DNA from: Micromonospora polyrhachis | GTDB taxonomy: Bacteria; Actinomycetota; Actinomycetes; Mycobacteriales; Micromonosporaceae | NCBI RefSeq assembly: GCF_014203835.1 | Contig: NZ_JACHJW010000001.1 | Location: 2,926,501 to 2,990,500 of the forward strand | DNA: 64,000 nt | Direction: 5' to 3' | In this document: positions 1 through 64,000 of the stretch, piece after piece | Layout of the letters: each line of letters starts with the position of its first letter | Position numbering within the stretch: the first letter of the stretch is position 1 | Program-made: the position numbers and the translations under genes | Notes under the pieces: generated by a model | What the model was told of the DNA's origin: nothing | Seen by the model: the letters and a program-made list of their open reading frames with translations, nothing else | The model's database searches: none

Positions 1-67
1 CGAACAGCACCGTGACCAGGACTGCCGGCGCGGTCACCTCGGTGACGATCCGGGCCAGTCGCGTCAC
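1..67 (-). CDS. N-terminus of a membrane protein (possibly PAP2 phosphatase), cut by window edge
   Basis: Only the first 22 codons are present. A GTG start overlaps the TGA stop of the upstream proline-rich gene by four bases (GTGA), which indicates translational coupling. The visible residues read MTRLARIVTEVTAPAVLVTV and then LF: a short basic head followed by a hydrophobic segment, as at the start of a polytopic membrane protein. The RIVTEV-x-AP-V pattern resembles the start of PAP2-family phosphatases in actinomycetes, from memory only. The rest lies left of the window, so the family call is weak; the reading frame itself is well supported by the overlap. Confidence 0.5.
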   Translation of the reverse strand, partial: MTRLARIVTEVTAPAVLVTVLF

Positions 68-822
68 GTGTTCGGCGCGGCCGGCGGGACGTCTGGGTCG
101 ATCGATCCGGACTGGGTCGGCTCGGGTGTCGGCGGTCCTAGTGTCGTCGGCCCCGGCGTTGTCGGCTCGGTTGTCGTCGGCCCCGGTGTGCCCGGCTCCT
201 GGGTCGGGGGCGGCACCGTGGTGGGGGGCGGCACCGTGGTCGGAGCCGGTGTCGGGGTCGGCGTCGGCAGGGTGGTCGGAGCCGGTGTCGGCGGCACGCT
301 CGGCGTCGGACCGGGCGTCGGTGTCGGTGTCGCGGCCGGCACCGTCGCTGTGGGCGGGCTGGGTACGGGCGGCTCCGGTAGCGGCGGGCGCGGTGGATCC
401 GGGAGCGGCGGCCGGGCTGGATCAGGGCGGGACGGATCAGGTTGGGCGGGGCGGGACGAGCCCTGCCCGAATCGGACGAACGGTGCCGGCCCAGCCGCCA
501 CCAATGGTGGATCCGCCCCGGGCACCGGCACCAGGGGGACGACCAGGGTCGGCTCGGCCGAGGGCGGCGTGATGAACGGGGTGGCGTCGGCGGAGAGCAT
601 TCCGCTACCGACGGTGGTGGTGCCGGCTCCGATCGCGGTGAGGATGGGCATCGAAGCCGTACTGGCCAGGAGGCCGACAATAAACAGATAGCGCCGGGTC
701 GGTCCGGCGAGTCCCTGGGCCCGGTGCACGCCGACCACCCGGCGGGGCCCATCGGGCCCCGCACCTGGCCAGCGGTGTCGGGCCGGGGGCGATGGTGAAA
801 GGTCATCACCGTAGTCCGGCAC
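64..822 (-). CDS. Proline/threonine-rich membrane-anchored protein, function unknown
   Basis: This 252-residue protein starts at a GTG with a GAGGAG ribosome binding site eight bases upstream. Residues 1-43 are basic and polar. Residues about 44-68 form one hydrophobic segment (signal anchor), and everything after about 130 is low-complexity Pro/Thr/Ser sequence (runs of TPTPTP, PPPTT and TTEPTTPGPTT). The expected topology is inside head, one membrane pass, and a long extended outer tail through the cell wall. No catalytic domain is visible. It overlaps the next gene by four bases, so the two are probably made together. The Pro/Thr tail may be O-glycosylated, which is inference. The family is not recognised. 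Confidence 0.6.
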   Translation of the reverse strand: MPDYGDDLSPSPPARHRWPGAGPDGPRRVVGVHRAQGLAGPTRRYLFIVGLLASTASMPILTAIGAGTTTVGSGMLSADATPFITPPSAEPTLVVPLVPVPGADPPLVAAGPAPFVRFGQGSSRPAQPDPSRPDPARPPLPDPPRPPLPEPPVPSPPTATVPAATPTPTPGPTPSVPPTPAPTTLPTPTPTPAPTTVPPPTTVPPPTQEPGTPGPTTTEPTTPGPTTLGPPTPEPTQSGSIDPDVPPAAPNT

Positions 823-1326
823 GGGCGGAACTCCTCATCGTCGTGGGGCCGCATCGGCCAGCTCGGTGGTACGAAGACACGCCGGCGGACAAGTCAGTCC
901 AAACCGGCCACTCCCCCATACAGCCTGACTAAGTAACGCTGAGTTATCCAGCCCGACACAGCGAGTCGGCGTGCCAAGTTTCCGATAAGTCGAGATGGCT
1001 AAGCCAACAAACCCGGCCATACAGCAGAAAGCCGACGCTAGATCGAGATTGGGTGGCCGCCCATGCTGTCTTGTTACACATCTGCTCTGCGAATATGGAC
1101 TCCACGGCAACGCAGCCGTAGCCTCCGCGTACCCAGCGGCAGGCGCGGCTGTTCGCCAGCGCTCCCGAACCGGCTTCCGCCAGAACTCGGTTCACTGCCG
1201 CGCGGCAACCCCCACCGGGGCTAGGCGCGGCCGCCATAAACCCGGTCCGGCAGCAGCCGGACAGGCGCAGGAGCTGCGCGGTCGGGACACCCCCGGTGCC
1301 GACGCACGAACGACAGGGAGATACGG
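823..1326. promoter_or_regulatory. Intergenic region between divergent genes, lower GC, probable promoters
   Basis: About 500 bases separate the divergent proline-rich gene and the pdhA operon, with no convincing gene. The stretch 925-1110 is clearly richer in A/T than its surroundings. On the plus strand TTGTTA at 1071-1076 followed 17 bases later by TATGGA at 1094-1099 is a weak candidate housekeeping promoter for the downstream operon. The match in the -10 box is poor, so I treat it as a guess. Short reading frames here show no ribosome binding site or biased codon use. Confidence 0.3.
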
Positions 1327-2511
1327 ATGGCGAAGGGTGACCGCGGTACGACAACCCGCGGCAAGCGGGCTACCCCCCGGGCCGGACGGTCCAGATCGGG
1401 ACGCGCCGGCGACCCGGAACTCGTACAGTTGCTCACCCCCGAGGGTGAGCGGATCGACTCGGTGACCGGCCCGGACGGTACGGAGTACACCGTCGACTTC
1501 ACCGACGAGGAATACCGCGGTCTCTACCGGGACCTCGTAGTGATCCGGAAGTTGGACGCCGAGGCGACCGCCCTGCAACGCCAGGGCGAGTTGGGCATCT
1601 GGGCCAGTCTGCTCGGGCAGGAGGCCGCACAGGTCGGCTCCGGCCGCGCGCTGCGGCCGCAGGACATGGCCTTCCCGACCTACCGCGAGCACGGCGTGCT
1701 CTACTGCCGGGGCATCGACCCGATCATGCCGTTGGGCCTGTTCCGCGGGGTCGATCAGGGCGGCTGGGACCCCAACGAGTTCAAGTTCAACATGTACACG
1801 ATCGTGATCGGCGCGCAGACGCTGCACGCGACCGGTTACGCCATGGGCATCACGATGGATGGCAAGACCGGTACGGACGACGGCGAGGCCGTCATCGCGT
1901 ACTTCGGTGACGGCGCCACCTCTCAGGGTGACGTCAACGAGGCCTTCGTCTGGTCGAGCGTCTTCAACGCCCCGATCGTGTTCTTCTGCCAGAACAACCA
2001 GTACGCCATCTCGGAGCCGCTGGAGCGGCAGACCCGCATCCCGCTCTACCAGCGTTCCTCCGGCTTCGGCTTCCCCGGCATCCGGGTCGACGGCAACGAC
2101 GTGCTGGCCACGTACGCGGTCACCCGCGCCGCGCTGGACAACGCCCGGCACGGGCAGGGCCCGACGATGATCGAGGCGTACACCTACCGGATGGGTGCGC
2201 ACACCACCACGGACGACCCGACCCGGTACCGCATCGCCAGCGAGGTCGAGGCGTGGCAGGCCAAGGACCCGATCGCCCGGGTCCGGGCATTCCTCGAAAA
2301 GCAGCAGATCGCCGACGAGGCGTTCTTCGCCGGGGTCGACGAGGAGGCCAAGCAGGAGTCCCTCAGCCTGCGCGAGCGGGTGCTCGCCATGCCCGACCCG
2401 CAGCCACTGACCCTCTTCGACCACGTACACGCGGAGGGTTCACCCGAGGTCGACGCGCAGCGTGACCAGCTCGCGGCGTACCTGGACTCGTTCGAGGGGA
2501 GCACCCACTGA
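1327..2511 (+). CDS. pdhA: 2-oxo acid dehydrogenase E1 component, alpha subunit (pyruvate or branched-chain type)
   Basis: The 394-residue product is the alpha chain of a heterotetrameric thiamine-diphosphate E1 enzyme, which decarboxylates a 2-oxo acid and passes the acyl group to the E2 lipoyl arm. The thiamine diphosphate/Mg motif runs from GDG (194-196) to NN (223-224). The phosphorylation-loop-like YRMGAHTTTDDPTRYR region lies near 280-296. Residues 1-30 are a basic, probably disordered head. The ATG follows a CAGGGAGA ribosome site. It overlaps the beta-subunit start by one base (TGATG). Actinobacteria usually make acetyl-CoA with homodimeric AceE, so the substrate may be a branched-chain 2-oxo acid; sequence alone does not decide. 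No E3 gene is adjacent. Confidence 0.93.
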   Translation: MAKGDRGTTTRGKRATPRAGRSRSGRAGDPELVQLLTPEGERIDSVTGPDGTEYTVDFTDEEYRGLYRDLVVIRKLDAEATALQRQGELGIWASLLGQEAAQVGSGRALRPQDMAFPTYREHGVLYCRGIDPIMPLGLFRGVDQGGWDPNEFKFNMYTIVIGAQTLHATGYAMGITMDGKTGTDDGEAVIAYFGDGATSQGDVNEAFVWSSVFNAPIVFFCQNNQYAISEPLERQTRIPLYQRSSGFGFPGIRVDGNDVLATYAVTRAALDNARHGQGPTMIEAYTYRMGAHTTTDDPTRYRIASEVEAWQAKDPIARVRAFLEKQQIADEAFFAGVDEEAKQESLSLRERVLAMPDPQPLTLFDHVHAEGSPEVDAQRDQLAAYLDSFEGSTH

Positions 2512-3500
2512 TGGCCACCGAGACCCTCACCCTGGGCAGGGCCCTCACCCTCGGTCTGCGCCGGGCACTGGAGCACGACCCCAAAGTCGTCATCATGGGC
2601 GAGGACGTCGGCAAGCTCGGCGGCGTCTTCCGGATCACCGACCAGCTCCAGAAGGACTTCGGCGAGAACCGGGTGATCGACACCCCGCTGGCCGAGTCCG
2701 GCATCATCGGCACCGCCGTCGGTCTGGCCATCCGGGGCTACCGCCCGATCTGTGAGATCCAGTTCGACGGCTTCGTCTACCCGGCGTACGACCAGATCGT
2801 CTCCCAGGTCGCGAAGATGCACTACCGATCGCAGGGCAAGGTCAAGATGCCCATCGTGATCCGGATTCCGTTCGGCGGTGGCATCGGCGCGGTGGAGCAC
2901 CACTCCGAGTCGCCCGAGGCGTACTTCGCGCACACCGCCGGCCTGAAGGTGGTCGCCTGCTCGAACCCGCAGGACGCATACGTCATGATCCAACAGGCGG
3001 TACGCTCCGACGACCCGGTGGTCTTCCTGGAGCCCAAGCGGCGCTACCACGAGAAGGGGCGGGTCGACACCGACACCGAGGTCGCCACGGCGTACCCGCT
3101 CAACGCCTCTCGCGTGGTGCGCTCCGGCAGCGACGTGACGGTGCTGGCGTACGGCCCGATGGTGCGTACCGCCCTCGACGCGGCCACCGCCGCCGAGGAG
3201 GACGGCCGCTCGCTGGAGGTCATCGACCTGCGCACGCTCTCCCCGTTCGACCTGGACCCGGTCTACGACTCGGTACGCCGCACCGGCCGCTGTGTGGTGG
3301 TGCACGAGGCGCCGAGCAACGTCGGCCTGGGTGCCGAGTTGGCGGCTCGGATCACCGAGAACTGCTTCTACTCGCTGGAGTCCCCGGTGCTGCGGGTGAC
3401 CGGCTTCGACACCCCCTACCCGGCCGCCCGGCTGGAGGAGGACTACCTGCCCAACCTCGACCGGGTGCTCGACGCTGTCGACCGCACCTTCGGGTGGTGA
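2511..3500 (+). CDS. pdhB: 2-oxo acid dehydrogenase E1 component, beta subunit
   Basis: At 329 residues this has the normal length for E1 beta. It pairs with the preceding alpha chain to form the alpha2beta2 decarboxylase. Recognisable family stretches are MGEDVGKLGGVFR near residue 24, the thiamine-site region DTPLAESGIIGTAVGLAIRG near 58, the IRIPFGGGIGAVEHHSES loop near 120, and the C-terminal transketolase domain from about 205 (EVIDLRTLSPFD). The start codon shares its first base with the alpha stop, which implies tight translational coupling and equal amounts of both chains. The E2 gene follows after four bases. Confidence 0.93.
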   Translation: MATETLTLGRALTLGLRRALEHDPKVVIMGEDVGKLGGVFRITDQLQKDFGENRVIDTPLAESGIIGTAVGLAIRGYRPICEIQFDGFVYPAYDQIVSQVAKMHYRSQGKVKMPIVIRIPFGGGIGAVEHHSESPEAYFAHTAGLKVVACSNPQDAYVMIQQAVRSDDPVVFLEPKRRYHEKGRVDTDTEVATAYPLNASRVVRSGSDVTVLAYGPMVRTALDAATAAEEDGRSLEVIDLRTLSPFDLDPVYDSVRRTGRCVVVHEAPSNVGLGAELAARITENCFYSLESPVLRVTGFDTPYPAARLEEDYLPNLDRVLDAVDRTFGW

Positions 3501-3504
3501 TCGG

Positions 3505-5037
3505 ATGTCGCGGATCAAGGAGTTCCCGCTGCCCGACCTCGCGGAAGGGCTGACCGAGGGCGAGATCATCAGCTGGCTGGTGTCGGTCGGCGACATCGTC
3601 GAGCTGAACCAGCCCGTCGTCGAGGTCGAGACCGCCAAGGCGGCGGTGGAGATCCCGGCCAAGTGGGCCGGTCGCGTGCACGCGATCTTCCACAAGGAGG
3701 GCACCGTCGTCGAGGTCGGGGTGCCGATCTTCGCGATCGACACCCAGCCTGACGCCGGTGAGCTGCCCACCTCTTCCCAGCCGGACGAGGCGCTGCCCAC
3801 CCCGTCGGCCGAGGCCCTGGCCGCCGTGGAGTTGGCCCCGGCCGACGCCGCCGTCGAGCCGGGCCTGATCGGTGGGCCCGCGCCCGGTGGCCGGACCGCC
3901 ATCCTGGTCGGCTACGGCCCGCGTACCACTGCTGCCAAGCGCCGCCCCCGCAAGGCGGCTGCGGCTACCTCGGCGACTCCGGCCGCTGTGGCGGGCAACC
4001 GGACCGGTCCGGTAACCAACGGCGCTGGTCCGGCTGCCGTCGCTCCGGCGGCTCCGGTGACGACGGCTCCGACTCCGCTGGCTCCGACTCCGGCGGCGGC
4101 CCCCGTCCCGGCCCGGCCGGTCGTACCGGTCCAGGCGCAACGAAGCGGGCCGGTGCTGGCCAAGCCGCCGGTCCGCAAGTTCGCCAAGGACCTGGGCGTC
4201 GACCTGACCGCGCTCGTCGGCTCGGGTCCGCTCGGCTCGATCAGCCGGGAGGACGTGGAGCGGGCGGCGGCCAACGCTGCGACAGCAGCCGAACCGACCG
4301 TGACCACCACCCCGGCCACGGTGGCGGCCTTCGGTCCGGACCGGGAGCAGCGCATCCCGGTCAAGGGGGTACGCAAGCTGACCGCGGAGAACATGGCGCG
4401 TTCGGCGTTCACCGCGCCGCACGTCACCGAGTTCCTGACGGTCGACGTGACCCGATCCATGAAGGCGCTCGACCGGCTACGTGAGCTGCCGGACTGGCGG
4501 GATGTGCGCGTCTCCCCGCTGCTGTTGGTCGCCAAGGCGGTACTGCTGGCGGTACGCCGTCACCCGATGGTCAACTCGACCTGGGCCGGCGACGAGATTG
4601 TCGTCAAGGACTACGTCAACCTGGGCATCGCGGCGGCCACCGAACGCGGTCTGATCGTGCCGAACATCAAGGATGCCGGCCGGCTGACCATGCGGGAGCT
4701 GGCGGACGCGATGACGGGCCTGGTGCAGACGGCGAAGGCGGGTCGGACGGCACCGGCGGAGATGTCCGGCGGCACTCTGACGATCACCAATGTGGGGGTC
4801 TTCGGGGTCGACACCGGTACGCCGATCCTGCCGCCCGGCGAGTCGGCGATCCTCGCCTTTGGCGCGGTCCGGGAAATGCCCTGGGTGCACAAGGGCAAGA
4901 TCAAGATTCGTAAGGTGACGACCCTCGGACTCTCCTTCGACCATCGGATCATCGACGGAGAGCTGGGCTCGAAGTTCCTACGGGACGTCGGTGCGTTCCT
5001 GACCGACCCGGAGGCGGCCCTACTGGGCTGGACCTGA
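3505..5037 (+). CDS. pdhC: Dihydrolipoamide acyltransferase E2 component
   Basis: This 510-residue core subunit takes the acyl group from E1 to CoA. Three parts are visible. A single lipoyl domain spans 1-80, with the lipoylated lysine at K45 in VETAKAAVEI. A long Ala/Pro/Thr-rich swinging linker covers 80-210 and contains the E1/E3-binding peptide from about 213 (VRKFAKDLGVDL). The trimeric catalytic domain runs from about 285 to the end and carries the active-site DHRIIDG (D479-G485, His480). One lipoyl domain is usual for Gram-positive enzymes. It is the last gene of the operon and is followed within 20 bases by a strong hairpin. Confidence 0.93.
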   Translation: MSRIKEFPLPDLAEGLTEGEIISWLVSVGDIVELNQPVVEVETAKAAVEIPAKWAGRVHAIFHKEGTVVEVGVPIFAIDTQPDAGELPTSSQPDEALPTPSAEALAAVELAPADAAVEPGLIGGPAPGGRTAILVGYGPRTTAAKRRPRKAAAATSATPAAVAGNRTGPVTNGAGPAAVAPAAPVTTAPTPLAPTPAAAPVPARPVVPVQAQRSGPVLAKPPVRKFAKDLGVDLTALVGSGPLGSISREDVERAAANAATAAEPTVTTTPATVAAFGPDREQRIPVKGVRKLTAENMARSAFTAPHVTEFLTVDVTRSMKALDRLRELPDWRDVRVSPLLLVAKAVLLAVRRHPMVNSTWAGDEIVVKDYVNLGIAAATERGLIVPNIKDAGRLTMRELADAMTGLVQTAKAGRTAPAEMSGGTLTITNVGVFGVDTGTPILPPGESAILAFGAVREMPWVHKGKIKIRKVTTLGLSFDHRIIDGELGSKFLRDVGAFLTDPEAALLGWT

Positions 5038-5055
5038 TCGACACGGCAAACCCGC

Positions 5056-5097
5056 GCCGGCCGGGGTGCTCCAGGATTCTGGAGTACCCCGGCCGGC
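5056..5097. terminator. Hairpin terminator after the E1/E2 operon
   Basis: Two 19-base arms (5056-5074 and 5079-5097) are complementary except for one position and enclose a GATT loop. There is no clear T run, as is common for actinomycete terminators. Its position 18 bases after the E2 stop codon fits transcription termination. Confidence 0.8.
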
Positions 5098-5280
5098 ACC
5101 GTTTCCAGGTCGTTCGTCCCTACCTAGATCAACTAATGAACGTCAGCTGAATGAGCGTTAAACCTTTGATTGTTAGGCACGTGGCCCAGCTCACCTAAGA
5201 TTCGATGGAAATCATTGGGTCTCCTGCGCTTTAATAGAGGCACGACGGGCTCACAACCGAATAGCCAGGAGAGCGACACC

Positions 5281-5418
5281 ATGAGCATGATCAACCGACT
5301 TCGCAGCCGCCGGGACGCCGCACGCCGCGCACGGGCCATCGAGCGCGCGCTTCGTTCCACCAACTCGCCAGCCGTCCGCAACGAGATCCTCGCGATCGCG
5401 CAGCGCCAGTACCGCTGA
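5281..5418 (+). CDS. Small Arg-rich protein, 45 residues, function unknown
   Basis: The start is the ATG preceded by CCAGGAGAGCGACACC, an excellent ribosome site; an upstream in-frame ATG at 5170 has none. The product is very basic (nine or more Arg in the first 25 residues) and predicted helical, with sequence MSMINRLRSRRDAARRARAI at its start and a less basic tail ending AIAQRQYR. Such proteins can bind nucleic acid or acidic surfaces, but nothing here identifies a role. It is monocistronic: a terminator precedes it and another follows 34 bases after its stop. A single start codon with good spacing and GC-biased wobble positions support it as a real gene. Confidence 0.7.
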   Translation: MSMINRLRSRRDAARRARAIERALRSTNSPAVRNEILAIAQRQYR

Positions 5419-5451
5419 CGACCCCCAAAGCCCGCACTTCCTCCCCCGACA

Positions 5452-5483
5452 GATGACCCGCCCCGCACCTCGGGCGGGTCATC
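5452..5483. terminator. Hairpin terminator after the 45-residue gene
   Basis: Perfect 12-base arms (5452-5463 and 5472-5483) enclose an eight-base loop and are followed by GGCGTTT. The rest of 5419-5768 (about 350 bases) holds no gene that I can support. It contains the leader of the downstream proline-rich gene, whose ribosome site GGAGGA lies at about 5754-5759. Confidence 0.8.
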
Positions 5484-5768
5484 GGCGTTTCAGCCCGACC
5501 GACACCGGGATTCCATACCCCTCACAGCGCCCGGTACGGTTGGGCTCAGTCGTTACCAGGACCGGCCGCACGGACCTCCGAGCTGATCGACATCTCTCAA
5601 ATCCTCCGGCCGGTTGGACTTGACGACAGCGCTGCCCAGCGCCGCCGGCATCCGCCGGTTACGGTGCGGGAAGCTTGCACGGCCGGTTTCGCCGGCGGCG
5701 CCGTCGACCCCGCCGACGGCACCCGGGTCGGCAACCGGCGGCCGACATGTGATGGAGGAGGCGCGCGC

Positions 5769-8396
5769 ATGACGTCCGAGGGCCTGCAGCACCCCGGCCA
5801 GGAGCCGGAGGGGGCTGCGCCGGGCGCCGCTGGACCAGCGCCACACGGCAGCCACGCACCACAAGACCAACAACGATTCCCCACCCAATACGACTCGGGT
5901 ACGGCACCCAACACCGCGTGGGCACCACCGCCCCCGACCACACACCCCCAGGGCGGAAGTGCTCCAGTCACCCCGTGGGGCGTACCGGGGGGCCCGCCGC
6001 CCGGACCCGCACCACAAGCCAGCATGTGGGGAGCGCCTGCCGGCACCGCCCCCGAGCCTCCTGCGGCAGCAAACCTCTGGGGTCCACCTGAGGGCGCTCC
6101 CGGAAGCCCGTCAGCACCGGCGAGCCAGGCGAACACCGACTTCGCCGCCCACTGGGGCAACCCGCCGGCTGCCGCAGCCGCACCAGCACCAGCACCAGCA
6201 CCAGCACCGGTCGCAGCGACCCCTCCGCCGCCTTGGCCGGGCACCGGTGACCTGGGCAGCAACCATCCCGGGCAACCGGGAGCCCCCGAGCCGACGCCAT
6301 GGCCAGCGGGTGAGGCGTGGGGAACCGCCGCCGTACCCTCGCCCCGCCGGCCGGAGGAAGACCATCGGTCTGCCGCTGCTGCCACCCCGTTCGCCCCTGC
6401 AGGCGGATCCGAGACCGGGGCCGAACGGGACGCCCCGGCCTATCAGCCGGCACCATCCCCGGGTTTCTCCCCCGCCAACGCCGTCCCGCTACCGCCGCAG
6501 GAGCCCCGTATCCCCGGTGCGACCCTCGCGGCATCAGCGCCCCCGGGCTACGAACAGTCGGGTGGGTTCCCGGCCACAGGTTACGAAACGCCGAAGGCGC
6601 AGACCTCCGCTCCGGCCTGGCCCGACAGTGGCAGCCCGTACGGCGCCGGAGACAGCCCGGCGTTCCCGGGCCGGGAGGGTAGTGCCGAACAGTCCTGGCC
6701 GCCCGCCTCCGCACCGGTGGTCCCCCAGCCCCGTCCGGCCGGGGACGCCGAGAACTCCGGCCGGGTCACCATGCCCGATGCGGGCCAGCAGGAGTCATCA
6801 GACCTGGACCGGGTGCGGAGCGCCGCGAGTGCGGTCTCTGCCAGTGCCTCCGTACCGGTGGCCAGCCGGATCACGCCACCCGCCGAGGCCGAACTACGGT
6901 CGGCGGGGATGCCGGCTCCACAGCCTCGGGTCTACGGCCGACCCGCCGCTGCCGAACCTGCGGCAGAGCCCGAGCCGCAGTCCACCCCGGACGCCTACCG
7001 CCAACCCGAGCCGTACGCTCAGCCGGACCCGTACACCCAACCGGAGCCGTACGGTCAGCCGGACCCGTACGGTCAGCCCGAGCCGCAGCCCACCCCGGAC
7101 GCCTACCGCCAACCGGACCCGTACACCCAGCCCGAGCCGTACGGTCAGCCCGAGCCGCAGTCCACCCCGGACGGCTACCGCCAGCCGGACCCGTACTCCC
7201 AGCCCGAGCCGTACGGTCAGCCCGAGCCGCAGTCCACCCCGGACGCCTACCGCCAACCCGAGCCGTACGGTCAGCCCGAGCCGCAGTCCACTCCGGACGG
7301 CTACCGCCAACCCGAGCCGTACACCCAGCCCGAGCCGTACGGTCAGCCCGAGCCGCAGCCCACTCCGGACGGCTACCGCCAACCCGAGCCGTACGCTCAG
7401 CCCGAGCCGTACGCTCGGCCTGGCGCCTACGCCCCGCCCGAGCCGCAGGCTGACCAGCACTGGCCGCCGGCCGACAATGCGCCGCACCGGGACTCCGGCA
7501 CGTTCGGCTCGGGGCCGAGCCCGGTGCAATCCCCGGACAGCTATGCCGACCAGTTCCCCCCGTCCATGTCCGGTCCGCCAGCAGCCGGATCGGCTCGCGT
7601 CGCACCCCCCACTCCGGATCCCGATGGGTCGGCTGGCGAGCCAGCCCCCCATTTCACCGGCTCGGGTAACCCGCCTTTCGGTGACCTGATCGGGGGCCCG
7701 GGAAGCGGCCGGTCCTCGGGTGCGCCGGTCAACGGCTCCCCACTCGGCGGAGCGGCCAACGGGACCCACCTTGGCGGTGCGGTCAACGGCTCCCCACTCG
7801 GCGGACCGGTCAACGGTGCCCGGCCGGGTAGCCCAGCTCCCCAGGGCGCAGGCCGGTTCGGTCCATCGTCGGCCCCGCCGGCCAACTTCGGTTCCGCCGA
7901 GCCCGGTGGCTTCGGAGCACCGGATCGCACCACCTTCGCTCCGGCGGGACCGGGGTGGGACGACTCGCCGGCACCCGCTGGCGGGCAGTGGGGAGCCGAC
8001 TCCGACCAGGGCCGGTTCGACGCCTTCAAGCCGGAGGACGAGCCTCCGGCAGCTCCCAAAGCCGAACCACCGACACCCAAGGTCCGCAATGGACGGGTGC
8101 TGCTGGCGGTGCTGACAGTGGCAATCCTGCTTCTGGTCGTACCCCTGGGTGCGCTCTGGCTGCTCGGTAAGAGCGGGGACAAGCCGGCATCTTTCGTGCC
8201 CGAGATCGGATCGTGCGTGAAGGAATCCGACAAGGAGCCGGTGGCCGTCAACTGTGCCGACGAGGGCGCGTTCCAGGTGGTCTCCAAGGTGCCCAGCCAG
8301 GACAAGTGCGAGGGGCAGAACCCGCCGTACATCGAGGTGCCACTGGGTGACGGCAAGGCTCAGGTGTACTGCCTGAAGCCACAGGCGGCCGGATAG
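5769..8396 (+). CDS. Large Pro/Gln/Tyr-repeat membrane protein with LppU-like extracellular tail
   Basis: The chosen ATG has GATGGAGGAG just upstream and gives 875 residues; an in-frame start at 5664 lacks such a site. About 750 residues are low complexity. Residues about 400-560 (DNA 6970-7440) are tandem repeats built on PEPYGQPEPQ and TPDAYRQP. A second repeat of the form GAxNGSPLGG lies near 690. One membrane helix follows at about 805-828 (LLAVLTVAILLLVVPLGALW), then about 65 residues outside the cell with two or more cysteines (IGSCVK, VNCADEGAFQVV, KCEG, VYCLK). That ending resembles the LppU/SCO3897 family. The repeat part would be cytoplasmic and may act as a protein-interaction scaffold; that is inference. 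Confidence 0.8.
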   Translation: MTSEGLQHPGQEPEGAAPGAAGPAPHGSHAPQDQQRFPTQYDSGTAPNTAWAPPPPTTHPQGGSAPVTPWGVPGGPPPGPAPQASMWGAPAGTAPEPPAAANLWGPPEGAPGSPSAPASQANTDFAAHWGNPPAAAAAPAPAPAPAPVAATPPPPWPGTGDLGSNHPGQPGAPEPTPWPAGEAWGTAAVPSPRRPEEDHRSAAAATPFAPAGGSETGAERDAPAYQPAPSPGFSPANAVPLPPQEPRIPGATLAASAPPGYEQSGGFPATGYETPKAQTSAPAWPDSGSPYGAGDSPAFPGREGSAEQSWPPASAPVVPQPRPAGDAENSGRVTMPDAGQQESSDLDRVRSAASAVSASASVPVASRITPPAEAELRSAGMPAPQPRVYGRPAAAEPAAEPEPQSTPDAYRQPEPYAQPDPYTQPEPYGQPDPYGQPEPQPTPDAYRQPDPYTQPEPYGQPEPQSTPDGYRQPDPYSQPEPYGQPEPQSTPDAYRQPEPYGQPEPQSTPDGYRQPEPYTQPEPYGQPEPQPTPDGYRQPEPYAQPEPYARPGAYAPPEPQADQHWPPADNAPHRDSGTFGSGPSPVQSPDSYADQFPPSMSGPPAAGSARVAPPTPDPDGSAGEPAPHFTGSGNPPFGDLIGGPGSGRSSGAPVNGSPLGGAANGTHLGGAVNGSPLGGPVNGARPGSPAPQGAGRFGPSSAPPANFGSAEPGGFGAPDRTTFAPAGPGWDDSPAPAGGQWGADSDQGRFDAFKPEDEPPAAPKAEPPTPKVRNGRVLLAVLTVAILLLVVPLGALWLLGKSGDKPASFVPEIGSCVKESDKEPVAVNCADEGAFQVVSKVPSQDKCEGQNPPYIEVPLGDGKAQVYCLKPQAAG

Positions 8397-8418
8397 CCAT
8401 CCCACGCTGACGCATTGC

Positions 8419-8497
8419 GGGCCGGGGCAGCAGACAGCTGTCCCGGCCCGTCCCCGTTCGGGGGCCTGCCGGTGGTACCGGTAGCCACCGGCAGGCC
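8419..8497. terminator. Paired hairpins between convergent genes
   Basis: Two inverted repeats lie back to back. Eight-base arms are at 8419-8426 and 8442-8449. Thirteen-base perfect arms are at 8463-8475 and 8485-8497, with a nine-base loop. They sit between the plus-strand repeat protein and the minus-strand gene ending at 8516 and probably terminate both. Confidence 0.75.
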
Positions 8498-8515
8498 GTC
8501 CGGGACCCGAGCCGT

Positions 8516-9028
8516 CTAGGGGTGCGACGTGGCGAGCAGCCCGGCCACCGCCGGGCTGAATCGACTGACCAAGCTCCAGAGCGCCGGCTCCTCGGCCGCC
8601 TGCGCGGCAACCACCGGATCGGTGTGGCGTAGGAAGGCCAGGTGACGGCAGGCGTGCACAGCAACGTCGACCGGATTGATCTCCGGCGGTGTCGGCACGA
8701 GCGGGTCGGTGGATCGGGCCAGCACATCGGTGTCGACCGGCATGGCTGGCCCGACCGGGCACGGGTCGGGCAGCACGGCGTACGTCAACACGATGCCGCG
8801 ATCCTGGAACCGCCACGACGTGGAGTGCAGCAGGCAGCCGGCCAGCCGGTTGCCCAGACCGGCCAGGTGCCGGGCCAGCAGATCGGGATGGGCGCCGTCG
8901 GCGAGCGGCGCGACCCGGGTACGGAAGCCCAGCATGCCGTCTTCCACGCTGAGCAGGATCGTCTCCACGGCTGCGGGCACCAATCGGGTCGGGGTGGGGT
9001 CGGTGGAGGTGCCGGCCGGGAACGACAT
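8516..9028 (-). CDS. Conserved hypothetical protein, 170 residues
   Basis: I do not recognise the family. The product is soluble, without signal or membrane segment. It begins MSFPAGTSTDPTPTRLVPAA, followed by VETILLSVEDGMLGFRTRVA, and has a middle beta-rich stretch (FQDRGIVLTYAVLPDP) and a helical end. The ATG at 9028 gives a natural start; a TTG at 9046 would add six residues, and neither has a clear ribosome site. The ETILL..EDG.L.....V opening followed by YAVLPDP loosely recalls Nudix-type folds, but the Nudix box is absent, so no function is proposed. It runs in the same direction as the S51-like gene upstream, 45 bases away, and may share its transcript. Confidence 0.65.
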   Translation of the reverse strand: MSFPAGTSTDPTPTRLVPAAVETILLSVEDGMLGFRTRVAPLADGAHPDLLARHLAGLGNRLAGCLLHSTSWRFQDRGIVLTYAVLPDPCPVGPAMPVDTDVLARSTDPLVPTPPEINPVDVAVHACRHLAFLRHTDPVVAAQAAEEPALWSLVSRFSPAVAGLLATSHP

Positions 9029-9073
9029 GTCGCCTAGCTTAGGCAATTGCCAGATGCTGCTCGCTGCGATCGG

Positions 9074-10399
9074 TCAACCGTCACCCGCTGGCACCATCGA
9101 CCAGCTGGTGCCCGCACCGGTGTCGCTGAGCCGTAGCCCGCCGGCCACGAGGGCGTCGCGAATCGTGTCCGCCGCCGCATAGGAACGCTGTCGCCGTAGC
9201 TGATCGCGCAGTTCGATCAGCGGCTCCACCAGTGGCCGCAGTCGCTCGTCAGGGTCGCGGAGCCCCTGCCCGGCGGCTTCGCCGAGTCGTACGATCAGGC
9301 TTCGCAGTACGGACCGGGCCTTGTCGACGCCGTCGTCCTCGTCGGTGTCAGCGGCCCAAGACCGGATTACCGTCTCCAGATCGAGTACGGCCTGGGTCAG
9401 CGCCACGGCGTTCCGCCGCTGCCGGGCGTCCTCGAACCGCCGCTCGCAGTCGATGGTCACCTCGGCCAGGGTGGATGGGGGCGTCGAGTGGGCGTTGCCC
9501 TGCCCTGGGGTCCGCAGCGGCGCGGTGGGTATCCCGGCGGTCCGGCCCTGGCGGACCAGGGTCCGTAGTTCAATCAGGGTGGTCGTGGTCCCGGCGGGGA
9601 GCACCACACTGTGCCCGGCCCGGCGGACGGTCAGGCTGCCCCGGCCCACCACCTCCACGGTGGCCGCCACCAGGTCGAACACCACCGCGGTGTGCTCGTC
9701 CACACCGAGGACGGCGGCGTCGGCCGGCATCTGGTGCTCCAACCGGGCGAGCCGTCGTTCGCCAAGGTAGGAGTAGCGGGTGTCGTGGGTTCCGCCCTCG
9801 GCGTTGTCGTAGTGCGGGACGACCGCCACCTTGAGCCCGAGGCAGCCGAGCAGATCCAGTCCGTCGAGCCAGTACGGCGTGGTGCCCACCTTGTAGATCT
9901 CGTAGACCGGTACGGCGTACCGCCCCATCGTGGCTGCCGCCGCCGAGGCGAACACCACGACACCCCGAGGACAGGTCAGCCGGTCGCGTAGTGCCTGCTC
10001 CACCGGGCCGTTTCGCCAGCAGGCGAGGGCGTACGTCGGACTGCCCGGCCCGGAGAAGATCCAGTCTGCCGATCGGAGCATGGCCAAACCATGATCGATG
10101 GTTGCGGCAGCGGCCCGGCCAGGGTGCTCGTCCGGCCGGGCGGGCCGGTCGTACGGTTGCCCACGCATGCCGGGTGCCACCGTGACCGGCAGTCCGACGC
10201 GGCGACGGAAGTAGTCCTGTGCCCGGGCGGATATGTCGGCGACGTTCTCCTGGAACCCGTACGGCGTCTCCAGCAGGACCGCGTTCGACGGCCGGCTGGG
10301 CAACGCACGGACCAGATTCTGGTGGACGCTGACCATCGTGGGACTCGTCTCACCGGAACCCATGATCGCGACGATGCCCGGCTCCGTCGAGTGCTTCAT
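9074..10399 (-). CDS. Peptidase S51/cyanophycinase-like protein fused to a CysRS-like C-terminal domain
   Basis: The ATG at 10399 with GGGAGG eight bases upstream gives 441 residues; a longer frame to 10525 has no ribosome site. Residues 1-260 look like a class I glutamine-amidotransferase fold of the S51/cyanophycinase type: IMGSGETSPTM near the start, an elbow VVFASAAAATMG in place of the usual GxSAG, then YEIYKVG and VVPHYDNAEGGTHDTR. Residues about 330-441 resemble the C-terminal helical and tail region of cysteinyl-tRNA synthetase, ending AADTIRDALVAGGLRLSDTG-x-GTSW. No synthetase catalytic core (HIGH/KMSKS) is present. The function is unknown; it might act on a peptide or amino-acid conjugate with RNA or partner binding by the tail. 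Confidence 0.8.
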   Translation of the reverse strand: MKHSTEPGIVAIMGSGETSPTMVSVHQNLVRALPSRPSNAVLLETPYGFQENVADISARAQDYFRRRVGLPVTVAPGMRGQPYDRPARPDEHPGRAAAATIDHGLAMLRSADWIFSGPGSPTYALACWRNGPVEQALRDRLTCPRGVVVFASAAAATMGRYAVPVYEIYKVGTTPYWLDGLDLLGCLGLKVAVVPHYDNAEGGTHDTRYSYLGERRLARLEHQMPADAAVLGVDEHTAVVFDLVAATVEVVGRGSLTVRRAGHSVVLPAGTTTTLIELRTLVRQGRTAGIPTAPLRTPGQGNAHSTPPSTLAEVTIDCERRFEDARQRRNAVALTQAVLDLETVIRSWAADTDEDDGVDKARSVLRSLIVRLGEAAGQGLRDPDERLRPLVEPLIELRDQLRRQRSYAAADTIRDALVAGGLRLSDTGAGTSWSMVPAGDG

Positions 10400-11099
10400 G
10401 GGCTGCCTCCCGGTAGCCGAACGACGACTCGCCAGAGTGCTCACCAGACGGTAACCCGCCGCTCTCGGGAAGTCACGAGCGGCTGGAGAAGTGGTATTCC
10501 GGTTCTTATTGCAAGAGATCGGCAACTACGCCATGCTTGCAGTACGACTCTCGGCGGTTCGCCGCGGAGGTCTTGCGATGATCCCGGGCGTCCGGGTGAT
10601 CCACCAGTACGGGACAGACTGGCACGCCATGCACGGTGGATGTCAGCGGACCTGACCGGTCCGAGCAAATCCCGCACCGGTGGGCACTCGGACGCCCATT
10701 CGCGTACCGGATCGGCCTCGCCCAGGTCAGAGCGCTGACCATGTCGGCGGGAGCGACAAGAGAAACCGGTGCTGCAGCCAGCGGATCTCACCCAGACGGT
10801 GAGCCGTCGACACTTCGAGGTGTTCGATCAGTGGCAACGGGTCTGCGACCATCTCGACGGAGACCCGTCCGATCAACGGCCATACGGCAGATGAGCCGTT
10901 CGACATGCCATTCCCAACCCGGGTGAGCTGACCGGGGATTCCCCGGAGCGCCGGGCAGGGCGCACCACTGGCGCACCTCGTACCGCCACCGTTTGCTTCA
11001 GCGCCGGGCCGGGTAGCCAGTGACTGCCGCAGCACGGCCGGCGTCTGCGGACCGTGCCGGCAAATCGGGAGCATCTCATCGAATCCTGAGGAGGAAAAG
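10400..11099. other. 700-base region without a convincing gene
   Basis: GC is lower than in neighbouring genes and reading frames on both strands are short. Two candidates deserve mention. A GTG frame at 10769-10894 (+) encodes 41 residues with a protein-like sequence (QTVSRRHFEVFDQWQRVCDH) but lacks a strong ribosome site. A minus frame at 10506-10742 encodes 78 residues with CGIC, VCP and YCKHG, like a degenerate zinc ribbon. Codon bias is weak in both. I read the region as regulatory or as decayed coding sequence. The GAGGAGG at about 11088 belongs to the next gene. Confidence 0.35.
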
Positions 11100-11474
11100 A
11101 TGAGCACCCAGGCACCTGTTAGGTCTGAGCAACAAATGCCGAACCGGCTACCGAACAGGCCGGAACCGGACATGGCCCACCGGCCCACCCGGGAAATGGA
11201 CATGCGAGGCGTAGCCGACCACGTCCACCCGGCACCGACACCCGGCACGGAGACCAAACCGGCGCTGAAGAGCACCGAGCTGTACGTCTATCTGGCAGCG
11301 GTGGCCGGTGTGCTGATCGCGTCGCAGATCGTGGGGCGCAACAGCACCGGGGTAGACATCTTCCGAGCTGACAACGCCTGGTTCATGATCACGTTGTTGA
11401 CGATCGGTTACCTGGTCAGCCGCGGTCTGGCCAAGGCCGGTAGCGCCTGGCGTGGCGGCGGCAAGCGGGAGTGA
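11100..11474 (+). CDS. Small two-helix membrane protein, 124 residues
   Basis: The ATG follows TGAGGAGGAAAAG, a near-ideal ribosome site. The first 55 residues are polar and disordered, with several Met/Pro and His (MAHRPTREMDMRGVADHVHP). Two membrane helices follow, about 60-78 (VYLAAVAGVLIASQIV) and 92-112 (WFMITLLTIGYLVSRGLA), then a basic end (WRGGGKRE). Both tails would lie in the cytoplasm. No catalytic motif is seen and the family is not recognised, though proteins of this shape are common in actinomycetes. A hairpin follows 30 bases after the stop, so it is probably transcribed alone. Confidence 0.75.
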   Translation: MSTQAPVRSEQQMPNRLPNRPEPDMAHRPTREMDMRGVADHVHPAPTPGTETKPALKSTELYVYLAAVAGVLIASQIVGRNSTGVDIFRADNAWFMITLLTIGYLVSRGLAKAGSAWRGGGKRE

Positions 11475-11504
11475 CCCGTACGGGTAGCCAACACGACGGC
11501 TGCT

Positions 11505-11531
11505 GTGGCCCCCGGTCTGTCCGGGGGCCAC
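11505..11531. terminator. Hairpin terminator
   Basis: Perfect 11-base arms (11505-11515, 11521-11531) flank the loop TCTGT, 30 bases after the small membrane protein gene. Confidence 0.8.
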
Positions 11532-11533
11532 AG

Positions 11534-11620
11534 CGACGTCACTCGCCCAGCGACCTCACTCGCCCAGCGACGTCACTCGTCCGGGTGGCCTCATTTGTCC
11601 AGCGCGACGTCACTGGTCCA
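11534..11620. repeat. Short tandem repeats, 17-base unit, five degenerate copies
   Basis: Copies starting at 11534, 11551 and 11568 differ by only a few bases from CGACGTCACTCGCCCAG. Two more diverged copies follow (11585-11601 and 11602-11620, the last two bases longer). The core GACGTCAC is itself near-palindromic. The array lies in the leader of the diiron-oxidase gene at 11686, so it could be an array of binding sites or simple slippage. Confidence 0.75.
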
Positions 11621-11685
11621 GAGCAGAAGCAACACCGGTTGGTCTCCGACCGGATCGGAGCAGAGCCCATGCGGCAGGAGTGCAC

Positions 11686-12726
11686 ATGCGAACACCGTCA
11701 AGCCGGGGACCGGTCTCGTCGGCCCTGATCACGGCACTGACCGGAACACCGACGCCGCTGCCAGCCGGCCTTGCCGGCACCTGGGACGGAACCGACCCGC
11801 TCTCCGACGACGACCTTCAACTCTCCCTCTTCATCTGCTACGAACTGCACTATCGCGGATGGTCGGACGTGGACGACCGATGGGAGTGGGAGCCGTCCCT
11901 GCTCGCCCTACGCGCCGAAGCGGAGACACGTTTCGAGTGCGCCCTACGCCGACTCGTGCCCACCCCGTCCCCGGTGGAACCGGTCGGGATACCACAGGCG
12001 CTGGCGCGGCTGGTCGCCGAGGACAGCGGTCCGTCCCTCGCGGCCGAACTGCACCGACACCCCGACCTGGAACGTTTCCGGGAGTTCGTCATTCATCGCT
12101 CCGTCTACCACCTCAAAGAGGCCGATCCGCACAGTTGGGGCATCCCCCGCCTGACGGGAGCAGCGAAGGTCGCCCTACTTGAGATCCAGTTCGACGAGTA
12201 CGGCAGCGGTCGTCCGGAACGGATGCACTCCGAGCTGTTCCGGGACACCATGCGCTGGTTCGGGCTCCGCCACGACTACGGGCACTACGTGGATGCCGTA
12301 CCGGCGGTGACGCTGGCAACCAACAACCTGATGTCCCTGTTCGGTCTGCACCGCCGTTGGCGGGGCGCGCTGCTGGGGCACCTGGCGGCCTTCGAGATGA
12401 CGTCGTCGCTACCCAACCGCCGCTACGGGGACGCCCTACGTAGGCTCGGCGCGCCCACCACCGCGACCCGGTTCTACGACGAGCACGTGGTGGCGGACGC
12501 CGTACACGAACAGATCGCCGCCACCGACCTCTGCGGCTCGTTCGCCACCGCCGAGCCGGACCGGGCCGGCGATGTCCTCTTCGGTGCGGCGTGCGGACTG
12601 GCGCTGGACCGGGCGTTCGCGACCTGGGTCCTGGACAGTTGGCAAGCCGGAGACAGCTCACTTCGGGCGGACCACGTGACGCACCCGGAGACATCCGCGA
12701 TCACCGACGCGGTGCCGGTCGGATGA
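11686..12726 (+). CDS. Iron-containing redox enzyme family protein (heme-oxygenase-like diiron oxidase)
   Basis: The ATG at 11686 is chosen because CAGGAG lies five bases upstream; the frame could also open at the GTG at 11680. The 346-residue product is alpha-helical. It has the spaced Glu/His/Asp pattern of the heme-oxygenase-like diiron superfamily: ICYELHYRG near 50, RSVYHLKEADPHSW near 145, LLEIQFDEYGSGRPERMH near 167-184, and RHDYGHYVDA near 200. Members catalyse O2-dependent cuts and oxidations of diverse metabolites. The substrate here is unknown. It overlaps the glycosyltransferase gene by four bases (ATGA), so the two act in one transcript. The nearby CDGSH protein may serve it as an electron carrier, which is inference. 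Confidence 0.8.
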   Translation: MRTPSSRGPVSSALITALTGTPTPLPAGLAGTWDGTDPLSDDDLQLSLFICYELHYRGWSDVDDRWEWEPSLLALRAEAETRFECALRRLVPTPSPVEPVGIPQALARLVAEDSGPSLAAELHRHPDLERFREFVIHRSVYHLKEADPHSWGIPRLTGAAKVALLEIQFDEYGSGRPERMHSELFRDTMRWFGLRHDYGHYVDAVPAVTLATNNLMSLFGLHRRWRGALLGHLAAFEMTSSLPNRRYGDALRRLGAPTTATRFYDEHVVADAVHEQIAATDLCGSFATAEPDRAGDVLFGAACGLALDRAFATWVLDSWQAGDSSLRADHVTHPETSAITDAVPVG

Positions 12727-13745
12727 GCCGTTCCGGCGGCCCGACCCGGCTCGCCGCCGAGTACGTCCTGCCGCTGCGGTGGACCGACGACGGCGGTCTG
12801 CCCGACCTGACCGCGTACCTGCACTGGCTACGACACCGGGTGGACGTGACCGTTGTGGACGGGTCACCGTCCGCGTTGTTCACCCGGCACGCCGCCCAAT
12901 GGGGGCGACTGGTCCGTCATCTGCGCCCCGATCCGGTGGCGGGCGACGCCAACGGCAAGGTGACCGGAGTGACCACCGGTATCGCGCGGGCCCGGCACGA
13001 GCGGGTGATCATCGCGGATGACGACATCCGCTACGACGACCACGCGCTCGACGCCATCTGCCGGTCCCTGGACGCCGCCGACCTCGTACGACCGCAGAAC
13101 TACTTCCGTCCGCTGCCGTGGCATGCCCGCTGGGACACCGGTCGGATTCTGCTGAACCGGGCCTGCGGCGGCGACTTCCCCGGCACCTTCGGGCTCCGTC
13201 GATCGCTGTTCCAACGGATGGGCGGCTACGCCGCCGACGTGCTGTTCGAAAACCTCGAACTCATCCGGACCGTCCGGGCGCACAACGGGGTCGAGGCCCG
13301 TCCGGCTGATCTCTTCGTCCGCCGTCTGCCGCCCGCCACCGCGCACTTCCTTCGGCAGCGCGTCCGTCAGGCGTACGACGATCTGGCCATGCCGGCCCGA
13401 ATGGCGCTCTTCCTCGGCGTGCTGCCGGCTGTGGCCGGCAGCCTGGCCATCCGGCGGACCCGACCGTTGCTGCTTGTCGGCGCGGGCATCATCGGGCTGG
13501 CGGAGTACGGCCGACGACGAGGGGGCGGATCCGCCGTCTTTCCCGCCACCGGCGCACTTCTGGCCCCCGGTTGGGTGCTGGAACGGGCCGTGTGCAGTTG
13601 GTCGGCCCTGGGGTTACGTCTGTTCCGGGGTGGCGTCTGGTACGCCGGCGGACGGTTCCGGCGGGCAGCCCACAGTCAACGCCATCTCGATCGGGCGGCC
13701 CACCGCCAACGCCACCTTGATTGGGCAGGACGTTCAGCCAGATGA
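12723..13745 (+). CDS. Family 2 glycosyltransferase-like membrane protein
   Basis: The ATG overlaps the preceding stop (ATGA) and gives 340 residues. The N-terminal 230 residues fit a GT-A fold: a nucleotide-sugar-binding start (VLPLRWTDDGGLPDLTAYL), ARARHERVIIADDDIRYDDH with the metal-binding DDD at about 98-100, and an acceptor-side GGDFPGTFGLRRSLFQRMGGY. Two or three hydrophobic segments follow (about 220-295), which suggests membrane attachment and a lipid-linked acceptor. The last 30 residues contain a repeated RAAHxQRHLD unit. The sugar and acceptor cannot be read from the sequence. It converges with the CDGSH gene, leaving 19 bases between stops. Confidence 0.78.
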   Translation: MSRSGGPTRLAAEYVLPLRWTDDGGLPDLTAYLHWLRHRVDVTVVDGSPSALFTRHAAQWGRLVRHLRPDPVAGDANGKVTGVTTGIARARHERVIIADDDIRYDDHALDAICRSLDAADLVRPQNYFRPLPWHARWDTGRILLNRACGGDFPGTFGLRRSLFQRMGGYAADVLFENLELIRTVRAHNGVEARPADLFVRRLPPATAHFLRQRVRQAYDDLAMPARMALFLGVLPAVAGSLAIRRTRPLLLVGAGIIGLAEYGRRRGGGSAVFPATGALLAPGWVLERAVCSWSALGLRLFRGGVWYAGGRFRRAAHSQRHLDRAAHRQRHLDWAGRSAR

Positions 13746-13764
13746 GCCGGGCCGCCACAACCGG

Positions 13765-14055
13765 TCAGGTGGTCGTCGTGTTCTCCGGGGCTGCCGCTGT
13801 GTTGTCCGGGGCTGCCGTCGGCTCGGCCCACCCCGTCTCGGCGTGACTGGGTGCCCGGAACCCGATCAGCTTGTGTGTGCCGTCGCAGAAGGGCTTGATG
13901 CCGGACTTCCCGCAGCGGCAGAGCGCGACCACCTGTCGATCGACGGTAATCTGCTCGCCCTGCGGCGTACGCAGGACGAAGTGTCCGCGCAGTAGCAGTG
14001 GGCCGTCTTCGTAGAACGTCACGGTCGGATCGGCGTCAGCATCGTTGGCCACCAC
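13765..14055 (-). CDS. CDGSH iron-sulfur domain protein
   Basis: This 96-residue protein carries the mitoNEET-type 2Fe-2S signature CRCGKSGIKPFCDGTH (Cys, Cys, Cys and His ligands) at about residues 46-61. The preceding beta-strands (GPLLLRGHFVLRTPQGEQI) complete the usual small fold. A GTG start follows GGAGGG. Residues after 70 are Thr/Ala-rich and likely disordered. Family members transfer electrons or clusters. The gene converges on the glycosyltransferase/diiron-oxidase pair and probably belongs to the same pathway, though no function is established by the sequence. Confidence 0.88.
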   Translation of the reverse strand: MVANDADADPTVTFYEDGPLLLRGHFVLRTPQGEQITVDRQVVALCRCGKSGIKPFCDGTHKLIGFRAPSHAETGWAEPTAAPDNTAAAPENTTTT

Positions 14056-14172
14056 CGGATGGTTCCCTCCGCCCGTACGGCGAAACGCCGATCCCGATCA
14101 GGTGTAGGGGCCGAAAGGCGACCGCCGGCAGATCCTGACGTTCATGTCCGGCTGAGTCGGGTAGGCGGATCC

Positions 14173-15390
14173 GTGCCCGCCGCCCACGAGCATCATGCCG
14201 ACTCGTCCCCGGCCGACGTGGTCGGGGACCAGATCGATGCGGCGCTGCGTCAGGTGCAGGAGCGCACCAGGGCAACGGCACGGGACCGCCGCAAGTTGGT
14301 GAACGTGGTGCTGATCCTCTCCGCGCAGTCTGGACTCGCCGCAGCGCTGGCCTGGGTGGTCGCCCACGAACTGCTCGGGAACCCTTCCCCGGTGTTCGCT
14401 CCTGGTGCCGCGGTGGGCACCATCGCCGCCGCCCTCGGGCAGCGGGCCCAACGGACCGTCGGGCTGCTACTCGGCATCGGCCTGGGCATCGTGGTCGGTG
14501 ACCTGCTGATGCTGCTCCTCGGTACCGGCCCGTGGCAGATCGGCACGATCGTGGCCCTGGCGATCGCGTCGGCGCTGGTGCTCAGCGGCGGCAGCGGGTC
14601 ACTGGTGGCCCAGGCGGGTGGTACGGCGGTGCTGATCTCCGCCGTCTCCCCAGCCGAACGGGACCTGGAGATCCCCCGAATCGTCGACGCGGCGGTGGGC
14701 AGCGGCGTCGGCCTGATCGTGGTGGCGCTGTTGCTGCCGCTCAACCCGCTCCGGCTCGTCGAGAAGGCGGCTCGTCCGGTGTTCTCGGTGCTCACCAGCC
14801 AACTCCGGGAGACCGCCGAGGCGTTGTCGGAGCGGAATCCGCAGCGGGCCATTCGCGCGCTGGACCGGGTGCGGGGGATGGGGACGGATGTCAGCCGTCT
14901 CCGTGATGCCCTCTCCGGAGCACAGGAGGTCGTCCTCATCTCACCTGCCCGCTGGCGTCGAAGACGGCCCCTCGCCCGATACGCACATGCCGTGGGGCAC
15001 ATGGAGCACTTCGTCCGGGACGTTCGTGGCCTGATCCGCCGCGCGGCAACCACGATCGAGCACGGCGAACCGATACCGGACGAACTCCCGTCGGCGGTGA
15101 ACCGGCTGGCCGAGGCGGTAGGACTGTTCCGCGCCGAGCACCGCGCCGACCGAGATCTCGACCTCACCCGCAAGACGGCGCTGCGGGCGGTGCACGAGGC
15201 AGCTCAGGCGTACACGGTGGATTCCGGGTTCTCGGGCAACGTCGTCGTCGCCCAGATCCGGACCGCCGCCAGCGACCTGCTCCGGGCTACCGGAATCGAT
15301 ACGGCCGACTCGAACTCCCTGGTCCGCCGTACGGCCAAGAACGCCGAGCGGGAGCGCGACCAGGCCCGAAACACCCCACGACGCGACTAA
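14173..15390 (+). CDS. FUSC/aromatic acid exporter-like membrane protein
   Basis: From a GTG with AGGCGG upstream the product is about 405 residues; the frame is open to 14059, but that extension overlaps the divergent CDGSH start and looks non-coding. Six hydrophobic segments lie between about residues 45 and 190 (VLILSAQSGLAAALAWVVAH, AVGTIAAALG, LLLGIGLGIVVGDLLMLLLG, TIVALAIASALVLSG, GGTAVLISAV, GSGVGLIVVALLLPL). A long cytoplasmic helical domain follows. This is the layout of the FUSC/ArAE exporters. Known members export aromatic acids or protect against envelope stress. The substrate here is unknown. CtaG starts nine bases downstream, so the two may be co-transcribed. Confidence 0.75.
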   Translation: MPAAHEHHADSSPADVVGDQIDAALRQVQERTRATARDRRKLVNVVLILSAQSGLAAALAWVVAHELLGNPSPVFAPGAAVGTIAAALGQRAQRTVGLLLGIGLGIVVGDLLMLLLGTGPWQIGTIVALAIASALVLSGGSGSLVAQAGGTAVLISAVSPAERDLEIPRIVDAAVGSGVGLIVVALLLPLNPLRLVEKAARPVFSVLTSQLRETAEALSERNPQRAIRALDRVRGMGTDVSRLRDALSGAQEVVLISPARWRRRRPLARYAHAVGHMEHFVRDVRGLIRRAATTIEHGEPIPDELPSAVNRLAEAVGLFRAEHRADRDLDLTRKTALRAVHEAAQAYTVDSGFSGNVVVAQIRTAASDLLRATGIDTADSNSLVRRTAKNAERERDQARNTPRRD

Positions 15391-15399
15391 TCTGGTGGA

Positions 15400-16329
15400 A
15401 TGTCCGGCCAGCTGGGGCTGTCCCACCTCGCGCACGGCGGATCAGGCTCGCCGATGTCGGACCTGATCGACCTGGTCGTGGTCGTGCTGGCCCTGGCCGC
15501 GACACTGCTCCACCTCTCCGGTGCCCGCCGGCTCCGCACCAGCGACCGGGGCCGCCGTGAACTCCCGCCGTGGCGGTCCGCCGCCTTCGCGGTCGGCACC
15601 CTCGTCGGGCTGGTGAGCGTGTCCGCCCCGATGGAGCATCTGGCCGAGGAGCTGTTCTCGGCACACATGGCCCAACACCTGCTGCTCTCGTTCGTCTGCG
15701 CACCGCTGGTCGTACTCGGCCGGCCCGCCGTCGTGTTCGCGGTCGCCCTCGGTCACCGGTACGCCCGGGTCGTCCGCCCGCTGCGTCGGCTGGCCGTACG
15801 GACGCGGGGCCGGAGCAGCGCACTGGTCGTACTCGCCGCGCTGCACATCGTCCCGTGGCTGTGTTGGCACGTGCCCGCCAGCTACGACCTCGCGGTCCGG
15901 CTCCCCGTCGTACACGTCGTCGAACACGTCACCCTGGTGCTGTCGGGAATGGTCCTGATCTGGCTGGTCCTCGGGCGGGTCCCGACCGCGCCGGCGTTCG
16001 CCCTGCTGTTGACGGGGATGGCAACGATGGGGGCGCTGGCGGCCGTGCTGGCCTTCGGCACAGTCCCGCTCTACACCGGACACACCCCACAGGTGTGGGA
16101 CCTCACCGCACTGGAGGACCAGCAACTCGGCGGAGCGTTGATGTGGTTCCCCGGTTCCCTGGCCTACGTGGTAGCCGTCGTCGCGCTGGTGTACGCCCGG
16201 TTGCTACGCCCCCGCGCCGCGCTACCCGACCGGCAGTCGCCGGCACCACCCCGGGAGCCGACCGCACCACCCGACCGGGACGTGGCCGCCTACCCGACCG
16301 GCCAGCCGCATCACCGGCCGTACAGGTAG
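15400..16329 (+). CDS. ctaG: Cytochrome c oxidase assembly protein, caa3_CtaG family
   Basis: The 309-residue protein has seven or eight membrane segments and the CtaG family landmarks: a His-rich loop EHLAEELFSAHMAQHLLLSF near 76-95, a Trp/His cluster ALHIVPWLCWHVPASYD near 148, VVEHVTLVLSG near 178, and DQQLGGALMWFPGSLAYV near 245. CtaG proteins help insert copper into the oxidase. This fits the caa3 oxidase genes lying convergent just downstream. The stop overlaps the end of the cytochrome c gene on the other strand by 19 bases. The Pro-rich C-terminus (PAPPREPTAPPDRD) is cytoplasmic or disordered. Confidence 0.88.
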   Translation: MSGQLGLSHLAHGGSGSPMSDLIDLVVVVLALAATLLHLSGARRLRTSDRGRRELPPWRSAAFAVGTLVGLVSVSAPMEHLAEELFSAHMAQHLLLSFVCAPLVVLGRPAVVFAVALGHRYARVVRPLRRLAVRTRGRSSALVVLAALHIVPWLCWHVPASYDLAVRLPVVHVVEHVTLVLSGMVLIWLVLGRVPTAPAFALLLTGMATMGALAAVLAFGTVPLYTGHTPQVWDLTALEDQQLGGALMWFPGSLAYVVAVVALVYARLLRPRAALPDRQSPAPPREPTAPPDRDVAAYPTGQPHHRPYR

Positions 16330-16691
16330 GCAGCCATGTCCCGGGCGTCCTGCTCGGTGACACCGAGATCGGGCATCAACGTCCCCGGCTCGACCGCCTG
16401 TGGATGCTGTAACCACCCGACCAGTTCCTCCGGCCGGTTCGGCACCTGGCCGGCGATGTACAACCGCTCGGCGAAGTCGTCGAGATCGGGCCCCACGCCC
16501 CGGCTCACACTCGGCACCCCCGGTACGGCATGGCAGGAGGTACAGCCGTAGTGGATGATCCGCTCCCGACCCCGCCCGGGATCACCGTTCACCACCGGGG
16601 CCGTCGGCTGGTCCCCGGCGCAACCAGTGAGGGCCGCGAACGCGCCGACACACAGGACCGCCACGGCGACCGGAACGAGACGGTTGCTCAC
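16311..16691 (-). CDS. Cytochrome c lipoprotein (class I, single haem)
   Basis: A GTG start overlapping the upstream TGA (GTGA) gives 126 residues. Residues 1-23 are a signal ending in the lipobox LTGC, so the mature protein should be lipid-anchored outside the membrane. The haem motif CTSCH is at about 50-54, and the distal methionine is likely in GTLMPDLGV near 105. It is the last gene of the oxidase operon and would shuttle electrons toward the caa3 oxidase or serve as an extra subunit. A longer open frame upstream is only the shadow of the neighbouring gene. Confidence 0.88.
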   Translation of the reverse strand: MSNRLVPVAVAVLCVGAFAALTGCAGDQPTAPVVNGDPGRGRERIIHYGCTSCHAVPGVPSVSRGVGPDLDDFAERLYIAGQVPNRPEELVGWLQHPQAVEPGTLMPDLGVTEQDARDMAAYLYGR

Positions 16692-17104
16692 CCGCACACC
16701 TCCACGACGAACTGCGGCCAGGCGATGAGGACGATGCCGAAACCGAACACCACCGCCAGGCCGGCACCGACGTAGCCCAGGAAGACCAGCGGCGAACGCC
16801 GCCCCCGCCCGATCCGGCGGGCCACGACGAACCCGGCGATCCCGGCCAGGACCGTCACCAGGAACAGGACCGCGTTCAGCACGGTCAGGACAGCGAAGAT
16901 CGCCCCCTCCGGGGGCGGCTCGGCGACGCTGCCGTACGCCGAACAGGTGAAGTCCTGGATCGCATAGGACAGCGCGAGCGACAGCGCCCACGCGACCGGT
17001 GGCACCAGCAGGGCAGCGACGGCCAGTCGGGTGCGCTGGGCATCCCGGTCCAGTGCCCGGGTCGACCCACCCGACACCGGGCCAGTGCCTCGACTCGCCG
17101 TCAT
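16688..17104 (-). CDS. Four-helix membrane protein of the oxidase operon
   Basis: The 138-residue product has four hydrophobic segments (about 28-50, 68-92, 93-101 with preceding turn, and 108-135). Its ATG comes two bases after the CtaD stop and its own stop overlaps the cytochrome c start. The position between subunit I/III and cytochrome c, and its size, suggest an accessory or subunit-IV-like component of the oxidase. No metal-binding motif is visible apart from one cysteine in the loop (FTCSAYG) and one at the C-terminus (VEVCG). The role is inferred from context only. Confidence 0.75.
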   Translation of the reverse strand: MTASRGTGPVSGGSTRALDRDAQRTRLAVAALLVPPVAWALSLALSYAIQDFTCSAYGSVAEPPPEGAIFAVLTVLNAVLFLVTVLAGIAGFVVARRIGRGRRSPLVFLGYVGAGLAVVFGFGIVLIAWPQFVVEVCG

Positions 17105-17105
17105 C

Positions 17106-19625
17106 TCAACCCACCAGCACCGGCAGCAGATCGGTCGTCGCCCAGGTGACCAGCCAGGTGAACAGGGCGGCCCCCCAGATCAGGGCCGCACCCTGGAGCA
17201 GATTGGCCGGTCGGCTGTCCCGGACGTGCCGCCACCGGCCGAGCAGGGCGACGGCGCTACTGGCCACCCCCACCAGCACGATCAACGTCTGGGCACCGAG
17301 CAGGGTCACCGCGATCGAGTCGTACGCGTGCCGCACCGGCCGAATGTCACTACCGAACCAGATGGCGAGGGTCACGGCCAGCGCCACCGTACCCGCGGCG
17401 AGCGCGACCAGCGCGGCCGTGACGTGGGCGGACCGCTCGTGTGGATCGCCGGGCCCGGGGCCGTCGGTCCGGCGGCGGCGTGCGCCCCACCGGGTCGCGG
17501 CGGTCGCCAGCACGAGCGCCACCGTCACCCCGAGTGCCGACAGCGGCCGGTCCAGCCGCCCGTCCCCCGGCCAGGCCACCGCGTTGACCTGGAGATACAG
17601 GGCGCTGAAGGCCAGGGTCACGACGGCGACCACCCCGACCATCGCCGCGCCGGCCGCGCCCCACCAGGTGATCGACCGGCTGCCGGGGGCCTCGAACGGA
17701 AACTGCCCGGTCAGGGGTACGGCCTGCTGGTCGGTGTGCTCGGCCTCGTTGCGCAACGCCCAGCCCACCAGTCCGGCGAGCACCACCGCGATCCCCAGGG
17801 CCGGCACCGGCCACCACTGCACCAGCATCCCGACGGCGATGACCGCCAGGCCCACCGCCGGTACGAGGGGCCAACCGGTGGACGTCGCCAGCCGGGCCGC
17901 ACCCTCGGGTTCGGCCCAGAGGGCGGTGGTCAGTGGCGAGGCACGGAAGTCCGCCGGGCGCCGGAGGAACGCCTGTCGTACCGGCGCGTGGAGTTCGTCG
18001 GGTGGCGGCGAGTCCCAGTTGGGCTGGCGACTGGTCACGACCGGGATGTCGGGAAAGTTCTCCGGCGGGGGTGGGGAAGCCGTCGCCCACTCCAGGGTGT
18101 CGCCCCGCCACGGGTCGGCCGGTGCCCGCCGCCCCCGGACCAGGGACCAGGCGAACGCCACGGTGAGGACGACCACCCCGCTGGCCAGGACGAACGCCCC
18201 CACGGTGGAGATCAGGTTGACCGTACCGATGCCCAACTCACGCTCGTAGGTGTAGACCCGACGGGGCATCCCCCACAGGCCGGTGAGGTGCATGGGGAAA
18301 AACGTCACGTGGAACCCGACGAAGACCAGCCAGAAACTGACGTGGCCGAGACGGTCGTCCAGGAGTCGACCGGTGATCTTCGGCCACCAGTGGTAGAGCC
18401 CGGCGAAGACGGGGAACAGCATGCCGCCGAGCACCACGTAGTGGAAGTGGGCCACGACGAAGTAGGTGTCGTGCACCTGCCCGTCGAACGGCACCGAGGC
18501 GACCATCACCCCGGTGATGCCCCCGGCGACGAAGGTCACCAGGAAGCCCAGCGAGTAGAGCATCGGCACCGAGAACCGGGGGCGGCCGGCCAGCAGGGTG
18601 GCGATCCACGCGAAGACCTGTAGGCCGCTGGCGAGGGTGATGGTCATGCTGGCCGCGGTGAAGAAGGAGAGGGTCAGCGGCGGCAGCCCGACGGTGTACA
18701 TGTGGTGGACCCACAGCCCGAGGCTCATCACGGCGGTCACCACGATCGCGAGCACCACCAGGGGGTACGCCACCAGCGGCCGACGGCAGTAGACCGGGAT
18801 GACGTGGCTGACGATGGCGCTGCCGGGCAGGAACATCACGTAGACCTCGGGATGACCGAAGATCCAGAAGAGGTGCTGCCACAGCAGCGGGTCGCCGCCC
18901 CGGACCGGATCGAAGAACGCGCTGCCCACCACCCGGTCCAGCTCCAGCAGGACCGACGCCACGATCAGCGGGATGAAGGCCACGATGATGAGGAAGGCCA
19001 CCGCCAGCATCGCCCAGGCGAAGATCGGCATTCGGTTCAGCGTCATCCCGGGGGCCCGCATCTTCAGGACGGCCACGCTGATCTCGATGGCGGCTCCGAC
19101 CGCGGCCAGTTCGGCGAGGGTGAGGCCGAAGAGCCAGAAGTCCATCGCCTTGCCCGCGAAGTCGGGGCCGCTGAGCGGGACGTAGGCGTACCAGCCGGCG
19201 TCCGGCACCATCGCCACCAGGAAGCTGCTGTAGAGGATCAGGCCGCCGAAGAGGTAGCACCAGTAGTTGAAGACGTTGTAGCGCGGGAACGGCATGTCCC
19301 GGGCACCGAGGTGCAGCGGCAGCAGATAGGTCGCCAGCCCCTCCAGGAACGGGATGGCGAACAGGAACATCATCGTGGTGCCGTGCATGGTGAAGAGCTC
19401 GTTGTAGCTCTGCGGGTCGAGCACGTCGCTCTCCGGACGGGCCAACTGCACCCGCATCACCAGGGCCTCGACGCCGCCGACCAGGAACAGCACGAACGCG
19501 GTCAGCATGTAGCGAATGCCGACGCTCTTGTGGTTGACCTGGGTGAAGAAGCCCTTCAACCCGGGCGGGTTGTCCCAGGTCCGGGTGAACCGGTCGGCGT
19601 GCGAAGCCTCGACGGTGTCCACCAC
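17106..19625 (-). CDS. ctaD: Cytochrome c oxidase subunit I fused to a subunit III-like domain
   Basis: This 839-residue protein contains a complete haem-copper oxidase subunit I in its first 560 residues. The haem a His is in NELFTMHGTTMMFLF. The CuB ligands are in FGHPEVYVMFLPG and WVHHMYTVG, and the paired haem ligands in VVAHFHYVVLGG. Residues about 590-839 add six or seven membrane segments resembling subunit III, so the gene is a I+III fusion of the kind known in caa3/ba3 oxidases. It terminates O2 respiration and pumps protons. The start is a GTG (GTG-GTG pair) four bases after the CtaC stop. It is the central gene of an operon of seven. Confidence 0.94.
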   Translation of the reverse strand: MVDTVEASHADRFTRTWDNPPGLKGFFTQVNHKSVGIRYMLTAFVLFLVGGVEALVMRVQLARPESDVLDPQSYNELFTMHGTTMMFLFAIPFLEGLATYLLPLHLGARDMPFPRYNVFNYWCYLFGGLILYSSFLVAMVPDAGWYAYVPLSGPDFAGKAMDFWLFGLTLAELAAVGAAIEISVAVLKMRAPGMTLNRMPIFAWAMLAVAFLIIVAFIPLIVASVLLELDRVVGSAFFDPVRGGDPLLWQHLFWIFGHPEVYVMFLPGSAIVSHVIPVYCRRPLVAYPLVVLAIVVTAVMSLGLWVHHMYTVGLPPLTLSFFTAASMTITLASGLQVFAWIATLLAGRPRFSVPMLYSLGFLVTFVAGGITGVMVASVPFDGQVHDTYFVVAHFHYVVLGGMLFPVFAGLYHWWPKITGRLLDDRLGHVSFWLVFVGFHVTFFPMHLTGLWGMPRRVYTYERELGIGTVNLISTVGAFVLASGVVVLTVAFAWSLVRGRRAPADPWRGDTLEWATASPPPPENFPDIPVVTSRQPNWDSPPPDELHAPVRQAFLRRPADFRASPLTTALWAEPEGAARLATSTGWPLVPAVGLAVIAVGMLVQWWPVPALGIAVVLAGLVGWALRNEAEHTDQQAVPLTGQFPFEAPGSRSITWWGAAGAAMVGVVAVVTLAFSALYLQVNAVAWPGDGRLDRPLSALGVTVALVLATAATRWGARRRRTDGPGPGDPHERSAHVTAALVALAAGTVALAVTLAIWFGSDIRPVRHAYDSIAVTLLGAQTLIVLVGVASSAVALLGRWRHVRDSRPANLLQGAALIWGAALFTWLVTWATTDLLPVLVG

Positions 19626-19629
19626 GGCG

Positions 19630-20649
19630 CTACTCCAGGCTCTCCAGATACGCGAGCAGTGCCTGTAGCTCGTCGCCGTCGATGTCGGTACCGGGCATCC
19701 GGTTGCCGGGTTTGAGCGATTGCGGGTCGACGATCCAGCCGGCCAGGTTGCCCCGGTCGTTGGCGAGGATGCCGGCGGCGAGCGTGTCCCGGCTGGCCAG
19801 GTGGGTGAGGTTCGGTCCGGCCCGGCCGGTGGCGGCGGTGCCGGCGACGGTGTGGCAGTACACGCAGGACGACGAGAGGAAGACCTCCCGGCCCCGGGCG
19901 ACCAGCGGGTCCTCGTCGCCGTCCGGTTGCCCCGGTACGGCCAACTGCTGCCGGGTCCACTCCGCGAACGCGGCGGGTTCGTGGGCGATCACGACGATCC
20001 GCATGTTCGCGTGCTGGATTCCGCAGAACTCGGCGCACTGGCCCCAGTAGGTGCCGGGCCGGTCGGTCTCCAGCCAGATCGTGTTGGACCGGCCGGGAAT
20101 GAGGTCGATCTTGCCGCTCAGCTCGGGCACCCAGAAGCTGTGGATGACGTCGGCGGAGTTGAGCTGCACCGCGACCCGCTCGCCGACCGGCATGTGGATC
20201 TCGTTGGCGGTGACCACCCCGCTGGCCGGGTAACGGATCTCCCACCAGTACTGGTGACCGGTCAACTCGACCACGATGCCGTCACCGGCGTCGCGCGGGT
20301 CGATGTCCCGCAGTACCAGGGTGGACTGCACCGTCAGCCCGAGGATGACGACGGCCGGTACGACCGCACCCGCCAGGGTGACGTAGAGCGTGGCCCGCCG
20401 GGGCGTACCGGCCTTCTGGCGGTTGCGCCGGACCAGGGCGACCACGATGACCGCCGTCACCACCACCCAGACGATCGACCCGAGCACCAGCATCGTGCGC
20501 CACAGTCCGTCGACCGCCTCAGCCCGGCTGCCCTTCGGCGACAGCGCCGACTGCTGCCGTTCCGCCGCCGCACAGCCGGCCAGCGCCAGCGTGCCCGCCG
20601 ACGCCAGCCACCACCCGTACCGCCGCAGCCGGCGGCGTCGCCCGCTCAT
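19630..20649 (-). CDS. ctaC: Cytochrome c oxidase subunit II with fused cytochrome c (caa3 type)
   Basis: The ATG at 20649 overlaps the cupredoxin stop (ATGA) and gives 339 residues. It starts with a signal and lipobox (LALAGCAAA). Two membrane helices follow at about 50-72 and 85-107, then a CuA domain with GHQYWWEIRYP, DVIHSFWVPEL and the CuA ligands in CAEFCGIQHANM. From about 250 a cytochrome c domain follows with CVYCH and a Met ligand region GNRMPGTDI. This fusion defines the caa3 type: electrons reach CuA through its own haem c, so a soluble cytochrome or cupredoxin can be the direct donor. Confidence 0.93.
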   Translation of the reverse strand: MSGRRRRLRRYGWWLASAGTLALAGCAAAERQQSALSPKGSRAEAVDGLWRTMLVLGSIVWVVVTAVIVVALVRRNRQKAGTPRRATLYVTLAGAVVPAVVILGLTVQSTLVLRDIDPRDAGDGIVVELTGHQYWWEIRYPASGVVTANEIHMPVGERVAVQLNSADVIHSFWVPELSGKIDLIPGRSNTIWLETDRPGTYWGQCAEFCGIQHANMRIVVIAHEPAAFAEWTRQQLAVPGQPDGDEDPLVARGREVFLSSSCVYCHTVAGTAATGRAGPNLTHLASRDTLAAGILANDRGNLAGWIVDPQSLKPGNRMPGTDIDGDELQALLAYLESLE

Positions 20650-21035
20650 GGCGCCGCCACCCGCACCGTGCCGACCATCTGTTCCGCCTGGTGCTCCGGG
20701 CACCAGTAGAGGTAGGTCCCCTCGATGTCGAACCGGTGGGCGAAGGTCTCCCCGGGACGCACCGGCCCGGAGTCCCAGCCCACAGCCGTGCCGGGCACCG
20801 CCGGCGTACCCGCGATGGTCCTGTCCTGGCTGGTCACGGTGTGCGCGAAGGCGTCGTCGTTGGTCCAGCGGACCTCGGTGCCCGGTGCGACCACCAGGGT
20901 CGCCGGGTCGAAGCCGTCGGCGTTGATCCGCACCACGACGACCTCGGCCCGAGCCCGGTCGGCACAGCCGGAGAGCAGCACCAGCGCGGGTACCGTCGCG
21001 GCCAGCGCCAGGACCGAGCCGTACGGTCGTCTCAT
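20646..21035 (-). CDS. Cupredoxin lipoprotein (type I copper protein)
   Basis: The 129-residue product starts at the ATG overlapping the flavoprotein stop. A signal with lipobox LLSGCA ends near residue 24. The mature part is a cupredoxin/plastocyanin-like beta sandwich. The first copper His is in AFAHTVTSQD (about 73), and the Cys-His-Met group lies in YWCPEHQAEQM (about 113-123). It should carry single electrons outside the membrane. Its location between a flavin dehydrogenase and the CuA subunit suggests it links the two; this is inference from gene order. Confidence 0.88.
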   Translation of the reverse strand: MRRPYGSVLALAATVPALVLLSGCADRARAEVVVVRINADGFDPATLVVAPGTEVRWTNDDAFAHTVTSQDRTIAGTPAVPGTAVGWDSGPVRPGETFAHRFDIEGTYLYWCPEHQAEQMVGTVRVAAP

Positions 21036-22810
21036 GTGAGCAGCTCGCCGGGGGCGGAGAAGTAGCGGTCGCGCAGCGTCTCGGCGGTACGGATCGCAAG
21101 CGCCCCGACCGTGCCACTCGGGTTGGCTCCGGGGTTCTGCGGAAACAACGCGGCCCCGGTGACGAAGACGTTCGGGGTGTCCCAGACCTGGCCATAGCTG
21201 TTGGTGACACTGTTGCCCGGATCGGTGCCCATGATCGCCCCACCGGTGGCGTGCGTGCTCTGATACTCGTCGATGCGATACGGCGGTAGCTCCGGCTGGA
21301 CGGCCATTCGGTCCGGTCGCATCGCCCGCATGATCTCGACGCAACGGGCAGCCAGGAACCGGTACATCCTCCGCTCGTTCTCCATCCAGTCGAAAGTGAT
21401 CCGCAGCAGGGGTAGGCCCCAGGCGTCGGTGTAGGTGGGGTCCAGGTCGCAGAAGTTGCCGGTGTAGGCCGGGCTCTCGCCCTCGGTGTTGATCCCGCCC
21501 ACGCTGTCCCACGACCGGCCGAGCATGGCCTTCCACTCCGCCCCCCACTGCCGGTCGGTGAGGTCCTCCAGCAGGGTGCCGACCGAGGTGACCGGGTCCC
21601 GCTGGCCCGCCTCCGCAAAGAGCGCCGCCCCACCGACGAAGTCCAGGTCGGAGTGGTCGAAGACGTCGCCGTTGTAGTCGTAGATCTGGGGGACGGTGCA
21701 GCCGTTGCCCATGAAGAAGTTGAATCGGGTGTTCTCCCAGAGCCCCTTCACCGGGGTCTGCTCCAACTGGTAGGTGTAGTTGCGGCCGACCAGTCCCCGG
21801 TCGTTGCCGATCCCCTGCGGATGCTTGTCGCTCCGGGCAAGCAGCAGGTTGCGGACGTTCTCCAGGGAGTACGCCGAGGCGATCACCACCTCGGCGGGCT
21901 GGAAGTGCTCTCCGCCCTGTGCATCCACATAGGTCACACCGGTCGCCCGGCCGTCGGTGGCGGTGTCGATCCGTACCACGTGGCACCGGGTCCGCACCTC
22001 GTACCGGTCGGTGGCCAGCGCCACCGGCAGCCAGGTGGTCAGCGGGCTGGCCTTGGCCCCGACCTCACACCCGAACCGGGTGCAGAAACCGCAGTACAGG
22101 CAGCCGGCCCGGACGTTGCCGTACGGATCCGTCCAGCCCCGGGACAGCAGCCCGGACGGGGTCGGGAAAGGATGCAGGTCCCGCTCGGAGCAGGCCTGGC
22201 CGAAGAGTTTGCCGAACGCGCTGTCCGCCATCGGCGGGTTCGGGTACGGCCGCTGCCGGGGCCCCTCGAACGGGTTCCCGCCGGGCAGAATCCGTCCGCC
22301 CAGGTTCCCGGCCAGACCCGATACGCCGATGTCGTACTCGAACGCGTCGTAGTACGGCTCCAACTCGGCGTAGTCGACCGGCCAGTCCCGGACGGTCATC
22401 TCCGCCGGAATCCGGTCCGCCCCGTACCGCTCGACATGGTGGCTGCGATATTTGAAGTCGGTGGGCAGGAACCGCCAGGTCAGTCCAGTCCAGTGCACCA
22501 GGGATCCGCCCAGGCCCTGCCCGGGGTGGAACGATCCGTACTGCCGCATGGGCAGGGCGGGAGCCGAGGCATTCGGTCGCCAGGTCCACGACAACTTCGA
22601 CAGGTCCTGCATCATGGCGAACCGCTGGGAGTAGCGCAGACTGTCATGGTTGTGGGCGAAGTCGGGATAGGTCCACTGCGCCGGACCCTGCTCGATCGAC
22701 ACCATCCGATGACCGGTCTCCGGCAGCACCCGCGCCGCGAGGATCGACGCGGTCATCCCGGCACCGATGGTGACGATCTCGACCGGCGAATGTCGGCGTA
22801 CGGTGGTCAT
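21032..22810 (-). CDS. GMC-family flavin dehydrogenase with cysteine cluster
   Basis: This 592-residue protein belongs to the glucose-methanol-choline oxidoreductases. It has an FAD-binding beta-alpha-beta start (IVTIGAGMTASILAARVLP), the GGSLVHWTG FAD loop near 100, and the C-terminal catalytic region with HATGGAIMG and NPGANPSGTVGALAI. A cluster CLYCGFCTRFGC at about 240-251 recalls the iron-sulfur motif of gluconate 2-dehydrogenase-type and FAD-glucose dehydrogenase catalytic subunits. It lacks its own signal, so it is probably exported bound to the Tat-signal partner encoded just upstream. The substrate (sugar, polyol or other alcohol) is unknown. It overlaps both neighbours by four bases. 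Confidence 0.88.
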   Translation of the reverse strand: MTTVRRHSPVEIVTIGAGMTASILAARVLPETGHRMVSIEQGPAQWTYPDFAHNHDSLRYSQRFAMMQDLSKLSWTWRPNASAPALPMRQYGSFHPGQGLGGSLVHWTGLTWRFLPTDFKYRSHHVERYGADRIPAEMTVRDWPVDYAELEPYYDAFEYDIGVSGLAGNLGGRILPGGNPFEGPRQRPYPNPPMADSAFGKLFGQACSERDLHPFPTPSGLLSRGWTDPYGNVRAGCLYCGFCTRFGCEVGAKASPLTTWLPVALATDRYEVRTRCHVVRIDTATDGRATGVTYVDAQGGEHFQPAEVVIASAYSLENVRNLLLARSDKHPQGIGNDRGLVGRNYTYQLEQTPVKGLWENTRFNFFMGNGCTVPQIYDYNGDVFDHSDLDFVGGAALFAEAGQRDPVTSVGTLLEDLTDRQWGAEWKAMLGRSWDSVGGINTEGESPAYTGNFCDLDPTYTDAWGLPLLRITFDWMENERRMYRFLAARCVEIMRAMRPDRMAVQPELPPYRIDEYQSTHATGGAIMGTDPGNSVTNSYGQVWDTPNVFVTGAALFPQNPGANPSGTVGALAIRTAETLRDRYFSAPGELLT

Positions 22811-23796
22811 CCGTCTCGGACCCCAGCCCGGGGCTGCTCCACGGCCTCCGGTCCGTGTTGGTGCCGCCGGTCCGGGTTCATGGCCGGCAGCCCATCCAGG
22901 GCCTGCGGCTGGCGGCGGGCCCCGACCAACATCTCCTCCGGCGAGTACGCGCGCTGCGGCCCCGGGTAACCGACCAGGTTCCAGCCGACCAGGCCACGGT
23001 TCCCGCCGTACGCCGGGTCGGCGAACATGCCCTCGATGGTGTCGGTACGCACCATCGTGAAGAACTCGCCCGGGTCCACCTCGCCGAAGTCGGCCTCGAC
23101 GGCGTCCAACTCGGCCTCCTCCGGCCGGGCCGGACCAGCCTCTTCGGCCGGGGTGCTGCCGCTCTCCTCGCTCTGCTCGCCCTCACTGCGCTGCTGCACC
23201 GCGTCCAACGCGTCCAGTACCGCGTCCTGGTCGGCCTCGGTCAACTCGACGAAGGGCACGCCGAACCGCCGTCGGGCGTACCGGTCGAGGCCGGGCAGAC
23301 CGTTGCGGTACGCCTCCTGCGGGGTGACGCCGGACTGGTAGCCGTACCGGTAGAGCTGGTCCTCCGGCACGGGTACGGCGTCCACCGACGCTGGGGGCGG
23401 TGTGCCCGCGTAGCCCTCGGCAAAGGGCGGGGTCAGGAAGGTCGGTTCGGCGAACGCCTTGAATTCGGCGAGCTTGGCGTCGATGTACGTCACCACAGCG
23501 GCTTCCCGCGCACCCGGGTCCCGCGCGTCGCCGGGAATGATCCGGGCGGTCACCGCCTCGACCGTGCGGGCCTCGACCTCGGTGAAGAACGCCAGGACGC
23601 CGGTGGGGGTGTGGGCTGGTGGGACCGGGTGGCGTAACGGCGCGTCGACGTTCTGTTCGGCCGGGACGGTCACCTGCGACGAGGAGGTGCACGCCACCAG
23701 AGCCGTACCGCCGAGCAGGGATCCGGCGCGCAGGAGGGCCCGCCGGGAGACGAGCCCTGGGCGGTCGTTGGCGTGCACTGTCTGCTTGTCCGCCAC
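22807..23796 (-). CDS. Gluconate 2-dehydrogenase subunit 3-like Tat lipoprotein
   Basis: I place the start at GTG 23796, which gives 329 residues beginning with a textbook Tat lipoprotein signal (VSRRALLRAGSLLGGTALVAC). ATG codons at 23868-23853 are possible but would bury the signal. The mature region begins with a subunit-3-like helical part (FFTEVEARTVEAVTARIIPG) and has an acidic low-complexity insert (SEGEQSEESGSTPAEEAG). Family members form the small chaperone-like subunit that is co-exported with the GMC flavoprotein. It is the first gene of the oxidase operon and overlaps the next by four bases. The divergent ltrA starts 128 bases away. Confidence 0.8.
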   Translation of the reverse strand: MADKQTVHANDRPGLVSRRALLRAGSLLGGTALVACTSSSQVTVPAEQNVDAPLRHPVPPAHTPTGVLAFFTEVEARTVEAVTARIIPGDARDPGAREAAVVTYIDAKLAEFKAFAEPTFLTPPFAEGYAGTPPPASVDAVPVPEDQLYRYGYQSGVTPQEAYRNGLPGLDRYARRRFGVPFVELTEADQDAVLDALDAVQQRSEGEQSEESGSTPAEEAGPARPEEAELDAVEADFGEVDPGEFFTMVRTDTIEGMFADPAYGGNRGLVGWNLVGYPGPQRAYSPEEMLVGARRQPQALDGLPAMNPDRRHQHGPEAVEQPRAGVRDG

Positions 23797-23924
23797 TGTC
23801 GCCGCCCAACTTCTCCCGATGCGGCCCGCACCGACCCGGTCAACGCCGCGCATGACCATCAGCAGCATAGCCAGACCGCGCCGGATATATGGTGGATTGG
23901 TAGCAATTAGGGGGACGAGCGAGA

Positions 23925-25094
23925 GTGACCGAACGCTGCTTCGGCGAACCAGACGGGCCAACCGGGCGAGCCAACGGGCAAGAGCGGCACTCAAGCTGGT
24001 TGGAACTCTTCTTCGACCTCGCATTCGTGTTCGCGACGACCACGGTCAGCGCCCGTCTCGGCCCGGACACCCACATCACCTGGGGCGACGCCCTCGCCAC
24101 CCTCGGTCTCTTCACCGCTCTCTGGTGGGCCTGGATCGGCCAGGCCTTCTTCGACACCCGGTTCGACTGTGACGACGTGCCCCAGCGACTCAGCGTCCTG
24201 GTGGCCATGGTCGGGGCCGGGGCTATGGCGGTCGGGGTCACCGAGGCGCCCCACACCCTGCTCTTCCCGATCGGCTACCTCATCGTCCGGGGCACGTTGC
24301 TCGCCCTCTACCTGCGGGTACGGGCCAGCCAGGCCGGATTCCACTGGGTCACCCGCATCTACCTGCCCGGTTTCGGACTCGGCTGGCTGCTCTGGTTCGG
24401 CTCGCTCTTCACCCCGGTCGGGGTTCGGCCGGCACTCTGGGCGATCGGCCTCGGCGTCGAACTGCTCACCCCGTGGGTCGGCCGCTACCTGCTCCGACAG
24501 GCCCCGGTGCACACCTCGCACCTGCCCGAACGGATCGGCCTGTTCACGATCATCCTGCTGGGGGTCACGCTGACCGACCTGCTCGACGCGGTCTCCGACA
24601 CTCCGTCCGCCTCGGTCCTCGCCAGCGCTGTCGTCGCGTTCTGCGTACCCGCCTCCATCTGGTGGGTGTACAGCATCTTCGTGTCGAGGGGTGTCCGCCG
24701 TGACCGGCTACGGGGCGGGCAGGCGTACGCCTATCTGCATGGTGGGCTCGGCGCTGCGATACTGCTGCTCGGCTGGGGGCTCGGTCAGAGCCTGGCCCAG
24801 GTGGGGACGGATGCCGAGGACCTGCCGACCGGGTTGCGCCTGCTGCTCGCCGCGGCGGTCGGCACCTGGATGGTCTGCGGGGCGGGACTGCAACGGATCA
24901 CCTTCGGTACGGTGAGCGCCGCCCGGCTACTGGTCACGGTGGGTGGGGTCACGCTGGCCGCCGTGGTCAGCATGACGATGCCGACACCGGTGGCGACCAT
25001 CGTGGCGCTGGCCGTGGTGCTCGCCGGCTACGCCTTCGCGATCAGCCGGCACCTCACCCGGATCGGGCAGCCCACCGCCCCACTGGGCACCTGA
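23925..25094 (+). CDS. ltrA: Low temperature requirement protein A family membrane protein
   Basis: The 389-residue protein has about ten to twelve membrane segments. It opens with the family signature WLELFFDLAFVFATTTVSARL near residues 25-45 and WWAWIGQAFFDTRFDCDD near 68. The GTG start has AGGGGGACGAG upstream. LtrA was named in Listeria for growth in the cold, but the molecular function of the family is not settled. It is divergent from the oxidase operon and 76 bases ahead of the nucleotidyltransferase gene. Confidence 0.88.
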   Translation: MTERCFGEPDGPTGRANGQERHSSWLELFFDLAFVFATTTVSARLGPDTHITWGDALATLGLFTALWWAWIGQAFFDTRFDCDDVPQRLSVLVAMVGAGAMAVGVTEAPHTLLFPIGYLIVRGTLLALYLRVRASQAGFHWVTRIYLPGFGLGWLLWFGSLFTPVGVRPALWAIGLGVELLTPWVGRYLLRQAPVHTSHLPERIGLFTIILLGVTLTDLLDAVSDTPSASVLASAVVAFCVPASIWWVYSIFVSRGVRRDRLRGGQAYAYLHGGLGAAILLLGWGLGQSLAQVGTDAEDLPTGLRLLLAAAVGTWMVCGAGLQRITFGTVSAARLLVTVGGVTLAAVVSMTMPTPVATIVALAVVLAGYAFAISRHLTRIGQPTAPLGT

Positions 25095-25170
25095 CCCAAT
25101 CGACAGCAACCCCGCTCAATCGCTAAACTTCGATAAATAGCTGGACCCTCGACCGTACGGGGACGCACGC

Positions 25171-25767
25171 GTGGTCGACCACAGACAGCCGGATCCGGGG
25201 CGACCTCGGGACGGATCCGCGCACGGCCGGTTCCAGGTCCTGCACCTCGACCATCTCGCCTACCTGCTCGCGGCGGCGGACAACTGCGACTTCCTCCGGG
25301 TCGGTGTCACCCAACGGGATCCACATCGGTTGCTCAGCTCCCACCACGGCGCCGCGCATCGCCACCAACCGCAGGCCAACCCGCTCACCTACCCGGAGCG
25401 GGTGACGATGATCCGGCGAACCCTGCTCGCCGCCGGCCTGGACCGGGACCGGTTCACCGTCCAGCCCTTCCCGATCGAACAGCCGGCGCTGCTCACCAGC
25501 CTCATCCCGACATCCGTGGTCGCGTACACGACGATCTGCGACGAGTGGAACGTACGCAAGGTCGAGCTGCTCCGGGGCCTCGGCTACGACGTCCGGGTCC
25601 TCTTCCATCGCACCGCCGACCGGATCACCGGCTCGGCGATCCGACAGATGATCCGGCAGCGGCGTACGGAGTGGCAGGCCCTGGTCCCCCCGGCCTGCCG
25701 GGACTACCTGCTCGAACTGGACATCGAGCAGCGACTGCGCCCGCCGGCCGAGGAAGCCCAGCAGTAG
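25171..25767 (+). CDS. NadM-like nucleotidyltransferase with altered HxGH motif
   Basis: The 198-residue product resembles archaeal-type NMN adenylyltransferases and other cytidylyltransferase-fold enzymes. It has GRFQVLHLDHLAYLLAAA near residues 20-37 and a later DRITGSAIRQMIRQ in the place of the ISGTxIRxxM nucleotide-binding motif. The first motif reads H-L-D-H rather than H-x-G-H, and the 70s contain an unusual HHGAAHRHQPQANPLTYPER loop, where the family normally has a short Asn/Pro segment. It probably still binds a nucleotide, but the substrate (NMN or another phosphorylated group) is open. The start is a GTG with a modest ribosome site (GGGGACG). Confidence 0.75.
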   Translation: MVDHRQPDPGRPRDGSAHGRFQVLHLDHLAYLLAAADNCDFLRVGVTQRDPHRLLSSHHGAAHRHQPQANPLTYPERVTMIRRTLLAAGLDRDRFTVQPFPIEQPALLTSLIPTSVVAYTTICDEWNVRKVELLRGLGYDVRVLFHRTADRITGSAIRQMIRQRRTEWQALVPPACRDYLLELDIEQRLRPPAEEAQQ

Positions 25768-25780
25768 CAGCTCGACCGGG

Positions 25781-26560
25781 TCAGAGCGCCGGCTCCGCCA
25801 CGATGCTGCGCGGCTCCAGGCTCACCTTGAACCGAATGCCTCCGATCGCGGTGACGTTGTCCGTCTCGGCGTTCTTCTCCGCCCACTCGTACGCCTGCTT
25901 GCGCAGCTCCGCGTTGTCGCGCAGCAGTGCGTCGGCCATGGTGGCGAAGAGCGAGGTGCAGGCCTTGGAACCCGGTTTGAACTCGCAGTCCGCCCGGACG
26001 TACCGCACATGCGTTTCGTCGTCGAACTCGATGTCGACGGTCAGGTCCCATTTCAGGTCGCCCGGGGCCATGCACTCCAGGCGCTGCGACGCTTCGCTGA
26101 TGGTCCGGGACGGCTCGTCGGGGGGCGAGCAGTTGTAGGAGTTGGCCTTCTTCATCCAGTCTTCGACGACGGTCGCGACCTTGACTCCGGGCAGGTAGCG
26201 ACGGTCCCCGGTGGGAAAGTCGGCGTCCACCGAGGGCAGTGCGGTCAGCTCCTCGGGGTTGGTGGTCATCGTACCGGTGACCCAGCCGGCACCCCCACCG
26301 ACCAGCCCACACAGCCCCAGGGAGACGACCACGGCCAGCACCAGGAGCACCTTGCCCGGCCCCGAGGAACGCTTGGGAACCATCGGCGGCTGGCCGTACC
26401 CCGGCGGCGCGCCGGGCGGCGGAGGTAACGGTGCCGGAGCAGTCATCGGCTGCGCTCCCGAGGGCGGACCGACCGGCGGCGGTACCGGCTGGCCCGGAGG
26501 CGTCCACTGGCCGCCCCACTGGGGGCCACCGCTCGCGGGGGGTTGATGTGGCGTGCTCAC
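25781..26560 (-). CDS. Membrane-anchored exported protein with Pro-rich head
   Basis: The start is the GTG overlapping the preceding stop (GTGA) with GAGGCAAGG upstream, giving 259 residues. Residues 1-65 are Pro/Gly-rich and cytoplasmic. One membrane helix follows at about 70-92 (LLVLAVVVSLGLCGLVGGG), then an outside domain of about 165 residues with three cysteines (SYNCSPP, RLECMAP, ADCEFKPGSKAC). The layout is the same as in the protein encoded directly upstream, but the outer domains differ. Neither is recognised. It is the last gene of a three-gene operon headed by a metalloprotease-like lipoprotein. Confidence 0.7.
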   Translation of the reverse strand: MSTPHQPPASGGPQWGGQWTPPGQPVPPPVGPPSGAQPMTAPAPLPPPPGAPPGYGQPPMVPKRSSGPGKVLLVLAVVVSLGLCGLVGGGAGWVTGTMTTNPEELTALPSVDADFPTGDRRYLPGVKVATVVEDWMKKANSYNCSPPDEPSRTISEASQRLECMAPGDLKWDLTVDIEFDDETHVRYVRADCEFKPGSKACTSLFATMADALLRDNAELRKQAYEWAEKNAETDNVTAIGGIRFKVSLEPRSIVAEPAL

Positions 26561-27186
26561 CCTTGCCTCACCCATATCCGGAGCCGGAGATTCCGCTTCT
26601 GCTCAGCCGTCAACTCGCAGTTGTAACTACCGATGGTGGCCATCGACTGCTCACCGCTGTCGAACCGTTGGTTGAGCCAGCCGCGAACCTCTTCGGCCGT
26701 GGCCGGGTCGTCGCCGAACGGCAGGGAACCCATCCAAAGAAGGAACGACTTGGTCGCCGCCGGAATCGTCTCCTCCTCGTCGGAACGCACCGACGCGGAA
26801 AAGTCACTGATCAGATTCTCGTGACCGTCGATGTAGGTCTCGAACTCGGTGCCGGCGATAGTGAGCCGGCACCTCCAGGTTCCGTCCTGTTCCTCACACG
26901 TGAAGCCCTTCGCCTTGAGCGCGTCGATCAACGTGCTCGGGCGGAGTGGAATGCACCGGATGCTGCCACATCGGGCGGTGTATTCCCCCAACTCGGCGTT
27001 ACGCGCCAAGGCGTACGTGCCGGCGCCGGCACCGAGCAGCGAGACCAGGCCGACCAGGGCGGCAATGAGAAACAGGCGCCCCCAGGCACCCCGTCGCTCA
27101 CCCTTCGGTCCCGCAACAGGCGGACCGGGATGACCGGGCGGCGGGACAGGCGGTCCGGATGGTGGGTTTGGTGGAGTCACCGACAC
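26557..27186 (-). CDS. Membrane-anchored exported protein, 209 residues
   Basis: I choose GTG 27186, nine bases after GGAG and a few bases beyond the stop of the upstream gene; an ATG at 27201 lacks a ribosome site. The order is a Pro-rich head (1-45), one membrane helix (about 47-70, LFLIAALVGLVSLLGAGAG), then an outer domain with five cysteines (CGSIRC, FTCEEQDGTWRC, YNCEL). Disulfides are likely. No known family is apparent. The stop overlaps the downstream start, so this and the next protein are probably made in equal amounts and may form a complex; that is inference. Confidence 0.7.
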   Translation of the reverse strand: MSVTPPNPPSGPPVPPPGHPGPPVAGPKGERRGAWGRLFLIAALVGLVSLLGAGAGTYALARNAELGEYTARCGSIRCIPLRPSTLIDALKAKGFTCEEQDGTWRCRLTIAGTEFETYIDGHENLISDFSASVRSDEEETIPAATKSFLLWMGSLPFGDDPATAEEVRGWLNQRFDSGEQSMATIGSYNCELTAEQKRNLRLRIWVRQG

Positions 27187-27190
27187 CGGG

Positions 27191-28552
27191 TCACGCTCCA
27201 TTCCGTACGAAGCTTGCCCACTGCTGGGTGAAGGCACTGCTCGTCATGCCGAGCACCCGCTTGCAGATGGCGTTGAAGATCGGCGTTTCGGCCACCGGCG
27301 TACCCTCGGTGTCGTTGTACTTGATCACGCTGGCATAGAACTCGACCGCGGCACTACGGCCCTTCTTCCGCTCGATGAAGTAGAAGACCGTCGAGGCCAA
27401 CGCGTAGTTGAAGGTCATGGCATCGCCGTAGAAGTCCTGCGAGGTGGGCAGCCTGCCCTTGAAGGCACCGGAGGCCAACTGACTCGCGATGTAGCCGCGC
27501 TCGTTGATCTGCTCCGTCCAGCGGGCATAGCCCTCGACGGCCCAGGTCGGCGCACCCAACACCCAGCCACCCGGACTGAGGGTGGTCAGCCGCGCACCGA
27601 CACTGTGCGCCAGCTCGTGCCGGATCACCCGGCGGGGGTCGTCGTCGAACCTGGCGATGGTCTTGAGGTTGACCAGGACCCGGGAGCCGACATACTGATC
27701 TCTGTAGATGTCTCCGTTCTGGCGCACACCGTACTGCGGGATCTGGAACCCCTCGATGGTGGGCTTGTAGTTGCCGGCCAGCCCGACACTGAACGAATTC
27801 TTGAAGTTTTCCTCGTCCCTGGTGAAGAACAGCACGTAACCAGGGAAGCGGAGGCGGTCACCCCAGAGCGACTCGACAGTACGGACCTCGCTCCGGGTGG
27901 CATCGGCGAAACGCTGTAGGTCGGAGACGCTGGCATCGCCGACCAGGGTGACGTTGTCCACGTGCTGGACGGTCAACGGGGTGTGCAACCAGGGCGCGTC
28001 GGCTTCCAGGGCGTTGAACGCGTTCAGCTCCTTGGCGTTCGCCCGGGTGATCGGAAGGATCTCGGTAATCACCAGACGACCATCCCGGCGCACCACCGAA
28101 TAGCGGTAGCTGGCCGCCGGGGCCACCCCGCCGGGTCCGTCATCCGCCGTGAGCTGCACCACCTCGTGCACCGGCATGAACCGGTACACCTCACCCTCCG
28201 ACCGGACATTGGTCTGGCCAGCGATGTAACGAAAGGTGGTCAGCTTGAACTTGCGCAGGTTTTCGAGGAGAAGCTTCTGCTGCTTGACCAGTTTGTCGTC
28301 GGACTGGTTCAGATCCGCCAGGAACGCCGCCTCGTCACCCTTCTGCAGCGCCTCGGCCCGACGGTTGAGTAGGGACTGCAGGCCCGCGGCGGTGGGCTCA
28401 CCGGTGGACTGGCTGCCCTGGTCCTGGAGCTTCGGCCGCTCCGACTTTCCACAGCCGGCAACGGTGGCGGCGAGACCCGTGGTAAGCAGCACCGAGCGCC
28501 GCGACCACCCACCACAGACTCCGCCACCCTGCTGCCGCTCCCGCTGCCGCAC
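27191..28552 (-). CDS. Zinc-metalloprotease-like Tat lipoprotein
   Basis: The 453-residue protein begins with a Tat lipoprotein signal (WSRRSVLLTTGLAATVAGC, cysteine at about 34). Residues 50-200 resemble a nuclear-transport-factor-2-like fold. Residues 210-453 resemble a gluzincin-type peptidase, with HELAHS (H312, E313, H316) as metal and catalytic residues and WAVEGYARW (about 335-343) providing a likely third ligand. It would act at the outer face of the membrane. The following two genes overlap or nearly touch it and encode anchored proteins with disulfide-rich outer domains, which are candidate partners or substrates. The GTG start has GAGGGCGGCAC upstream. Confidence 0.82.
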   Translation of the reverse strand: MRQRERQQGGGVCGGWSRRSVLLTTGLAATVAGCGKSERPKLQDQGSQSTGEPTAAGLQSLLNRRAEALQKGDEAAFLADLNQSDDKLVKQQKLLLENLRKFKLTTFRYIAGQTNVRSEGEVYRFMPVHEVVQLTADDGPGGVAPAASYRYSVVRRDGRLVITEILPITRANAKELNAFNALEADAPWLHTPLTVQHVDNVTLVGDASVSDLQRFADATRSEVRTVESLWGDRLRFPGYVLFFTRDEENFKNSFSVGLAGNYKPTIEGFQIPQYGVRQNGDIYRDQYVGSRVLVNLKTIARFDDDPRRVIRHELAHSVGARLTTLSPGGWVLGAPTWAVEGYARWTEQINERGYIASQLASGAFKGRLPTSQDFYGDAMTFNYALASTVFYFIERKKGRSAAVEFYASVIKYNDTEGTPVAETPIFNAICKRVLGMTSSAFTQQWASFVRNGA

Positions 28553-28690
28553 GTGCCGCCCTCTTCCCTCGGTCCGAACGAACGCCCCATGAGCTGATCC
28601 AGGTCATGCCATACGTAGGGCGGTAGAACGCACCAAAGCTAGGCGGATCTTCGCGGAGTGTCGTCCCGCGGCAGGTGTGTCTTCAATGGA

Positions 28691-28735
28691 CAACCAACGC
28701 GGTAGCAGCTCGGACGTCTACAACCTACGCGGTAG
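28691..28735. promoter_or_regulatory. Two direct repeats, candidate operator for the response regulator
   Basis: CAACC(A/T)ACGCGGTAG occurs at 28691-28705 and 28721-28735, exactly 30 bases apart, about three helical turns on one DNA face. The same GCGGTAG half occurs once more at 28620-28626. All lie in the 274-base gap between the metalloprotease-like gene and the response regulator at 28827. Regulation of either gene by the regulator is inference from spacing and position. Confidence 0.5.
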
Positions 28736-28826
28736 GCCAGCGTACTCCCGCCACTGCCACAGTCATAGGCTTCCCTGGCATTCGTCAGGGCGCACCGCAT
28801 CGAACCGGTAGAAGGACAGGACACCC

Positions 28827-29546
28827 ATGCCCAAAACCAGTCGGTCGGTGAAGGTGCTCGTCGTCGACGACCAGATACTGATCCGGGCCGGCCTGGTCGC
28901 CCTGCTCCAAGCCGCACCGGGTATCACCGTGGTCGGCGAGGCCGCCGACGGAGACGAAGCGGTGATGAAGGCCGCCGCGACACGGCCGCAGGTGATCCTG
29001 ATGGACATCCGCATGCCCGGCACCGGAGGCATCGCCGCCACCCGGGAAATCCTCGCCGCCGCCGACGACGAACCACCCCGCATCCTCGTGCTGACCACCT
29101 TCGACCTCGACGAGTACGTCTACGACGCGCTCCGGGCCGGTGCCAGCGGCTTCCTCCTCAAGGACACCCCTCCCGACCGCCTGCTCGCCGCGATCGCGGC
29201 CGTGGCCGGCGGCGACATGCTCTTCACCCCCAGCGTCGTCCAGCGACTGGTGGAGGCATTCGCTGGTCGTACCGCGCCGGAGCCGAGGGAGCTGCCCACA
29301 CTCGACGTACTCACCGCCCGGGAGCGGGAGGTGCTGAAGCTGGTCGGCAAAGGCCTGGCCAACGCGGAGATCGCTGAGCAGTTGGTGATCGCCGAGGCGA
29401 CCGTGAAGACCCATCTGAACCGGACCATGGCCAAGCTCGACCTGAACAGCCGGGCGCAGGCGGTCGTCCTGGCGTACGAGTCCGGCCTGGTCCAGCCCGG
29501 CGCAGGTGCGCCGGGTCCGCTCAATCGGCCCGGCCAGGGCCAGTAG
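28827..29546 (+). CDS. NarL/LuxR-family response regulator
   Basis: The 239-residue regulator has a receiver domain (residues 8-125) with the acidic pair at 14-15, phospho-acceptor Asp60 in ILMDIRMPG, Thr in LVLTTFD and Lys in LLKDTPP. A LuxR-type DNA-binding domain follows at about 165-225 (LTAREREVLKLVGKGLANAE, EATVKTHLNRTMAKL). It is encoded convergently with its likely partner kinase, and the 3' ends overlap by 26 bases. The C-terminus after 225 is Gly/Pro-rich. Its targets are unknown; the repeats upstream of its start suggest autoregulation. Confidence 0.93.
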   Translation: MPKTSRSVKVLVVDDQILIRAGLVALLQAAPGITVVGEAADGDEAVMKAAATRPQVILMDIRMPGTGGIAATREILAAADDEPPRILVLTTFDLDEYVYDALRAGASGFLLKDTPPDRLLAAIAAVAGGDMLFTPSVVQRLVEAFAGRTAPEPRELPTLDVLTAREREVLKLVGKGLANAEIAEQLVIAEATVKTHLNRTMAKLDLNSRAQAVVLAYESGLVQPGAGAPGPLNRPGQGQ

Positions 29547-30822
29547 GAGTCGACCGGGCGACATCCGTGTTCGCCGGGACGTCCATGTTCGCCACGACGT
29601 CCACGTCCTCCACGACGCCTGTGTCCGCCGGGATGGCCGGAATGGCCGGGACCGGCAGGGTAAGCGTGACGAGGAAACCACCTGCCGGTCCGGGACCGGC
29701 CTGCAGGCTCCCGCCATAGAGCGCGGCTCGCTCCCCCATGCCGACGAGACCGTGACCGGTCACCGGCCCAGGGGTGGCACCCGGACCATCGTCGGAGACC
29801 TGCATGGTCAGCTGTCCCGGCTCGCCGTAGTCGAGTCGCACCACCGCCTGGGCACCACCGGCGTGCTTGAGGACGTTGGTCAGGGACTCCTGGACGATGC
29901 GGTAGGCGCACAGATCGGCCCCCGACGGCAGCGGGGCGGCCGTACCGACGACCACCACCCGTACCGGAACACCGGCACTCCGCACCCGCTCGACGAGTTC
30001 GTCGAGCCGGGCCAGCCCCGGTGCCGGGGCATGGCTCCGGCCCTCGCCATGCCGATCGGTCTCCGGGACTCGGAGCAGAGCGAGCATCCGGCGCATCTCC
30101 TCCAACGCCTCGTGGCTCGTGTCGACGATGGTGTCCAGCGCCCGGCCGGTGGTCGCCAAGTCACTGGAGAGTACGTACCGGGCCAGGTTGGCCTGCACCG
30201 AGACGACAGACACATGGTGGGCGACCACGTCGTGCAACTCCCGGGCGATCCGCACCCGTTCCGCCACGACCGCACGGTGCGCCCGGTCCTCCCGTTCCCG
30301 GCGGAGTTGCTCGGTCAGGTCGAGAAGGCGTTGGTTGCGATCGGCCAGTCGCCTGGCCCCGGTACCGAACAACCACGCCACCGCGGTCGACACCAGCGCC
30401 TGGGCGAGCGACGACCACACCGTGTACGACCCGATCGCCATGCCGCTGGAGAAGAGCACCCCGGCCGTCACCGCCACCCCGACCAGGGTCATCCGGGTCG
30501 AGCGCATCGCGGCCACCGTATACAGCGCCAGCAGCGGTCCGTAGACGTTGTAGCTGGGTACGTAACCGAGGCTGAAGAACCAGGTCACCGCAGCGCAGGA
30601 GGTCAGCAGTACGAGCATCGGGGCTCGGCGACGCAGCGCGAGCGGAAGGTTGGCCAGACAGGTCAGTGCCAGAGCCACCGTGTCGAACTCGCGGAACCCC
30701 GGCGTGTGGTAGTCCCGGCCCAACCAGGATGTCACCACGATTATCCCCGTGGCGATCGCCCCGTCGACGAGTATCGAGGGCACATCGGACAGCCGCTGCC
30801 GCAGTTGGTCCCAGGTCAGCAC
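29521..30822 (-). CDS. Sensor histidine kinase (HisKA_3 type)
   Basis: The 433-residue protein has five or six membrane segments in residues 15-150 with almost no extracellular domain, so it may sense a membrane-embedded signal. A dimerisation/phosphoacceptor helix contains His197 in RIARELHDVVAHH. The ATPase domain includes ESLTNVLKHA (N box), DDGPGATPGPVTGHGLVGM (G1/G2), and GGFLVTLTLPV. After 400 the chain is a low-complexity repeat of Asp/Val/Ala/Asn. It is the cognate partner of the convergent response regulator by arrangement and family. The 26-base overlap of the two coding ends is unusual for a pair that must be co-expressed. Confidence 0.93.
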   Translation of the reverse strand: MLTWDQLRQRLSDVPSILVDGAIATGIIVVTSWLGRDYHTPGFREFDTVALALTCLANLPLALRRRAPMLVLLTSCAAVTWFFSLGYVPSYNVYGPLLALYTVAAMRSTRMTLVGVAVTAGVLFSSGMAIGSYTVWSSLAQALVSTAVAWLFGTGARRLADRNQRLLDLTEQLRREREDRAHRAVVAERVRIARELHDVVAHHVSVVSVQANLARYVLSSDLATTGRALDTIVDTSHEALEEMRRMLALLRVPETDRHGEGRSHAPAPGLARLDELVERVRSAGVPVRVVVVGTAAPLPSGADLCAYRIVQESLTNVLKHAGGAQAVVRLDYGEPGQLTMQVSDDGPGATPGPVTGHGLVGMGERAALYGGSLQAGPGPAGGFLVTLTLPVPAIPAIPADTGVVEDVDVVANMDVPANTDVARSTPTGPGRAD

Positions 30823-30956
30823 CCACCGATCCTAGTCAGCACGACCCTCGTGGTAGCGGGCTACAACATCGGCGGTATTGACCGGTATCGCCGGACTCTG
30901 GTTACCTCCCTTGCATCGGGCGCAGCCGGTGCCCGTGACCATCGAACGGGGGCGCG

Positions 30957-32111
30957 ATGAGACGTACGGTGAGGTTCGGCCTGGCCGGCCTGCTCGCGGC
31001 GGCGGTGGTGACCGGGCTGCTCGCGGGAGCGCCGGTCGCCGCCCAGGCGGCAACGCCGGTAACCGGGGCGGTGTTCAACAATCCGAAGGGGACGACGGCG
31101 CAGAAGTACGCCATCGTCAACCGGATCCGGGAGCTGATCCAGGGCTCGCCCAGCGGCTCGACCATCCGGGTCGCGATCTACAACACCACCGATCAGAACA
31201 TCACCGCCGACCTGGTCGCGGCCCTGGACCGGGGAGTCAACGTACGGGTGGTCGTCGATGCGGACCGGGCCGACGAGACGGCCGCTGCCACCCTGATCTC
31301 GGAGTTGGGCACCAACCGGGCCAACCCGTCCTGGGTGGTGGTCTGTACTGCGGGCCGGGCGTGCATCGGCAACCTCAATACGCCGATCATGCACAACAAG
31401 TTCTTTCTCTTCTCCAGCACGCTGGGCGCCTCGAACGTGCTGGTGCAGTCGTCGGCCAACCTGAACTGGTCCAACAGCGAGCGCTACTGGAACAACGCGG
31501 TGCAGCTCGTCGGCCACAACGAGATCTACAACAGCTACGTCAGCTACCACACCGATCTCGCGGCCAAGGTGAAGAACAACGACTACTACCGGACGAAGTC
31601 GGTCGGGTCGGTGAAGTCGTACTTCTTCCCCCGCGCCGGGTCGGGTGCCAGCAGCGACACCATCGCCAACGCGCTCAGCGAGAACGTCACCTGTACCGGC
31701 AACACCAACACCGGTACGGGCACCGGCCGGACCATGATCCGGATCGCCATGTGGTCGATCACCCGGGTTGAGGTCGCCAACGTGCTTCGCGCCCTGGCCA
31801 ACCAGAAGTGCTGGGTGGACATCGTCTACGCCGAGTCGACGCCGGAGGTGCTGGCGGCGCTACGCCATGACCGGATCATGGTCTACAAGCTCAACAACGC
31901 CGACGGTTACCTGGTGCACTCCAAGTACATGGCGATCGAGGGCACCTACGCCGGGGTCAGGGACACCAAGCTCGTCTTCACCGGCAGCCACAACTGGAGC
32001 TACTCGGCGCTGCGGGAGAACGACGAGGCGCTGCTGCGGATCACCTCGAACTCGATCCACGACGCGTACCGGTCGAACTTCTGGTCGCTGCGTACCGCCG
32101 CTGGGGGCTGA
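30957..32111 (+). CDS. Secreted phospholipase D-like protein with two HKD motifs
   Basis: The 384-residue product has a Sec signal peptide (residues 1-32, ending AAQAAT). It has two HKD motifs: HNKFFLFS (H146, K148) and HSKYMAIEG (H321, K323). The two halves form the bilobed active site of the PLD superfamily, which includes phosphodiesterases for phospholipids and nucleic acids. The second positions of the motifs lack the classical Asp, so substrate type is uncertain. Cysteines near 130, 136, 246 and 285 could form disulfides, as expected outside the cell. It is monocistronic and followed by a hairpin. Confidence 0.88.
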   Translation: MRRTVRFGLAGLLAAAVVTGLLAGAPVAAQAATPVTGAVFNNPKGTTAQKYAIVNRIRELIQGSPSGSTIRVAIYNTTDQNITADLVAALDRGVNVRVVVDADRADETAAATLISELGTNRANPSWVVVCTAGRACIGNLNTPIMHNKFFLFSSTLGASNVLVQSSANLNWSNSERYWNNAVQLVGHNEIYNSYVSYHTDLAAKVKNNDYYRTKSVGSVKSYFFPRAGSGASSDTIANALSENVTCTGNTNTGTGTGRTMIRIAMWSITRVEVANVLRALANQKCWVDIVYAESTPEVLAALRHDRIMVYKLNNADGYLVHSKYMAIEGTYAGVRDTKLVFTGSHNWSYSALRENDEALLRITSNSIHDAYRSNFWSLRTAAGG

Positions 32112-32137
32112 TCACCGCCGGTTGGCTACCGACCAGG

Positions 32138-32172
32138 GCGGGTGCGCGGGCCTCGGGGGGCCGCGCACCCGC
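32138..32172. terminator. Hairpin terminator after the phospholipase D-like gene
   Basis: Perfect 12-base arms at 32138-32149 and 32161-32172 around an 11-base G-rich loop, 26 bases after the stop codon. Confidence 0.75.
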
Positions 32173-32234
32173 CCTTCCGCTTCGCCCGCTGCCGGCACCC
32201 CGCCAGCGGGAGGGGGCAAGTTACCGGACGCGGT

Positions 32235-32314
32235 TTCCTGTCCCTACGGTCGGACGTCGGTCACGGTGGTCGAGTTCCTGTCCCTACGGTCGGACGTCGG
32301 TCACGGTGGTCGAG
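32235..32314. repeat. Exact 40-base tandem duplication across a stop codon
   Basis: Bases 32235-32274 are repeated without change at 32275-32314. Read on the minus strand, the first copy met carries the last codons and the TAG stop of the LysM-TM gene (stop at 32284-32286). The second copy repeats those codons and the stop downstream. The gene product is therefore unaffected. Exact identity implies a recent event. Confidence 0.9.
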
Positions 32315-33642
32315 TGGACCGTGACACCGAGCGTGCCCGTCTCCACGCGGCCCTGCTCGTCCACGGTGAACCGCCACTGGTCGTGCGGGCTCTCCCCGAG
32401 GGCCACCACCGCCCAGGGGTTCTGCGGTCGCGAGACCAGGGCGGCCACCTGGGCGGCCTCCTGCTCGGTCGGGGTGTCGGCGAGGATCAGCACGCCCGGC
32501 CCGAACCAGTCGGCCAGGTGCCCCTGACCGTCGATCTCGATAAGCGCCTCGCTGGTGCTGCCGACCGAGACGAGCCGAGCATCCATGTCCGCGTCCACCA
32601 CCACCTCGCCGAGCCCACTGACCACCACTTGGACCTCCTCCGACCAGGGACTGACGACGAGTTGGTTCGCCCAGGCCAGGGCCAGTTCCTGAGCGGTCGT
32701 CTGGTGCCCGCCGACGCTGATCAGCCCGCTGGCCGCCCCAAGCTCGACCAGCTCCTCGTGGCCATCCCAGGTGCCGAGGGTGACCAGGCGCGGACAGGGT
32801 ACGTCGATGTCCCACCTGGTGGGTCGGTCCCGAATCACCCCGAGCGGCGCGTGCCAGGTCCGGCCGGACCTATCGGCCGTCCACGGCGCGACAGCCTGCT
32901 CATCGGGGCTGGACAGCCGAAGGGTGACCAGTTCGTCGTCGAGGCTGATCCCCTGGATGCGGGGAACTCCCTGACCGGCGGCCGCGCACTCGGTCCCCAA
33001 CACCCGCAGTGTCTGGTCGATCATGGCGGCAACCGTGGTACCGAGGAGCCGGGGACCGCCTGGGGCCGCGTTCCTACGGGGCCGTCGCGGCCGACCCTGG
33101 CCACCGTTGCTCCCGGATCTGCGCCACCACCACCAGACGCCGGCAGCCACCACAAGCAGCAAGGCCAGCACGATGGCCAGCGCGATCCACACGATGGAAA
33201 GCTTGCCGTCTCCCTGGGCTGCGGATACGGTTCGCGCCACAGCCGGATCGACCGAGGGCAGGGGCGTGGTCGGCGGCGGAGTCCCCTTTCCTTCCGGCAA
33301 CCGACCGTACTGCACGCCATCGCCTACCGCGTCCCATGGCAGGATCAGGTGCCAACCGACTCGTAGCCGGGTGGGCTCGGTGAGCGCGCCGCCGTCCGGC
33401 TGCACCCGGCCCGCGTTGAGGTGGTAGAGCTCGTCAGCACGCGACTCGTCGCCGAGGATCCGACCGGCAATGCTGGCCAGCGTCTCGCCGCCCCCCGAAC
33501 CGGACACGGTGTAGTACTTGACGGAGCGCGTATCGGATGGTGTCTGCCCGGCCGAGATTCCCGGTAGCGGGATCTGGAGTCCGAGGATGGCCAACATCAG
33601 GGCCATGGCCAACAGGGGCAGTCTTCGCCGCGTCGTAGGCAC
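32284..33642 (-). CDS. LysM-like (KYYxV) domain membrane protein
   Basis: The start is the GTG after GAGGAGG, giving 452 residues; the frame is open further but without a ribosome site. A signal segment (9-32) is followed by a LysM-like module (about 41-116) with VKYYTVSG, IAGRILGD, YHLNAGRVQPDG and GWHLILPWDAVG. One membrane helix follows at about 150-175 (WIALAIVLALLLVVAAGVWWWW), then about 270 cytoplasmic residues of unknown fold (LISVGGHQTTAQELALAWAN; VVVSGLGEVVVDADMDARL). The outer part probably binds cell wall. The module is shared with three other proteins in this window (starts 54282, 56361, 60711). The inner part may report envelope state or bind a partner; the role is not known. Confidence 0.8.
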   Translation of the reverse strand: MPTTRRRLPLLAMALMLAILGLQIPLPGISAGQTPSDTRSVKYYTVSGSGGGETLASIAGRILGDESRADELYHLNAGRVQPDGGALTEPTRLRVGWHLILPWDAVGDGVQYGRLPEGKGTPPPTTPLPSVDPAVARTVSAAQGDGKLSIVWIALAIVLALLLVVAAGVWWWWRRSGSNGGQGRPRRPRRNAAPGGPRLLGTTVAAMIDQTLRVLGTECAAAGQGVPRIQGISLDDELVTLRLSSPDEQAVAPWTADRSGRTWHAPLGVIRDRPTRWDIDVPCPRLVTLGTWDGHEELVELGAASGLISVGGHQTTAQELALAWANQLVVSPWSEEVQVVVSGLGEVVVDADMDARLVSVGSTSEALIEIDGQGHLADWFGPGVLILADTPTEQEAAQVAALVSRPQNPWAVVALGESPHDQWRFTVDEQGRVETGTLGVTVHSTTVTDVRP

Positions 33643-33979
33643 GACATCCTCCTCAGCCGAGCACCCGACGCTCGGGGTATGACCGACAGCAGCCGATGGC
33701 CTGATCCCCGAACCGCTCACACTGGTCGGAATTGTCAAGGACCCGATTCCGCGCCGCGCAACTCTAGCGGAGCATCGCCCGAGCCGGACTACTCGGGTTT
33801 ACCCCGCCGACAGTGCCTCCGGATCACCGTAGCCTGGGCAATCAGGAGTGGGTCGCCCGTTATCCTCCCACTGGCACAGGATCCGATGCGGTCGCATGTC
33901 GTGTCCGATCTGGCGACACCATCCCCATATGGTCCGGGCCGCTGTGCGGACAGCAAGGACGACCGAAGGGGTGCCACCG
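33643..33979. promoter_or_regulatory. Divergent intergenic region, possible promoter for the LysM-like gene
   Basis: About 340 bases separate the LysM-like gene (minus) and the transglycosylase/lectin gene (plus). On the minus strand TTGACA lies at 33737-33732, a perfect -35 box, but the bases 17 further on (CGGTTC) match a -10 box poorly. No gene is visible in the stretch. Confidence 0.3.
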
Positions 33980-35077
33980 ATGAGCCGGCCCAAGAAACCC
34001 GCGCTGCGCGCACGCTGGCGTACGGTGTTGGCCGCCATCATCCTCGTCGTCGTGGCAGGTGCCGGTACGGCGGTCGTCATGGCCACACTGGGCAACAAAG
34101 AGCAGACTCCCCTACCCGGCGTGGCGGTGCCGCCCGGATACCTTCGACCGATCACCGAAGCCGCCGGATCCTGCCCGACCCTGACTCCGGCGAAGCTGGC
34201 CGGACAGCTCATGGCGGAGTCGCGATTCGTCGCCGACGCGACCACCGCCCGGGCGGGACGTGGGCTGGCTGGACTGACCGACGACGAATGGCGTACCTGG
34301 CAGCCCTGGTCGGGCGTTGACCAGGGCGACGCCGAGGCGAGCGTCTTCGCGCTGGCGCACTACCTCTGCCACCTGATCGGACAGGTCCGTGAGGTGAAAC
34401 TTGAGGGAGAGGTATGGCCACTGGCAGTGGCCGCCTACCACTCGGGAATGCCGGCAGTGATCTCGGCCAACGGTGTCCCGGACGGAGCGCGAGACTACGT
34501 GGTCCGGACAGGACGGTACGCGGCCTGGTACGCGCTCAATACGGGCTTCAACGAATCGGCGCTGCTGGCCGCCGGTCCCGAGACGACCGCGACCGCTTCG
34601 CCCCGAAGCACCCCTTCACCCAAGGCGTCATCCTCACCCAGCAACGTCGTGTCTGCCTCGCCTAGCTCGTCACGCCAGGCCACACCACGCGGATCATCGA
34701 CCGGCGGCTCACTGGTCAATGACGAGTACCACAGCTGCCTCACCGCCAATCCACCGCGAGACGGCACGCGCCTGATGCTCGCCAAGTGCGACGGCTCACC
34801 GGCCCAGTCCTGGGAGCCCCGACCGGACGGAACGATCCGGGCCTCGGGTCTGTGCATGGACGCCGCCAACGCCGGACAGGTGGACTTCACCCCGGTGCAG
34901 GTCGCAGTATGCCAGGGCAATCCGGCGCAGCAGTTCCTACTCATCGACAAGCGGATCTACAGCATGCACGCCGACAAGTGCGTCAACATCCACTACAACC
35001 CGGGGGAAGGTACGACGATCGTCCTCTTCTCCTGTCTGAGCCAGTCCAACCAGTTCTTCCGGCTCCAGAAGCGCTGA
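33980..35077 (+). CDS. Anchored lytic-transglycosylase-like protein with ricin-type lectin domain
   Basis: From ATG 33980 (AAGGGGTG upstream) the product is 365 residues. A basic head and membrane helix (about 15-38) are followed by a lysozyme/transglycosylase-like helical domain (about 60-185) with LAGQLMAESRF (the Glu as candidate catalytic acid), LTDDEWRTWQPW and PLAVAAYHSGMPAV. A Ser/Pro/Thr linker covers 200-235. A ricin-B-lectin-like beta-trefoil part follows (240-365) with QSWEPRPDG, QQFLLI and NQFFRL in the QxW positions. It should cut or bind peptidoglycan or another glycan at the wall. The start could also be the GTG three codons earlier. Confidence 0.8.
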   Translation: MSRPKKPALRARWRTVLAAIILVVVAGAGTAVVMATLGNKEQTPLPGVAVPPGYLRPITEAAGSCPTLTPAKLAGQLMAESRFVADATTARAGRGLAGLTDDEWRTWQPWSGVDQGDAEASVFALAHYLCHLIGQVREVKLEGEVWPLAVAAYHSGMPAVISANGVPDGARDYVVRTGRYAAWYALNTGFNESALLAAGPETTATASPRSTPSPKASSSPSNVVSASPSSSRQATPRGSSTGGSLVNDEYHSCLTANPPRDGTRLMLAKCDGSPAQSWEPRPDGTIRASGLCMDAANAGQVDFTPVQVAVCQGNPAQQFLLIDKRIYSMHADKCVNIHYNPGEGTTIVLFSCLSQSNQFFRLQKR

Positions 35078-35126
35078 TGCTCCCGAAGCCGAGGATCGCT
35101 GCGTTTCGGTCCGGACCGCAGTGGGC

Positions 35127-38100
35127 TCAGCGAGTCGACTCCACTCGCTGGTAGTGCGCATCCGCTTCGTCGGGTCGGCCGAGCGCGATGGCGAGGTCGC
35201 CGAGGTAGCCGGCCACCGGACCGAAGCTGAGCACCCCGCTGCCCGCCCCGGCCAGTTCGTCGGCGGCCGGGAGGAGTTCGGCGTAGACGTCCGCCAGCGT
35301 GGCACGGTCGTCGAGCGCGAGCGCGGCCCGGGCGGTGAGGCAGAGTCGGGCCTCGCGGAGCAGGTCGTACGGGGATTCCGGGCGGGTACGCAGCGCGGTC
35401 AGCGCCTCGACGCGACGGTCGGCGGCCAGCAGGACCAGCGGGCGCACCCAGGGTTCGTACGGCCCCCAGTCGGTCCCGGCCCACTCGTCCGGGTTTACCG
35501 CCGCGGACCGGTCACCGGACAGCCGCAGCGAGAGCAGGGCGAGGGGAAGCAGTCCCTGCTCCAGGCCGGGCATTCCACCCCGGGGTAGGCAGGCGTCCGC
35601 TGCCCGATACGCGGCTTCCGCCTCGCCGAGGTGTCCTCTGATGGACAGGCGCAGGGCGGCGTACCACCGGGTGAAGACGCCGACCAGTGGTAGGTCGTAC
35701 TGCTCGGCGAGCCGGTCAACGATGCTCGCGTGGGCGTCGGCGGCAGCGAGGTCGGCGAACGCGCAGTGTGCCTGGAGCAGGATGAGGTGCCCGAGCACCT
35801 CGAAGGTGACCAACTCGTGCCGGGCAGCCAGGTCCACCAGTTCGGCACCGATCCGGGCTCGGGCATTGGCCAGCCCGGTGCGCTCGAAGGTGTGCATGAA
35901 TCGGGCGTTGAGCGCGAAGGCCAGCAGGGCGGGGTGGCCGGTCTGACGAGCCAGCGTCTCCGCTTCCTGCGCCGCCCGGCGCCCGTGCTCGGTCGTGGTG
36001 CCCCGCAGTTCCAGGGCGAGGGTGCTCAACAGCCGGCTACGTTGCTCCGCCTCGCCCTCGGGCAGACCAGCCAACACGCGTCCGGCCGCCTGGACGATCC
36101 GCCGGGAGAGCTGTTCGTCATCGTTGCGGGTCCAGACGGCCGGCACCTCGAAGGCGGCGAGCACGCTCGCGGTCAGATCGGCCTCGTCGATCCGCTCGGC
36201 CACCGTGATCGCCTCGGCCCGGTGGCGACGCGCCTCCGCCAGGCGACCGGTCACGGCCAGCGCCCGGCCCAGGCCCATCACCGCCGTCAACCGTCCGGGT
36301 ACGTCGTCGCCGCCGGCCCGGTCATACGCCTCGACCGCCTGCTGCCACCGACGGGCCGCCTCGTGCGGGTTGGACCGGCGCTCGGCCTGTTCGGCGGCGA
36401 CCCGCGCGTAGCGGGCGGCGCGGGGTGCGGTGGCCCGGCTGGCGGCCTGGGTGAAATGGTGGGCGAGGGCGGCGACATCGTCCGGGTGTAGCCGTGCCAG
36501 GACCTCGCCGACAGCGGCATGCCAACGGCTCCGGCGTACTGCCGACAGGTCGCCGTACAACGTGTCACGCACCAGGATGTGGGTGAACCGAAGCTGCTCG
36601 CCGACGCCCTGCCCGGCCAGGAAACCGCCGGGGTCGGCTTCGGTCAGGAAACCAGCCTGTACGGCGCAGTCCAGCGCGTCGAGCACCGCCGGATCGTCGC
36701 CGGCCAGGGCGGTCAGCACGTCCGGGTACACGTCCCGGCCGATCACCGCAGCCTGCCGCAACAGTGTCTGTGCCGCGTCCGGCAACTGGGCCAGGCGATG
36801 CCGGATAACGTCCCGCACCCCCGCCGGGACCTGCTCCAACGCCGCGCTGCCCTCGGCTTCGAGCAGCCGCGCCAACTCCCGTACGAAGAAGGGGTTGCCA
36901 CCACTGCGCCGGTGGATCCGTCGTACCGTCGAGGCGTCCGGGTCCGGCCCGGCGATGCTGCGGACGAGTTCCCCGGTCGCCGACTCGGAGAGTCCACCGA
37001 GATAGCTGCGGACCGGCTCGGTCCGGGCGAACCGCGCCAGGGTGGCCGTCAGACCCGGGGTGATCTCGGTGGCTCGGAACGTGCCGACGACCAGGACGGG
37101 ACCGGTGACCGGTGCCGGCTCGCCGAGCAGGGCGACCAACAGGTCCATGGTGTCCTCATCCGCACGGTGCAGGTCGTCGAGGACCAGTAGCACCGGTCCC
37201 CGCTCGGCCACCGTCGTGACCAGTGACACGACGGCACGATGCAGCCGGAACCGGGCCACGGCGGGATCCTCGATCCTGCCAGGGTCCCCGCCGCCGGGGT
37301 CCCCGCCGCCAGCCGGAACCGTCCCGACCGGTTCCGCCGGTGCGGTCAGGATGTCGGTGATCTGCGTCCACGGCCAGGCGACGGGTGCCCCCTCGTACTC
37401 GGGGCTGCGGCCCCACGCCGTCGTCCAGCCGTCGGCCGCCAGTCGTTGGGTGAGCGCCTCGGCCAGCGCGGTCTTGCCCGCCCCCGCGTCCCCGGAGATC
37501 AGGACAAGGCCGGGGCGACCGACGCGGGCGACCTCGTCGGCCGCCTGTCGCAGGCGGCCCAACTCCTCGTCCCGACCGACGAACGGACGTGGTCCCACCG
37601 GTGCTGGCGGCGGCTGTCCGGGACCTCCGGTGGGCCCCGGACCGGCCTCGGTCGGTGCCGCCGGTGCCGTCGGTGCCGTCGGTGCCGTCGGTGCCGTCGG
37701 TGCCGTCGGTGCGGTCAGGGTGAGGTGCGGGGCCTGGGCGAGGATGTCTCTCTCCAACTCGCGCAGCCGGGGGCCGGGGTCGACGCCGAGTTCCGCCACC
37801 AGGGTCTCGCGGGCCTGGCGTAACGCGGCCAGCGCCTCGCCCTGGCGACCCGCGCGGTACCGGGCGGTGGCCAACAGCCGCCAGGCGTCCTCGCGCAACG
37901 GATAGGCGCTGACGTGGGCGGACAGGTCGGAGGCCGCCTCGGCGGCCCGCCCCAGCGCCAACAACGCCTCGGCCCGTCGCTCGACGGCCAGTATCCGCAG
38001 TTCGTCCAGCCGGTCGATCTCGGCGCGGGCCCACCCTTCGGTGGCCCACTCGCCATACGCGGGTCCCCGCCACAGCGCCAACGCGTCGTCGAGGCAGCGC

Positions 38101-38504
38101 AGGGCGGGCCCGGCCGCGCCCGCTGCCAACAGTCGGGCCGACTCGGCGACCGCCGCCTCGAACCGCCACGCGTCCACGGCCTCCGGTGCCGCGCGTAACG
38201 CATAGCCGGGTGGGGCGGTGACCAGCAGTCGGGCCGGCTGCCGGGGCTGCCGGTCGGGCTCCACCGCCCGTCGCAGATCGGCCACGAAGGTACGGATCGC
38301 CGCCACCGCGCCCTCCGGTGGCGTCGTCCACAGGTCGTCGACCAGCCGGTCGACCGGCACGACCCGGCCACGCGCGATCAGCAGGCGGGCCAGCACCGTA
38401 CGGTGGCGTGGGCCCTTCAGCGGGACCAGCCCGCGTGCGTCCACCGCCTCCAGCGGACCGAGTACGCCGAAGGCCACCGCCGGGGTCGCCGCCTGCCTGG
38501 TCAT
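35127..38504 (-). CDS. SARP/BTAD-type regulator with AAA ATPase and TPR-like repeats
   Basis: The 1125-residue protein is a large AfsR-like transcription regulator. An OmpR-type winged helix (about 8-100; GPRHRTVLARLLIARGRVVP) is followed by a bacterial transcriptional activation domain (105-250). A linker with nine-base repeats encodes Thr-Ala-Pro. A STAND-type ATPase (about 300-620) has Walker A GDAGAGKTA and Walker B LLVLDDLH. A long helical-repeat end follows. Such proteins often activate secondary-metabolite or stress genes after ATP-driven assembly. The start is the ATG at 38504; three codons further upstream only a TTG is available. No biosynthetic cluster is next to it, so the target is unknown; the divergent hydrolase gene is one candidate. 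Confidence 0.88.
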   Translation of the reverse strand: MTRQAATPAVAFGVLGPLEAVDARGLVPLKGPRHRTVLARLLIARGRVVPVDRLVDDLWTTPPEGAVAAIRTFVADLRRAVEPDRQPRQPARLLVTAPPGYALRAAPEAVDAWRFEAAVAESARLLAAGAAGPALRCLDDALALWRGPAYGEWATEGWARAEIDRLDELRILAVERRAEALLALGRAAEAASDLSAHVSAYPLREDAWRLLATARYRAGRQGEALAALRQARETLVAELGVDPGPRLRELERDILAQAPHLTLTAPTAPTAPTAPTAPTAPAAPTEAGPGPTGGPGQPPPAPVGPRPFVGRDEELGRLRQAADEVARVGRPGLVLISGDAGAGKTALAEALTQRLAADGWTTAWGRSPEYEGAPVAWPWTQITDILTAPAEPVGTVPAGGGDPGGGDPGRIEDPAVARFRLHRAVVSLVTTVAERGPVLLVLDDLHRADEDTMDLLVALLGEPAPVTGPVLVVGTFRATEITPGLTATLARFARTEPVRSYLGGLSESATGELVRSIAGPDPDASTVRRIHRRSGGNPFFVRELARLLEAEGSAALEQVPAGVRDVIRHRLAQLPDAAQTLLRQAAVIGRDVYPDVLTALAGDDPAVLDALDCAVQAGFLTEADPGGFLAGQGVGEQLRFTHILVRDTLYGDLSAVRRSRWHAAVGEVLARLHPDDVAALAHHFTQAASRATAPRAARYARVAAEQAERRSNPHEAARRWQQAVEAYDRAGGDDVPGRLTAVMGLGRALAVTGRLAEARRHRAEAITVAERIDEADLTASVLAAFEVPAVWTRNDDEQLSRRIVQAAGRVLAGLPEGEAEQRSRLLSTLALELRGTTTEHGRRAAQEAETLARQTGHPALLAFALNARFMHTFERTGLANARARIGAELVDLAARHELVTFEVLGHLILLQAHCAFADLAAADAHASIVDRLAEQYDLPLVGVFTRWYAALRLSIRGHLGEAEAAYRAADACLPRGGMPGLEQGLLPLALLSLRLSGDRSAAVNPDEWAGTDWGPYEPWVRPLVLLAADRRVEALTALRTRPESPYDLLREARLCLTARAALALDDRATLADVYAELLPAADELAGAGSGVLSFGPVAGYLGDLAIALGRPDEADAHYQRVESTR
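37654..37716. repeat. Nine-base microsatellite inside the SARP-AAA gene
   Basis: Seven units of GGTGCCGTC or one-base variants lie head to tail, encoding a Thr-Ala-Pro linker on the minus strand. Changes in unit number keep frame and only alter linker length between the BTAD and ATPase domains. Confidence 0.85.
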
Positions 38505-38544
38505 GGCATCCAATCTAGGCAGGCCGCCGGTGTCGGCTCACGGG

Positions 38545-38643
38545 CATCCGCTGGACGACGCGCTGCCTCCGGGCACTCATCCGCTGGACGACGCGCTGCC
38601 TCCGGGCACTCATCCGCTGGACGACGCGCTGCCTCCGGGTACT
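38545..38643. repeat. Three 33-base tandem repeats in a divergent promoter region
   Basis: Units at 38545-38577, 38578-38610 and 38611-38643 are identical except one base in the third, and a short partial unit follows. They contain CATCCGCTGGACGACGCGCT. There are no unique spacers, so this is not a CRISPR array. The repeats lie between the starts of the SARP-AAA regulator (38504, minus) and the hydrolase (38726, plus) and could be iterated binding sites. Confidence 0.88.
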
Positions 38644-38725
38644 GATCCGTTGCTGATCCGCTGCTCATCCCCGCCGGCCAGGCTGGGTGTCGTAAGTGCA
38701 GACCCGATCCGACCGAGAGGTTCCC

Positions 38726-39604
38726 ATGACCACCAAGATCAGCGGATTCGACTACCGGCGTGTCCCCGTCGCCGACGGCGTCACGCTCAACGTGGCGGTG
38801 GCCGGTTCCGGCAGCCCGATCGTGCTGCTGCACGGTTTCCCGCAGACCCACCTCATGTGGCGACATGTCGCCGCCGACCTCGCCACCGACCACACCGTGA
38901 TCTGCCCCGACCTGCGCGGCTACGGCGACAGCGACAAGCCCACCGACCCCGACGGTACGGCGTACGCCAAGCGGACCATGGCCGCCGACATCGTCGCGTT
39001 GGCCCGGCACCTGGGACACGAGCGGTTCGCCCTGGCCGGGCACGACCGGGGCGCCCTGGTCGCGATCCGCGCCGGCCTGGACCACCCGCAGACGATCACC
39101 CACCTGGCCGCGCTCGACGTGCTGCCGACCCTCGACACCTGGGACGTCATGCAGGGCGTCAGCGCCGCCGTCGGCTTCCACCTCTACCTGATGGCCCAAC
39201 CACCCGGCCTGCCGGAGCAGTTGATCAGCGCCAGCGCCGACGCCTTCTTCGGCCATTTCCTCGACATCTGGACCCAGAATCCGGACGCCATCCCAGCCGA
39301 CGTACGGGAGGCGTACCTGACGGCCTCCCGTAACGCCGTACCCTCGATCGTCGCCGACTACCGGGCCACGGCCGGGATCGACGTCACGCACGATCAGGTC
39401 GACCGGATCGCCGGCAACCAGCTGCGGATGCCGGTGGCCGTACTGCAGCAGGACTGGGGTGCGGCCCTCGGCTACGACGCGGCCCAGCTGTGGCGGGCGT
39501 GGGCCCCGGACCTGGACCACCGTACGGTCAGCTGCGGTCACTTCATGGCCGAGGAGGCTCCCGCCGAGGTCGTAAAGGCGCTGCGCACCCTCCTGACCAG
39601 GTAG
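38726..39604 (+). CDS. Alpha/beta hydrolase, haloacetate dehalogenase/epoxide hydrolase-like
   Basis: The 292-residue enzyme has the oxyanion region VLLHGFPQTHLMWRHVA near 35-51 and DLRGYGDSDKP near 68. The nucleophile elbow AGHDRGA (about 106-112) has Asp in place of Ser, which is diagnostic for dehalogenases and epoxide hydrolases. The catalytic His is in VSCGHFMAEEAP near 268. The pattern is closest to fluoroacetate/haloacetate dehalogenases (DLRGYGDSDKP, HDRGAR). The ATG follows GAGAGGTTCCC. It is a single gene converging on the acetyl esterase with 16 bases between stops. The substrate is not proven. Confidence 0.88.
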   Translation: MTTKISGFDYRRVPVADGVTLNVAVAGSGSPIVLLHGFPQTHLMWRHVAADLATDHTVICPDLRGYGDSDKPTDPDGTAYAKRTMAADIVALARHLGHERFALAGHDRGALVAIRAGLDHPQTITHLAALDVLPTLDTWDVMQGVSAAVGFHLYLMAQPPGLPEQLISASADAFFGHFLDIWTQNPDAIPADVREAYLTASRNAVPSIVADYRATAGIDVTHDQVDRIAGNQLRMPVAVLQQDWGAALGYDAAQLWRAWAPDLDHRTVSCGHFMAEEAPAEVVKALRTLLTR

Positions 39605-39620
39605 CTCCGGGTGTACCCGA

Positions 39621-40598
39621 CTATCGAGGGCTTTCCGCGGCGAAGGTCCGGCGCAGCCAGGCAAGCTGCTCGACCTGGTGGTCGGCTTCGCCGCCCTCGT
39701 GGTCGTTGAACTCGTAGATCCGCAACTCCTTCTCGCCGCCGTAGCGGTGGTAGGCGGCGAAGCAGGTCGAGGGCGGGCAGATCTGGTCCATCATGGCGAT
39801 GGAGAAGAGCGCGGGCGCGGTGGCCCGGGGGGCGAGCACCGCGGCGTCGAAGTAGGACAGGGTGTGGAACACCTGGCTGCCCCGGTTCCGGTGCAGCTTG
39901 AGGTATTCGACGATCTCCGTGTAGGGGGCGCGACCGGCCACCTGCACGCCCCGCCGGAAGTCGCTCAGGAAGGGCACGTCGGGCATGACGGCCGCGACGT
40001 CCGGGCAGAGCGCGGCCACCGCCAGGGCCAACCCCCCGCCCTGGCTGATGCCGGTGACCGCGACCCGGTCACCGTCGACGGCCGGATGCTCCCGCGCCGC
40101 CTGGGCGAACCGTACGGCGTCCGTGATCACGCGACGGTAGTAGAAGTCGTCGGGGTCGGTGATGCCCCGGGTGAGGAAGCCGGGAACGGTGCCAGCCGGG
40201 TACGGGTGCGGGTCCGGGGTGCTGCCGGAGGCGGCACTCCAGCCCTGACCACGGGTGTCCATGATCAGGTGGGCGAAGCCGGCCGCTGCCCAGAACAGCT
40301 TCTCGTGCGGCCGTCCCCGGCCCCGGCCGTATCCCAGGTATTCGACGACGCAGGGCAGTGGCTGGTCGGCCTGCGCGGGCAGGTGCAGCCAGCCGTGTAC
40401 GGGTTCGCCGGCAAACCCGGCGATGGTGACCGCGAAGGTACGGATCTGGGTGAGACCGGTGTCGACCGGCTCGTACGTCGCCTGACCGGGCTGGTCGGCG
40501 GTGAGCGTACGGGCCCAGAAGCCGTCCAGGTCGACGGGAACGGTCAGTTCGGGCCGGTACGCCCAGCACTCGTCCAGGGTGAGATCGGTCAGAGCCAC
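39621..40598 (-). CDS. Acetylxylan esterase/cephalosporin-C deacetylase family (CE7)
   Basis: A GTG start with GTAGGAGG upstream gives 325 residues, the normal length for CE7 esterases. Landmarks are ALTDLTLDECWAYRP at the start, MDTRGQGWS near 155, the nucleophile GISQGGGLAL (Ser near 190), PDVPFLSDFRR, and the C-terminal His in YEFNDHEGGEAD. The enzyme removes acetyl groups from sugars and is cytoplasmic (no signal). As the last gene of the putative sialic-acid operon it may deacetylate O-acetylated sialic acids or other acetyl sugars before catabolism. A CE7 esterase also lies near nan genes in some streptococci, from memory. Confidence 0.87.
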   Translation of the reverse strand: MALTDLTLDECWAYRPELTVPVDLDGFWARTLTADQPGQATYEPVDTGLTQIRTFAVTIAGFAGEPVHGWLHLPAQADQPLPCVVEYLGYGRGRGRPHEKLFWAAAGFAHLIMDTRGQGWSAASGSTPDPHPYPAGTVPGFLTRGITDPDDFYYRRVITDAVRFAQAAREHPAVDGDRVAVTGISQGGGLALAVAALCPDVAAVMPDVPFLSDFRRGVQVAGRAPYTEIVEYLKLHRNRGSQVFHTLSYFDAAVLAPRATAPALFSIAMMDQICPPSTCFAAYHRYGGEKELRIYEFNDHEGGEADHQVEQLAWLRRTFAAESPR

Positions 40599-40623
40599 GA
40601 CAGAGCCTCCTACTGCGTACTGG

Positions 40624-41343
40624 TTACGCTTTTGCTGTGCCGTCGGCAATGGCGGCGTCGGTGACAGCGGCGTCGGCCACGGCCTGCGCGAACCAGCCGG
40701 TGATGGTGGTGGGGTGGGTGATGGCGGTGCCGACGACCACGGCCCACGCACCGGCGCGCAGCGCCTGCGCGGCGTGCGCCGGGGTGTGTACCCGCCCCTC
40801 GGCGACCACCGGAACGTCGACCGCTGCCGCCAGTCGGGCGACCAGTTCCAGGTCCGGCCCCTCGCCCTTGGTGGTGTAGGCCGTGTAGCCGGCCAGTGTG
40901 GTCCCGACCAGGTCCGCGCCCGCCTGAGCCGCTGCCACCCCTTCGTCGAATGTGGAACAGTCGGCCATGACCAGGGCACCGGTCTGCTCGTGCACGGCGG
41001 CGATCGTCTCGGCGACGGTCCGACCGTCGGGCCGGGGCCGGGAGGTGGCGTCGAGCGCCACGATGTGGGCACCGGCCCGAGCGACGGCTACGGCATGGTC
41101 GAGCGTGGGCGTGATGAAGACGTCGTCGTCGCCGTCCTTCCACAGCCCGATCAGTGGCAGGTCGACCGCGTTCCGGATCGCGGCGATGTCGTCGAGTCCC
41201 TGGGCGCGGATACCGGCGGCACCGCCCCGGGCGGCGGCCAGCGCCACCCGACGCATCGTCTCCGGGTCACGCATCGGCTCACCCGGGTACGCCTGACACG
41301 ACACCACCAACCGGTGGCGAAGCTGCTCGATCAGCGGGTTCAT
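40624..41343 (-). CDS. nanE: N-acetylmannosamine-6-phosphate 2-epimerase
   Basis: This 239-residue TIM-barrel enzyme converts ManNAc-6-P to GlcNAc-6-P. Signature stretches are LVVSCQAYPGEPMRDP at the start, GAAGIRAQG near 42, LPLIGLWKDGDDDVFITPT near 62, DATSRPRPDG near 98, MADCSTFDEG near 127 and VPVVAEGRVHTP near 177. The length and motifs match NanE well. Its ATG overlaps the kinase stop by four bases, which fits its place after NanK in the pathway. Confidence 0.92.
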   Translation of the reverse strand: MNPLIEQLRHRLVVSCQAYPGEPMRDPETMRRVALAAARGGAAGIRAQGLDDIAAIRNAVDLPLIGLWKDGDDDVFITPTLDHAVAVARAGAHIVALDATSRPRPDGRTVAETIAAVHEQTGALVMADCSTFDEGVAAAQAGADLVGTTLAGYTAYTTKGEGPDLELVARLAAAVDVPVVAEGRVHTPAHAAQALRAGAWAVVVGTAITHPTTITGWFAQAVADAAVTDAAIADGTAKA

Positions 41344-42311
41344 GACACGACCTCCCAGGCGAGCGCGGCGGCCCCGAGGACGGGGGCATCCGACCCCAGT
41401 GCCGAGGCCAGGACGGGTACGGCAGCCAGGCCGGGCAGGGCCTCAAGCCGTACCGCGTCCCGTAGTGCCTGCCACCAGGGCTCGCCGAGGCCGGTGACCC
41501 CGCCCCCGATGACGACGGCGTCGGGGTCGAGCATGTTGACCAGTCCCCCCACGGCGGAACCGACGGCGGTCCCGCCCAGCCGGATCACCTCGCTGGCCGG
41601 CTCGTCTCCTGCTGCCGCGAGCGCGGCCACGGACCGTAGGTCCTCGACCGGCTGTCCGGTCCGTCGCGCGTACTCGTCGGCGAGACCGGGCCCGGCCGCG
41701 ATCGCTTCGAGGTGTCCCCGGCCGCCGCAGGTGCAGGGCAGCGACCCGGCGTACGGGGAGGGTTGGTGACCGGCGTGGCCGGCGGCGGAGTGGGCCCCGG
41801 CGAGCACGGTGCCGCCGATGACGAACGAGGCACCGATGCCGGTGCCGACCGCGACGAAGAGCACCGTCTCGCATCCGGCGGCGACGCCGTGGCGGGCCTC
41901 ACCGAGGGCGTGCGCGTGCACGTCGTTGATCACCGTGACCGGCAACCCCAGCGCCTGGTGCAGGCTCCCGCGCAGGTCGGTGCCGGCCCACCCGGCCAGT
42001 ACGTCGGTGGCGGAGAGCACCCGACCGGTCGTACGGTCGATCACCCCGGCACTGCCGACGCCCAACGCCCGGACGGTGGTCCCTGCTGCCGACCTTGCCC
42101 GCAACTGGTCGACCAGGCCGGCGGCGGTGTCGAGTACAGCGGACGCGCCGACCCGGCCGGGGGTCGCGGCGGTGAGCCGGTCGACCACCTTCCCCTGCCT
42201 CGTCACCAGGGCAGCCGTGGTCTTGGTGCCGCCGATGTCGAGCGCCGCAACTACCTCCGTGGAAGCGGCGGACGCTACGGAACCGGTTCGCGGCGAGCTT
42301 GCCTCGGGCAT
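41340..42311 (-). CDS. nanK: ROK family kinase, probable N-acetylmannosamine kinase
   Basis: The 323-residue protein has the ROK ATP-binding start ALDIGGTKTTAALV (about 22-35), the sugar-site stretch VINDVHAHALGEARHG with catalytic Asp near 128, VAVGTGIGASFVIGG, and the zinc/ROK signature GHAGHQPSPYAGSLPCTCGGRGHLE (read in parts; His and three Cys present). ROK kinases phosphorylate hexoses or N-acetylhexosamines. The gene lies between the lyase and NanE, so ManNAc is the likely substrate. It overlaps NanE by four bases and starts two bases after the lyase stop. Confidence 0.88.
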   Translation of the reverse strand: MPEASSPRTGSVASAASTEVVAALDIGGTKTTAALVTRQGKVVDRLTAATPGRVGASAVLDTAAGLVDQLRARSAAGTTVRALGVGSAGVIDRTTGRVLSATDVLAGWAGTDLRGSLHQALGLPVTVINDVHAHALGEARHGVAAGCETVLFVAVGTGIGASFVIGGTVLAGAHSAAGHAGHQPSPYAGSLPCTCGGRGHLEAIAAGPGLADEYARRTGQPVEDLRSVAALAAAGDEPASEVIRLGGTAVGSAVGGLVNMLDPDAVVIGGGVTGLGEPWWQALRDAVRLEALPGLAAVPVLASALGSDAPVLGAAALAWEVVS

Positions 42312-42313
42312 GG

Positions 42314-43252
42314 TCAGAGCAGCCCCGCCAGTTCCAGGTGGGTACGCACGCGGGCCGTCTCGTCGGCGTCGAGCGGTCGCAGCGGAAGGGACACCGCGTT
42401 GCTGTCGATGACGCCGAGCAGGGCGAGGGCGGTCTTGAACGCGCCGACGCCTCGGGTCGCCCCGGCCGTCGTGGCGGGGTCGGCGGCGTCGACGATCCGG
42501 AACAGCCGGGTAAGGCGCTCCTGCTCGCGGCGGGCGGTGTCCCAGTCGCCGTCGACGCAGGCCCGGTGCAGCCGTACGTAGCCGGCCGGGTCCACATTGC
42601 CCAGTCCGGGAACCGAGCCGGAGGCACCGGCCAGCATCATCGCGTCGACCACCACCTCGTGTCCGGTCAGCAGGGCGAAGCCGGTGTCCGGGGCGCGTTC
42701 CGTGATGGACAGCACCAGTTGCCGGAAGGCGACGTCGTCTCCACTGGAGTCCTTGACCCCGGCGAGGAGCCCTTCCGCCGCCAGTCGGGTGAGCAGGTCG
42801 ACGGAGAGCTTGGTGTGTACGCAGACCGGGATGTCGTACGCGAGCAGGGGAAGCTCGACCGACGCGGCGATCGACCGGAAGTGCCGCTCGACCTCGTGCG
42901 GGCCGACGATGGCGTAGAAGGGGGCGGTCACCACCAGCCCGTCGGCTCCCAGCCGCGTCGACGCCTCGGCCCGGTCCAGCACCCGCCGGGTGGTCGGCTC
43001 GATGCAGCCCGCGATGACCGGTACGGCTCCCCCGACGGTCTTCACGATGGTTTCGAGAGCCAGGTCCCGCTGCCGGTCGGTGAGGAAGACGGTCTCCCCC
43101 GAACTGCCGAGCGCGAAGATCCCGTCGACACCGGCGTCGAGCATCCGCTCGACGAGCCGTTCGAGGGAGTTGACGTCGACCTCGCCCTCCTCGGTCAGGG
43201 GGGTGACGGTCGGCGGCACGACTCCGGCGAACCGTGGGGCAGGGGTGGTCAC
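42314..43252 (-). CDS. nanA: DapA/NanA family aldolase, probable N-acetylneuraminate lyase
   Basis: The GTG start overlaps the ABC ATPase stop (GTGA) and gives 312 residues. It has the DHDPS/NAL fold markers GSSGE (about 49-53), Tyr139 in LAYDIPV and the Schiff-base Lys167 in AGVKDSSGD. Enzymes with this fold cleave or form 2-oxo acids. The location between an Opp-type importer and NanK/NanE makes N-acetylneuraminate lyase, giving ManNAc and pyruvate, the best reading. The residues that would separate it strictly from other DapA-like aldolases cannot be judged without alignment. Confidence 0.78.
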   Translation of the reverse strand: MTTPAPRFAGVVPPTVTPLTEEGEVDVNSLERLVERMLDAGVDGIFALGSSGETVFLTDRQRDLALETIVKTVGGAVPVIAGCIEPTTRRVLDRAEASTRLGADGLVVTAPFYAIVGPHEVERHFRSIAASVELPLLAYDIPVCVHTKLSVDLLTRLAAEGLLAGVKDSSGDDVAFRQLVLSITERAPDTGFALLTGHEVVVDAMMLAGASGSVPGLGNVDPAGYVRLHRACVDGDWDTARREQERLTRLFRIVDAADPATTAGATRGVGAFKTALALLGVIDSNAVSLPLRPLDADETARVRTHLELAGLL

Positions 43253-44367
43253 GCTGGCTCCTCGACATGTAGTGGGGTGGTACGGCCCGTCGCCGTGCTG
43301 GCGAGTTCGACCAGCTCCGCATTGCTGGTACCGGCGGGAACGGGATGGTGGCAGCGGAACTCGTGATGGTCTTCGCCGTCGGCGTTCGCGTGCTGGACCG
43401 GTGGCAACTCTTGGGCGCACAGGTCGGTGACGTTCCAGCAGCGGGTCCGGAACGGGCATCCGCTGGGCGGATTGGTGGCGGACGGAACCGGGCCGACGAG
43501 CGGAATGGGGTCGATGGGGGAAAGCAGCCCCGGGGTGGCCGAGAAGAGCGCCCGGGTGTACGGATGCCGCGCCCCCTCGGGGAGCAGGGCGGCCGGTGCC
43601 TGCTCCACGATCCGGCCCAAGTACATCGTGACCACGCGGTCGCTGATCCGCTTGACGGTCTGGATGTCGTGGGAGACGAAGACCATGGCCAGCCCGAGTC
43701 GATCCTTGAGGTCCAGGAGCAGATTGAGGATCTGGGCCCGGACCGAGACGTCGAGCGCGCTGGTGGGTTCGTCGGCGATGACCAGCCCCGGCTCCAGGGC
43801 CAGGGCACGGGCGATGGAGACCCGCTGGCGCTGGCCGCCGGAGAGTTGGCTCGGCAGGACGTCGGCGACCGAGCGGGGCAACCCCACCAGGGCCATCAGC
43901 TCCGCCACCCGGTCTTCCCGCTGCCGGCGGGTGCCCCGGCCGTGTACGTCGAGTGGGTCGCGCAGGATCTCGCGGACCGGCATACGGCGGTTCAGTGAGG
44001 TGGCGGGGTCCTGGAAGATCATGCCGACGCCCGCGCCGATGTGCCGGCGTCGTTCGGCCGTGCTCATCGACCACACGTCCTTGCCGGCGAAGGCGACCGT
44101 GCCGCTGGTCGGCCGCTGGAGCCCGACCAGCACCTTGGCCAGGGTGGACTTGCCGCACCCGGACTCGCCGACGATGCCCACCGTCTCGCCGGGACGGATG
44201 GCCAGGTCCGCGCCGGTCAGGGCGTGTACGCGGGCCCGGTTGAACATGCCGCTGCCCCGGGTCCGGTGCAACACGTACACGTCGTGCAGTTCGACGATCG
44301 GCTCACGCGGCTCGGCGGTCGGTTCGGCCGGCTCGACTACCGGCGTGGGCAGGGATGTCGCGCTCAT
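43249..44367 (-). CDS. Opp/Dpp-type ABC transporter ATP-binding protein (OppF-like)
   Basis: The 372-residue ATPase has Walker A GESGCGKST (about 69), signature LSGGQRQRV and Walker B LVIADEPTSALD. The C-terminal oligopeptide-type extension carries GCPFRTRCWNVTDLCAQELPP, a Cys group that in the OppF family can bind an iron-sulfur cluster. It forms the second nucleotide-binding half with the OppD-like part of the upstream fusion protein. It overlaps both neighbours by four bases. In this operon the cargo is probably a sialic acid, as for other Opp-type sialate importers, rather than a peptide. Confidence 0.9.
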   Translation of the reverse strand: MSATSLPTPVVEPAEPTAEPREPIVELHDVYVLHRTRGSGMFNRARVHALTGADLAIRPGETVGIVGESGCGKSTLAKVLVGLQRPTSGTVAFAGKDVWSMSTAERRRHIGAGVGMIFQDPATSLNRRMPVREILRDPLDVHGRGTRRQREDRVAELMALVGLPRSVADVLPSQLSGGQRQRVSIARALALEPGLVIADEPTSALDVSVRAQILNLLLDLKDRLGLAMVFVSHDIQTVKRISDRVVTMYLGRIVEQAPAALLPEGARHPYTRALFSATPGLLSPIDPIPLVGPVPSATNPPSGCPFRTRCWNVTDLCAQELPPVQHANADGEDHHEFRCHHPVPAGTSNAELVELASTATGRTTPLHVEEPA

Positions 44368-46322
44368 CGGGCCAGCTCCTTGTCGTCGACGGTGACGGCC
44401 GGGTGGTGGCAGGCGAAGCCGTGTTCGACGGTGCCGGTCAGCCGGGGAACGGTGTCCCGGCATACCTCGGTCGCCATCGGACACCGGTCGGCGAACCGGC
44501 AGCCGGACGGGAAGTCGGCCGGTGCCGGCACCACGCCACGGATCTGGGTGAGCCGCTCGGCACCGGCCTCCAGGGAGAGGACGGATCCGAGCAGCCCTCG
44601 GGCGTAGTGGTGCGCCGGGGCCTCGATCACGTCGGCGGTCACCCCGGTCTCCACGATCTGCCCGCCGTACATCACGACGACCCGGTCGGAGACGTCGCTG
44701 ACCAGCGCGAGGTCGTGGCTGACCAGGATCAGGGCGAAGCCCAGCTCGTCGCGCAGCCGCAGCAGCAGCTCCATCACCTGCGCCTGGACCGTGACGTCGA
44801 GCGCGGTGGTCGGCTCGTCGGCGATGATCAGGCGAGGGTCCCGGGAGAGCGCCATGGCGATGACCACTCGTTGCCGCTGCCCGCCGGAGAGCTCGTGCGG
44901 GTACGCCGCCAGGGTGCGCCGGGGGTCGAGCCCCACCAGCCGCATCAGTTCCTCGGCGGACCGGGTGCCGCCGCGCCGGATCATCTGCGCCAGCTGGCTG
45001 CCGACGCGCAGTGCCGGGTTCAACGCCGAGAGCGCGTCCTGGTAGACCATCGCGATCTCCCGCCCCATCAGGGCGCGCCGGCGCTTCGTACCCATCGCCA
45101 GTAGGTCTTCGCCCTGGAAGCGGATCTCCCCGCGTACCCGCGCCCCCTGCGGCAGCAGGCCCATGACGGCCAGGGCGGTCAGTGACTTGCCCGAGCCGGA
45201 CTCGCCGACAAGACCGACCACCTCGCCGGGACGGACGTCGAAGCTGAGGCCGTCGACGATGTCGACCCCCTGGTGGCGTCCCTCGAAACCGATCGACAGC
45301 TCCTTGACCTCCAAGACGGGCTGGCCCTGCGGGAGGGGTCGTGCCCGCTCCCGGAGTCGCTGCGCCGCGAGGTCGAGACCGGGCAGCGGTACGACCTCGC
45401 CGGAGCCCGGCAGCGCCGGCTCGGCCGAGTCCCGGGCCGACGCGGTGGTGGCCCGCCGGGCCGCCGGGGCGGCCCAGGCGTCGGACATCCCCTCGGAGAG
45501 TACGTTCAGCGCGAGCACGGTCAGCAGGATCAGCAGGCCGGGGAAGAAGGTGGCCCACCAGCCACCGATCTGCACCATCTCCTTGCCGAACGCGATCACC
45601 GAGCCCCACGAGGAGTCGGCCTCCTGTGGCGCCAACCCGCCACCGATGAAGGAGAGGGAGGCCTCGAAGACGATCGCGTCGGCGACCATGACGGTGACGA
45701 AGACCATGATGGGAGCGGCGCAGTTGCGCAGCACATGCCGCCAGAGGATGTGCGGCCGTCGGGCTCCGATGATCCGCTCGGCGGCCACGTAGTCCTCGCG
45801 GTACTGCGAGAGCACGTTGGCGCGGACGATGCGCGCGATGGAGGGGGTGAAGACGAAGCCGATCGCGAGCACCAGGATCAACAGGCTGTTCTTCCCGAAC
45901 GAGATGATCAGCAGGGCGGAGAGCACGATGGCGGGGAAGGCCATGACGACGTCGAGGCAGCGCATCACCACCTCGTCGACCGCGGTCCGGCTGGTGCCCG
46001 CCAGCGCACCGAGAATCCCGCCGACGATCAGGGCGATGCCGGCCGCGCCGAACCCGACGATCAGGGAGCGCCGGGTGCCGGCCACCAGTCGGGAGAAGAC
46101 GTCCCGGCCGAGCTTGTCCAGGCCGAACCAGAAGTCGCCGTTCGGGCTGGTCAGCGCCGACCCCAGTCCGGCCTGCGCGGGGTCGTACCGGAGCAGGAGC
46201 GGGGCGAAGAGGCCCACCAGGACGATGAGCAGGACGAAGCCGAGCGCGATCCGGGCGGTGAGGCCGAGCCGTCGAAAGGCGACGCCGGGGCGCGAGAGCT
46301 GGGCGGTGAGCGTCCGGCGCAT
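44364..46322 (-). CDS. Fused ABC permease and ATPase (OppC-OppD type)
   Basis: The 652-residue protein joins two parts that are usually separate. Residues 1-290 are a binding-protein-dependent permease with six helices and the EAA-type loop (YVAAERIIGARRPHILWRHV). After a short linker, residues about 335-652 form an ATPase with Walker A GESGSGKSL, LSGGQRQRV, LIIADEPTTALD and a Cys-containing C-terminus (GCRFADRCPMATEVC). The start shares one base with the OppB stop (TGATG). No internal start or stop separates the parts, so the fusion is real in this sequence. It guarantees equal amounts of one permease and one ATPase. Confidence 0.9.
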   Translation of the reverse strand: MRRTLTAQLSRPGVAFRRLGLTARIALGFVLLIVLVGLFAPLLLRYDPAQAGLGSALTSPNGDFWFGLDKLGRDVFSRLVAGTRRSLIVGFGAAGIALIVGGILGALAGTSRTAVDEVVMRCLDVVMAFPAIVLSALLIISFGKNSLLILVLAIGFVFTPSIARIVRANVLSQYREDYVAAERIIGARRPHILWRHVLRNCAAPIMVFVTVMVADAIVFEASLSFIGGGLAPQEADSSWGSVIAFGKEMVQIGGWWATFFPGLLILLTVLALNVLSEGMSDAWAAPAARRATTASARDSAEPALPGSGEVVPLPGLDLAAQRLRERARPLPQGQPVLEVKELSIGFEGRHQGVDIVDGLSFDVRPGEVVGLVGESGSGKSLTALAVMGLLPQGARVRGEIRFQGEDLLAMGTKRRRALMGREIAMVYQDALSALNPALRVGSQLAQMIRRGGTRSAEELMRLVGLDPRRTLAAYPHELSGGQRQRVVIAMALSRDPRLIIADEPTTALDVTVQAQVMELLLRLRDELGFALILVSHDLALVSDVSDRVVVMYGGQIVETGVTADVIEAPAHHYARGLLGSVLSLEAGAERLTQIRGVVPAPADFPSGCRFADRCPMATEVCRDTVPRLTGTVEHGFACHHPAVTVDDKELAR

Positions 46323-47278
46323 CAGTGGCTCCCGCGCAGTCGAGGGTTGGCGAAGAGGTAGAGGATGTCGACGATCAGGTTCACCATGACGAACCCGAGG
46401 GCGATCGTCAGGACGGTCCCCTGCGCGAGGGCGGTGTCGTTCTGCTGCACCGCGCTCATGATTTGGGTGCCCATGCCGGGCAGCGAGAAGATGGCCTCGA
46501 TGACGACCGTGCCACCGATGAGGTAGCCGATGCGCAGGCCCAGCGCGGTGAGCGGGTTGACCAGGGCGTTGCGCAGCACGTTGCGTCCGATCACCACCCG
46601 GGGCGGCAGGCCGGCACCGATCGCGGTACGGACGTAGTCCTTGTCGAGCTCCTCGACCATGGACGTCCGTACGATCCGGGCGAGTGAACACCCCACCGGT
46701 ACGGCGAGCGCGAGTGCGGGCATGGCGAGGGACTGGATCCAGAGGGTGACCGAGTCGGCCGGGTTGACGTAGCCACCGGTCGGGAGGATCGGTCGACGGA
46801 CCGCGAACTCCTGGATCAGCAGGAGGGCCAGCCAGAAGGACGGCATGGCGATGCCGGCCATGGAGACGAATCGGATGACCTGGTCGGGCCAGCGGTCCCG
46901 GTACAGCGCGGCCGGAATGCCGAGGGCCAGCGCGATGACCAGCGCGCCGAGCACACCCAGCGCCGTCAGCTGGATGGTCAGGGGCAGCGCCGTGGCGATC
47001 TTCTCGGCGACCGGCACCGAGGGCGGGAAGGTCATGCCCAGGTCACCGCGGACCAGGTCGCCCAGGAAGTGCAGGTAGCGCAGTGGCAGCGGGTCGTTGA
47101 GGCCGTTGGCGGTCTTGAACGCCTCGACCTGCGCGGGGGTCGCCTGGTCTCCGAGTACGGAGAGCGCGGGGTCGATCGGGGAGAACTGCATGATCACGAA
47201 GACGAAGAGCGTGATACCCAGCACCAGGGGGATCAGGGTCAGGAGTCGTCGCGCGACCAGGTTCAGGACGGTCAGCAT
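46322..47278 (-). CDS. Opp/Dpp-type ABC transporter permease (OppB-like)
   Basis: The 318-residue permease has six membrane segments. It opens VARRLLTLIPLVLGITLFVFV and contains the OppB/DppB stretch SPIDPALSVLGDQATPAQVEA, the EAA loop DYVRTAIGAGLPPRVVIGRN and GGTVVIEAIFSLPGMGTQIM near the end. It pairs with the permease part of the next gene. A strong hairpin lies between its start and the binding-protein gene, which would lower its expression relative to the binding protein. Confidence 0.92.
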   Translation of the reverse strand: MLTVLNLVARRLLTLIPLVLGITLFVFVIMQFSPIDPALSVLGDQATPAQVEAFKTANGLNDPLPLRYLHFLGDLVRGDLGMTFPPSVPVAEKIATALPLTIQLTALGVLGALVIALALGIPAALYRDRWPDQVIRFVSMAGIAMPSFWLALLLIQEFAVRRPILPTGGYVNPADSVTLWIQSLAMPALALAVPVGCSLARIVRTSMVEELDKDYVRTAIGAGLPPRVVIGRNVLRNALVNPLTALGLRIGYLIGGTVVIEAIFSLPGMGTQIMSAVQQNDTALAQGTVLTIALGFVMVNLIVDILYLFANPRLRGSH

Positions 47279-47309
47279 CGTGTCTCTCTCTCGTCGGGAG
47301 GCACCGGGT

Positions 47310-47348
47310 GTCCCGCCCTACCCAGGGGTGACCGGGGCAGGGCGGGAC
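47310..47348 (-). terminator. Stem-loop between binding protein and permease genes (attenuator)
   Basis: Perfect ten-base arms (47310-47319 and 47339-47348) enclose a 19-base loop in the 107-base gap. Such intra-operon stems usually stabilise the upstream message and reduce readthrough, so that the binding protein is made in excess. Confidence 0.65.
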
Positions 47349-47385
47349 GTTGGGGGGAGCGGGGTCCGGGCCCCCGATCTCGGGC

Positions 47386-49011
47386 TCAGCTGCTGCGGCT
47401 GCTGCCCAGGAAGTACAGGCCGGTGGTCGCGGCACCGGAGAAACCGGTGACCTTGGCCGGGTCGTAGGCCGTGACGACCTTGGTGTGCAGGATCGGGTAG
47501 AGCGGAACCTGGTCGGCCACCAGGTCGAGGGCCTGCTTCCACAGGACCTTCCGGGCCGCCTCGTCGGAGGTCTGGGCCGCCTTGTCGAGCAGCTCGGCCA
47601 TGGCCTTGCGATCCGTGTCGGACCAGCGGTAACGCTGCCCCGGCCAGGTCTCGCCGTAGTAGAACCAGCGCATCAGCAGGTCGGTGTCGGTGCCGAAGAC
47701 GCTCGGGTCACCGGTGGCCATCAGCACCCGGAAGGTGTCCTTCGGGACGAGGTCGCCGTAGATGGCCGAGGAGGGCACCGTGTTGAGGGTGGCGTTGACG
47801 CCGATCTTCTTCCACTGCTCGATGACCAGCGGAGCGACGTCCTTGACGACCGAGTTGTCCGTGGTGTCGAGCTGGAAGGACAGGTTCGTGACCCCGGCCT
47901 CCTGGAGCAGGGCCTTGGCCTTCTCGATGTTGTGGTCGTAGACCGTCGCGGCCTTCTGGTAGTCCTTGTTGCCCTCGTCGAGGTAGCTGGTCGCCGCGCT
48001 GCCGTACCCGTTGAGGGCCGTCTTGATGACCGCGTCCTTGTCGATGGCGTAGTGCAGGGCCTGGCGTACCCGCTTGTCGCTGAACGGCTTGGCCTCGGTG
48101 TTGAACATGAGGAAGACCTGGTTGAAGGCCTGCTTCACGTCGACGGTGTACTTGCCCTTGAGCGAGTCGACGTTGAGGTACGGCACCGACTCGATGGCCT
48201 GGACCCGGCCACCCTGGAGGTCCGACACCCGAGCCGCCGCCTCCGAGGTGGTGTTCCACGTCATCGTGTCGACCTTGGCCGGGCGGGGGCCGTTGTAGTT
48301 CGGGTTCCGGCTCAGCTTGATGCCGGACTCCTTCGACGCGCTGTCCAGCTTGAAGGGGCCGGAGCCGATCGGTGCGGTGTCGAAGGCCTTCGCGGCGGCG
48401 GCGTCGCCGGTCTTCGCCTTAGGGACGATCTTGATGACCGAGATCCGCTCCTTGAACAGGGCGAACGCGTACTTCAGCTTGAACTCGGTCGTCGTCGTGT
48501 CCGTGGCGGTGACCGAGTCGATGAACGGGATGAAGCCCTGCATCAGTGGCGGCGCGGCGGAGTCTGCCGGCTTCAGCACCCGGGTGAAGGACCAGGCGAC
48601 GTCCTCGGCTGTGACCGGGGTGCCGTCGGAGAACTTGGCACCGTCACGCAGGGTCACCGTGTACGTGAGCCCGTCCGAGCTGGCGACCGGGTCGGCCTTG
48701 GCCAGCGCGAGGTACGACTCGCGGGTGATCGGGTCCAGGTCGACGAGACCCTCGGAGATGTGCTGGTTGACCGCGGTCGCCACCGCCGACGAGGCGTTCG
48801 CCGGGTCGAAGCCGCTGGAGAGGGTGAAGGCCAGCGTCGCCTCGATCGACGTCTTCCCGTCGCCGCCGCCGACGGCGTTGGTCGAGGCCGGGCCGCCACT
48901 GCACGCCGCCAGCCCCAGCGCCAGGGCCGACGCGGTAGCCATCATGGTCAGCGAACGGACCCGGCGCGGCGCGCCGATGCGTCTCCCTGACCGCTTGTGG
49001 GTGGTGCTCAC
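47386..49011 (-). CDS. ABC transporter substrate-binding lipoprotein (family 5)
   Basis: The 541-residue protein has a signal with lipobox LGLAACSGG (Cys about 37) and the family-5 solute-binding layout. The first lobe contains GLVDLDPITRESYLALAKAD and YTVTLRDGAKFSDGTPVTAEDVAWSFTR (in parts), then GSGPFKLD and KRVRQALHYAIDKDAV. It captures the substrate outside the membrane for the Opp-type permease genes downstream. Family 5 proteins bind peptides, but also nickel, sugars and sialic acids; the neighbouring nan-type genes favour sialic acid. It is the first gene of the operon and is divergent from a GntR regulator. Confidence 0.92.
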   Translation of the reverse strand: MSTTHKRSGRRIGAPRRVRSLTMMATASALALGLAACSGGPASTNAVGGGDGKTSIEATLAFTLSSGFDPANASSAVATAVNQHISEGLVDLDPITRESYLALAKADPVASSDGLTYTVTLRDGAKFSDGTPVTAEDVAWSFTRVLKPADSAAPPLMQGFIPFIDSVTATDTTTTEFKLKYAFALFKERISVIKIVPKAKTGDAAAAKAFDTAPIGSGPFKLDSASKESGIKLSRNPNYNGPRPAKVDTMTWNTTSEAAARVSDLQGGRVQAIESVPYLNVDSLKGKYTVDVKQAFNQVFLMFNTEAKPFSDKRVRQALHYAIDKDAVIKTALNGYGSAATSYLDEGNKDYQKAATVYDHNIEKAKALLQEAGVTNLSFQLDTTDNSVVKDVAPLVIEQWKKIGVNATLNTVPSSAIYGDLVPKDTFRVLMATGDPSVFGTDTDLLMRWFYYGETWPGQRYRWSDTDRKAMAELLDKAAQTSDEAARKVLWKQALDLVADQVPLYPILHTKVVTAYDPAKVTGFSGAATTGLYFLGSSRSS

Positions 49012-49090
49012 GTAACTGCCTCCATAGGCTCTTCATGCGCTCCGCGTGACCGCTCAGCGCTGCGGGGGTTTCGAGTGTATGGGGTACGAC

Positions 49091-49112
49091 GTCTGATGTC
49101 TGATGTCAGTAG
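49091..49112. promoter_or_regulatory. Repeated TGATGTC element, candidate GntR operator
   Basis: The intergenic region between the binding-protein gene (start 49011) and the GntR gene (start 49153) contains GTCTGATGTCTGATGTCAGT, with the heptamer TGATGTC twice in direct order and the reading CTGA...TCAG partly symmetrical. The position between divergent genes is typical for a FadR-type operator that controls both. Confidence 0.45.
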
Positions 49113-49152
49113 GCTGAGCGTTGCAGATCTGTGAACGAAGGGCAAGGGCCAG

Positions 49153-49884
49153 ATGACGACGATTGACGCGAGTCCGCTACGCGGGCAGGCGCGCCCGGGT
49201 CCCCGCCGGCAGGAGGTCGTGGCACGGATCAAGGAGTACGTCCTGCGCAATCGCCTCAAACCGGGTGACCTGCTGCCCACCGAGGTGGAACTCTGCGAAG
49301 CCGTCGGAGCCAGTCGCTCCAGCGTCCGGGAAGCGGTGAAGATCCTCTCTGCCCTCGACATCGTCGAGGTACGCCACGGGCACGGCACGTTCGTCGGCCG
49401 GATGTCCCTCAACGCGCTCGTGGAAAGCCTGGCCTTCCGTGGGCTACTGAGCGGTGAGGAGGACCACCACGTGTTGGGGCAGGTCGTGGACGTCCGGCAG
49501 ACACTCGAACAGGGGCTGGCCGCCGAGATCATCGAGGTCCTCGACGCCGACCACCGATCGGACCTCGCCGCACTCGCCGACCAGATGGCCGAGTTGGCGG
49601 CTCGGGGTGAGGACTTCCTCGCAGTCGACCGGGCATTCCACCTGAAACTAATGGAGCCGTTGGGCAACGACCTGATCCTCCAGCTGACCGAGGCGTTCTG
49701 GCAGGTGCAGGCGATCGTCGCCCCCACGCTGCGCACGGACCCCGAGGACCGGGCCATCACCGTCCAGCGACACCGGGCAATCGTGGACGCCGTCACCGGC
49801 GGGGACCCGGCAGTCCTGCGGGCCGCCCTGGCCGAGCACTACGCGCCCGTACGGGCGAGCCTCGCCCGCGCCGTCCGGGGGTGA
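49153..49884 (+). CDS. GntR/FadR-family transcriptional regulator
   Basis: The 243-residue regulator has an N-terminal winged helix (about 19-88) with LKPGDLLPTEVELCEAVGAS, SRSSVREAVKILSALDIVEV and HGHGTFVG. A helical FCD ligand domain follows (about 100-240) with likely metal-binding His/Asp residues (VDVRQTLEQGLA, DRAFHLKLMEPLGN, QRHRAIVDAV). It is divergent from the binding-protein gene. In known sialic acid operons NanR belongs to the same family, so this is probably the local repressor, relieved by a pathway sugar; that function is inference from position. Confidence 0.9.
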   Translation: MTTIDASPLRGQARPGPRRQEVVARIKEYVLRNRLKPGDLLPTEVELCEAVGASRSSVREAVKILSALDIVEVRHGHGTFVGRMSLNALVESLAFRGLLSGEEDHHVLGQVVDVRQTLEQGLAAEIIEVLDADHRSDLAALADQMAELAARGEDFLAVDRAFHLKLMEPLGNDLILQLTEAFWQVQAIVAPTLRTDPEDRAITVQRHRAIVDAVTGGDPAVLRAALAEHYAPVRASLARAVRG

Positions 49885-50054
49885 TGACAACCATCACATC
49901 GACAGCACCACGCCCGGACATCGGTGACGGTCCCACAGACATCGGTCACGACACCGGCCACTCGGCACCTGCCGACGATCATGTAGCTCAGCGGGATCGG
50001 AGCTGGCCGCAGCGACGTTGACCGGTCAGTTTCGAAGTCGGGCCGAGTCGGCCA

Positions 50055-52547
50055 TCACCGGCGTCCCGGCTCGATCAGACTCGACAGCGGCAGGTCGATG
50101 TGCTTGGCCCGTTCCCGCCAGGTGCCCTCGTCGGCGAAGAGCACCCGGTTGACGGTGGTCCGCTCGAAGGAGCGCCGGGGCAGCAGCATCGACACGCCGT
50201 TCGCCAGCAGCTCAGGAAGCCGGGACCGCACCGAGGTGAAGCCGGCCAGCCCGGCTGCGCTCGCGGCCACGTCGATGGCCCGGTTCGTGCCGACGTGCAG
50301 TTGCACCAGACGCTGTCCCGGCACCACGGGTGGCCGGCGCTGATGGAGCGTTAGGTAGTCGCCGTCCAACGCGGCCGGCGACTCCGGAATCACCGCCCAG
50401 GCCCGGGCACCCCGGGCGGTACGCGGCCAACGCACCACCTCGTTCGGCAGGCCGTCCGTGCCGTGCCGCGCCCCGGTGCAGCGCAGCGTCAGCGGTGTGC
50501 CCGGCAGTTCGGCGTACTGCTGCGGATGGCCCGCCTCGTCGACCAGGTAGCCCGCTTGTAGACGCGCCTGGTCGAGCCAGCCGGCCGGCAGTAGAAAAGT
50601 CTCGGACGAGGTGACCAGATGCCGCAGGTCGGCCGGAATATCGACATCGGCCTGGCTGAGGTCCACCGCGCCGCCGGCCTCGACCCGTAGGCAGATCAGG
50701 TGGCGCAGTGGATGGCTGCGGGCCAGCCGCTCACCGTCCAGGATCCCGAGAAGGAACAGGTCAGCAGCCGGTGCACCCTCCGCCGCGACCCGCTGCGGGG
50801 ACCACTCGCTGATAATCCACAGCCGGATTGGTTCGGCGTTCACGCCCGGACGCTCGGGCAGCCAGCGCACACCGTGCGGCCGGGTGTTCCGGGCCGGGCT
50901 GACCAGTGCCGGACGGGGACTCGCCGGGGGCAGCACTGTGGTGTCCGGTGGGGGTAGCGACGTGGTCGGTACGGCTGGTGGTGTCGGTACCGGCAGCAAC
51001 GTGGGGGCGTCTGGACGCCTCGGGATCAGCCAGCCGTCGTCGTTGCGCCAACGAGGTTTCTCATCGCCCGGCGCGATCCTTGCCCATCGTGCCGGGCGAT
51101 GGTGCTCGTCGACCGCGCGCGCCAGGCCGTCCTGGGGCATCACCGTGCTACCGGGGGTCAGTGTCCAGATCTCGACGTTCAGCTCGTCGGCGAGCACGGT
51201 CAGGTGTTCCCGAAGTCCAGCAGCCCGTTCGGGGGCGACCTGGGTCAGCAACATCAGGTCCTCGCCCTGCCAGCCGGCCCGGTCGAGGTGGCCCCGGAAC
51301 TCTGTCGGGCCGACGGCGAGGTAGCTGTCGTCGGTGTAACGCAGGGCCAGCCGCCCGTCCTCCAGGACGGTGAGGTCCAGCAGGAACATTCCCGGCTCGC
51401 TGGAGAGTTGCGCGTACCGGTCACGCAGCGCGTTCTCGCGGGTCCGGTCGACACTGATCAGCCTTACCTCCCCGGCGGTCTCGGTCACCGGGCCGCCCTG
51501 GGGCACCAGCCGCCCGTCCCGGTCGCTGACGAAGCGCGCCGACTCGGTCATGCCCGGCGGGCGGTACTCCCGCCACTGGTCGCCCCGACCATCCCGGTCC
51601 CGGACGCCGAGATCGAGACAACCCTTCAGCAGTACGGCCATGCCGCCCGGCGCGGGGGTCCAGATGCTGGCCCCGGTCGCCAGGGCCAATTCCTGCAACT
51701 GTTCGTCGAGCTTGGGCTGTTCGGCGGGATCATCCGGCCAACGAAGCCACAGCCGCAGATCACCACCGTAGAGGTCGATCGAGGAGAGTGCCGCCGCCAC
51801 ATCACGCCCGCCGCGGACGGTCTGGGATGGCCCGGTCGTGTCAGCGTCGTACACGGAAAGCAGGAAGCCACCGGACCTGCTGGCCAGGGCCGCGGTCACC
51901 AGCTCGGGATGACCCACGCCGAGCCGGGCGGCGGCGGCCCGTCGGACGACGAAGTCCTCCCGGTTGGCGAACTCCAGCCCATCAGGCAGCGGGAGGGTCA
52001 CCACTCCGGTGCGGTTCAGGACCAGCCCGCCGACCAGGTCGAACCACCCGGGCAGCGAGGTACGCAGCGCGCTTGGCTGGATCAGCATCCAGTCCACGAC
52101 GTTGCCGCTGGCTCGGTCGACCGGCATGACCTCCACGGCTTCGTCGCGCGCCGCACCGGCCGGGCCTCGCAAGGTGGCGCCTAACGGTGTCACCAGAATG
52201 TCGCAGCCCAGCTGGTCCGCGACGAGACCAAGCAGTGGCGCGTTGCGGGCACCGTCGTCGACGAGGATGCGCAGATCGCGGCCGATGGCACCGGAGGCCT
52301 GTGCGAGTTCCACCAGTTCATCCACGCCGAGTGCGACACCGGCTTGGGCCGGGCTGGCCAGGCCACCGTCTGCGGCGCGAACAAGCCGAAGGTCACACAG
52401 CCCTTCGACGGGCAGTGGAGCATCCCGCGCGAACTCCTGATGCGCGGACCCCTGATGCGCGGACCCCTGATGCGCGGACCCCTGATCGCCGGCTGGCTCG
52501 TTCGAGGCGACCCCGGACGCACGGCTGGCTCGCAACGTTCCTCGCAT
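50055..52547 (-). CDS. Large soluble protein with a triplicated module, function unknown
   Basis: The 830-residue product has no signal or membrane helix. Three stretches share one pattern of the form DLRxL...L..L...LG..IW.P.PG: about residues 91-127 (DLRILVDDG, CDILVTPLG), 270-315 (DLRLWLRWPDD, ASIWTPAPGG) and 428-470 (DLMLLTQVAPE, VEIWTLTPGS), so a module is triplicated. A Pro-rich linker (530-570) leads to a fourth region (RPHGVRWLPERPGVNAEPI; ADLFLLGILDG). Residues 20-37 are a repeat of QGSAH encoded by three 15-base copies. It lies 106 bases after the LysM-like gene and is probably co-transcribed. I do not recognise a family. The start codon is uncertain because no strong ribosome site is seen. 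Confidence 0.72.
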   Translation of the reverse strand: MRGTLRASRASGVASNEPAGDQGSAHQGSAHQGSAHQEFARDAPLPVEGLCDLRLVRAADGGLASPAQAGVALGVDELVELAQASGAIGRDLRILVDDGARNAPLLGLVADQLGCDILVTPLGATLRGPAGAARDEAVEVMPVDRASGNVVDWMLIQPSALRTSLPGWFDLVGGLVLNRTGVVTLPLPDGLEFANREDFVVRRAAAARLGVGHPELVTAALASRSGGFLLSVYDADTTGPSQTVRGGRDVAAALSSIDLYGGDLRLWLRWPDDPAEQPKLDEQLQELALATGASIWTPAPGGMAVLLKGCLDLGVRDRDGRGDQWREYRPPGMTESARFVSDRDGRLVPQGGPVTETAGEVRLISVDRTRENALRDRYAQLSSEPGMFLLDLTVLEDGRLALRYTDDSYLAVGPTEFRGHLDRAGWQGEDLMLLTQVAPERAAGLREHLTVLADELNVEIWTLTPGSTVMPQDGLARAVDEHHRPARWARIAPGDEKPRWRNDDGWLIPRRPDAPTLLPVPTPPAVPTTSLPPPDTTVLPPASPRPALVSPARNTRPHGVRWLPERPGVNAEPIRLWIISEWSPQRVAAEGAPAADLFLLGILDGERLARSHPLRHLICLRVEAGGAVDLSQADVDIPADLRHLVTSSETFLLPAGWLDQARLQAGYLVDEAGHPQQYAELPGTPLTLRCTGARHGTDGLPNEVVRWPRTARGARAWAVIPESPAALDGDYLTLHQRRPPVVPGQRLVQLHVGTNRAIDVAASAAGLAGFTSVRSRLPELLANGVSMLLPRRSFERTTVNRVLFADEGTWRERAKHIDLPLSSLIEPGRR
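52437..52481. repeat. Three exact 15-base tandem copies in a coding region
   Basis: CTGATGCGCGGACCC is repeated at 52437, 52452 and 52467 without change. On the coding (minus) strand this gives the QGSAH repeat near the N-terminus of the 830-residue protein. Copy-number change would keep the reading frame. Confidence 0.88.
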
Positions 52548-52653
52548 TCCATCCGTCGGCTCCGGCCACCCACGGCCGATGGAACAATTCTGCGCGTACC
52601 TCTCGGCCCCGGCTACCTCTGTCGACGAATCCGCCCCAGGGGTGCGACCGGTG

Positions 52654-54282
52654 TCACTGTTCCACGGATGCCGTTGCTGCCGCCGACGCCGCCGCTGCCG
52701 GCTCGCCTAGCCGGAGCGACCACCGTGCGGCGGGGCCGTCTCCGATGACCACCGGGACGAGATGCTCCTGGGACGGTCGCGCCGACCGGCGCACCCGCCG
52801 CAGTGCGGCCACCTCGGCGGGCGCACACACCAGTACCCGAATGCCGGCCACCGGGCGGTCCGCCGCCAGGTCCGCCACCGCTGCGATTCGGCGTACTCCG
52901 GCGGGGAGCGTCTCCCCCAGCACATCGCCGGCCACCACCACATCCGCTCCGGACCGGCGCAGTTGGGTAAGCAGCGCAGCACCCTGCCGGCGTACGGCGG
53001 CCGGATCGCCGCCGATGGTCAGCGCGTCGGGGGCCAGCGCCAGGTCGACCCACAGCCGGCGCTCCTGGTGCTCACCGAGTACCAGGGGAACACCGGACGG
53101 CGGCGGCTCATCCTGCGGACCGAGCCACCCGTACGCCGATCCCCATCGGAGGGCTCGGGTGCCGATCAGTCGTACGGTTGCCCGTTCGGAGCCGCAGGTC
53201 AGCTCGGCATCGAGGATCGGAAACCAGTTGGGGCTCGACGGTGCTTCATGCCCACCCGCACTGGCGTCCCGGCCCGCCGCGAGCGCGGGCAGCGAGATCG
53301 CGATCGTGGGGGACGCAACCCGCAGAGCGGCGTAGGCGGCTTTCTCAGTAACCGCTTTCTCAGTCGCTGCCGAACCATCTGCCGCCTTCTCAGTCGCCGC
53401 TTTCTCAGTCGCTGCCTTCTCGGTCGCTGCCTTCTCGGTCGCTGCTTTCTCAGTCGCTGCTTTCTCAGTCGCTCCCGAACCCGCTGCTGGTGCGGCCGGG
53501 GCCACCGCTGTTGCGGGCACCGTCATCGCCGATCCTGCCGCAGATGTCGATGTCCCAGGAGGAGCCGGCACCGGTCCCTTGCGCCCGGCGCTGGTGGTGG
53601 CGGTGGCCGTGGCGGCGGTGCTGACGGTGGCCGTGGACAAGGTCTCGGATACCGCCTGCTTGGCCCCGACGATGGTGGGGGTTGCCGTTGCCGCCGGGGC
53701 GGATTCGTGCGCCGATCCAGGTTGCTGGGCCGGCACCGTGGCCAACCGGTGGCTGCGTCGTGAGCGCAGCGTCAGCGGACCGCCGAGCAGCATCAGGACG
53801 GCCAGCGCGAGCACCGCGAGCCAGAGCTCAGCCGACGTCCAGAGCCGCGACAGCGCTGCTGTCGAGCCGCCGTCGTCAGCCAACCCTCCGGACGGACGCA
53901 GACTGCTGGTTGTGGCGTCCGTGGACGGGGACGGTTGCACCGAGGTTGGCGACACGGTTGGTAACGGCCCACTTACCACGCCGGATCCCTTGGCGTCCTT
54001 CGGCAGCGCGAGAAGCCATCCCGGCTCCACAGTGGTTGGGCTGGTCATGCGCTGGCCGTCCGGCTGTAGTCGGCCCTCGTTGAGTTCGAAAATCTCCATG
54101 TAGCGCCTACCGTCGCCCAGGGTGGTGGCGGCGATGGCGAAGAGATACTCCCGCTGGCCGTTGACCGGCGGGCCGACCACGTAGTACTTGCCCGTCCCCT
54201 CCTCGGCGGCTTGCGCCGGCGCGGGCGCAGCCACCAGGAACAGGGCGGCGACGAGGCCGAGCACCGCCATGAGTCGTGTCAT
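52654..54282 (-). CDS. LysM-like (KYYxV) domain membrane protein with EKAAT repeats
   Basis: I use ATG 54282 (AAGGA nine bases upstream; a GTG at 54300 is possible), giving 542 residues. A signal peptide (1-26) is followed by a LysM-like module (about 30-98: GKYYVVG, IAATTLGDG, ELNEGRLQPDG, GWLLALPKDA) and a Ser/Thr/Pro spacer. One membrane helix lies at about 153-172 (AELWLAVLALAVLMLLGGPL), then about 370 cytoplasmic residues. The latter include an EKAAT repeat tract (about 268-312) and a C-terminal alpha/beta-like domain (GAALLTQLRRSGADVVVAGD) that resembles the module tripled in the next gene. It is divergent from the anti-sigma gene and likely part of the same envelope system. Confidence 0.78.
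   Translation of the reverse strand: MTRLMAVLGLVAALFLVAAPAPAQAAEEGTGKYYVVGPPVNGQREYLFAIAATTLGDGRRYMEIFELNEGRLQPDGQRMTSPTTVEPGWLLALPKDAKGSGVVSGPLPTVSPTSVQPSPSTDATTSSLRPSGGLADDGGSTAALSRLWTSAELWLAVLALAVLMLLGGPLTLRSRRSHRLATVPAQQPGSAHESAPAATATPTIVGAKQAVSETLSTATVSTAATATATTSAGRKGPVPAPPGTSTSAAGSAMTVPATAVAPAAPAAGSGATEKAATEKAATEKAATEKAATEKAATEKAADGSAATEKAVTEKAAYAALRVASPTIAISLPALAAGRDASAGGHEAPSSPNWFPILDAELTCGSERATVRLIGTRALRWGSAYGWLGPQDEPPPSGVPLVLGEHQERRLWVDLALAPDALTIGGDPAAVRRQGAALLTQLRRSGADVVVAGDVLGETLPAGVRRIAAVADLAADRPVAGIRVLVCAPAEVAALRRVRRSARPSQEHLVPVVIGDGPAARWSLRLGEPAAAASAAATASVEQ
53340..53475. repeat. 15-base tandem repeats encoding EKAAT
   Basis: Units such as TTTCTCAGTCGCTGC and its CTTCTCGGT variant run head to tail, interrupted once. 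On the minus strand they encode alternating charged and Ala/Thr residues likely to form a helix or flexible stalk inside the LysM-like membrane protein. Confidence 0.85.
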
Positions 54283-54540
54283 CGTGTGATCGTCCTTCAC
54301 CGAGGGAACCGAGGGCTTGCCGACGCCGCACTGAGAAGTTCGATCTGGGTTTCAATCCGGCGGGCGTGAACCAGGGTCCGGACCTCCTCGTTCAAGTGGT
54401 GTTCTCGCGAGCGATGGAGGCGAAATGAGGCAAGTCTTCCCCGTCTCCGCGCCGCGTTGTCGAGACCGCCGACGCTGCCGATTGAGGGACATCGGAATGT
54501 TGACACGTCACACCAGGCGACCGCCCGGGTTACGCCCGGA

Positions 54541-55485
54541 ATGAGTCTTCCCACCTGCGGCGACCCACCCATGCGGACCATGGTCGGCTTCCTCGTGCTC
54601 GACCGACTCTCCGACAGCGAACGTAGCACCGTCGAGTTCCACTTGGACAGTTGCCAGTCCTGCCGGACGGAACGGGATGCCGCAGACCGCGTCGTCGCGG
54701 CACTGAGCCTGTTGACCCCCGAGGACGCTCGAGCGCTCATTGACGAGTTCGCCGTCGACCCGGCTGCCGCACCGTCCACCGCCGTGATGACGGACCACCT
54801 GTTCACCGCTCCAGGAGCGGAACCCGCCGTGCCCACCCAGGCCACCGCCGCGCCGTCGCCAGCGGTGACTCCCGATGGCCGCAGGCCGCGCCGCTCACCG
54901 GCGGTCGACCGGGCGGAGGACCGAAAGCCGCACGGCGCCGACCGCCACCGCTCGCCGCGCGTCGCAGTGGGCTTCCTGCCACCCCGGCCGACTACTGGCC
55001 CACTCTCCCGGGGCCCGCACACCCATCGATCCCGGCGGAGCCGCCGTACGGTACGAGCGGCACTCGCGGCCATCGGCATGGCGATCGTCATTGGCGCTGG
55101 CTTCCTCTTCGTACCGACCGACTCGATCAGGCACCCGGCCCCGAGTCCCGTAGTGGCGGTCGCCTCCACTCAGGACGTGCTATCCGGAATCCAACTGACG
55201 GCAGTCATATATGGCGGCGAGGAAGGAGCCCGCGTCCGACTCACCGTGACTGGGCTTGGCATATACACTCCCTGCCAACTGTTTGCCGTCACCACCGGCG
55301 ATGTGGAACTGGCCCTCGGCGAGCTGACTGGCGGAGACGACATTGCACAGTATGTGGGCATCGTCACCATCCCGGTCGACCGTCTCCGGTCGTTCAGTGT
55401 CAGGCAACTGGACGGCACCGTCGTGGTGGAGGCTGACGTCGTACATGGCTCACCCAGCGCATCCAGAGACCCGGCACCCGAGTGA
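54541..55485 (+). CDS. Zinc-finger anti-sigma factor-like membrane protein (copy 1)
   Basis: From ATG 54541 the product is 314 residues. A ZAS-type zinc motif is at H34-x3-C38-x2-C41 (EFHLDSCQSC). A long charged linker (75-175) and one membrane helix (about 182-203, LAAIGMAIVIGAGFLFV) follow, then an outer domain (205-314) with beta-strand character (VRLTVTGLG, SFSVRQLDGTVVVEADVV). The layout fits an inner sigma-binding part and an outer sensor. The outer domain matches that of the second anti-sigma-like protein at 58154 in order and spacing. It lies just upstream of the ECF sigma gene, the usual partner, although in most systems the sigma gene comes first. ATG 54571 is an alternative start. 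Confidence 0.78.
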   Translation: MSLPTCGDPPMRTMVGFLVLDRLSDSERSTVEFHLDSCQSCRTERDAADRVVAALSLLTPEDARALIDEFAVDPAAAPSTAVMTDHLFTAPGAEPAVPTQATAAPSPAVTPDGRRPRRSPAVDRAEDRKPHGADRHRSPRVAVGFLPPRPTTGPLSRGPHTHRSRRSRRTVRAALAAIGMAIVIGAGFLFVPTDSIRHPAPSPVVAVASTQDVLSGIQLTAVIYGGEEGARVRLTVTGLGIYTPCQLFAVTTGDVELALGELTGGDDIAQYVGIVTIPVDRLRSFSVRQLDGTVVVEADVVHGSPSASRDPAPE

Positions 55486-55574
55486 GCCGCACCGACATGC
55501 GAAGATCAACTTGCACTTCGGAAAAGTCCTGTCGACTGGTGAATTTCGCCGCCAGAACGGCCATCATCGTTTCC

Positions 55575-56132
55575 ATGGATCCGGCCACGGGGTACACGGT
55601 GCCTGAGGAGTTGTCGCCCACTCCCACCGATGAGCAGGCCCTGCGGCTCGCCTACCAACAACACGGTCCGGTCCTACTCAACTACCTGCTGCGACTGACC
55701 AAGGGAAACCGCGGCATGGCAGAGGACATCGTGCAGGAAACACTGGTCCGAGCCTGGAGCCACCCGGAGGCACGCACCAACGACGGCCAGTGGAGCCGAG
55801 CCTGGTTGTTCACCGTGGCCCGACGCATCGCCATCGACCACATCAGAGCGGCGCAGCGGCGGCCCGTCGAGATGCCCGACGAGCGAATCGATGACCATCA
55901 GAGCTTGGACGACGACATCGAGCGGCTGCTCAACGCCCAGGAGGTCCGCGAGGCGGTGGCCAGGCTGCCCGAGCGCCTGCGCAGCGCTCTGATTGAGATC
56001 TACTTCCAGGAGCACTCGGCCGCCGAGGCGGCGGAGAATCTGTCCGTTCCGATCGGCACGGTGAAGTCGCGCACCTTCTACGCGCTACGCGCCCTACACA
56101 AGGCGCTGATCGAACGGGGCTTTACGTTTTGA
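55575..56132 (+). CDS. ECF-type RNA polymerase sigma factor
   Basis: The 185-residue product has sigma region 2 (about 25-95: LNYLLRLTKGNRGMAEDIVQ, ETLVRAWSH, WLFTVARRIAIDHIRAAQRR) and region 4 (about 120-180: LPERLRSALIEIYFQEHSAA, SVPIGTVKSRTFYALRALHK). Region 3 is absent, which defines the ECF group. The frame is open to a GTG at 55482 that overlaps the anti-sigma stop, but that extension looks non-coding, so I use ATG 55575; the start is uncertain. It sits between two anti-sigma-like genes and ahead of a mycosin-like gene. It probably controls this envelope cluster, possibly including its own transcript. Confidence 0.87.
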   Translation: MDPATGYTVPEELSPTPTDEQALRLAYQQHGPVLLNYLLRLTKGNRGMAEDIVQETLVRAWSHPEARTNDGQWSRAWLFTVARRIAIDHIRAAQRRPVEMPDERIDDHQSLDDDIERLLNAQEVREAVARLPERLRSALIEIYFQEHSAAEAAENLSVPIGTVKSRTFYALRALHKALIERGFTF

Positions 56133-56250
56133 CCGGCACCGGTCACCCGACAAGTGGCGCGGCCATCTGCGCCACCCCCGACGCGGTCGTGAACTCGGCA
56201 CCCGACGTCGTCCTTCGCGGCACCCCCGGGTCGGGAGGAAGCAACCAACC

Positions 56251-56364
56251 ATGACTAGGGCATCGACGATGACGGCTGGCAACACTTCACAACGCACTCG
56301 CGAAGGCCTGACGAGGCTTGTGTACGACTACGCGGAGGACCAGAAGTGGTCGGTGATCCGATGA
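56251..56364 (+). CDS. 37-residue peptide coupled to the mycosin-like gene
   Basis: An ATG preceded by GGGAGGAAGCAACCAACC opens a 38-codon frame that ends in TGA overlapping the ATG of the next gene (ATGA). The peptide starts MTRASTMTAGNTSQRTREGL and ends DYAEDQKWSVIR. It is hydrophilic, without a membrane segment. The strong ribosome site and the stop-start overlap are good evidence for translation, either for a functional peptide or as a leader that couples ribosomes to the mycosin-like gene. No family is recognised. The 118 bases before it (56133-56250) hold no gene. Confidence 0.6.
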   Translation: MTRASTMTAGNTSQRTREGLTRLVYDYAEDQKWSVIR

Positions 56365-57965
56365 GTGCCAGAATCCGGCGTACGGTGCGGGTACGACATG
56401 GCATCCTTGCTGCCCTGCTGGTGGCGTTGGGAATAGTCACGGCAGCCCCCACCCCGGCTGTCGCAGCCGACGAGTACCTCAAGTACTACACCGTCAAGGC
56501 TGAGTATCAGGGTGCTCCGGAGAACCTTCGCGCAATCGCGATGCGGCTCCTGGGCAGCGCGAACCGGGGCATGGAGATCTTCAACCTCAACGTCGGACGC
56601 ACCCAGCCCGACGGTGCGGCCCTGTCCGATCCGACGGTGCTACGCCCCGGCTGGCACCTCGTCCTCCCCTGGGACGCCGTCGGCACCGAAGTGCAGTACG
56701 GCCTCCTGCCGAAGACCACGCCGGGGTCGGCCCCCGGCGGCACACCGGCGCCTGGCACGAGCGCCTCCGCGAGTCCTGGCCAACAACCCGGGACGACCGG
56801 TGGAAGCCCAACGCCCTCCGGTGGGTCGACGCCAAGCGGGCGCAACTGCGTCAAGGCGACTGCGGCCAGTGATTCGTCCAACTGGGCAATGGTGCGGCTC
56901 GCTCCCGAGCAGGCATGGACGCGCAGCCGTGGCCGGGGGCAACTGGTCGCGATCATCGACTCCGGGGTCGACGGCACCCTCGAACAACTGCGCGGCCGGG
57001 TCTCGGTCGGTGCGAACATCGTGACCGGCGGCCACGGCAACGCCGACTGTCTGGGATCCGGCACGGCGATGGCAGGGCTCATCGCAGCTCAGTCGGCCGG
57101 CAACGGTGGCCCCGCCGGTGTTGCGCCTGAGGCGGTCGTCATGCCGGTACGTGTGGCGACGGACTCTCCCAAGGTGAGTGCGGCCAACCAGGCCACCGCG
57201 ATCGAGGTGGCGGTCTCCGCGGGTGCGACCGTACTCGCTCTCGGGGCGTACCTCGACCCCGACGACCCCACCGTCGCGCAAGCGATCAAGTTCGCGGTCG
57301 ACCAGGGCGTCGTCGTGGTGGCCGGAGCACCGGTGACCGGCACGACGAATGAGCGGGCGGGCCTCCCCGACGAGGTGATCCGGGTGGCCGGGGTAGGAGT
57401 TGACGGCAGGCCTGCCGACAACTACGTGACCGGAGCGATCGACGTCGTAGCGCCGGGGGTCAACGTGACCAGCGTCGGCATCGCTGGCACCAAGGGGTTC
57501 GTCGGCAGCGGAACCCAGTACGCGGTCGCGCTGGTGGCAGGCGAGGCGGCTCTGGTGCGCTCCGCGTACCCGGATCTCAGCCCCGCCCAAGTCGCGAGCC
57601 GCATCGAGATGACCGCCGATTCCATGGGCGAAGCCCAGCCGGACGGACGGTACGGATACGGAATGATCAATCCGGCGACGTCGGTGACGAGGGAGCTACC
57701 CGCAGAGGCGCAGTCGACCACCTCGGGGGGTCAGTCTTCGACGGACCCCGATGGTTCCACCGATAGCAAGCGTCTGCTGTTCCTGTTTCCGATATTCGCT
57801 GTGCTCGCCCTGGCCGCCCTGCTTGCCTTCCGGTTGCGGCGAGTACTGCACGGAAAACGCGGTGGCGACGACCAGGTACCTGACGAAACTGAAGACACAC
57901 CCGCTCCGGTCTCCGCCGGGCAGCAGCCATCTGATTCGGACGAGGAGGGTAAATCGCGCTCATGA
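56361..57965 (+). CDS. Catalytically degenerate mycosin-like subtilase with LysM-like domain (copy 1)
   Basis: From the ATG that overlaps the small upstream ORF, the product is 534 residues. A signal peptide (1-36) is followed by a LysM-like module (about 39-117, YLKYYTVK, FNLNVGRTQPDG, GWHLVLPWDAVG) and a Pro/Ser linker. An S8 subtilase domain follows (about 165-445), then a C-terminal membrane helix (about 471-491). The S8 part matches mycosins of type VII secretion (WTRSRGRGQLVAIIDSGVDG; two Cys at 163 and 230). Asp200 is kept, but the catalytic His position is Ser233 (DCLGSGTAMAG), the Ser position is Gln386 (GSGTQYAVA), and the oxyanion Asn is missing. It is probably a non-proteolytic structural or sensing protein in the outer membrane-wall zone. 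Confidence 0.85.
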   Translation: MSARIRRTVRVRHGILAALLVALGIVTAAPTPAVAADEYLKYYTVKAEYQGAPENLRAIAMRLLGSANRGMEIFNLNVGRTQPDGAALSDPTVLRPGWHLVLPWDAVGTEVQYGLLPKTTPGSAPGGTPAPGTSASASPGQQPGTTGGSPTPSGGSTPSGRNCVKATAASDSSNWAMVRLAPEQAWTRSRGRGQLVAIIDSGVDGTLEQLRGRVSVGANIVTGGHGNADCLGSGTAMAGLIAAQSAGNGGPAGVAPEAVVMPVRVATDSPKVSAANQATAIEVAVSAGATVLALGAYLDPDDPTVAQAIKFAVDQGVVVVAGAPVTGTTNERAGLPDEVIRVAGVGVDGRPADNYVTGAIDVVAPGVNVTSVGIAGTKGFVGSGTQYAVALVAGEAALVRSAYPDLSPAQVASRIEMTADSMGEAQPDGRYGYGMINPATSVTRELPAEAQSTTSGGQSSTDPDGSTDSKRLLFLFPIFAVLALAALLAFRLRRVLHGKRGGDDQVPDETEDTPAPVSAGQQPSDSDEEGKSRS

Positions 57966-58066
57966 TCGGCATGTCGACCGGCTTGATCGAGCTGAAGCGA
58001 ACCTTCGAGAACCGACCGTGGCGAGCCGACTGCGCTTCGCGGGATCTCGCGGTCCCCAGCTCATGA
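57962..58066 (+). CDS. Possible 34-residue ORF overlapping the mycosin-like stop
   Basis: An ATG overlaps the stop of the mycosin-like gene (ATGA), with GAGGAGGG 12 bases upstream, and opens 35 codons (MIGMSTGLIELKRTFENRPW...). The spacing is long and the codon bias only moderate. It may be a coupled small protein or chance. The remaining gap to 58154 contains a GAGGA ribosome site for the next gene. Confidence 0.3.
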   Translation: MIGMSTGLIELKRTFENRPWRADCASRDLAVPSS

Positions 58067-58153
58067 CTTGGACCAATAGACTACGCGCATCCGTCCTGAC
58101 GACACGCGGGATAGTCGCACGGCGGGCGGGGCGGATTTGAGGACTGGTGTGTC

Positions 58154-59092
58154 GTGGATGACTCCGAGGACAACGAGCAGCATGTCCGGTCCTCACTCGG
58201 CCTGTATCTGGCGGGCGCGGTATCTGGCGACGAACAGACGCGCATCGAGGCACACCTGACCGACTGCGAAGAGTGTCTGGGCGAGGCCGACGAGCTTAGC
58301 CAGGTGGTGGCCGCACTGGCGCTGCTGACCGAAACGGATCGGCGGGAGTTGGTCGCGCAGTTCGGTACGCACAAGTCGCGGGAGGCACCGGCGGGCCCGG
58401 CAGGTCCTCCGTCCAGTAGCCCGCAGCCCGGGGTTGGGTCGTCCCCATCCTCGCCGCAGCCATCGACCGGCTCAGGCCACCACCCGACCAGCTCAGGCCA
58501 CCACCCGACCAGCTCAGGCCACCACCCGACCAGCTCAGGTCCCCGCCCGACCAGCTCAGGCCACCGCCCGACCAGCTCAGGTCCCCGACGGCAACCGGCG
58601 GCGCGAACCGGTCCGCCCCGGGGTCCCAGCTCAACCGGCCGCAGACGATCCCGCTATTTGCTCGTCCTCGCGGGAGTGGCGATACTTCTACTGCTGTCGA
58701 TCGGCATATGGGGTCGGTCCGCCCTCGACAAACCGCCACCCTTGCCCAACGAAGTCACGCTTGTCGCTGACGCCGCCGACCGGTCTACTGGTGCCTCGCT
58801 GTCGGTGGTCGTCGTCGACGACGGGCAGAGCGACCGGGCCGCTGTCCGTGCCACCGTCATGGGTCTGCGGCCGGGACAGCTTTACCGGCTCTACGCGACC
58901 GACCGGGACGGTCGGATATGGGAGTTGGCCGTGCTGACGGGTAGTGACGGACCGCAGGAGGTCGAAGCCAACTGCCCGGTTCCGCTCGACGCACTGGCTC
59001 GATTCAGCGTTAGCGGGCACGACGGTGCGCTCGCCGTGCAGGCCGATGTCGTCGACCCCGCATCGCCGTCACCAGCAGAGGCCCCCCGCTGA
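58154..59092 (+). CDS. Zinc-finger anti-sigma factor-like membrane protein (copy 2)
   Basis: A GTG start with GAGGACTGG upstream gives 312 residues. The ZAS motif is at H34-x3-C38-x2-C41 (EAHLTDCEEC), the same positions as in copy 1. A linker with six SGHHPTS-type repeats (about 106-150) leads to a membrane helix (about 172-193, YLLVLAGVAILLLLSIGIW). The outer domain (200-300) parallels copy 1 (VRATVMGLRPGQLYRLYATD, ARFSVSGHDGALAVQADVV). Two anti-sigma-like proteins around one ECF sigma factor suggest two inputs to one regulator or a duplicated module in which one copy has a new partner. Which one binds the sigma factor cannot be told. Confidence 0.78.
   Translation: MDDSEDNEQHVRSSLGLYLAGAVSGDEQTRIEAHLTDCEECLGEADELSQVVAALALLTETDRRELVAQFGTHKSREAPAGPAGPPSSSPQPGVGSSPSSPQPSTGSGHHPTSSGHHPTSSGHHPTSSGPRPTSSGHRPTSSGPRRQPAARTGPPRGPSSTGRRRSRYLLVLAGVAILLLLSIGIWGRSALDKPPPLPNEVTLVADAADRSTGASLSVVVVDDGQSDRAAVRATVMGLRPGQLYRLYATDRDGRIWELAVLTGSDGPQEVEANCPVPLDALARFSVSGHDGALAVQADVVDPASPSPAEAPR
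58477..58588 (+). repeat. 21-base tandem repeats in the anti-sigma linker
   Basis: Five to six copies of a 21-base unit containing CCACCCGACCAGCTCAGG encode SGHHPTS or SGPRPTS. The unit length keeps frame, so the linker length between zinc finger and membrane helix can vary. Confidence 0.85.
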
Positions 59093-59096
59093 GCGG

Positions 59097-59330
59097 ACCC
59101 GGTACGGGCTGGGTCTGCAGCGACACCTGATTGGCGGCTGCCCACCCGTCGGGTCGTGATCGTAGCGCTGGCTACACCAGCAGTTTCCAGTACAGGGATC
59201 GATAGTTCGCCCTTTTGGGGACATGCTGGGACACGTCCGTTTCCTCACCGCGCTGCTTGGCGGCGAGCTACTCAAGCCCGAACAGCTGAAACAGATGCAG
59301 ACGGCCGAACGCGTTACTGAAGGCCGATCA
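59097..59330 (+). pseudogene. Remnants of a class C beta-lactamase/serine hydrolase gene
   Basis: Two fragments look like pieces of one penicillin-binding-like serine hydrolase. Bases 59097-59157 read RYGLGLQRHLIGGCPPVGS before a stop. Bases 59199-59325 read GDMLGHVRFLTALLGGELL followed by KPEQLKQMQTAE. Both phrases are typical of the C-terminal half of class C beta-lactamase-like proteins (GDM..., FF.ALLGG.LL.P.QL..M, YGLGL), but their order here is the reverse of the usual one and no catalytic SxxK or YxN part remains. The likely explanation is decay with rearrangement. The region otherwise holds only the terminator below. Confidence 0.5.
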
Positions 59331-59360
59331 TCCAGCAGGGGAACCAACTGTAGGGACCAT

Positions 59361-59391
59361 GGGGCTCAGAACACTTTCCGTTCTGGGCCCC
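59361..59391. terminator. Hairpin between convergent genes
   Basis: Twelve-base arms (59361-59372 and 59380-59391) with one G-T pair enclose a seven-base loop, 17 bases beyond the stop of the minus-strand oxidoreductase. Confidence 0.75.
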
Positions 59392-59408
59392 ATCAGGCCG
59401 TACCCTGC

Positions 59409-60512
59409 TCAGCCGGTGTTTCCTCGGGTGCGCGACGGCGCCCCGATGATGGCGGTGACCGCCGGGTGCCGCGGGGTGTCCGGAACGTGTGCCGGGCGAC
59501 TGGTTGCGAACTCGGCCCGCAGCACTGGAAGTACCTCCGCGCCGAGCAGTTCGAGCTGCTCCAGCACCGTGCCCAACGGCAGGCCGGCATGGTCGATCAG
59601 TAACAGCTGACGCTGGTAGTCGCCGACGTACTCCCGGAAGCCGAGCACCCGGTCGATGATCTGCTGCGGGCTGCCCACCGTCAGCGGCGTGGTGGAGCAG
59701 TATTCCTCAAGGGACGGGCCGCGACCGTACACGGGTGCTCGGTCGAAGTAGGGCCGGAACTCACGGATCGCGTCCTGCGAGTTGCGGCGGACGAAGACCT
59801 GCCCACCCAGGCCGACAATCGCCTGGTCGGCATCGCCGTGGCCGTGAGCCGCGAAGCGCTCCCGATACAGTGCGACCATCCGACGGGTGTGCTCCGGTGG
59901 CCAGAAGATGTGGTTGGCGAAGAACCCATCCCCGTACATCGCCGCCTGCTCTGCGGTTTCCGGACTGGTCACCGCTCCATGCCAGACGAAGGGCGGCACC
60001 CCGTGCAGAGGACGCGGCACGGAGGTGAAGTCGGTCAGCGGAGTGCGATACTCACCGGACCACGTCACCGACTCCTCGCGCCAGAGCCGGCGCAGCAGGG
60101 CATAGTTCTCGGCGGCCAGCGGTTGGCTGTCCTCGGGCCTCTTGCCGAACCGGGGAAAGACCGCGCCAGAGTTTCCGCGCCCCATCATGAGGTCGACCCG
60201 GCCGCCCGCGAGGTGTTGCAGGACGGCGTACTCCTCGGCCACCCGGACCGGGTCATTGGTGGTGATCAGGGTGGTGGCCGTACTCAGCGTCAGCCGGTGG
60301 GTCCGGGCGGCGATGGCCGCCAACAGAACCGCCGGAGCTGACGACACAAATGGCGGATTGTGGTGCTCGCCGGTGGCGAACACGTCGAAGCCGGTCTCCT
60401 CGGCGCGGACCGCGATCGCGGTAATGGCGGCGATCCGCTCGTGTTCGGCGGGCCCGCGTCCAGTGGTCGGATCAGGTGTGATGTCACCGACGCTGTAAAC
60501 CCCAAATTCCAT
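59409..60512 (-). CDS. LLM-class flavin-dependent oxidoreductase
   Basis: The ATG with CGGGAGGGCAC upstream gives 367 residues. The TIM-barrel luciferase-like family is shown by MEFGVYSVGDITPDP at the start, ERIAAITAIAVRAEETGFDV, FATGEHHNPPFVSSAP with the family His pair near 50, LGRVD-type LAGGRVDLMMGRGNSG near 112, and PPFVWHGAVTSPETA. Members use FMN or F420 for monooxygenation or hydride transfer. The substrate is not evident. The gene interrupts the envelope cluster on the opposite strand and probably has nothing to do with it. Reading frame upstream of the ATG to 60938 is not used. Confidence 0.9.
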   Translation of the reverse strand: MEFGVYSVGDITPDPTTGRGPAEHERIAAITAIAVRAEETGFDVFATGEHHNPPFVSSAPAVLLAAIAARTHRLTLSTATTLITTNDPVRVAEEYAVLQHLAGGRVDLMMGRGNSGAVFPRFGKRPEDSQPLAAENYALLRRLWREESVTWSGEYRTPLTDFTSVPRPLHGVPPFVWHGAVTSPETAEQAAMYGDGFFANHIFWPPEHTRRMVALYRERFAAHGHGDADQAIVGLGGQVFVRRNSQDAIREFRPYFDRAPVYGRGPSLEEYCSTTPLTVGSPQQIIDRVLGFREYVGDYQRQLLLIDHAGLPLGTVLEQLELLGAEVLPVLRAEFATSRPAHVPDTPRHPAVTAIIGAPSRTRGNTG

Positions 60513-60710
60513 GTGCCCTCCCGGGACGAACTCCGCCTCAGCGATAGAACGGCCGGCGGGGTGCGCCGGTTCAGCGGATCCGATGTGCTCCTCGGCAGAG
60601 TTCGGAGCGGGCATGGCACCGGAATTGGCGGGACGAAGCGTGAACCAAGCCGTCGTCCGCCCCGTCTCTAGCGAGACGGCCGTTGGCGACCATAAAGGTG
60701 AGAGACGCGT

Positions 60711-62828
60711 ATGTCCTGGATCAGACGAACGACACGACGTGTCGCCCTCGCCGCTGGGGTAGCCGCGGCACTGCTGGGCCTGTCTGTCCCATCGGCATCC
60801 GGGAAAGCCGGCGGAGAGTACGTCAAGTACTACGCCGTGACCTCGAGCGACCGGAATCTCACCGGGATCGCGGATCGTTTGCTCGGCGACGGTTCCCGGT
60901 CCGGAGAACTGTTCAACCTCAACGCCGGCCGTAGACAACCGGACGGCATGGCGCTGACAAACCCGGCACGACTGAACGCCGGCTGGCTGCTGGTGCTGCC
61001 GTGGGACGCCGTCGGTGCCGGCGTCCAGTACGGTCTCCTGCCCGACCAGCCCCCGGTGACCGCGAAGCCCAGCACGACGCCAAAGGCCAGCACGTCACCG
61101 AAGACCGGTACGACCAAGCCCGACCCATCCCAGTCCAGCACCCCGCCAAAGACCGACAACCCGGCCAAGGCGGGAGGGTGCACTACCGCTGCGGCGTCTA
61201 CTTCCGGTTCGAACTGGGCCAGCCTGCGGCTCGCCGCTGAACAGGCGTGGCCGCAGAGCCGGGGAGCGGGCCAGCTCATCGCGGTGATCGATTCCGGCGT
61301 CGACGGTGCCCTACCGCAACTGACCGGCCGCGTCGAGGGGGGAATGGACATCCTCACCGGCAGTGGCCGCGGTGACACCGACTGCCTCGGCTCTGGCACC
61401 GCCATGGCCGGCCTGATCGTCGCACAGCCGACCAAGGGCGGCGCGGTGGCGGGCATCGCTCCCGACTCCATCGTGCTGCCCTTGCGCGTCGTCGACAAGG
61501 ACGCCCAGGCTCGGCCCGCCGATGGCGCTGCGGCCATCGAGGCGGCGGTGGCCGCCGGGGCAACCGTCATCGCGATCGGCCCGCACGTCGATCTCAACCA
61601 GGTGGAGGTGGCCAAGGCCGCCAACGCCGCGGTCGAGAAGGGCGTGGTGGTGGTGGTCGGAGCCGCGCTCAGCTCGGTCCCGGTCAACCCGGCCGCCCGG
61701 CTCGGCGAGGGCGTGCTGCGTGTCGGCGGAATCGGGATAGATGGCCAGGTGGCCGACAACTACCGACGGGGTGGCATTGATGTGGTGGCCCCCGGGGTCA
61801 ACGTCAGCAGCATCGGTATCACCGGTACCGGGCCGATAGCCGGCAGCGGCACGCACTACGCCGTCGCCTTCGTCGCGGGCGAGGTGGCCCTGGTCCGGAC
61901 GGCCTACCCGGGGCTCACCCCGCAACAGGTAGCGCACCGGGTGCGGAAGACCGCCAAAAGCCTGGGCAACGGCGTCGTCCCCGACGACCAGTACGGCTGG
62001 GGCCTCATCGACCCGGCCGCGTCGGTTTCCACGGTGCTGCCCGAGGAAACCCACACCGAACCGGCGGGCGGGGACGCGAGCGCAGCCGGTCCGACCACAC
62101 CGAGCGGCCAGACCACGCTACTGGTGATCGTCACGCTGGTCGCCCTCGCGGCCGTGGTCCTGCTGCTCTTCCGGATCCGGCGGCTGGTGGGGGCCAACAA
62201 GCCCGATGATCCGGCCGGCGGGATCCCACGGCGCACGACCGAGCCAGTCATCGACCGATCCGACGACGTGCCGCCGGCCGGCCCGCCAGCCCCGCCAGGC
62301 CGGCCCATTCCGGCCGTCAAAACCGAACAGGCCGTCAAGACCGACCAAGCCAACCAGACCGACCAAGCCAACCAGACCGACCAGGCCGTCAAGACCAACC
62401 AGGCCAACCAAGCCAACCAGACCGACCAGGCCAACCAAGCCAACCAGACCGACCAGACCGGTCGGCCGACAGTCAGCCTGGCGGCCAGGCCCAGCGGCGG
62501 CTTGTCCCGGCCGTCCACGGACGCCCGTGCCTCCGTGGACGAGCCGACCGGGCGAGCCCGAGCGAAGGACACCGAGGCCATGATGGCCGGCCAGCCCGCC
62601 GGGGCCGATACCGCAACCGGCACCCCCGCCACCGCTGCGGCGGCAACCCCCGCCACCACCACCGCTGCCGCAGGCAAGTCGACCAGCGCAGCCCCCGCCA
62701 CCGCTGCGGCGGCAGCCCCCGCCCCCGCTGCCGCAGACAAGTCGACCAGCGCGGACAAGGCGACGATCGCTGACAAGGCGACCGCTGGCGCCAAGTCGTC
62801 CGCCCCGGCCCGGTCCACCGATGAGTGA
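60711..62828 (+). CDS. Catalytically degenerate mycosin-like subtilase with LysM-like domain (copy 2)
   Basis: The ATG with AAGGTGAGAG upstream gives 705 residues. The order is signal peptide (1-30), LysM-like module (about 36-111; YVKYYAVT, FNLNAGRRQPDG, WLLVLPWDAVG), a Lys/Pro/Thr linker, an S8 domain (about 160-445), a membrane helix (468-488), and a cytoplasmic tail of 215 residues. The tail is rich in repeated NQTDQA and in Ala/Thr. Mycosin-type features are RGAGQLIAVIDSGVDG with Asp194 kept and Cys157/Cys225. The His position is Ser228 (DCLGSGTAMAG), the Ser position is His382 (GSGTHYAVA), and the oxyanion Asn is replaced (VVGAAL). It is a paralog of copy 1 and also expected to lack protease activity. 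It overlaps the golvesin-like gene by eight bases. Confidence 0.85.
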   Translation: MSWIRRTTRRVALAAGVAAALLGLSVPSASGKAGGEYVKYYAVTSSDRNLTGIADRLLGDGSRSGELFNLNAGRRQPDGMALTNPARLNAGWLLVLPWDAVGAGVQYGLLPDQPPVTAKPSTTPKASTSPKTGTTKPDPSQSSTPPKTDNPAKAGGCTTAAASTSGSNWASLRLAAEQAWPQSRGAGQLIAVIDSGVDGALPQLTGRVEGGMDILTGSGRGDTDCLGSGTAMAGLIVAQPTKGGAVAGIAPDSIVLPLRVVDKDAQARPADGAAAIEAAVAAGATVIAIGPHVDLNQVEVAKAANAAVEKGVVVVVGAALSSVPVNPAARLGEGVLRVGGIGIDGQVADNYRRGGIDVVAPGVNVSSIGITGTGPIAGSGTHYAVAFVAGEVALVRTAYPGLTPQQVAHRVRKTAKSLGNGVVPDDQYGWGLIDPAASVSTVLPEETHTEPAGGDASAAGPTTPSGQTTLLVIVTLVALAAVVLLLFRIRRLVGANKPDDPAGGIPRRTTEPVIDRSDDVPPAGPPAPPGRPIPAVKTEQAVKTDQANQTDQANQTDQAVKTNQANQANQTDQANQANQTDQTGRPTVSLAARPSGGLSRPSTDARASVDEPTGRARAKDTEAMMAGQPAGADTATGTPATAAAATPATTTAAAGKSTSAAPATAAAAAPAPAAADKSTSADKATIADKATAGAKSSAPARSTDE
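62325..62460 (+). repeat. Degenerate repeats encoding NQTDQA in the mycosin-like tail
   Basis: Units of 9 and 18 bases based on AACCAGACCGACCAAGCC repeat about eight times. The encoded tract is Gln/Asn/Thr-rich, cytoplasmic and probably disordered. Unit length preserves frame. Confidence 0.85.
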
Positions 62829-63615
62829 CCGGAGCCGGGGCAGCGGCACCTCGGTCGTCATGCCCACGCCCGACGAGGCCAGTGCCCCAGCGGCGATCGC
62901 GCAGCGCAGTGAGTTCGTCCGCGCCTTCGTGGAGCACGCTGGCGACCCACCAGCCAGCGAGCGGCTCACCGTACGGTGGCCCACCCTCATCACCGTCAGC
63001 GCCCTGGTCTGCCTGGGCACCCTCGTGGTCGGCGTGTTCTGGGGCCTGCTCCGGCCCATGCCGGACGCGGAGAAGGAGGCTGCCCGGCGGGCGGCCTCCG
63101 GCCCGAACGGAGCACCGTCGGCCGGTGCGCCCACCACCTGGACCGCCGTGGCCGGGTGGGACTGTGCTGCGGCAACCGACCGCGGCTTCGACGCCCAGGG
63201 TCGGTCGGCGGGCTGGCAGACGATGCCGTCCGGCGGGTGGGCCGGCGACGGATGTCACGGCACCTTCGCGATCCTGCCGATCCCGGACAAGAAAGAGAAC
63301 GGGACGCCACAGTCGGCGAACTGGTGGTTCACCCCACCCTCGGGTATGAACAGCTGCCGGGTCTCCATCCACGTACCGGGAGCCGGCTACCCCTCCGCGA
63401 AGACGGTGCGCTACTCGATGCGGGCCGGCGGCAACGGCACACCGTACGCGGTCTTCACCGTCAACCAGGCCGAAAACCTCGGCAAGTGGGTCGACGTCGG
63501 CTCGTACCCGGTCCACCAGAACCAGATTGCGATATCCCTCGATCCAACGGACGCCAGCGGAGCGCGTGCCAGTCGCGTCGTCCTCGGCCAGATAAGAGTG
63601 CACTGTGGTCACTGA
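62821..63615 (+). CDS. Membrane-anchored protein with golvesin/Xly-type C-terminal domain
   Basis: The ATG lies inside the last codons of the mycosin-like gene (eight-base overlap). The 264-residue product has a cytoplasmic head (1-50), one membrane helix (about 53-73, TVSALVCLGTLVVGVFWGLL), and an outer domain with four cysteines (GWDCAAA, DGCHG, SCRVS, VHCGH). Residues about 175-262 resemble golvesin/Xly beta-sandwich domains (CRVSIHVPGAGYPSAKTVRY, FTVNQAENLGKWVDVGSYPV). Such domains bind polysaccharide or assemble on surfaces. Tight coupling to the mycosin-like gene suggests a complex at the outer membrane face; that is inference. Confidence 0.75.
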   Translation: MSDRSRGSGTSVVMPTPDEASAPAAIAQRSEFVRAFVEHAGDPPASERLTVRWPTLITVSALVCLGTLVVGVFWGLLRPMPDAEKEAARRAASGPNGAPSAGAPTTWTAVAGWDCAAATDRGFDAQGRSAGWQTMPSGGWAGDGCHGTFAILPIPDKKENGTPQSANWWFTPPSGMNSCRVSIHVPGAGYPSAKTVRYSMRAGGNGTPYAVFTVNQAENLGKWVDVGSYPVHQNQIAISLDPTDASGARASRVVLGQIRVHCGH

Positions 63616-64000
63616 CAGTAGCGTGGCGCCGTCAGGCGGCGGCCGGACCGCGCCCTCGACGAGTGCCCGGGTCGAACGGGTCTCGACGCGGGCGTGGAGC
63701 CGGCACAAGACCATCGGGTCGGCGGTCCGCGCGGCCCGGGAGGGCAGCGTCATCTCCGTCGCCGCGGGCGTATACCGGGAACGGCTGGTGCTCGACCGCG
63801 CGGTCACCATCGTGGCCGAGGAAGACACCGGCAGTGTCGAACTCGTCTGCGCGGAAGGCCCCGCCCTGGCCGTACGCTTCGGCGGGGTCACGGTCCGAGG
63901 CCTGATCATTCGCGGGCCCCGACGCGGGCCTGCGGTCAGCGTCACCGCGGGCAGTCTCGCCCTGGAGTCTGCGCTGATCACGGCTGGCAGCGTCGAGGTC
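63605..64000 (+). CDS. N-terminal part of a beta-helix (pectin-lyase-like) protein, cut by window edge
   Basis: A GTG start 11 bases before the end of the preceding gene opens a frame that continues past the right edge (132 codons seen). After a Ser/Gly-rich head, residues 28-132 show right-handed beta-helix turns: HKTIGSAVRAAREGSVISVA, GVYRERLVLDRAVTIVAEED, VRFGGVTVRGLIIRGPRRGP. In other actinomycetes similar N-termini are joined to CbbX/SpoVK-like AAA ATPases near type VII secretion genes; I recall this from family knowledge and cannot verify it here. No signal peptide is visible, so the helix is probably cytoplasmic. Confidence 0.8.
   Translation, partial: MVTDSSVAPSGGGRTAPSTSARVERVSTRAWSRHKTIGSAVRAAREGSVISVAAGVYRERLVLDRAVTIVAEEDTGSVELVCAEGPALAVRFGGVTVRGLIIRGPRRGPAVSVTAGSLALESALITAGSVEV

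Follow-up and report, generated by a model that had tools for sequence, protein, structure and literature searches.

A GMC flavoprotein and caa3 oxidase operon in Micromonospora polyrhachis, a probable respiratory branch independent of quinone and the bc complex

Results and discussion

The stretch of the Micromonospora polyrhachis genome that we analysed (64,000 nucleotides, hereafter the window) carries on its minus strand a seven-gene operon (16311–23796) that combines a flavin dehydrogenase of the GMC family with a caa3-type oxidase. We think it fairly likely that this operon couples an exported flavoenzyme to an oxidase of its own, with electrons reaching O2 without the help of quinone and the bc complex. 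The open-access literature yielded no published description of the operon, an absence that is weak evidence of novelty, and nothing relevant on clusters of GMC with caa3 genes or on gluconate dehydrogenase clusters.

A compact seven-gene operon

Pfam and NCBIfam profiles assigned six of the seven operon proteins to families. The first gene (22807–23796, with a GTG start) encodes a gluconate 2-dehydrogenase subunit 3 family protein, a gamma subunit of the hitch-hiker type (PF13618, 3e-31) that is present as a sole copy in the genome. It is followed by the GMC flavoprotein, which is the catalytic subunit (21032–22810; GMC_oxred_C, 4e-20), a plastocyanin-like lipo-cupredoxin (20646–21035; Copper-bind, 6e-11), CoxB with CuA and a C-terminal cytochrome c (19630–20649; COX2, 5e-23; Cytochrom_C, 2e-11), CoxA with a divergent subunit III-like C-terminal domain (17106–19625; COX1, 2e-148; above the CtaD_CoxA cut-off), a small membrane protein (16688–17104) and a lipoprotein monohaem cytochrome c with homologues in related loci (16311–16691; Cytochrom_C, 3e-05). 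The small membrane protein had no match in Pfam or NCBIfam and its family is unnamed; alignment with its homologues showed that it is kept in both kinds of caa3 cluster, GMC-linked and bc-linked. Four-base overlaps join the genes at 22807–22810, 21032–21035, 20646–20649 and 16688–16691, and the remaining gaps measure 4 bases (CoxB/CoxA) and 1 base (CoxA/small membrane protein). The preliminary description of seven tightly packed genes is therefore borne out by both the junctions and the family profiles. On the plus strand, the gene for CtaG, a caa3-type oxidase assembly factor (15400–16329; PF09678, 1.4e-42), converges with the operon and overlaps its end by 19 bases; CtaG homologues lie close to many of the related operons. 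Elsewhere in the window, a minus-strand gene (13765–14055) encodes a small protein whose CRCGKSGIKPFCDGTH stretch recalls CDGSH iron-sulfur proteins; it had no NCBIfam hit at 1e-10.

Distribution and origin of the operon

Conservation of the gene order had been proposed as a check on the operon. The set does recur, with its order largely kept, in Micrococcales, Aeromicrobium, a distant actinobacterial genus and Thermomicrobiota, and its recurrence in several lineages argues that the operon is not due to chance. Close relatives (71–78% identity) were found in Microbacteriaceae, Micrococcaceae, Promicromonosporaceae and Nocardioidaceae, and further ones in one distant actinobacterial genus and in Thermomicrobiota/Chloroflexota bins. 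Wherever the contig reaches, these relatives encode subunit 3, GMC, cupredoxin, CoxB, CoxA and the small protein, in that order, with the exception of locus L027, in which the main parts are the same but rearranged. In Citricoccus and similar Micrococcales, genes for CcmC, CcmE and CcmF lie downstream of the GMC operon.

All GMC proteins more than about 50% identical to that of the window have adjoining caa3 genes wherever the contig reaches (L016–L024, L026, L027 and L061–L063), and no caa3 genes were found within roughly 8–10 kb on each side, less at contig ends, of GMC/subunit 3 pairs at 35–41% identity. GMC relatives without an oxidase are common, and oxidase linkage is specific to one clade. 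One of the oxidase-linked operons contains two tandem GMC genes (L061:9983–13554). In the CoxA tree, a branch supported at 100/99 sets apart the GMC-linked sequences, accompanied by four rows that have no GMC gene within reach, and the window sequence groups inside an 11-row Micrococcales/Aeromicrobium set (100/100). Within the window's own family, Micromonosporaceae, the GMC gene occurs in just one of 300 genomes (E 1e-100). This scarcity of the module, together with the nesting of its CoxA among other families, suggests as the simplest reading that the operon was probably acquired horizontally.

The dehydrogenase and its export

The GMC protein had been described as Tat-exported. It bears no Tat signal of its own, since in the window and in the oxidase-linked homologues examined it opens directly on the FAD-binding strand, with no preceding signal peptide. 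The signal sits on subunit 3, whose sequence contains a twin-arginine motif (SRRALLR) and a lipobox (LVAC), both present in most homologues, and by these signals subunit 3 is a predicted exported lipoprotein. The gamma subunit of the Burkholderia glucose dehydrogenase is known to be a Tat hitch-hiker (PMC6719666), so that export of the GMC protein is best read as hitch-hiking; by analogy, it very likely leaves the cytoplasm on subunit 3.

The enzymes closest to the GMC protein, by sequence as well as by fold, are fructose dehydrogenase and FAD glucose dehydrogenase, with which it shares just 22–24% identity. Its AlphaFold model (pLDDT 83.7) had these two enzymes as top structural matches (Z about 37), and several of the next-best matches were oxidases. 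Across 25 aligned sequences, the catalytic His520/Asn563 pair is invariant, and nearly invariant is His106, which corresponds to the FAD-linked His of glucose dehydrogenase. The protein also has a cysteine motif, CxxCxxCx4C, at about 237–248, which differs in spacing from Cys212, 213, 218 and 222 of BcGDH. It is invariant in the 15 rows of the oxidase-linked clade (among them L025, whose contig is too short to reach the oxidase); a few distant relatives keep it and others do not. These four conserved cysteines probably hold an Fe-S cluster, and their retention in the oxidase-linked clade and loss in some other GMC proteins fit a cluster that is needed when electrons exit the protein. In glucose dehydrogenase, a 3Fe-4S cluster hands electrons to the cytochrome c subunit (PMC6719666).

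The same data bear on the idea that the operon co-regulates two separate activities, a GMC enzyme that uses another acceptor or O2 and an oxidase fed by a general cytochrome c. Some GMC enzymes are indeed oxidases, as are several of the next-best structural matches. Nevertheless, both halves are linked across several families and two phyla, and the cysteine motif of an electron-transferring dehydrogenase is retained throughout the linked clade, whereas some of the unlinked relatives no longer have it, so that we regard this explanation as very improbable.

The module resembles two FAD dehydrogenase complexes of the direct-electron-transfer type, fructose dehydrogenase from Gluconobacter japonicus and FAD glucose dehydrogenase from Burkholderia cepacia, in its GMC catalytic subunit with grouped cysteines that may hold a cluster, its His/Asn pair and FAD-linked His position, and its small subunit with a Tat signal. 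It departs from them not only in cysteine spacing but also in the missing trihaem cytochrome c subunit, the place of which is taken here by the caa3 oxidase, the cupredoxin and a monohaem cytochrome. In fact, neither the window nor the GMC-linked loci checked contain any multihaem ORF, only the monohaem CoxB and cytochrome c.

The sugar or alcohol substrate initially attributed to the enzyme is a guess made at the level of the GMC family. Two more specific identities were rejected: the score for MftG was weak and far below the curated NCBIfam cut-off, and that for choline dehydrogenase was also far below its cut-off. The neighbouring genes were likewise discarded as a guide to the substrate: only one genus has an oligopeptide-type ABC transporter upstream, and we recognised no counterpart of it at the other loci inspected. 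In that position L061 has genes of the size expected for such a transporter, whose families were identified in the related L062. Like the mycofactocin dehydrogenase MftG, the window protein is an actinobacterial GMC flavoprotein linked to respiration, but MftG acts on mycofactocin (PMC11778925).

The oxidase

CoxB scored above the cut-off of its model and has a CuA site (VIHS; CAEFCGIQHANM) and one haem c motif (CVYCH). The alignment of CoxA revealed normal A1-type haem and copper ligands, and the A1-type motif HPEVY. Among the residues that define A-type oxidases, namely Asp124/Glu278 in the D-channel and Lys354/Thr351 in the K-channel (PMC3084760), both D-channel residues are present (GARDM, GHPEVY), and the K-channel pair is replaced by Gln and Ser, respectively (SGLQ versus TG(I/V/M)K). 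Throughout the GMC-linked set, the K-channel lysine has given way to Gln, in the window protein and in the members from Micrococcales, Aeromicrobium and Thermomicrobiota, or to Ile, in the genus of L061–L063. We did not retain K-channel loss as a novelty because such variants and repeated losses are already known in family A oxidases (PMC8239418) and because the bc-linked caa3 of the same genome likewise has Gln at this position; on these alignments, it is a trait of a wider clade. Two other actinobacterial CoxA homologues (L092 and L093) have HPVVY or HPLVY for HPEVY and are devoid of both the D-channel glutamate and the K-channel lysine.

As for a possible fusion of subunits I and III, the C-terminal 200 residues of CoxA resemble COX3-like proteins by HHalign profile comparison only (E 1.6e-9 to the separate subunit III of L027), and this domain is too divergent to give a Pfam COX3 match. 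The caa3 oxidase of Thermus thermophilus is of the A2 type. The window enzyme shares with it (2yev) the fusion of cytochrome c to subunit II, a caa3-type CtaG and, putatively, the I+III fusion, and differs in having the A1 glutamate in helix VI (HPEVY), Gln in the K-channel and a GMC dehydrogenase as input.

Electron carriers lost in related operons

The cupredoxin had been listed among the parts of the proposed chain. In our ligand alignment of 16 cupredoxins from GMC-linked clusters, the window protein has all its type-1 copper ligands (His, Cys, His and Met), as do six others (L020, L061–L063, L027 and L029). One cupredoxin is without the Met ligand (L024), and in eight the copper cysteine is gone (L016–L019, L021–L023 and L026) while the rest of the operon is kept. 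A strict chain, in which electrons could cross from GMC to CuA solely by way of the cupredoxin, much as methylamine dehydrogenase depends on amicyanin, could draw on the intact ligands in the window, Citricoccus, the distant actinobacterial genus and Thermomicrobiota, and on the presence of the cupredoxin in GMC-linked clusters and its absence from the bc-linked one. However, with half of the homologous operons having lost the copper cysteine, the family works without that residue. The cupredoxin is thus not an obligatory carrier, which makes the strict chain quite unlikely; the protein may have a structural role or be what remains of a carrier.

The lipo-cytochrome c, with an LTGC lipobox and a CTSCH haem motif, tells a similar story. 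When used as a query, in six of the eight systems with Cys-less cupredoxins (L016, L019, L021, L022, L023 and L026) it had a single hit per genome, the haem domain of CoxB, and no second genome-wide match; it is absent solely in systems whose copper site is already lost. Because these six lineages have neither a copper-binding cupredoxin nor the lipo-cytochrome, the haem c of CoxB is the only operon-encoded entry for electrons between GMC and O2, a situation that points to direct contact or to the use of an unrelated cytochrome. The loss of carriers in several relatives suggests that dehydrogenase and oxidase can touch directly. We tentatively entertain, at somewhat less than even chances, a carrier-free supercomplex in which the GMC Fe-S flavoprotein would dock on CoxB and pass electrons straight to haem c. 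Such an assembly would be, in effect, an energy-conserving substrate:O2 oxidoreductase, for which the cupredoxin and the lipo-cytochrome, lost in some lineages, would be dispensable.

A putative route from substrate to oxygen

What the sequences establish directly is which genes are present, how they are conserved and linked, which residues can bind cofactors and which carriers the relatives have lost; on this basis, for an exported flavoenzyme coupled to its own oxidase, the reading that we favour, we infer the following route. While still in the cytoplasm, the GMC protein would take up FAD and probably an Fe-S cluster, held by its four cysteines, as it folds, and would bind to subunit 3. The pair would then be exported by the Tat system and kept at the membrane by the lipoprotein anchor, where GMC would oxidise an alcohol or sugar. 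Electrons would pass from FAD through the Fe-S cluster to the haem c of CoxB, either directly or via the lipo-cytochrome c or the cupredoxin where their metal sites are kept, and from there through CuA and haem a to haem a3-CuB, where O2 would be reduced. Quinone and the bc complex would be skipped.

A chain of this kind on the outer face had been proposed in the preliminary description, and our results uphold it in part. It is supported by the linkage across families, by the sister caa3 oxidase that the same genome ties to a bc complex instead, and by the operon itself, in which neither a multihaem cytochrome nor cytochrome b, NrfD or any further quinone-reactive subunit was found; the obligatory cupredoxin and the GMC protein with its own Tat signal did not stand. 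Gene linkage reflects co-inheritance and is not proof of electron transfer, and other cytochromes could serve as carriers.

In the opposite scheme, the dehydrogenase would reduce menaquinone and electrons would reach the oxidase via the bc complex, the operon merely co-regulating both. All 13 host genomes tested, as well as the window genome, have a bc complex, and certain GMC enzymes are presumed to pass their electrons to quinone (PMC11778925). Yet this scheme is hard to reconcile with an operon without any quinone-reactive subunit, with the presence of bc genes in several related caa3 clusters but not in the GMC-linked ones, and with an oxidase linkage confined to one clade among GMC relatives, so that we consider it unlikely. 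Since the hosts keep their bc complex, the operon would add a branch and not replace the main chain.

Related oxidases with other input modules

The genome has five COX1 genes: two actinobacterial aa3, that of the window, a distant one and another caa3 (L038). An 808-residue protein (L039:5227–7653), which overlaps the weakest COX1 match of the genome and had no NCBIfam name at 1e-10, is possibly an enzyme of the nitric oxide reductase type. The L038 cluster (L038:153–12290, at about 6,987,150–6,999,290 of the genome contig) encodes caa3 followed by COX3, the small membrane protein, CtaG, a lipo-cytochrome c and QcrC-QcrA-QcrB, with divergent CcmC and CcmF and a CcmE-sized gene between them. 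Its CoxB with haem c, COX3, small membrane protein, CtaG and lipo-cytochrome c recall the window operon, and its CoxA belongs to a sister clade. Unlike the window operon, L038 is tied to QcrC-QcrA-QcrB and CcmC/E/F and has no GMC, subunit 3 or cupredoxin. The CoxA of L038 carries HPDVY (Glu278 to Asp) together with Gln for the K-channel lysine.

Related caa3 clusters of other actinobacteria are also linked to QcrCAB (L104 and L109–L112). Another (L103:11386–17178) adjoins a molybdopterin oxidoreductase/Fe-S/NrfD-type set, with an MFS transporter gene in between, and some have nothing recognisable nearby. As the oxidase unit is shared and found with QcrCAB, with GMC or with the molybdopterin/NrfD set, it looks as if the input module had been swapped.

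Methanol and methylamine dehydrogenases deliver electrons at the level of cytochrome c or cupredoxin. The proposed route would resemble their chains, and that of the Thermus sulfite oxidoreductase, in oxidising the substrate outside the membrane and bypassing the bc complex, but the enzyme families differ. To our knowledge, none of those chains has a terminal oxidase in the same operon. The Thermus sulfite oxidoreductase exemplifies a dehydrogenase chain that enters the oxidase at the cytochrome c level (PMC3561395).

If our favoured reading is true, this operon would provide a naturally occurring example of a flavin dehydrogenase equipped with a terminal oxidase of its own, and contact between the two could readily be tested in the lineages devoid of the carriers. 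Such enzymes could also interest biosensor work, as the glucose relative of the GMC protein is already in use there (PMC9727119). More generally, the occurrence of one oxidase framework with bc, with GMC or, at one locus, beside a molybdopterin/NrfD set suggests that respiratory chains may rewire by exchanging their input.

Follow-up and report, generated by a model that had tools for sequence, protein, structure and literature searches.

Gene content of the locus

The window, as we call the whole stretch of DNA that was analysed (64,000 nucleotides of the Micromonospora polyrhachis genome), contains one gene for an ECF sigma factor (SIG) set between genes for two paralogous ZAS anti-sigma proteins (AS1 and AS2), in the company of two mycosin-like genes. 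The genes of the locus are:

50055–52547, minus strand: protein of 830 aa, family unknown; synteny kept in relatives
52654–54282, minus strand: secreted or membrane protein, divergent from AS1, with a LysM-like N-terminal domain as in MYC1 and MYC2
54425–54544, plus strand: leader ORF of 39 codons, its stop overlapping the AS1 start
54541–55485, plus strand: AS1, ZAS anti-sigma protein, 314 aa; start set by orthologue alignment
55575–56132, plus strand: SIG, SigL-like ECF sigma factor, 185 aa; ATG start kept in orthologues (MDPATG)
56361–57965, plus strand: MYC1, pseudo-mycosin (His to Ser, Ser to Gln) with a LysM-like N-terminal domain
58154–59092, plus strand: AS2, second ZAS anti-sigma protein, 312 aa; layout as in AS1
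59409–60512, minus strand: LUX, Bac_luciferase-family monooxygenase
60711–62828, plus strand: MYC2, second pseudo-mycosin (His to Ser, Ser to His) with a LysM-like N-terminal domain

The plus strand thus reads AS1, SIG, MYC1 and AS2; LUX follows on the minus strand, between AS2 and MYC2, and MYC2 is again on the plus strand. The ATG at 56251, which a sequence-only reading had taken as a gene start, begins an ORF of 37 codons that is in a different frame, and MYC1 most likely starts at the ATG at 56361. In place of the leader ORF, relatives carry one or two small EspC/WXG100-like genes; the window locus lacks these, as well as the relatives' ricin-type lectin gene. Between AS2 and LUX, a short ORF at 59223–59346 resembles a fragment of a serine hydrolase/carboxypeptidase and, judged by eye, may be a gene remnant.

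SIG and an exceptional gene order

An ECF sigma factor is usually accompanied by one neighbouring anti-sigma gene. SIG is such a factor, with sigma regions 2 and 4 (PF04542, 56.5 bits; PF08281, 44.4 bits; both above cut-off) and no region 3. Its best solved match is Mycobacterium tuberculosis SigL (E 4e-38; PDB 6dv9; 3hug), while the best solved match of the anti-sigma profile is RslA (E 1e-6). Its closest paralogue in the genome is 43% identical and lies ~340 kb away; the locus itself holds no other sigma gene, and the single sigma gene between two anti-sigma genes reported from the sequence alone is therefore real. Elsewhere, ECF sigma factors are encoded near 234.6, 804.8 and 2640.9 kb of the genome.

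How unusual is this arrangement? In a survey of related ECF sigma loci from many actinobacteria, which left the closest relatives outside, a ZAS gene lies directly 3′ of the sigma gene in 77 of the 80 loci among the matches listed; of the remaining three, one has no detected ZAS gene and the other two are cut off by the end of a contig. Elsewhere in the window genome, every one of the seven other ZAS genes (7/7) adjoins an ECF gene of its own. Because the surveyed loci and these seven genes follow the usual pairing, the layout described here is exceptional, and AS1, as had been proposed, does reverse the common order by preceding its sigma gene.

Could AS2 belong to another sigma factor? As to an orphan ECF factor matching the second copy, several ECF genes of the genome have no adjacent ZAS gene; all of the other ZAS genes are paired. 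The unpaired ECF genes are candidate partners in an alternative in which SIG answers to AS1 alone, AS2 controls an ECF factor encoded elsewhere, and its position is historical; relatives and promoters, discussed below, bear on it further.

AS1 and AS2 share one anatomy

Each protein consists of an N-terminal cytoplasmic anti-sigma domain (residues ~9–70 in AS1, ~4–73 in AS2; nucleotides 54541–54780 and 58154–58390), a membrane helix (~166–189 and ~166–184) and an outer domain (~203–304, eight-stranded, and ~200–302). The HxxxCxxC residues H34, C38 and C41 are common to both and invariant in an alignment of 19 proteins, which upholds the earlier observation of ZAS residues at identical positions; the single membrane helix and alignable outer domains also stand, since the structure models agree and the outer fold is the same. 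Both models predict a four-helix anti-sigma domain (helices 9–19, 25–37, 39–56 and 60–70 in AS1; 4–19, 25–37, 39–56 and 60–73 in AS2; pLDDT mostly 84–96). The N-terminal four-helix and the eight-strand outer domains are modelled confidently, the membrane helix only weakly. By its spacing from the motif, C6 of AS1 might be a fourth zinc ligand, and so might H10 of AS2, the comparison being His25–His50 of RslA (PMC2877774).

Both outer domains come nearest in fold to a Cu,Zn superoxide dismutase that lacks the metal loops (Z 12.5 for AS1, 11.9 for AS2). We read this likeness as a shared beta-barrel and not as a sign of enzyme activity, and consider matches to spliceosomal, mannosidase and fibronectin folds generic to beta-sandwiches. 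Against the RskA_C outer domain (PF10099, cut-off 29.4 bits), AS2 scores 19.3, below the cut-off, and AS1 gives no match. The AS2 linker (58470–58590), a low-confidence region of the model, carries tandem seven-residue repeats of Thr-Ser-Ser-Gly-His-His-Pro and variants thereof.

AS1 and AS2 are 31% identical over nearly their full length (E 5e-22), and in the 7.15-Mb single-contig genome each is the other's only relative at that level. Whole-gene dN/dS values among close relatives are 0.37–0.44 for AS1, 0.32–0.56 for AS2 and 0.02–0.10 for SIG, with 0.15–0.53 over the anti-sigma domains; by these values, both AS1 and AS2 are maintained as proteins. No signal of within-genome co-adaptation was seen: anti-sigma domains of AS1 and AS2 from the same genome are no more alike than cross-genome pairs, a comparison of low power given the few independent genomes.

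The two proteins differ in their match to Pfam zf-HC2 (cut-off 22.2 bits): AS2, at 34.9, is well above, and AS1, at 21.7, just below. This, together with the placement of AS1 ahead of its sigma gene, would suit a scheme in which AS2 is the real brake and AS1 has become a modulator by drift, whether as activator, as SIG chaperone or, like YhdK with YhdL, as a partner of AS2 that cannot inhibit alone. However, all AS1 orthologues keep the H/C/C residues and most retain the predicted fourth helix.

Occurrence across Micromonosporaceae

In the tree, SIG forms one clade (12 rows, support 100/100), and AS1 (9 rows, 100/98) and AS2 (11 rows, 98/99) form separate clades, a split that points to an old duplication whose products have been kept distinct. 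The family members G012 and G167 carry sigma sequences that match loci in Actinocatenispora rupis and Jidongwangia harbinensis without a difference. Among the SIG-bearing genomes, AS1 and AS2 occur with a single sigma factor in the window genome, G046, G006, G161 and G331, which represent four genera of Micromonosporaceae. The two-anti-sigma layout is thus conserved across several genera and is not a local oddity.

Some loci make do with one inhibitor. AS2 is the sole anti-sigma found in the SIG locus of three genomes of another genus (G034, G078 and G120), which argues against AS2 serving only a sigma factor encoded elsewhere and, as these genomes retain SIG in the absence of AS1, is what a modulator role of AS1 would allow. 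Such a role is nonetheless very unlikely: G129 has AS1 alone with SIG, and in L077 a close sister of the AS1 clade stands alone, directly 3′ of its own sigma gene. Similarly, an AS2-like protein is encoded directly 3′ of its own sigma gene in L072.

The loss of either AS1 or AS2 in some genomes, along with their common domain order and predicted folds, could also mean that the two are redundant copies which receive no separate signals and only raise the inhibitor dose. We regard this as unlikely, because the duplication is old, the clades are distinct at only ~30% identity, and both proteins have been retained in relatives of four genera.

A sister set of loci (G326, G276, G164 and G353) has one sigma factor and the order sigma, anti-sigma, mycosin, anti-sigma around a pseudo-mycosin; in G326 the first anti-sigma gene spans two frames. 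In the sister loci L168, L169, L171 and L173 the second anti-sigma protein is long (~376–553 aa), and its anti-sigma domain is followed by a conserved PPAFP stretch.

Three genomes of one genus (G097, G083 and G066) add a second ECF gene directly after AS2:

L064, 3707–4204: extra ECF gene after AS2
L065, 11394–11894: extra ECF gene after AS2
L066, 11220–11720: extra ECF gene after AS2

In none of the three was a ZAS gene of its own found near the extra ECF gene, or a SIG-type promoter before AS2. With no ZAS neighbour of its own, the extra ECF factor might be served by AS2, whose partner may have changed in these genomes. This is an argument for assigning AS2 to a sigma factor other than SIG, but the added gene falls in an unrelated clade and does not occur in the two remaining genomes of that genus; for the former reason, we reject it as the original partner of AS2.

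SIG-type promoters

The sequence TGAAC(C/A)-N16-CGTT, presumably akin to the SigL promoter, precedes the AS1-SIG operon throughout the SIG clade (12/12 genomes); in most relatives, 28–31 nt separate it from the first ORF. A matrix trained on the relatives only was then run over the window, where it gives:

54367–54392, plus strand: P1, TGAACC-N16-CGTT, promoter of the AS1-SIG operon; 25.6 bits, the top score of the window
56190–56215, plus strand: P2, degenerate TGAACT-N16-CCTT, ~35 nt before the ATG at 56251; 12.4, weak
60548–60573, minus strand: P3, TGAACC-N16-CGTT, 35 nt before LUX; 17.8
60641–60666, plus strand: P4, TGAACC-N16-CGTC, 44 nt before MYC2; 14.6
58064–58089, plus strand: decayed site, TGACTT-N16-CGCA, ~65 nt before AS2; below the reported matrix scores and recognized by position only

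Run over other actinobacterial loci totalling 1.35 Mb, the same matrix finds 8 sites scoring at least 17.5 and 23 scoring at least 14.5, so P2, P3 and P4 carry weight by their positions and not by score alone; P2, for one, sits where relatives have a strong site ~35 nt before a lectin-mycosin operon. A promoter motif shared by four starts, as the sequence-only reading anticipated, is therefore present in part: strong before 54541, good before 60711, degenerate before 56251 and not convincing before 54282. The sole minus-strand match that could serve the last (12.0) overlaps P1 and arises from its symmetry, and was rejected. LUX is a probable member of the SIG regulon; a homologue, 66% identical, lies near another SIG-family sigma gene in L079 (10816–11820).

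What drives AS2? In five genomes (G046, G006, G078, G034 and G331) a good SIG-type site is found 61–69 nt upstream, suggesting that SIG probably both activates AS2 and is restrained by it as its second inhibitor. Since its own site has decayed in the window, AS2 may here depend on read-through from MYC1. The want of a good site in the window would be expected if AS2 answered to an ECF factor encoded elsewhere, but the fixed distance of the site in five relatives speaks for a link to SIG, and overall that alternative seems quite unlikely.

Pseudo-mycosins and the type VII secretion setting

Over the protease domain, MYC1 and MYC2 resemble the ESX mycosins, matching TIGR03921 at ~210 bits (209.6 and 207.3). 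They differ from them in that the scores fall below the cut-off of 278.75, the catalytic Asp is kept while His and Ser of the triad have been replaced, and a LysM-like N-terminal domain is added. The loss extends across the family: in the orthologues examined, the Ser is gone in every case and the His in almost every one. Five ordinary mycosins encoded in the same genome keep Asp, His and Ser, and in several close relatives an active-looking mycosin is also encoded after AS2.

Downstream of the window lie genes for FtsK_SpoIIIE (EccC; 304.6 bits), YukD (EccD-like; 57.6 bits) and WXG100 (53.9 bits), and EccC is present in the loci of most relatives. By this gene content, the AS1-SIG-AS2 unit is part of an ESX/type VII secretion locus. 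Neither this setting nor the lost catalytic residues of the two S8-type proteins had been noticed in the sequence-only reading. What might dead mycosins do there? In mycobacteria, mycosins are reported to stabilize the membrane complex of ESX systems, and secretion does not require MycP1 to be active as a protease (PMC5082899). A structural or sensing role of the pseudo-mycosins would therefore be reasonable.

A model for the AS1-SIG-AS2 unit

Taken as a whole, the evidence is likely explained by a regulatory head of the ESX locus in which two anti-sigma proteins attend one SIG and are linked to it by promoters. Of this, the gene and protein anatomy, its conservation and the motif of the promoters are observed. 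From the co-occurrence of AS1 and AS2 with the SIG clade, their mutual replaceability (SIG survives with either) and the shared promoter, we infer that both bind SIG, and that SIG reads the TGAACC-N16-CGTT promoter. The original proposal of two sensors for one sigma factor is thus well, though indirectly, supported as to the two anti-sigma proteins. As to two signals, it is more guarded: with one outer fold but ~30% identity, different ligands for the outer domains of AS1 and AS2 are plausible, no more.

In the most likely scheme, SIG would drive its own AS1-SIG operon and, through promoters of the same type, nearby genes that make up part of the secretion locus, while the membrane proteins AS1 and AS2 would both hold it off. 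The two inhibitors might divide the labour by position: (i) AS1, first on the SIG transcript, would let SIG meet a partner while it is being made; and (ii) AS2, ~2 kb further on and behind a SIG-type promoter of its own in several relatives, would act as a second, inducible brake, closing a feedback loop. SIG would be released when the outer domain of each anti-sigma protein senses something in the envelope; a plausible cue would be the state of either the secretion apparatus or the dead mycosin encoded between AS1 and AS2. A stricter version is a self-contained secretion-state checkpoint in which the dead ESX mycosin is the ligand of both anti-sigma proteins, whose outer domains differ, and in which SIG is freed, and the locus induced, only if AS1 and AS2 each signal that assembly or secretion is as it should be; this is decidedly unlikely.

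Comparison with known systems

We know of no case of two zinc-finger membrane anti-sigma proteins flanking a sigma factor in a type VII secretion locus, and a search of the open-access literature on type VII secretion with ECF and anti-sigma factors, or on mycosins with Micromonospora, returned nothing on such a locus. Two anti-sigma proteins per ECF sigma factor are already known. A naturally conserved pair of inhibitors, one encoded in the sigma operon and the other, in relatives, behind a feedback promoter, offers a clean system for the study of how one sigma factor integrates two signals, and a way to ask how two diverged anti-sigma domains retain a common partner. The locus further hints at the way in which type VII secretion loci of bacteria other than mycobacteria could be controlled, and yields a short list of predicted target promoters.

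Among solved structures, SIG and the anti-sigma profile come closest to SigL and RslA of Mycobacterium tuberculosis, the latter a membrane-associated ZAS anti-sigma of SigL (PMC2877774). The ZAS residues and the membrane association are common to both systems, whereas SigL-RslA is described as having one anti-sigma per sigma and the present locus has two, one before SIG and one ~2 kb after it. In Bacillus subtilis, the ECF factor SigM is under two membrane anti-sigmas, YhdL and YhdK (PMC6827917), as we infer for SIG; unlike AS1 and AS2, however, these act as one complex, with neither a zinc-finger paralogue pair nor a secretion locus described. Sinorhizobium meliloti RpoE2 has two anti-sigmas, RsiA1 and RsiA2 (PMC8103513), which are likewise a paralogous pair for one ECF sigma factor, one encoded in the sigma operon and the other elsewhere, but are NepR-type proteins in a PhyR partner switch and not ZAS membrane proteins. 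With RpoE2 and SigM as precedents, AS1, AS2 and SIG would thus represent a variant of a known design.

Follow-up and report, generated by a model that had tools for sequence, protein, structure and literature searches.

Our analysis revealed a clade of mycosin-like S8 subtilases in Micromonosporaceae that carry a LysM-like head and have lost their catalytic residues, and this dead clade is almost certainly maintained by selection. Its first copy in the 64,000-nt stretch of Micromonospora polyrhachis DNA analyzed here (the window), named pMyc1, can hardly be able to cleave as a subtilase; we give about even chances to the reading that it is an adaptor, non-catalytic and anchored to the wall, in which the known structural role of mycosins is reused. 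Type VII secretion needs mycosins but not their proteolysis, and the structural share of the mycosin's job is still being worked out; a lineage that kept the fold but lost the mycosin chemistry offers a case in which nature has separated the proteolytic from the structural function. It also links type VII secretion, through one operon, to an ECF sigma factor, and it points to a relative of this system that lacks EccB.

The pMyc1 gene, characterized by ORF, translation, Pfam/NCBIfam searches and an AlphaFold model, occupies exactly positions 56361–57965 (+) and encodes 534 amino acids in a frame open throughout, with an in-frame GTG at 56346 as an alternative start. The domain order is signal/TM, LysM-like head, linker, S8 domain and C-terminal TM. 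Pfam returned a single S8 domain (PF00082; 77.5 bits against a cut-off of 21.8; residues 191–434), and the score with the mycosin model TIGR03921 was 209.6 bits, under its cut-off of 278.75, which leaves pMyc1 outside the mycosin equivalog. Within the S8 domain (residues about 172–446; 56874–57698, +), the catalytic Asp is retained as D200 in IDSGVDG, the catalytic His is replaced by S233 in CLGSGTAMAG, the nucleophile Ser by Q386 in GSGTQYAVA, and Val325 occupies the position of the oxyanion Asn; pMyc1 thus has neither the Asp-His-Ser triad of an active S8 peptidase nor its oxyanion Asn. In the profile alignment with MycP3 (PDB 4kg7), these blocks face IDTGV, DCDGHGTSVAG and GTSYAAAYVSG. The AlphaFold model, built from 34 sequences, had pLDDT >90 in most blocks of residues 40–110 and 180–450, and residues 158–450 superposed on subtilisins and on MycP1 and MycP3 with Z of 35–37; the Pfam score and this superposition identify an S8 subtilase fold, and the superposition shows that the catalytic residues were lost in place. 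A shifted alignment concealing another His or Ser was ruled out by the profile and structural alignments. C163 and C230 form the mycosin Cys pair, from the N-terminal extension to the Cys of the HGT block; C163 was conserved in at least 90% and C230 was invariant, both aligned to 4kg7, and the disulfide bond between them is predicted only. An initial reading made from the sequence alone had proposed the retained Asp200, the changes to Ser233 and Gln386, the missing oxyanion Asn and the mycosin-like cysteines; its residue numbers and motifs all hold, and the alignment and superposition that it had suggested as a check yielded no alternative His and Ser in the triad.

The LysM-like head was placed at residues about 38–106 (56472–56678, +) by the model and the head profile. 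Its sequence, YVKYYTV...L..IA.R.LGD..R..EI..LN.GR.QPDG..L.DP..L..GW.LVLPWDA, is LysM-like, its model has a beta-alpha-alpha-beta order with pLDDT >90 in most blocks, and the head family profile matched the PDB LysM protein 9g8s (E = 6e-4). The Pfam LysM model did not match the head even at E of 5, and the assignment to Pfam LysM was therefore dropped; the head is LysM-like by the profile-to-PDB match and the model only. The profile match and the modeled topology make peptidoglycan binding by the head a likely, predicted property. As in mycosins, a C-terminal transmembrane helix follows (57765–57854, +; model helix at residues 469–498, hydropathy peak at 472–490), and together with the hydrophobic N-terminus it predicts that pMyc1 is exported and tethered to the membrane.

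A tree of 114 S8 domains, from which the His, Asn and Ser columns were omitted, united all LysM-headed S8 domains in a single 38-member clade (SH-aLRT 99), whose neighbors are live mycosins with the usual architecture. The clade grouped with the live mycosins own_L003, L092, L109 and L111 (SH-aLRT 99 for the group), which locates it within the mycosins. The nucleophile Ser and the oxyanion Asn were each found in 0/38 members of the clade, whereas each was present in 63/63 of the ordinary, live relatives; because a relative counted as live when it had Asp, His and Ser, the Asn count alone does not follow from the definition. Asp200 was retained in 37 of the 38 members. In the main branch of 31 sequences, the His position held Ser (17) or Thr (14) and nothing else, and position 386 held Q (13), E (9), H (4), R (2), P (1), A (1) or V (1). 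Of the two replacements, that of His is conserved as Ser/Thr in 31/31 main-branch members, and position 386 is varied. The sister branch of seven kept His in six members and carried Asp in place of Ser in six, a pattern most simply explained by loss of Ser and Asn first and of His later. Three other positions conserved in live mycosins were altered in the dead clade (N293 to A, S295 to G and P390 to A), suggesting that the substrate groove was remodeled as well. Comparison of close pairs (NG86) gave dN/dS of 0.24–0.42 for dead and 0.13–0.32 for live domains; the dead S8 domains are under purifying selection, somewhat relaxed. Nearly all relatives have open frames, the exception being L050 with one in-frame stop. 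No LysM-headed ortholog with an intact triad was found in the ortholog comparison that the sequence-only reading had called for, and a sporadic mutant was ruled out because the clade lacks the triad throughout. The view of a protein otherwise intact, and selected rather than decayed, was borne out by a loss that is old and fixed, by the intact fold and by the dN/dS values.

A search of the host genome (7.15 Mb, one contig) with pMyc1 gave 22 matches, including a second copy and two proteins that share the head only. The second copy, pMyc2 (60711–62828, +), is 51% identical to pMyc1 and has a Pfam S8 domain; it keeps the Asp, carries Ser for His and His for Ser (GTHYAVA), and scored 207.3 bits with TIGR03921, again under the cut-off of 278.75. 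Matches at E 1e-60 or better occurred in 10 of 61 genomes (60 related genomes and the host's own), all in the same family, and the carriers named among the matches listed from a scan of 84,980 species genomes were all Micromonosporaceae (Catenuloplanes, Micromonospora, Pseudosporangium, Actinoplanes, Phytohabitans and Virgisporangium). A full match was present in 2 of 396 sampled Actinomycetota genomes, both Micromonosporaceae, and plasmids searched at E 1e-20 gave no match. The host genome contains further dead mycosins, namely L010, in which the Asp is lost, and own_L011, L012, L014 and L017; at three host EccB loci the sole mycosin is one without Asp (L010) or without Ser (L011 and L012). 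These other dead proteins resemble the LysM clade in being mycosin-like S8 domains with catalytic loss, but they have no LysM head, and their losses are separate ones outside the LysM clade. Catalysis was thus lost several times, and the tree requires at least four to five changes. At L100, L102, L103 and L105, a second, LysM-less dead S8 gene (His to Arg, Ser to Ala) lies directly downstream of the LysM-S8 gene.

The pMyc1 gene is flanked on one side by genes for a zf-HC2-like membrane anti-sigma factor with one TM (54571–55485, +) and an ECF sigma factor (55539–56132, +; best NCBIfam model PRK09645, 188.3 bits against a cut-off of 202), and on the other by a second membrane anti-sigma gene (58154–59092, +; zf-HC2/RskA_C-like, one TM). 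Two recurrent neighbors lie on the minus strand, a protein of the LysM_B family with a LysM-like head and TM (52654–54282) and an uncharacterized large protein (50055–52547) without a Pfam match, the latter found in 12/29 LysM-S8 regions and 0/31 controls. These numbers come from a comparison of 29 LysM-S8 regions, often larger (15–60 kb), with 31 control regions around ordinary mycosins (about 20 kb). A sigma factor was present in 23/29 LysM-S8 regions and 1/31 controls, which differ in size; among the named loci spanning no more than about 22 kb, the size-matched count was 8/11 versus 1/31. Similarly, a lectin-bearing protein weakly matching SLT was found in 22/29 versus 0/31 regions and a zf-HC2 anti-sigma factor in 14/29 versus 0/31, whereas EccC was about equally frequent (11/29 versus 12/31) and EccB was found in 7/29 versus 19/31. 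The context of LysM-S8 genes is therefore defined more by the sigma module than by the secretion system, and the LysM-S8 family probably belongs to a sigma regulon. Linkage to type VII secretion as the defining context was weakened, EccC being as common near live mycosins. The maps were of three types: some regions have no EccC, some, including this one, have EccC/EccD but lack EccB, and in the others the gene lies beside EccB/EccC together with a live mycosin or a second dead one. About half of the mapped regions are without EccC, and the pseudo-mycosin is therefore not simply a core part of the secretion system. The earlier proposal of a structural or sensing part of an envelope machine was partly borne out: the pMyc1 gene sits in an envelope module that includes other LysM proteins, an ECF sigma factor with membrane anti-sigma factors and, at this locus, a type VII secretion operon, whereas the structural or sensing role is a prediction. 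Two further genes of the same families as module genes lie 20 kb upstream, one for a second LysM-TM protein (32284–33606, −) and one for a ricin-lectin/SLT-like protein (33980–35077, +).

A perfect ECF-type promoter, TGAACC-N15-CCGT, was found at 60641–60665 (+), 70 nt upstream of the pMyc2 start codon as counted from its first base. A divergent perfect copy (60549–60573, −) starts 61 nt before an ATG of a minus-strand gene for an LLM-class flavin-dependent oxidoreductase (59409–60614; probable start 60512), and a near-consensus copy with one mismatch (54367–54391, +) lies upstream of the anti-sigma/sigma pair. No exact copy was found upstream of pMyc1. Within the 64 kb window alone, the motif count was not above chance, and copies with one mismatch are common by chance (9 against 5.2 expected); in the whole host genome, there were 21 exact sites versus 4 for the reversed pattern. 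TGAAC and CCGT 16 bases apart preceded 18/30 lectin-protein genes, 9/41 LysM-S8 genes and 5/9 LuxR genes, versus 14/439 other genes of these regions and 0/408 control genes, and other spacings gave counts of 0–3. A weight matrix that left out the tested region placed 15/41 LysM-S8 genes above the 99% control level. This evidence is positional and comparative, and the related loci are not fully independent. The fixed spacing upstream of the family members is that of an ECF regulon, and from the context we infer that the neighboring sigma factor would read TGAACC-N15-CCGT. We take the TGAACC-N-CGT promoter to resemble the SigL consensus. Exact sites also precede the LuxR gene adjacent to EccD and the gene of the live mycosin L003, in the latter case 73 nt upstream of the start (L222, C1:854878–854902), and this shared promoter suggests that live and dead mycosins may be co-regulated.

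The operon of copy 2 continues in the order pMyc2, TM protein, EccA, EccC and EccD. The gene next to pMyc2 (62821–63615, +) encodes a protein with one TM that weakly matches Golvesin_C; its model, from two sequences only, reached pLDDT of 50. It is followed by the start of a gene for a beta-helix and EccA-type AAA protein (63605–64000, +; continuing to 66379 beyond the window) and, beyond the window, by EccC (66389–70411), far above the cut-off of both EccC models, and EccD (70443–71822), just below its model cut-off. No EccB was found at the locus, the nearest of the nine EccB genes in the genome being about 350 kb away, and the 103 kb read here contained no live mycosin; pMyc1 is thus encoded with EccC and EccD but not with EccB. 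The EccC of this locus belongs to a distinct group with 51–63% identity, the next EccC proteins being about 43–44% identical, and this group occurs in 8/61 genomes, all 8 among the 10 with LysM-S8 genes. None of the 11 mapped loci of the group had an EccB match; in 4 the Golvesin-like gene had a LysM-S8 gene as its immediate neighbor, and 7 had no S8 gene in the stretch read, which indicates that the secretion core does not need a pseudo-mycosin at the same locus. Farther along lie a tandem-repeat protein with a WXG-like end (72254–77482 in full coordinates) and an ORF of 3925 aa whose start is WXG-like (81071–92848), both probable type VII substrates. Tentatively, these genes may represent an undescribed Micromonosporaceae subtype of type VII secretion that an ECF sigma factor would induce. 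It would combine EccC/EccD with a Golvesin-like protein of one TM and an EccA that carries a beta-helix, would have neither EccB nor proteolysis by a mycosin, and would use the TM protein and pseudo-mycosins anchored to the wall in place of the outer EccB-MycP chamber.

EccB is the known docking partner of MycP. In MycP1 and MycP5, the protease activity is dispensable while the protein is required for a stable membrane complex (PMC5082899), and the MycP5 trimer caps the EccB5 chamber with the active sites facing inward (PMC8131196). From this published role, the anatomy of pMyc1 and its context, we propose that pMyc1 would be exported, with its LysM-like head holding peptidoglycan, its C-terminal helix holding the membrane and its intact subtilisin fold serving as a non-cutting docking module. 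It would belong to the regulon of the ECF sigma factor encoded beside it, and in the host genome one promoter would drive pMyc2 and the EccB-less type VII operon. Its job would then be the known second function of mycosins, to stabilize or position an envelope secretion or assembly complex without proteolysis, with an added wall anchor. Against such an adaptor, there is no EccB at this locus or at the 11 related loci, 7 of which also have no S8 gene nearby; EccC is missing from about half of the mapped LysM-S8 regions and is no more common near dead than near live mycosins; and an exact promoter copy precedes only 9 of 41 LysM-S8 genes, pMyc1 not among them. If it serves as a scaffold, pMyc1 must have a partner other than EccB.

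The main rival, possible although doubtful, is a sensor, in which the dead S8 groove would bind a wall peptide, substrate or ligand and signal to the membrane anti-sigma factors, freeing the ECF sigma factor. No neighbors recur more consistently than the sigma and anti-sigma genes, and the conserved polar replacements (D200, S/T233 and Q/E/H386) resemble a kept pocket, of the same kind as the pseudotriad D105/T170/G485 of CspC, which controls a cell-wall hydrolase pathway (PMC6636752). However, groove residues conserved in live mycosins changed as well, at 293, 295 and 390, and the prodomain and jelly-roll insert of CspC are absent from the pMyc1 model. An unlikely explanation is that the dead copy joins the live mycosin cap, or competes with it, and thereby damps its proteolysis. 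In Catenuloplanes (G006 C16) and in G034, the LysM-S8 gene does have EccC/EccB and a live mycosin as neighbors, and the host's live L003, from the group nearest the dead clade, has the same promoter; but many loci, like this one, have no live mycosin nearby, and in several the neighboring second S8 is also dead. New chemistry at the changed site, such as D200 with Glu, Asp or Gln at 386, is very improbable: acidic and amide residues do dominate this position, including the Asp of the sister branch, but it varies among seven residues, unlike a catalytic position, and His, Ser and oxyanion Asn were all lost together in the main branch. Decaying pseudogenes, to which the lost catalytic residues and the stop in L050 might point, are already contradicted by the open frames, dN/dS well below 1, the intact fold and the conserved operon and promoter, and this reading is scarcely tenable.

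Mycosins, LysM domains, S8 pseudoproteases and ECF modules are each known separately. In the open-licence literature, we found no description of mycosin pseudoproteases or LysM mycosins, nor of their combination as a conserved clade or of an EccB-less locus under such a promoter. The family-restricted subtilisin pseudoproteases CspC and CspA of Clostridioides difficile are comparable, CspC keeping the Asp with Thr for His and Gly for Ser, and CspC shows that a subtilisin pseudoprotease can act as a sensor (PMC6636752). pMyc1 differs from them in its mycosin lineage, LysM head, TM anchor and actinobacterial context, and in having neither the prodomain nor the jelly-roll insert of about 130 aa, its S8 domain of about 275 aa aligning continuously to subtilisins. 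The sigma module resembles ECF modules of the SigL/RslA type in its sigma factor, nearest to PRK09645, and its zf-HC2 membrane anti-sigma factor, but here it occurs with LysM pseudo-mycosins and a type VII secretion operon. With the ESX mycosins MycP1, MycP3 and MycP5 (TIGR03921), pMyc1 shares the S8 fold, the Cys pair, the C-terminal TM helix and the genomic link to EccC/EccD, whereas it differs in its lost triad and oxyanion hole, its score under the TIGR03921 cut-off, its EccB-less locus and its added LysM-like head.
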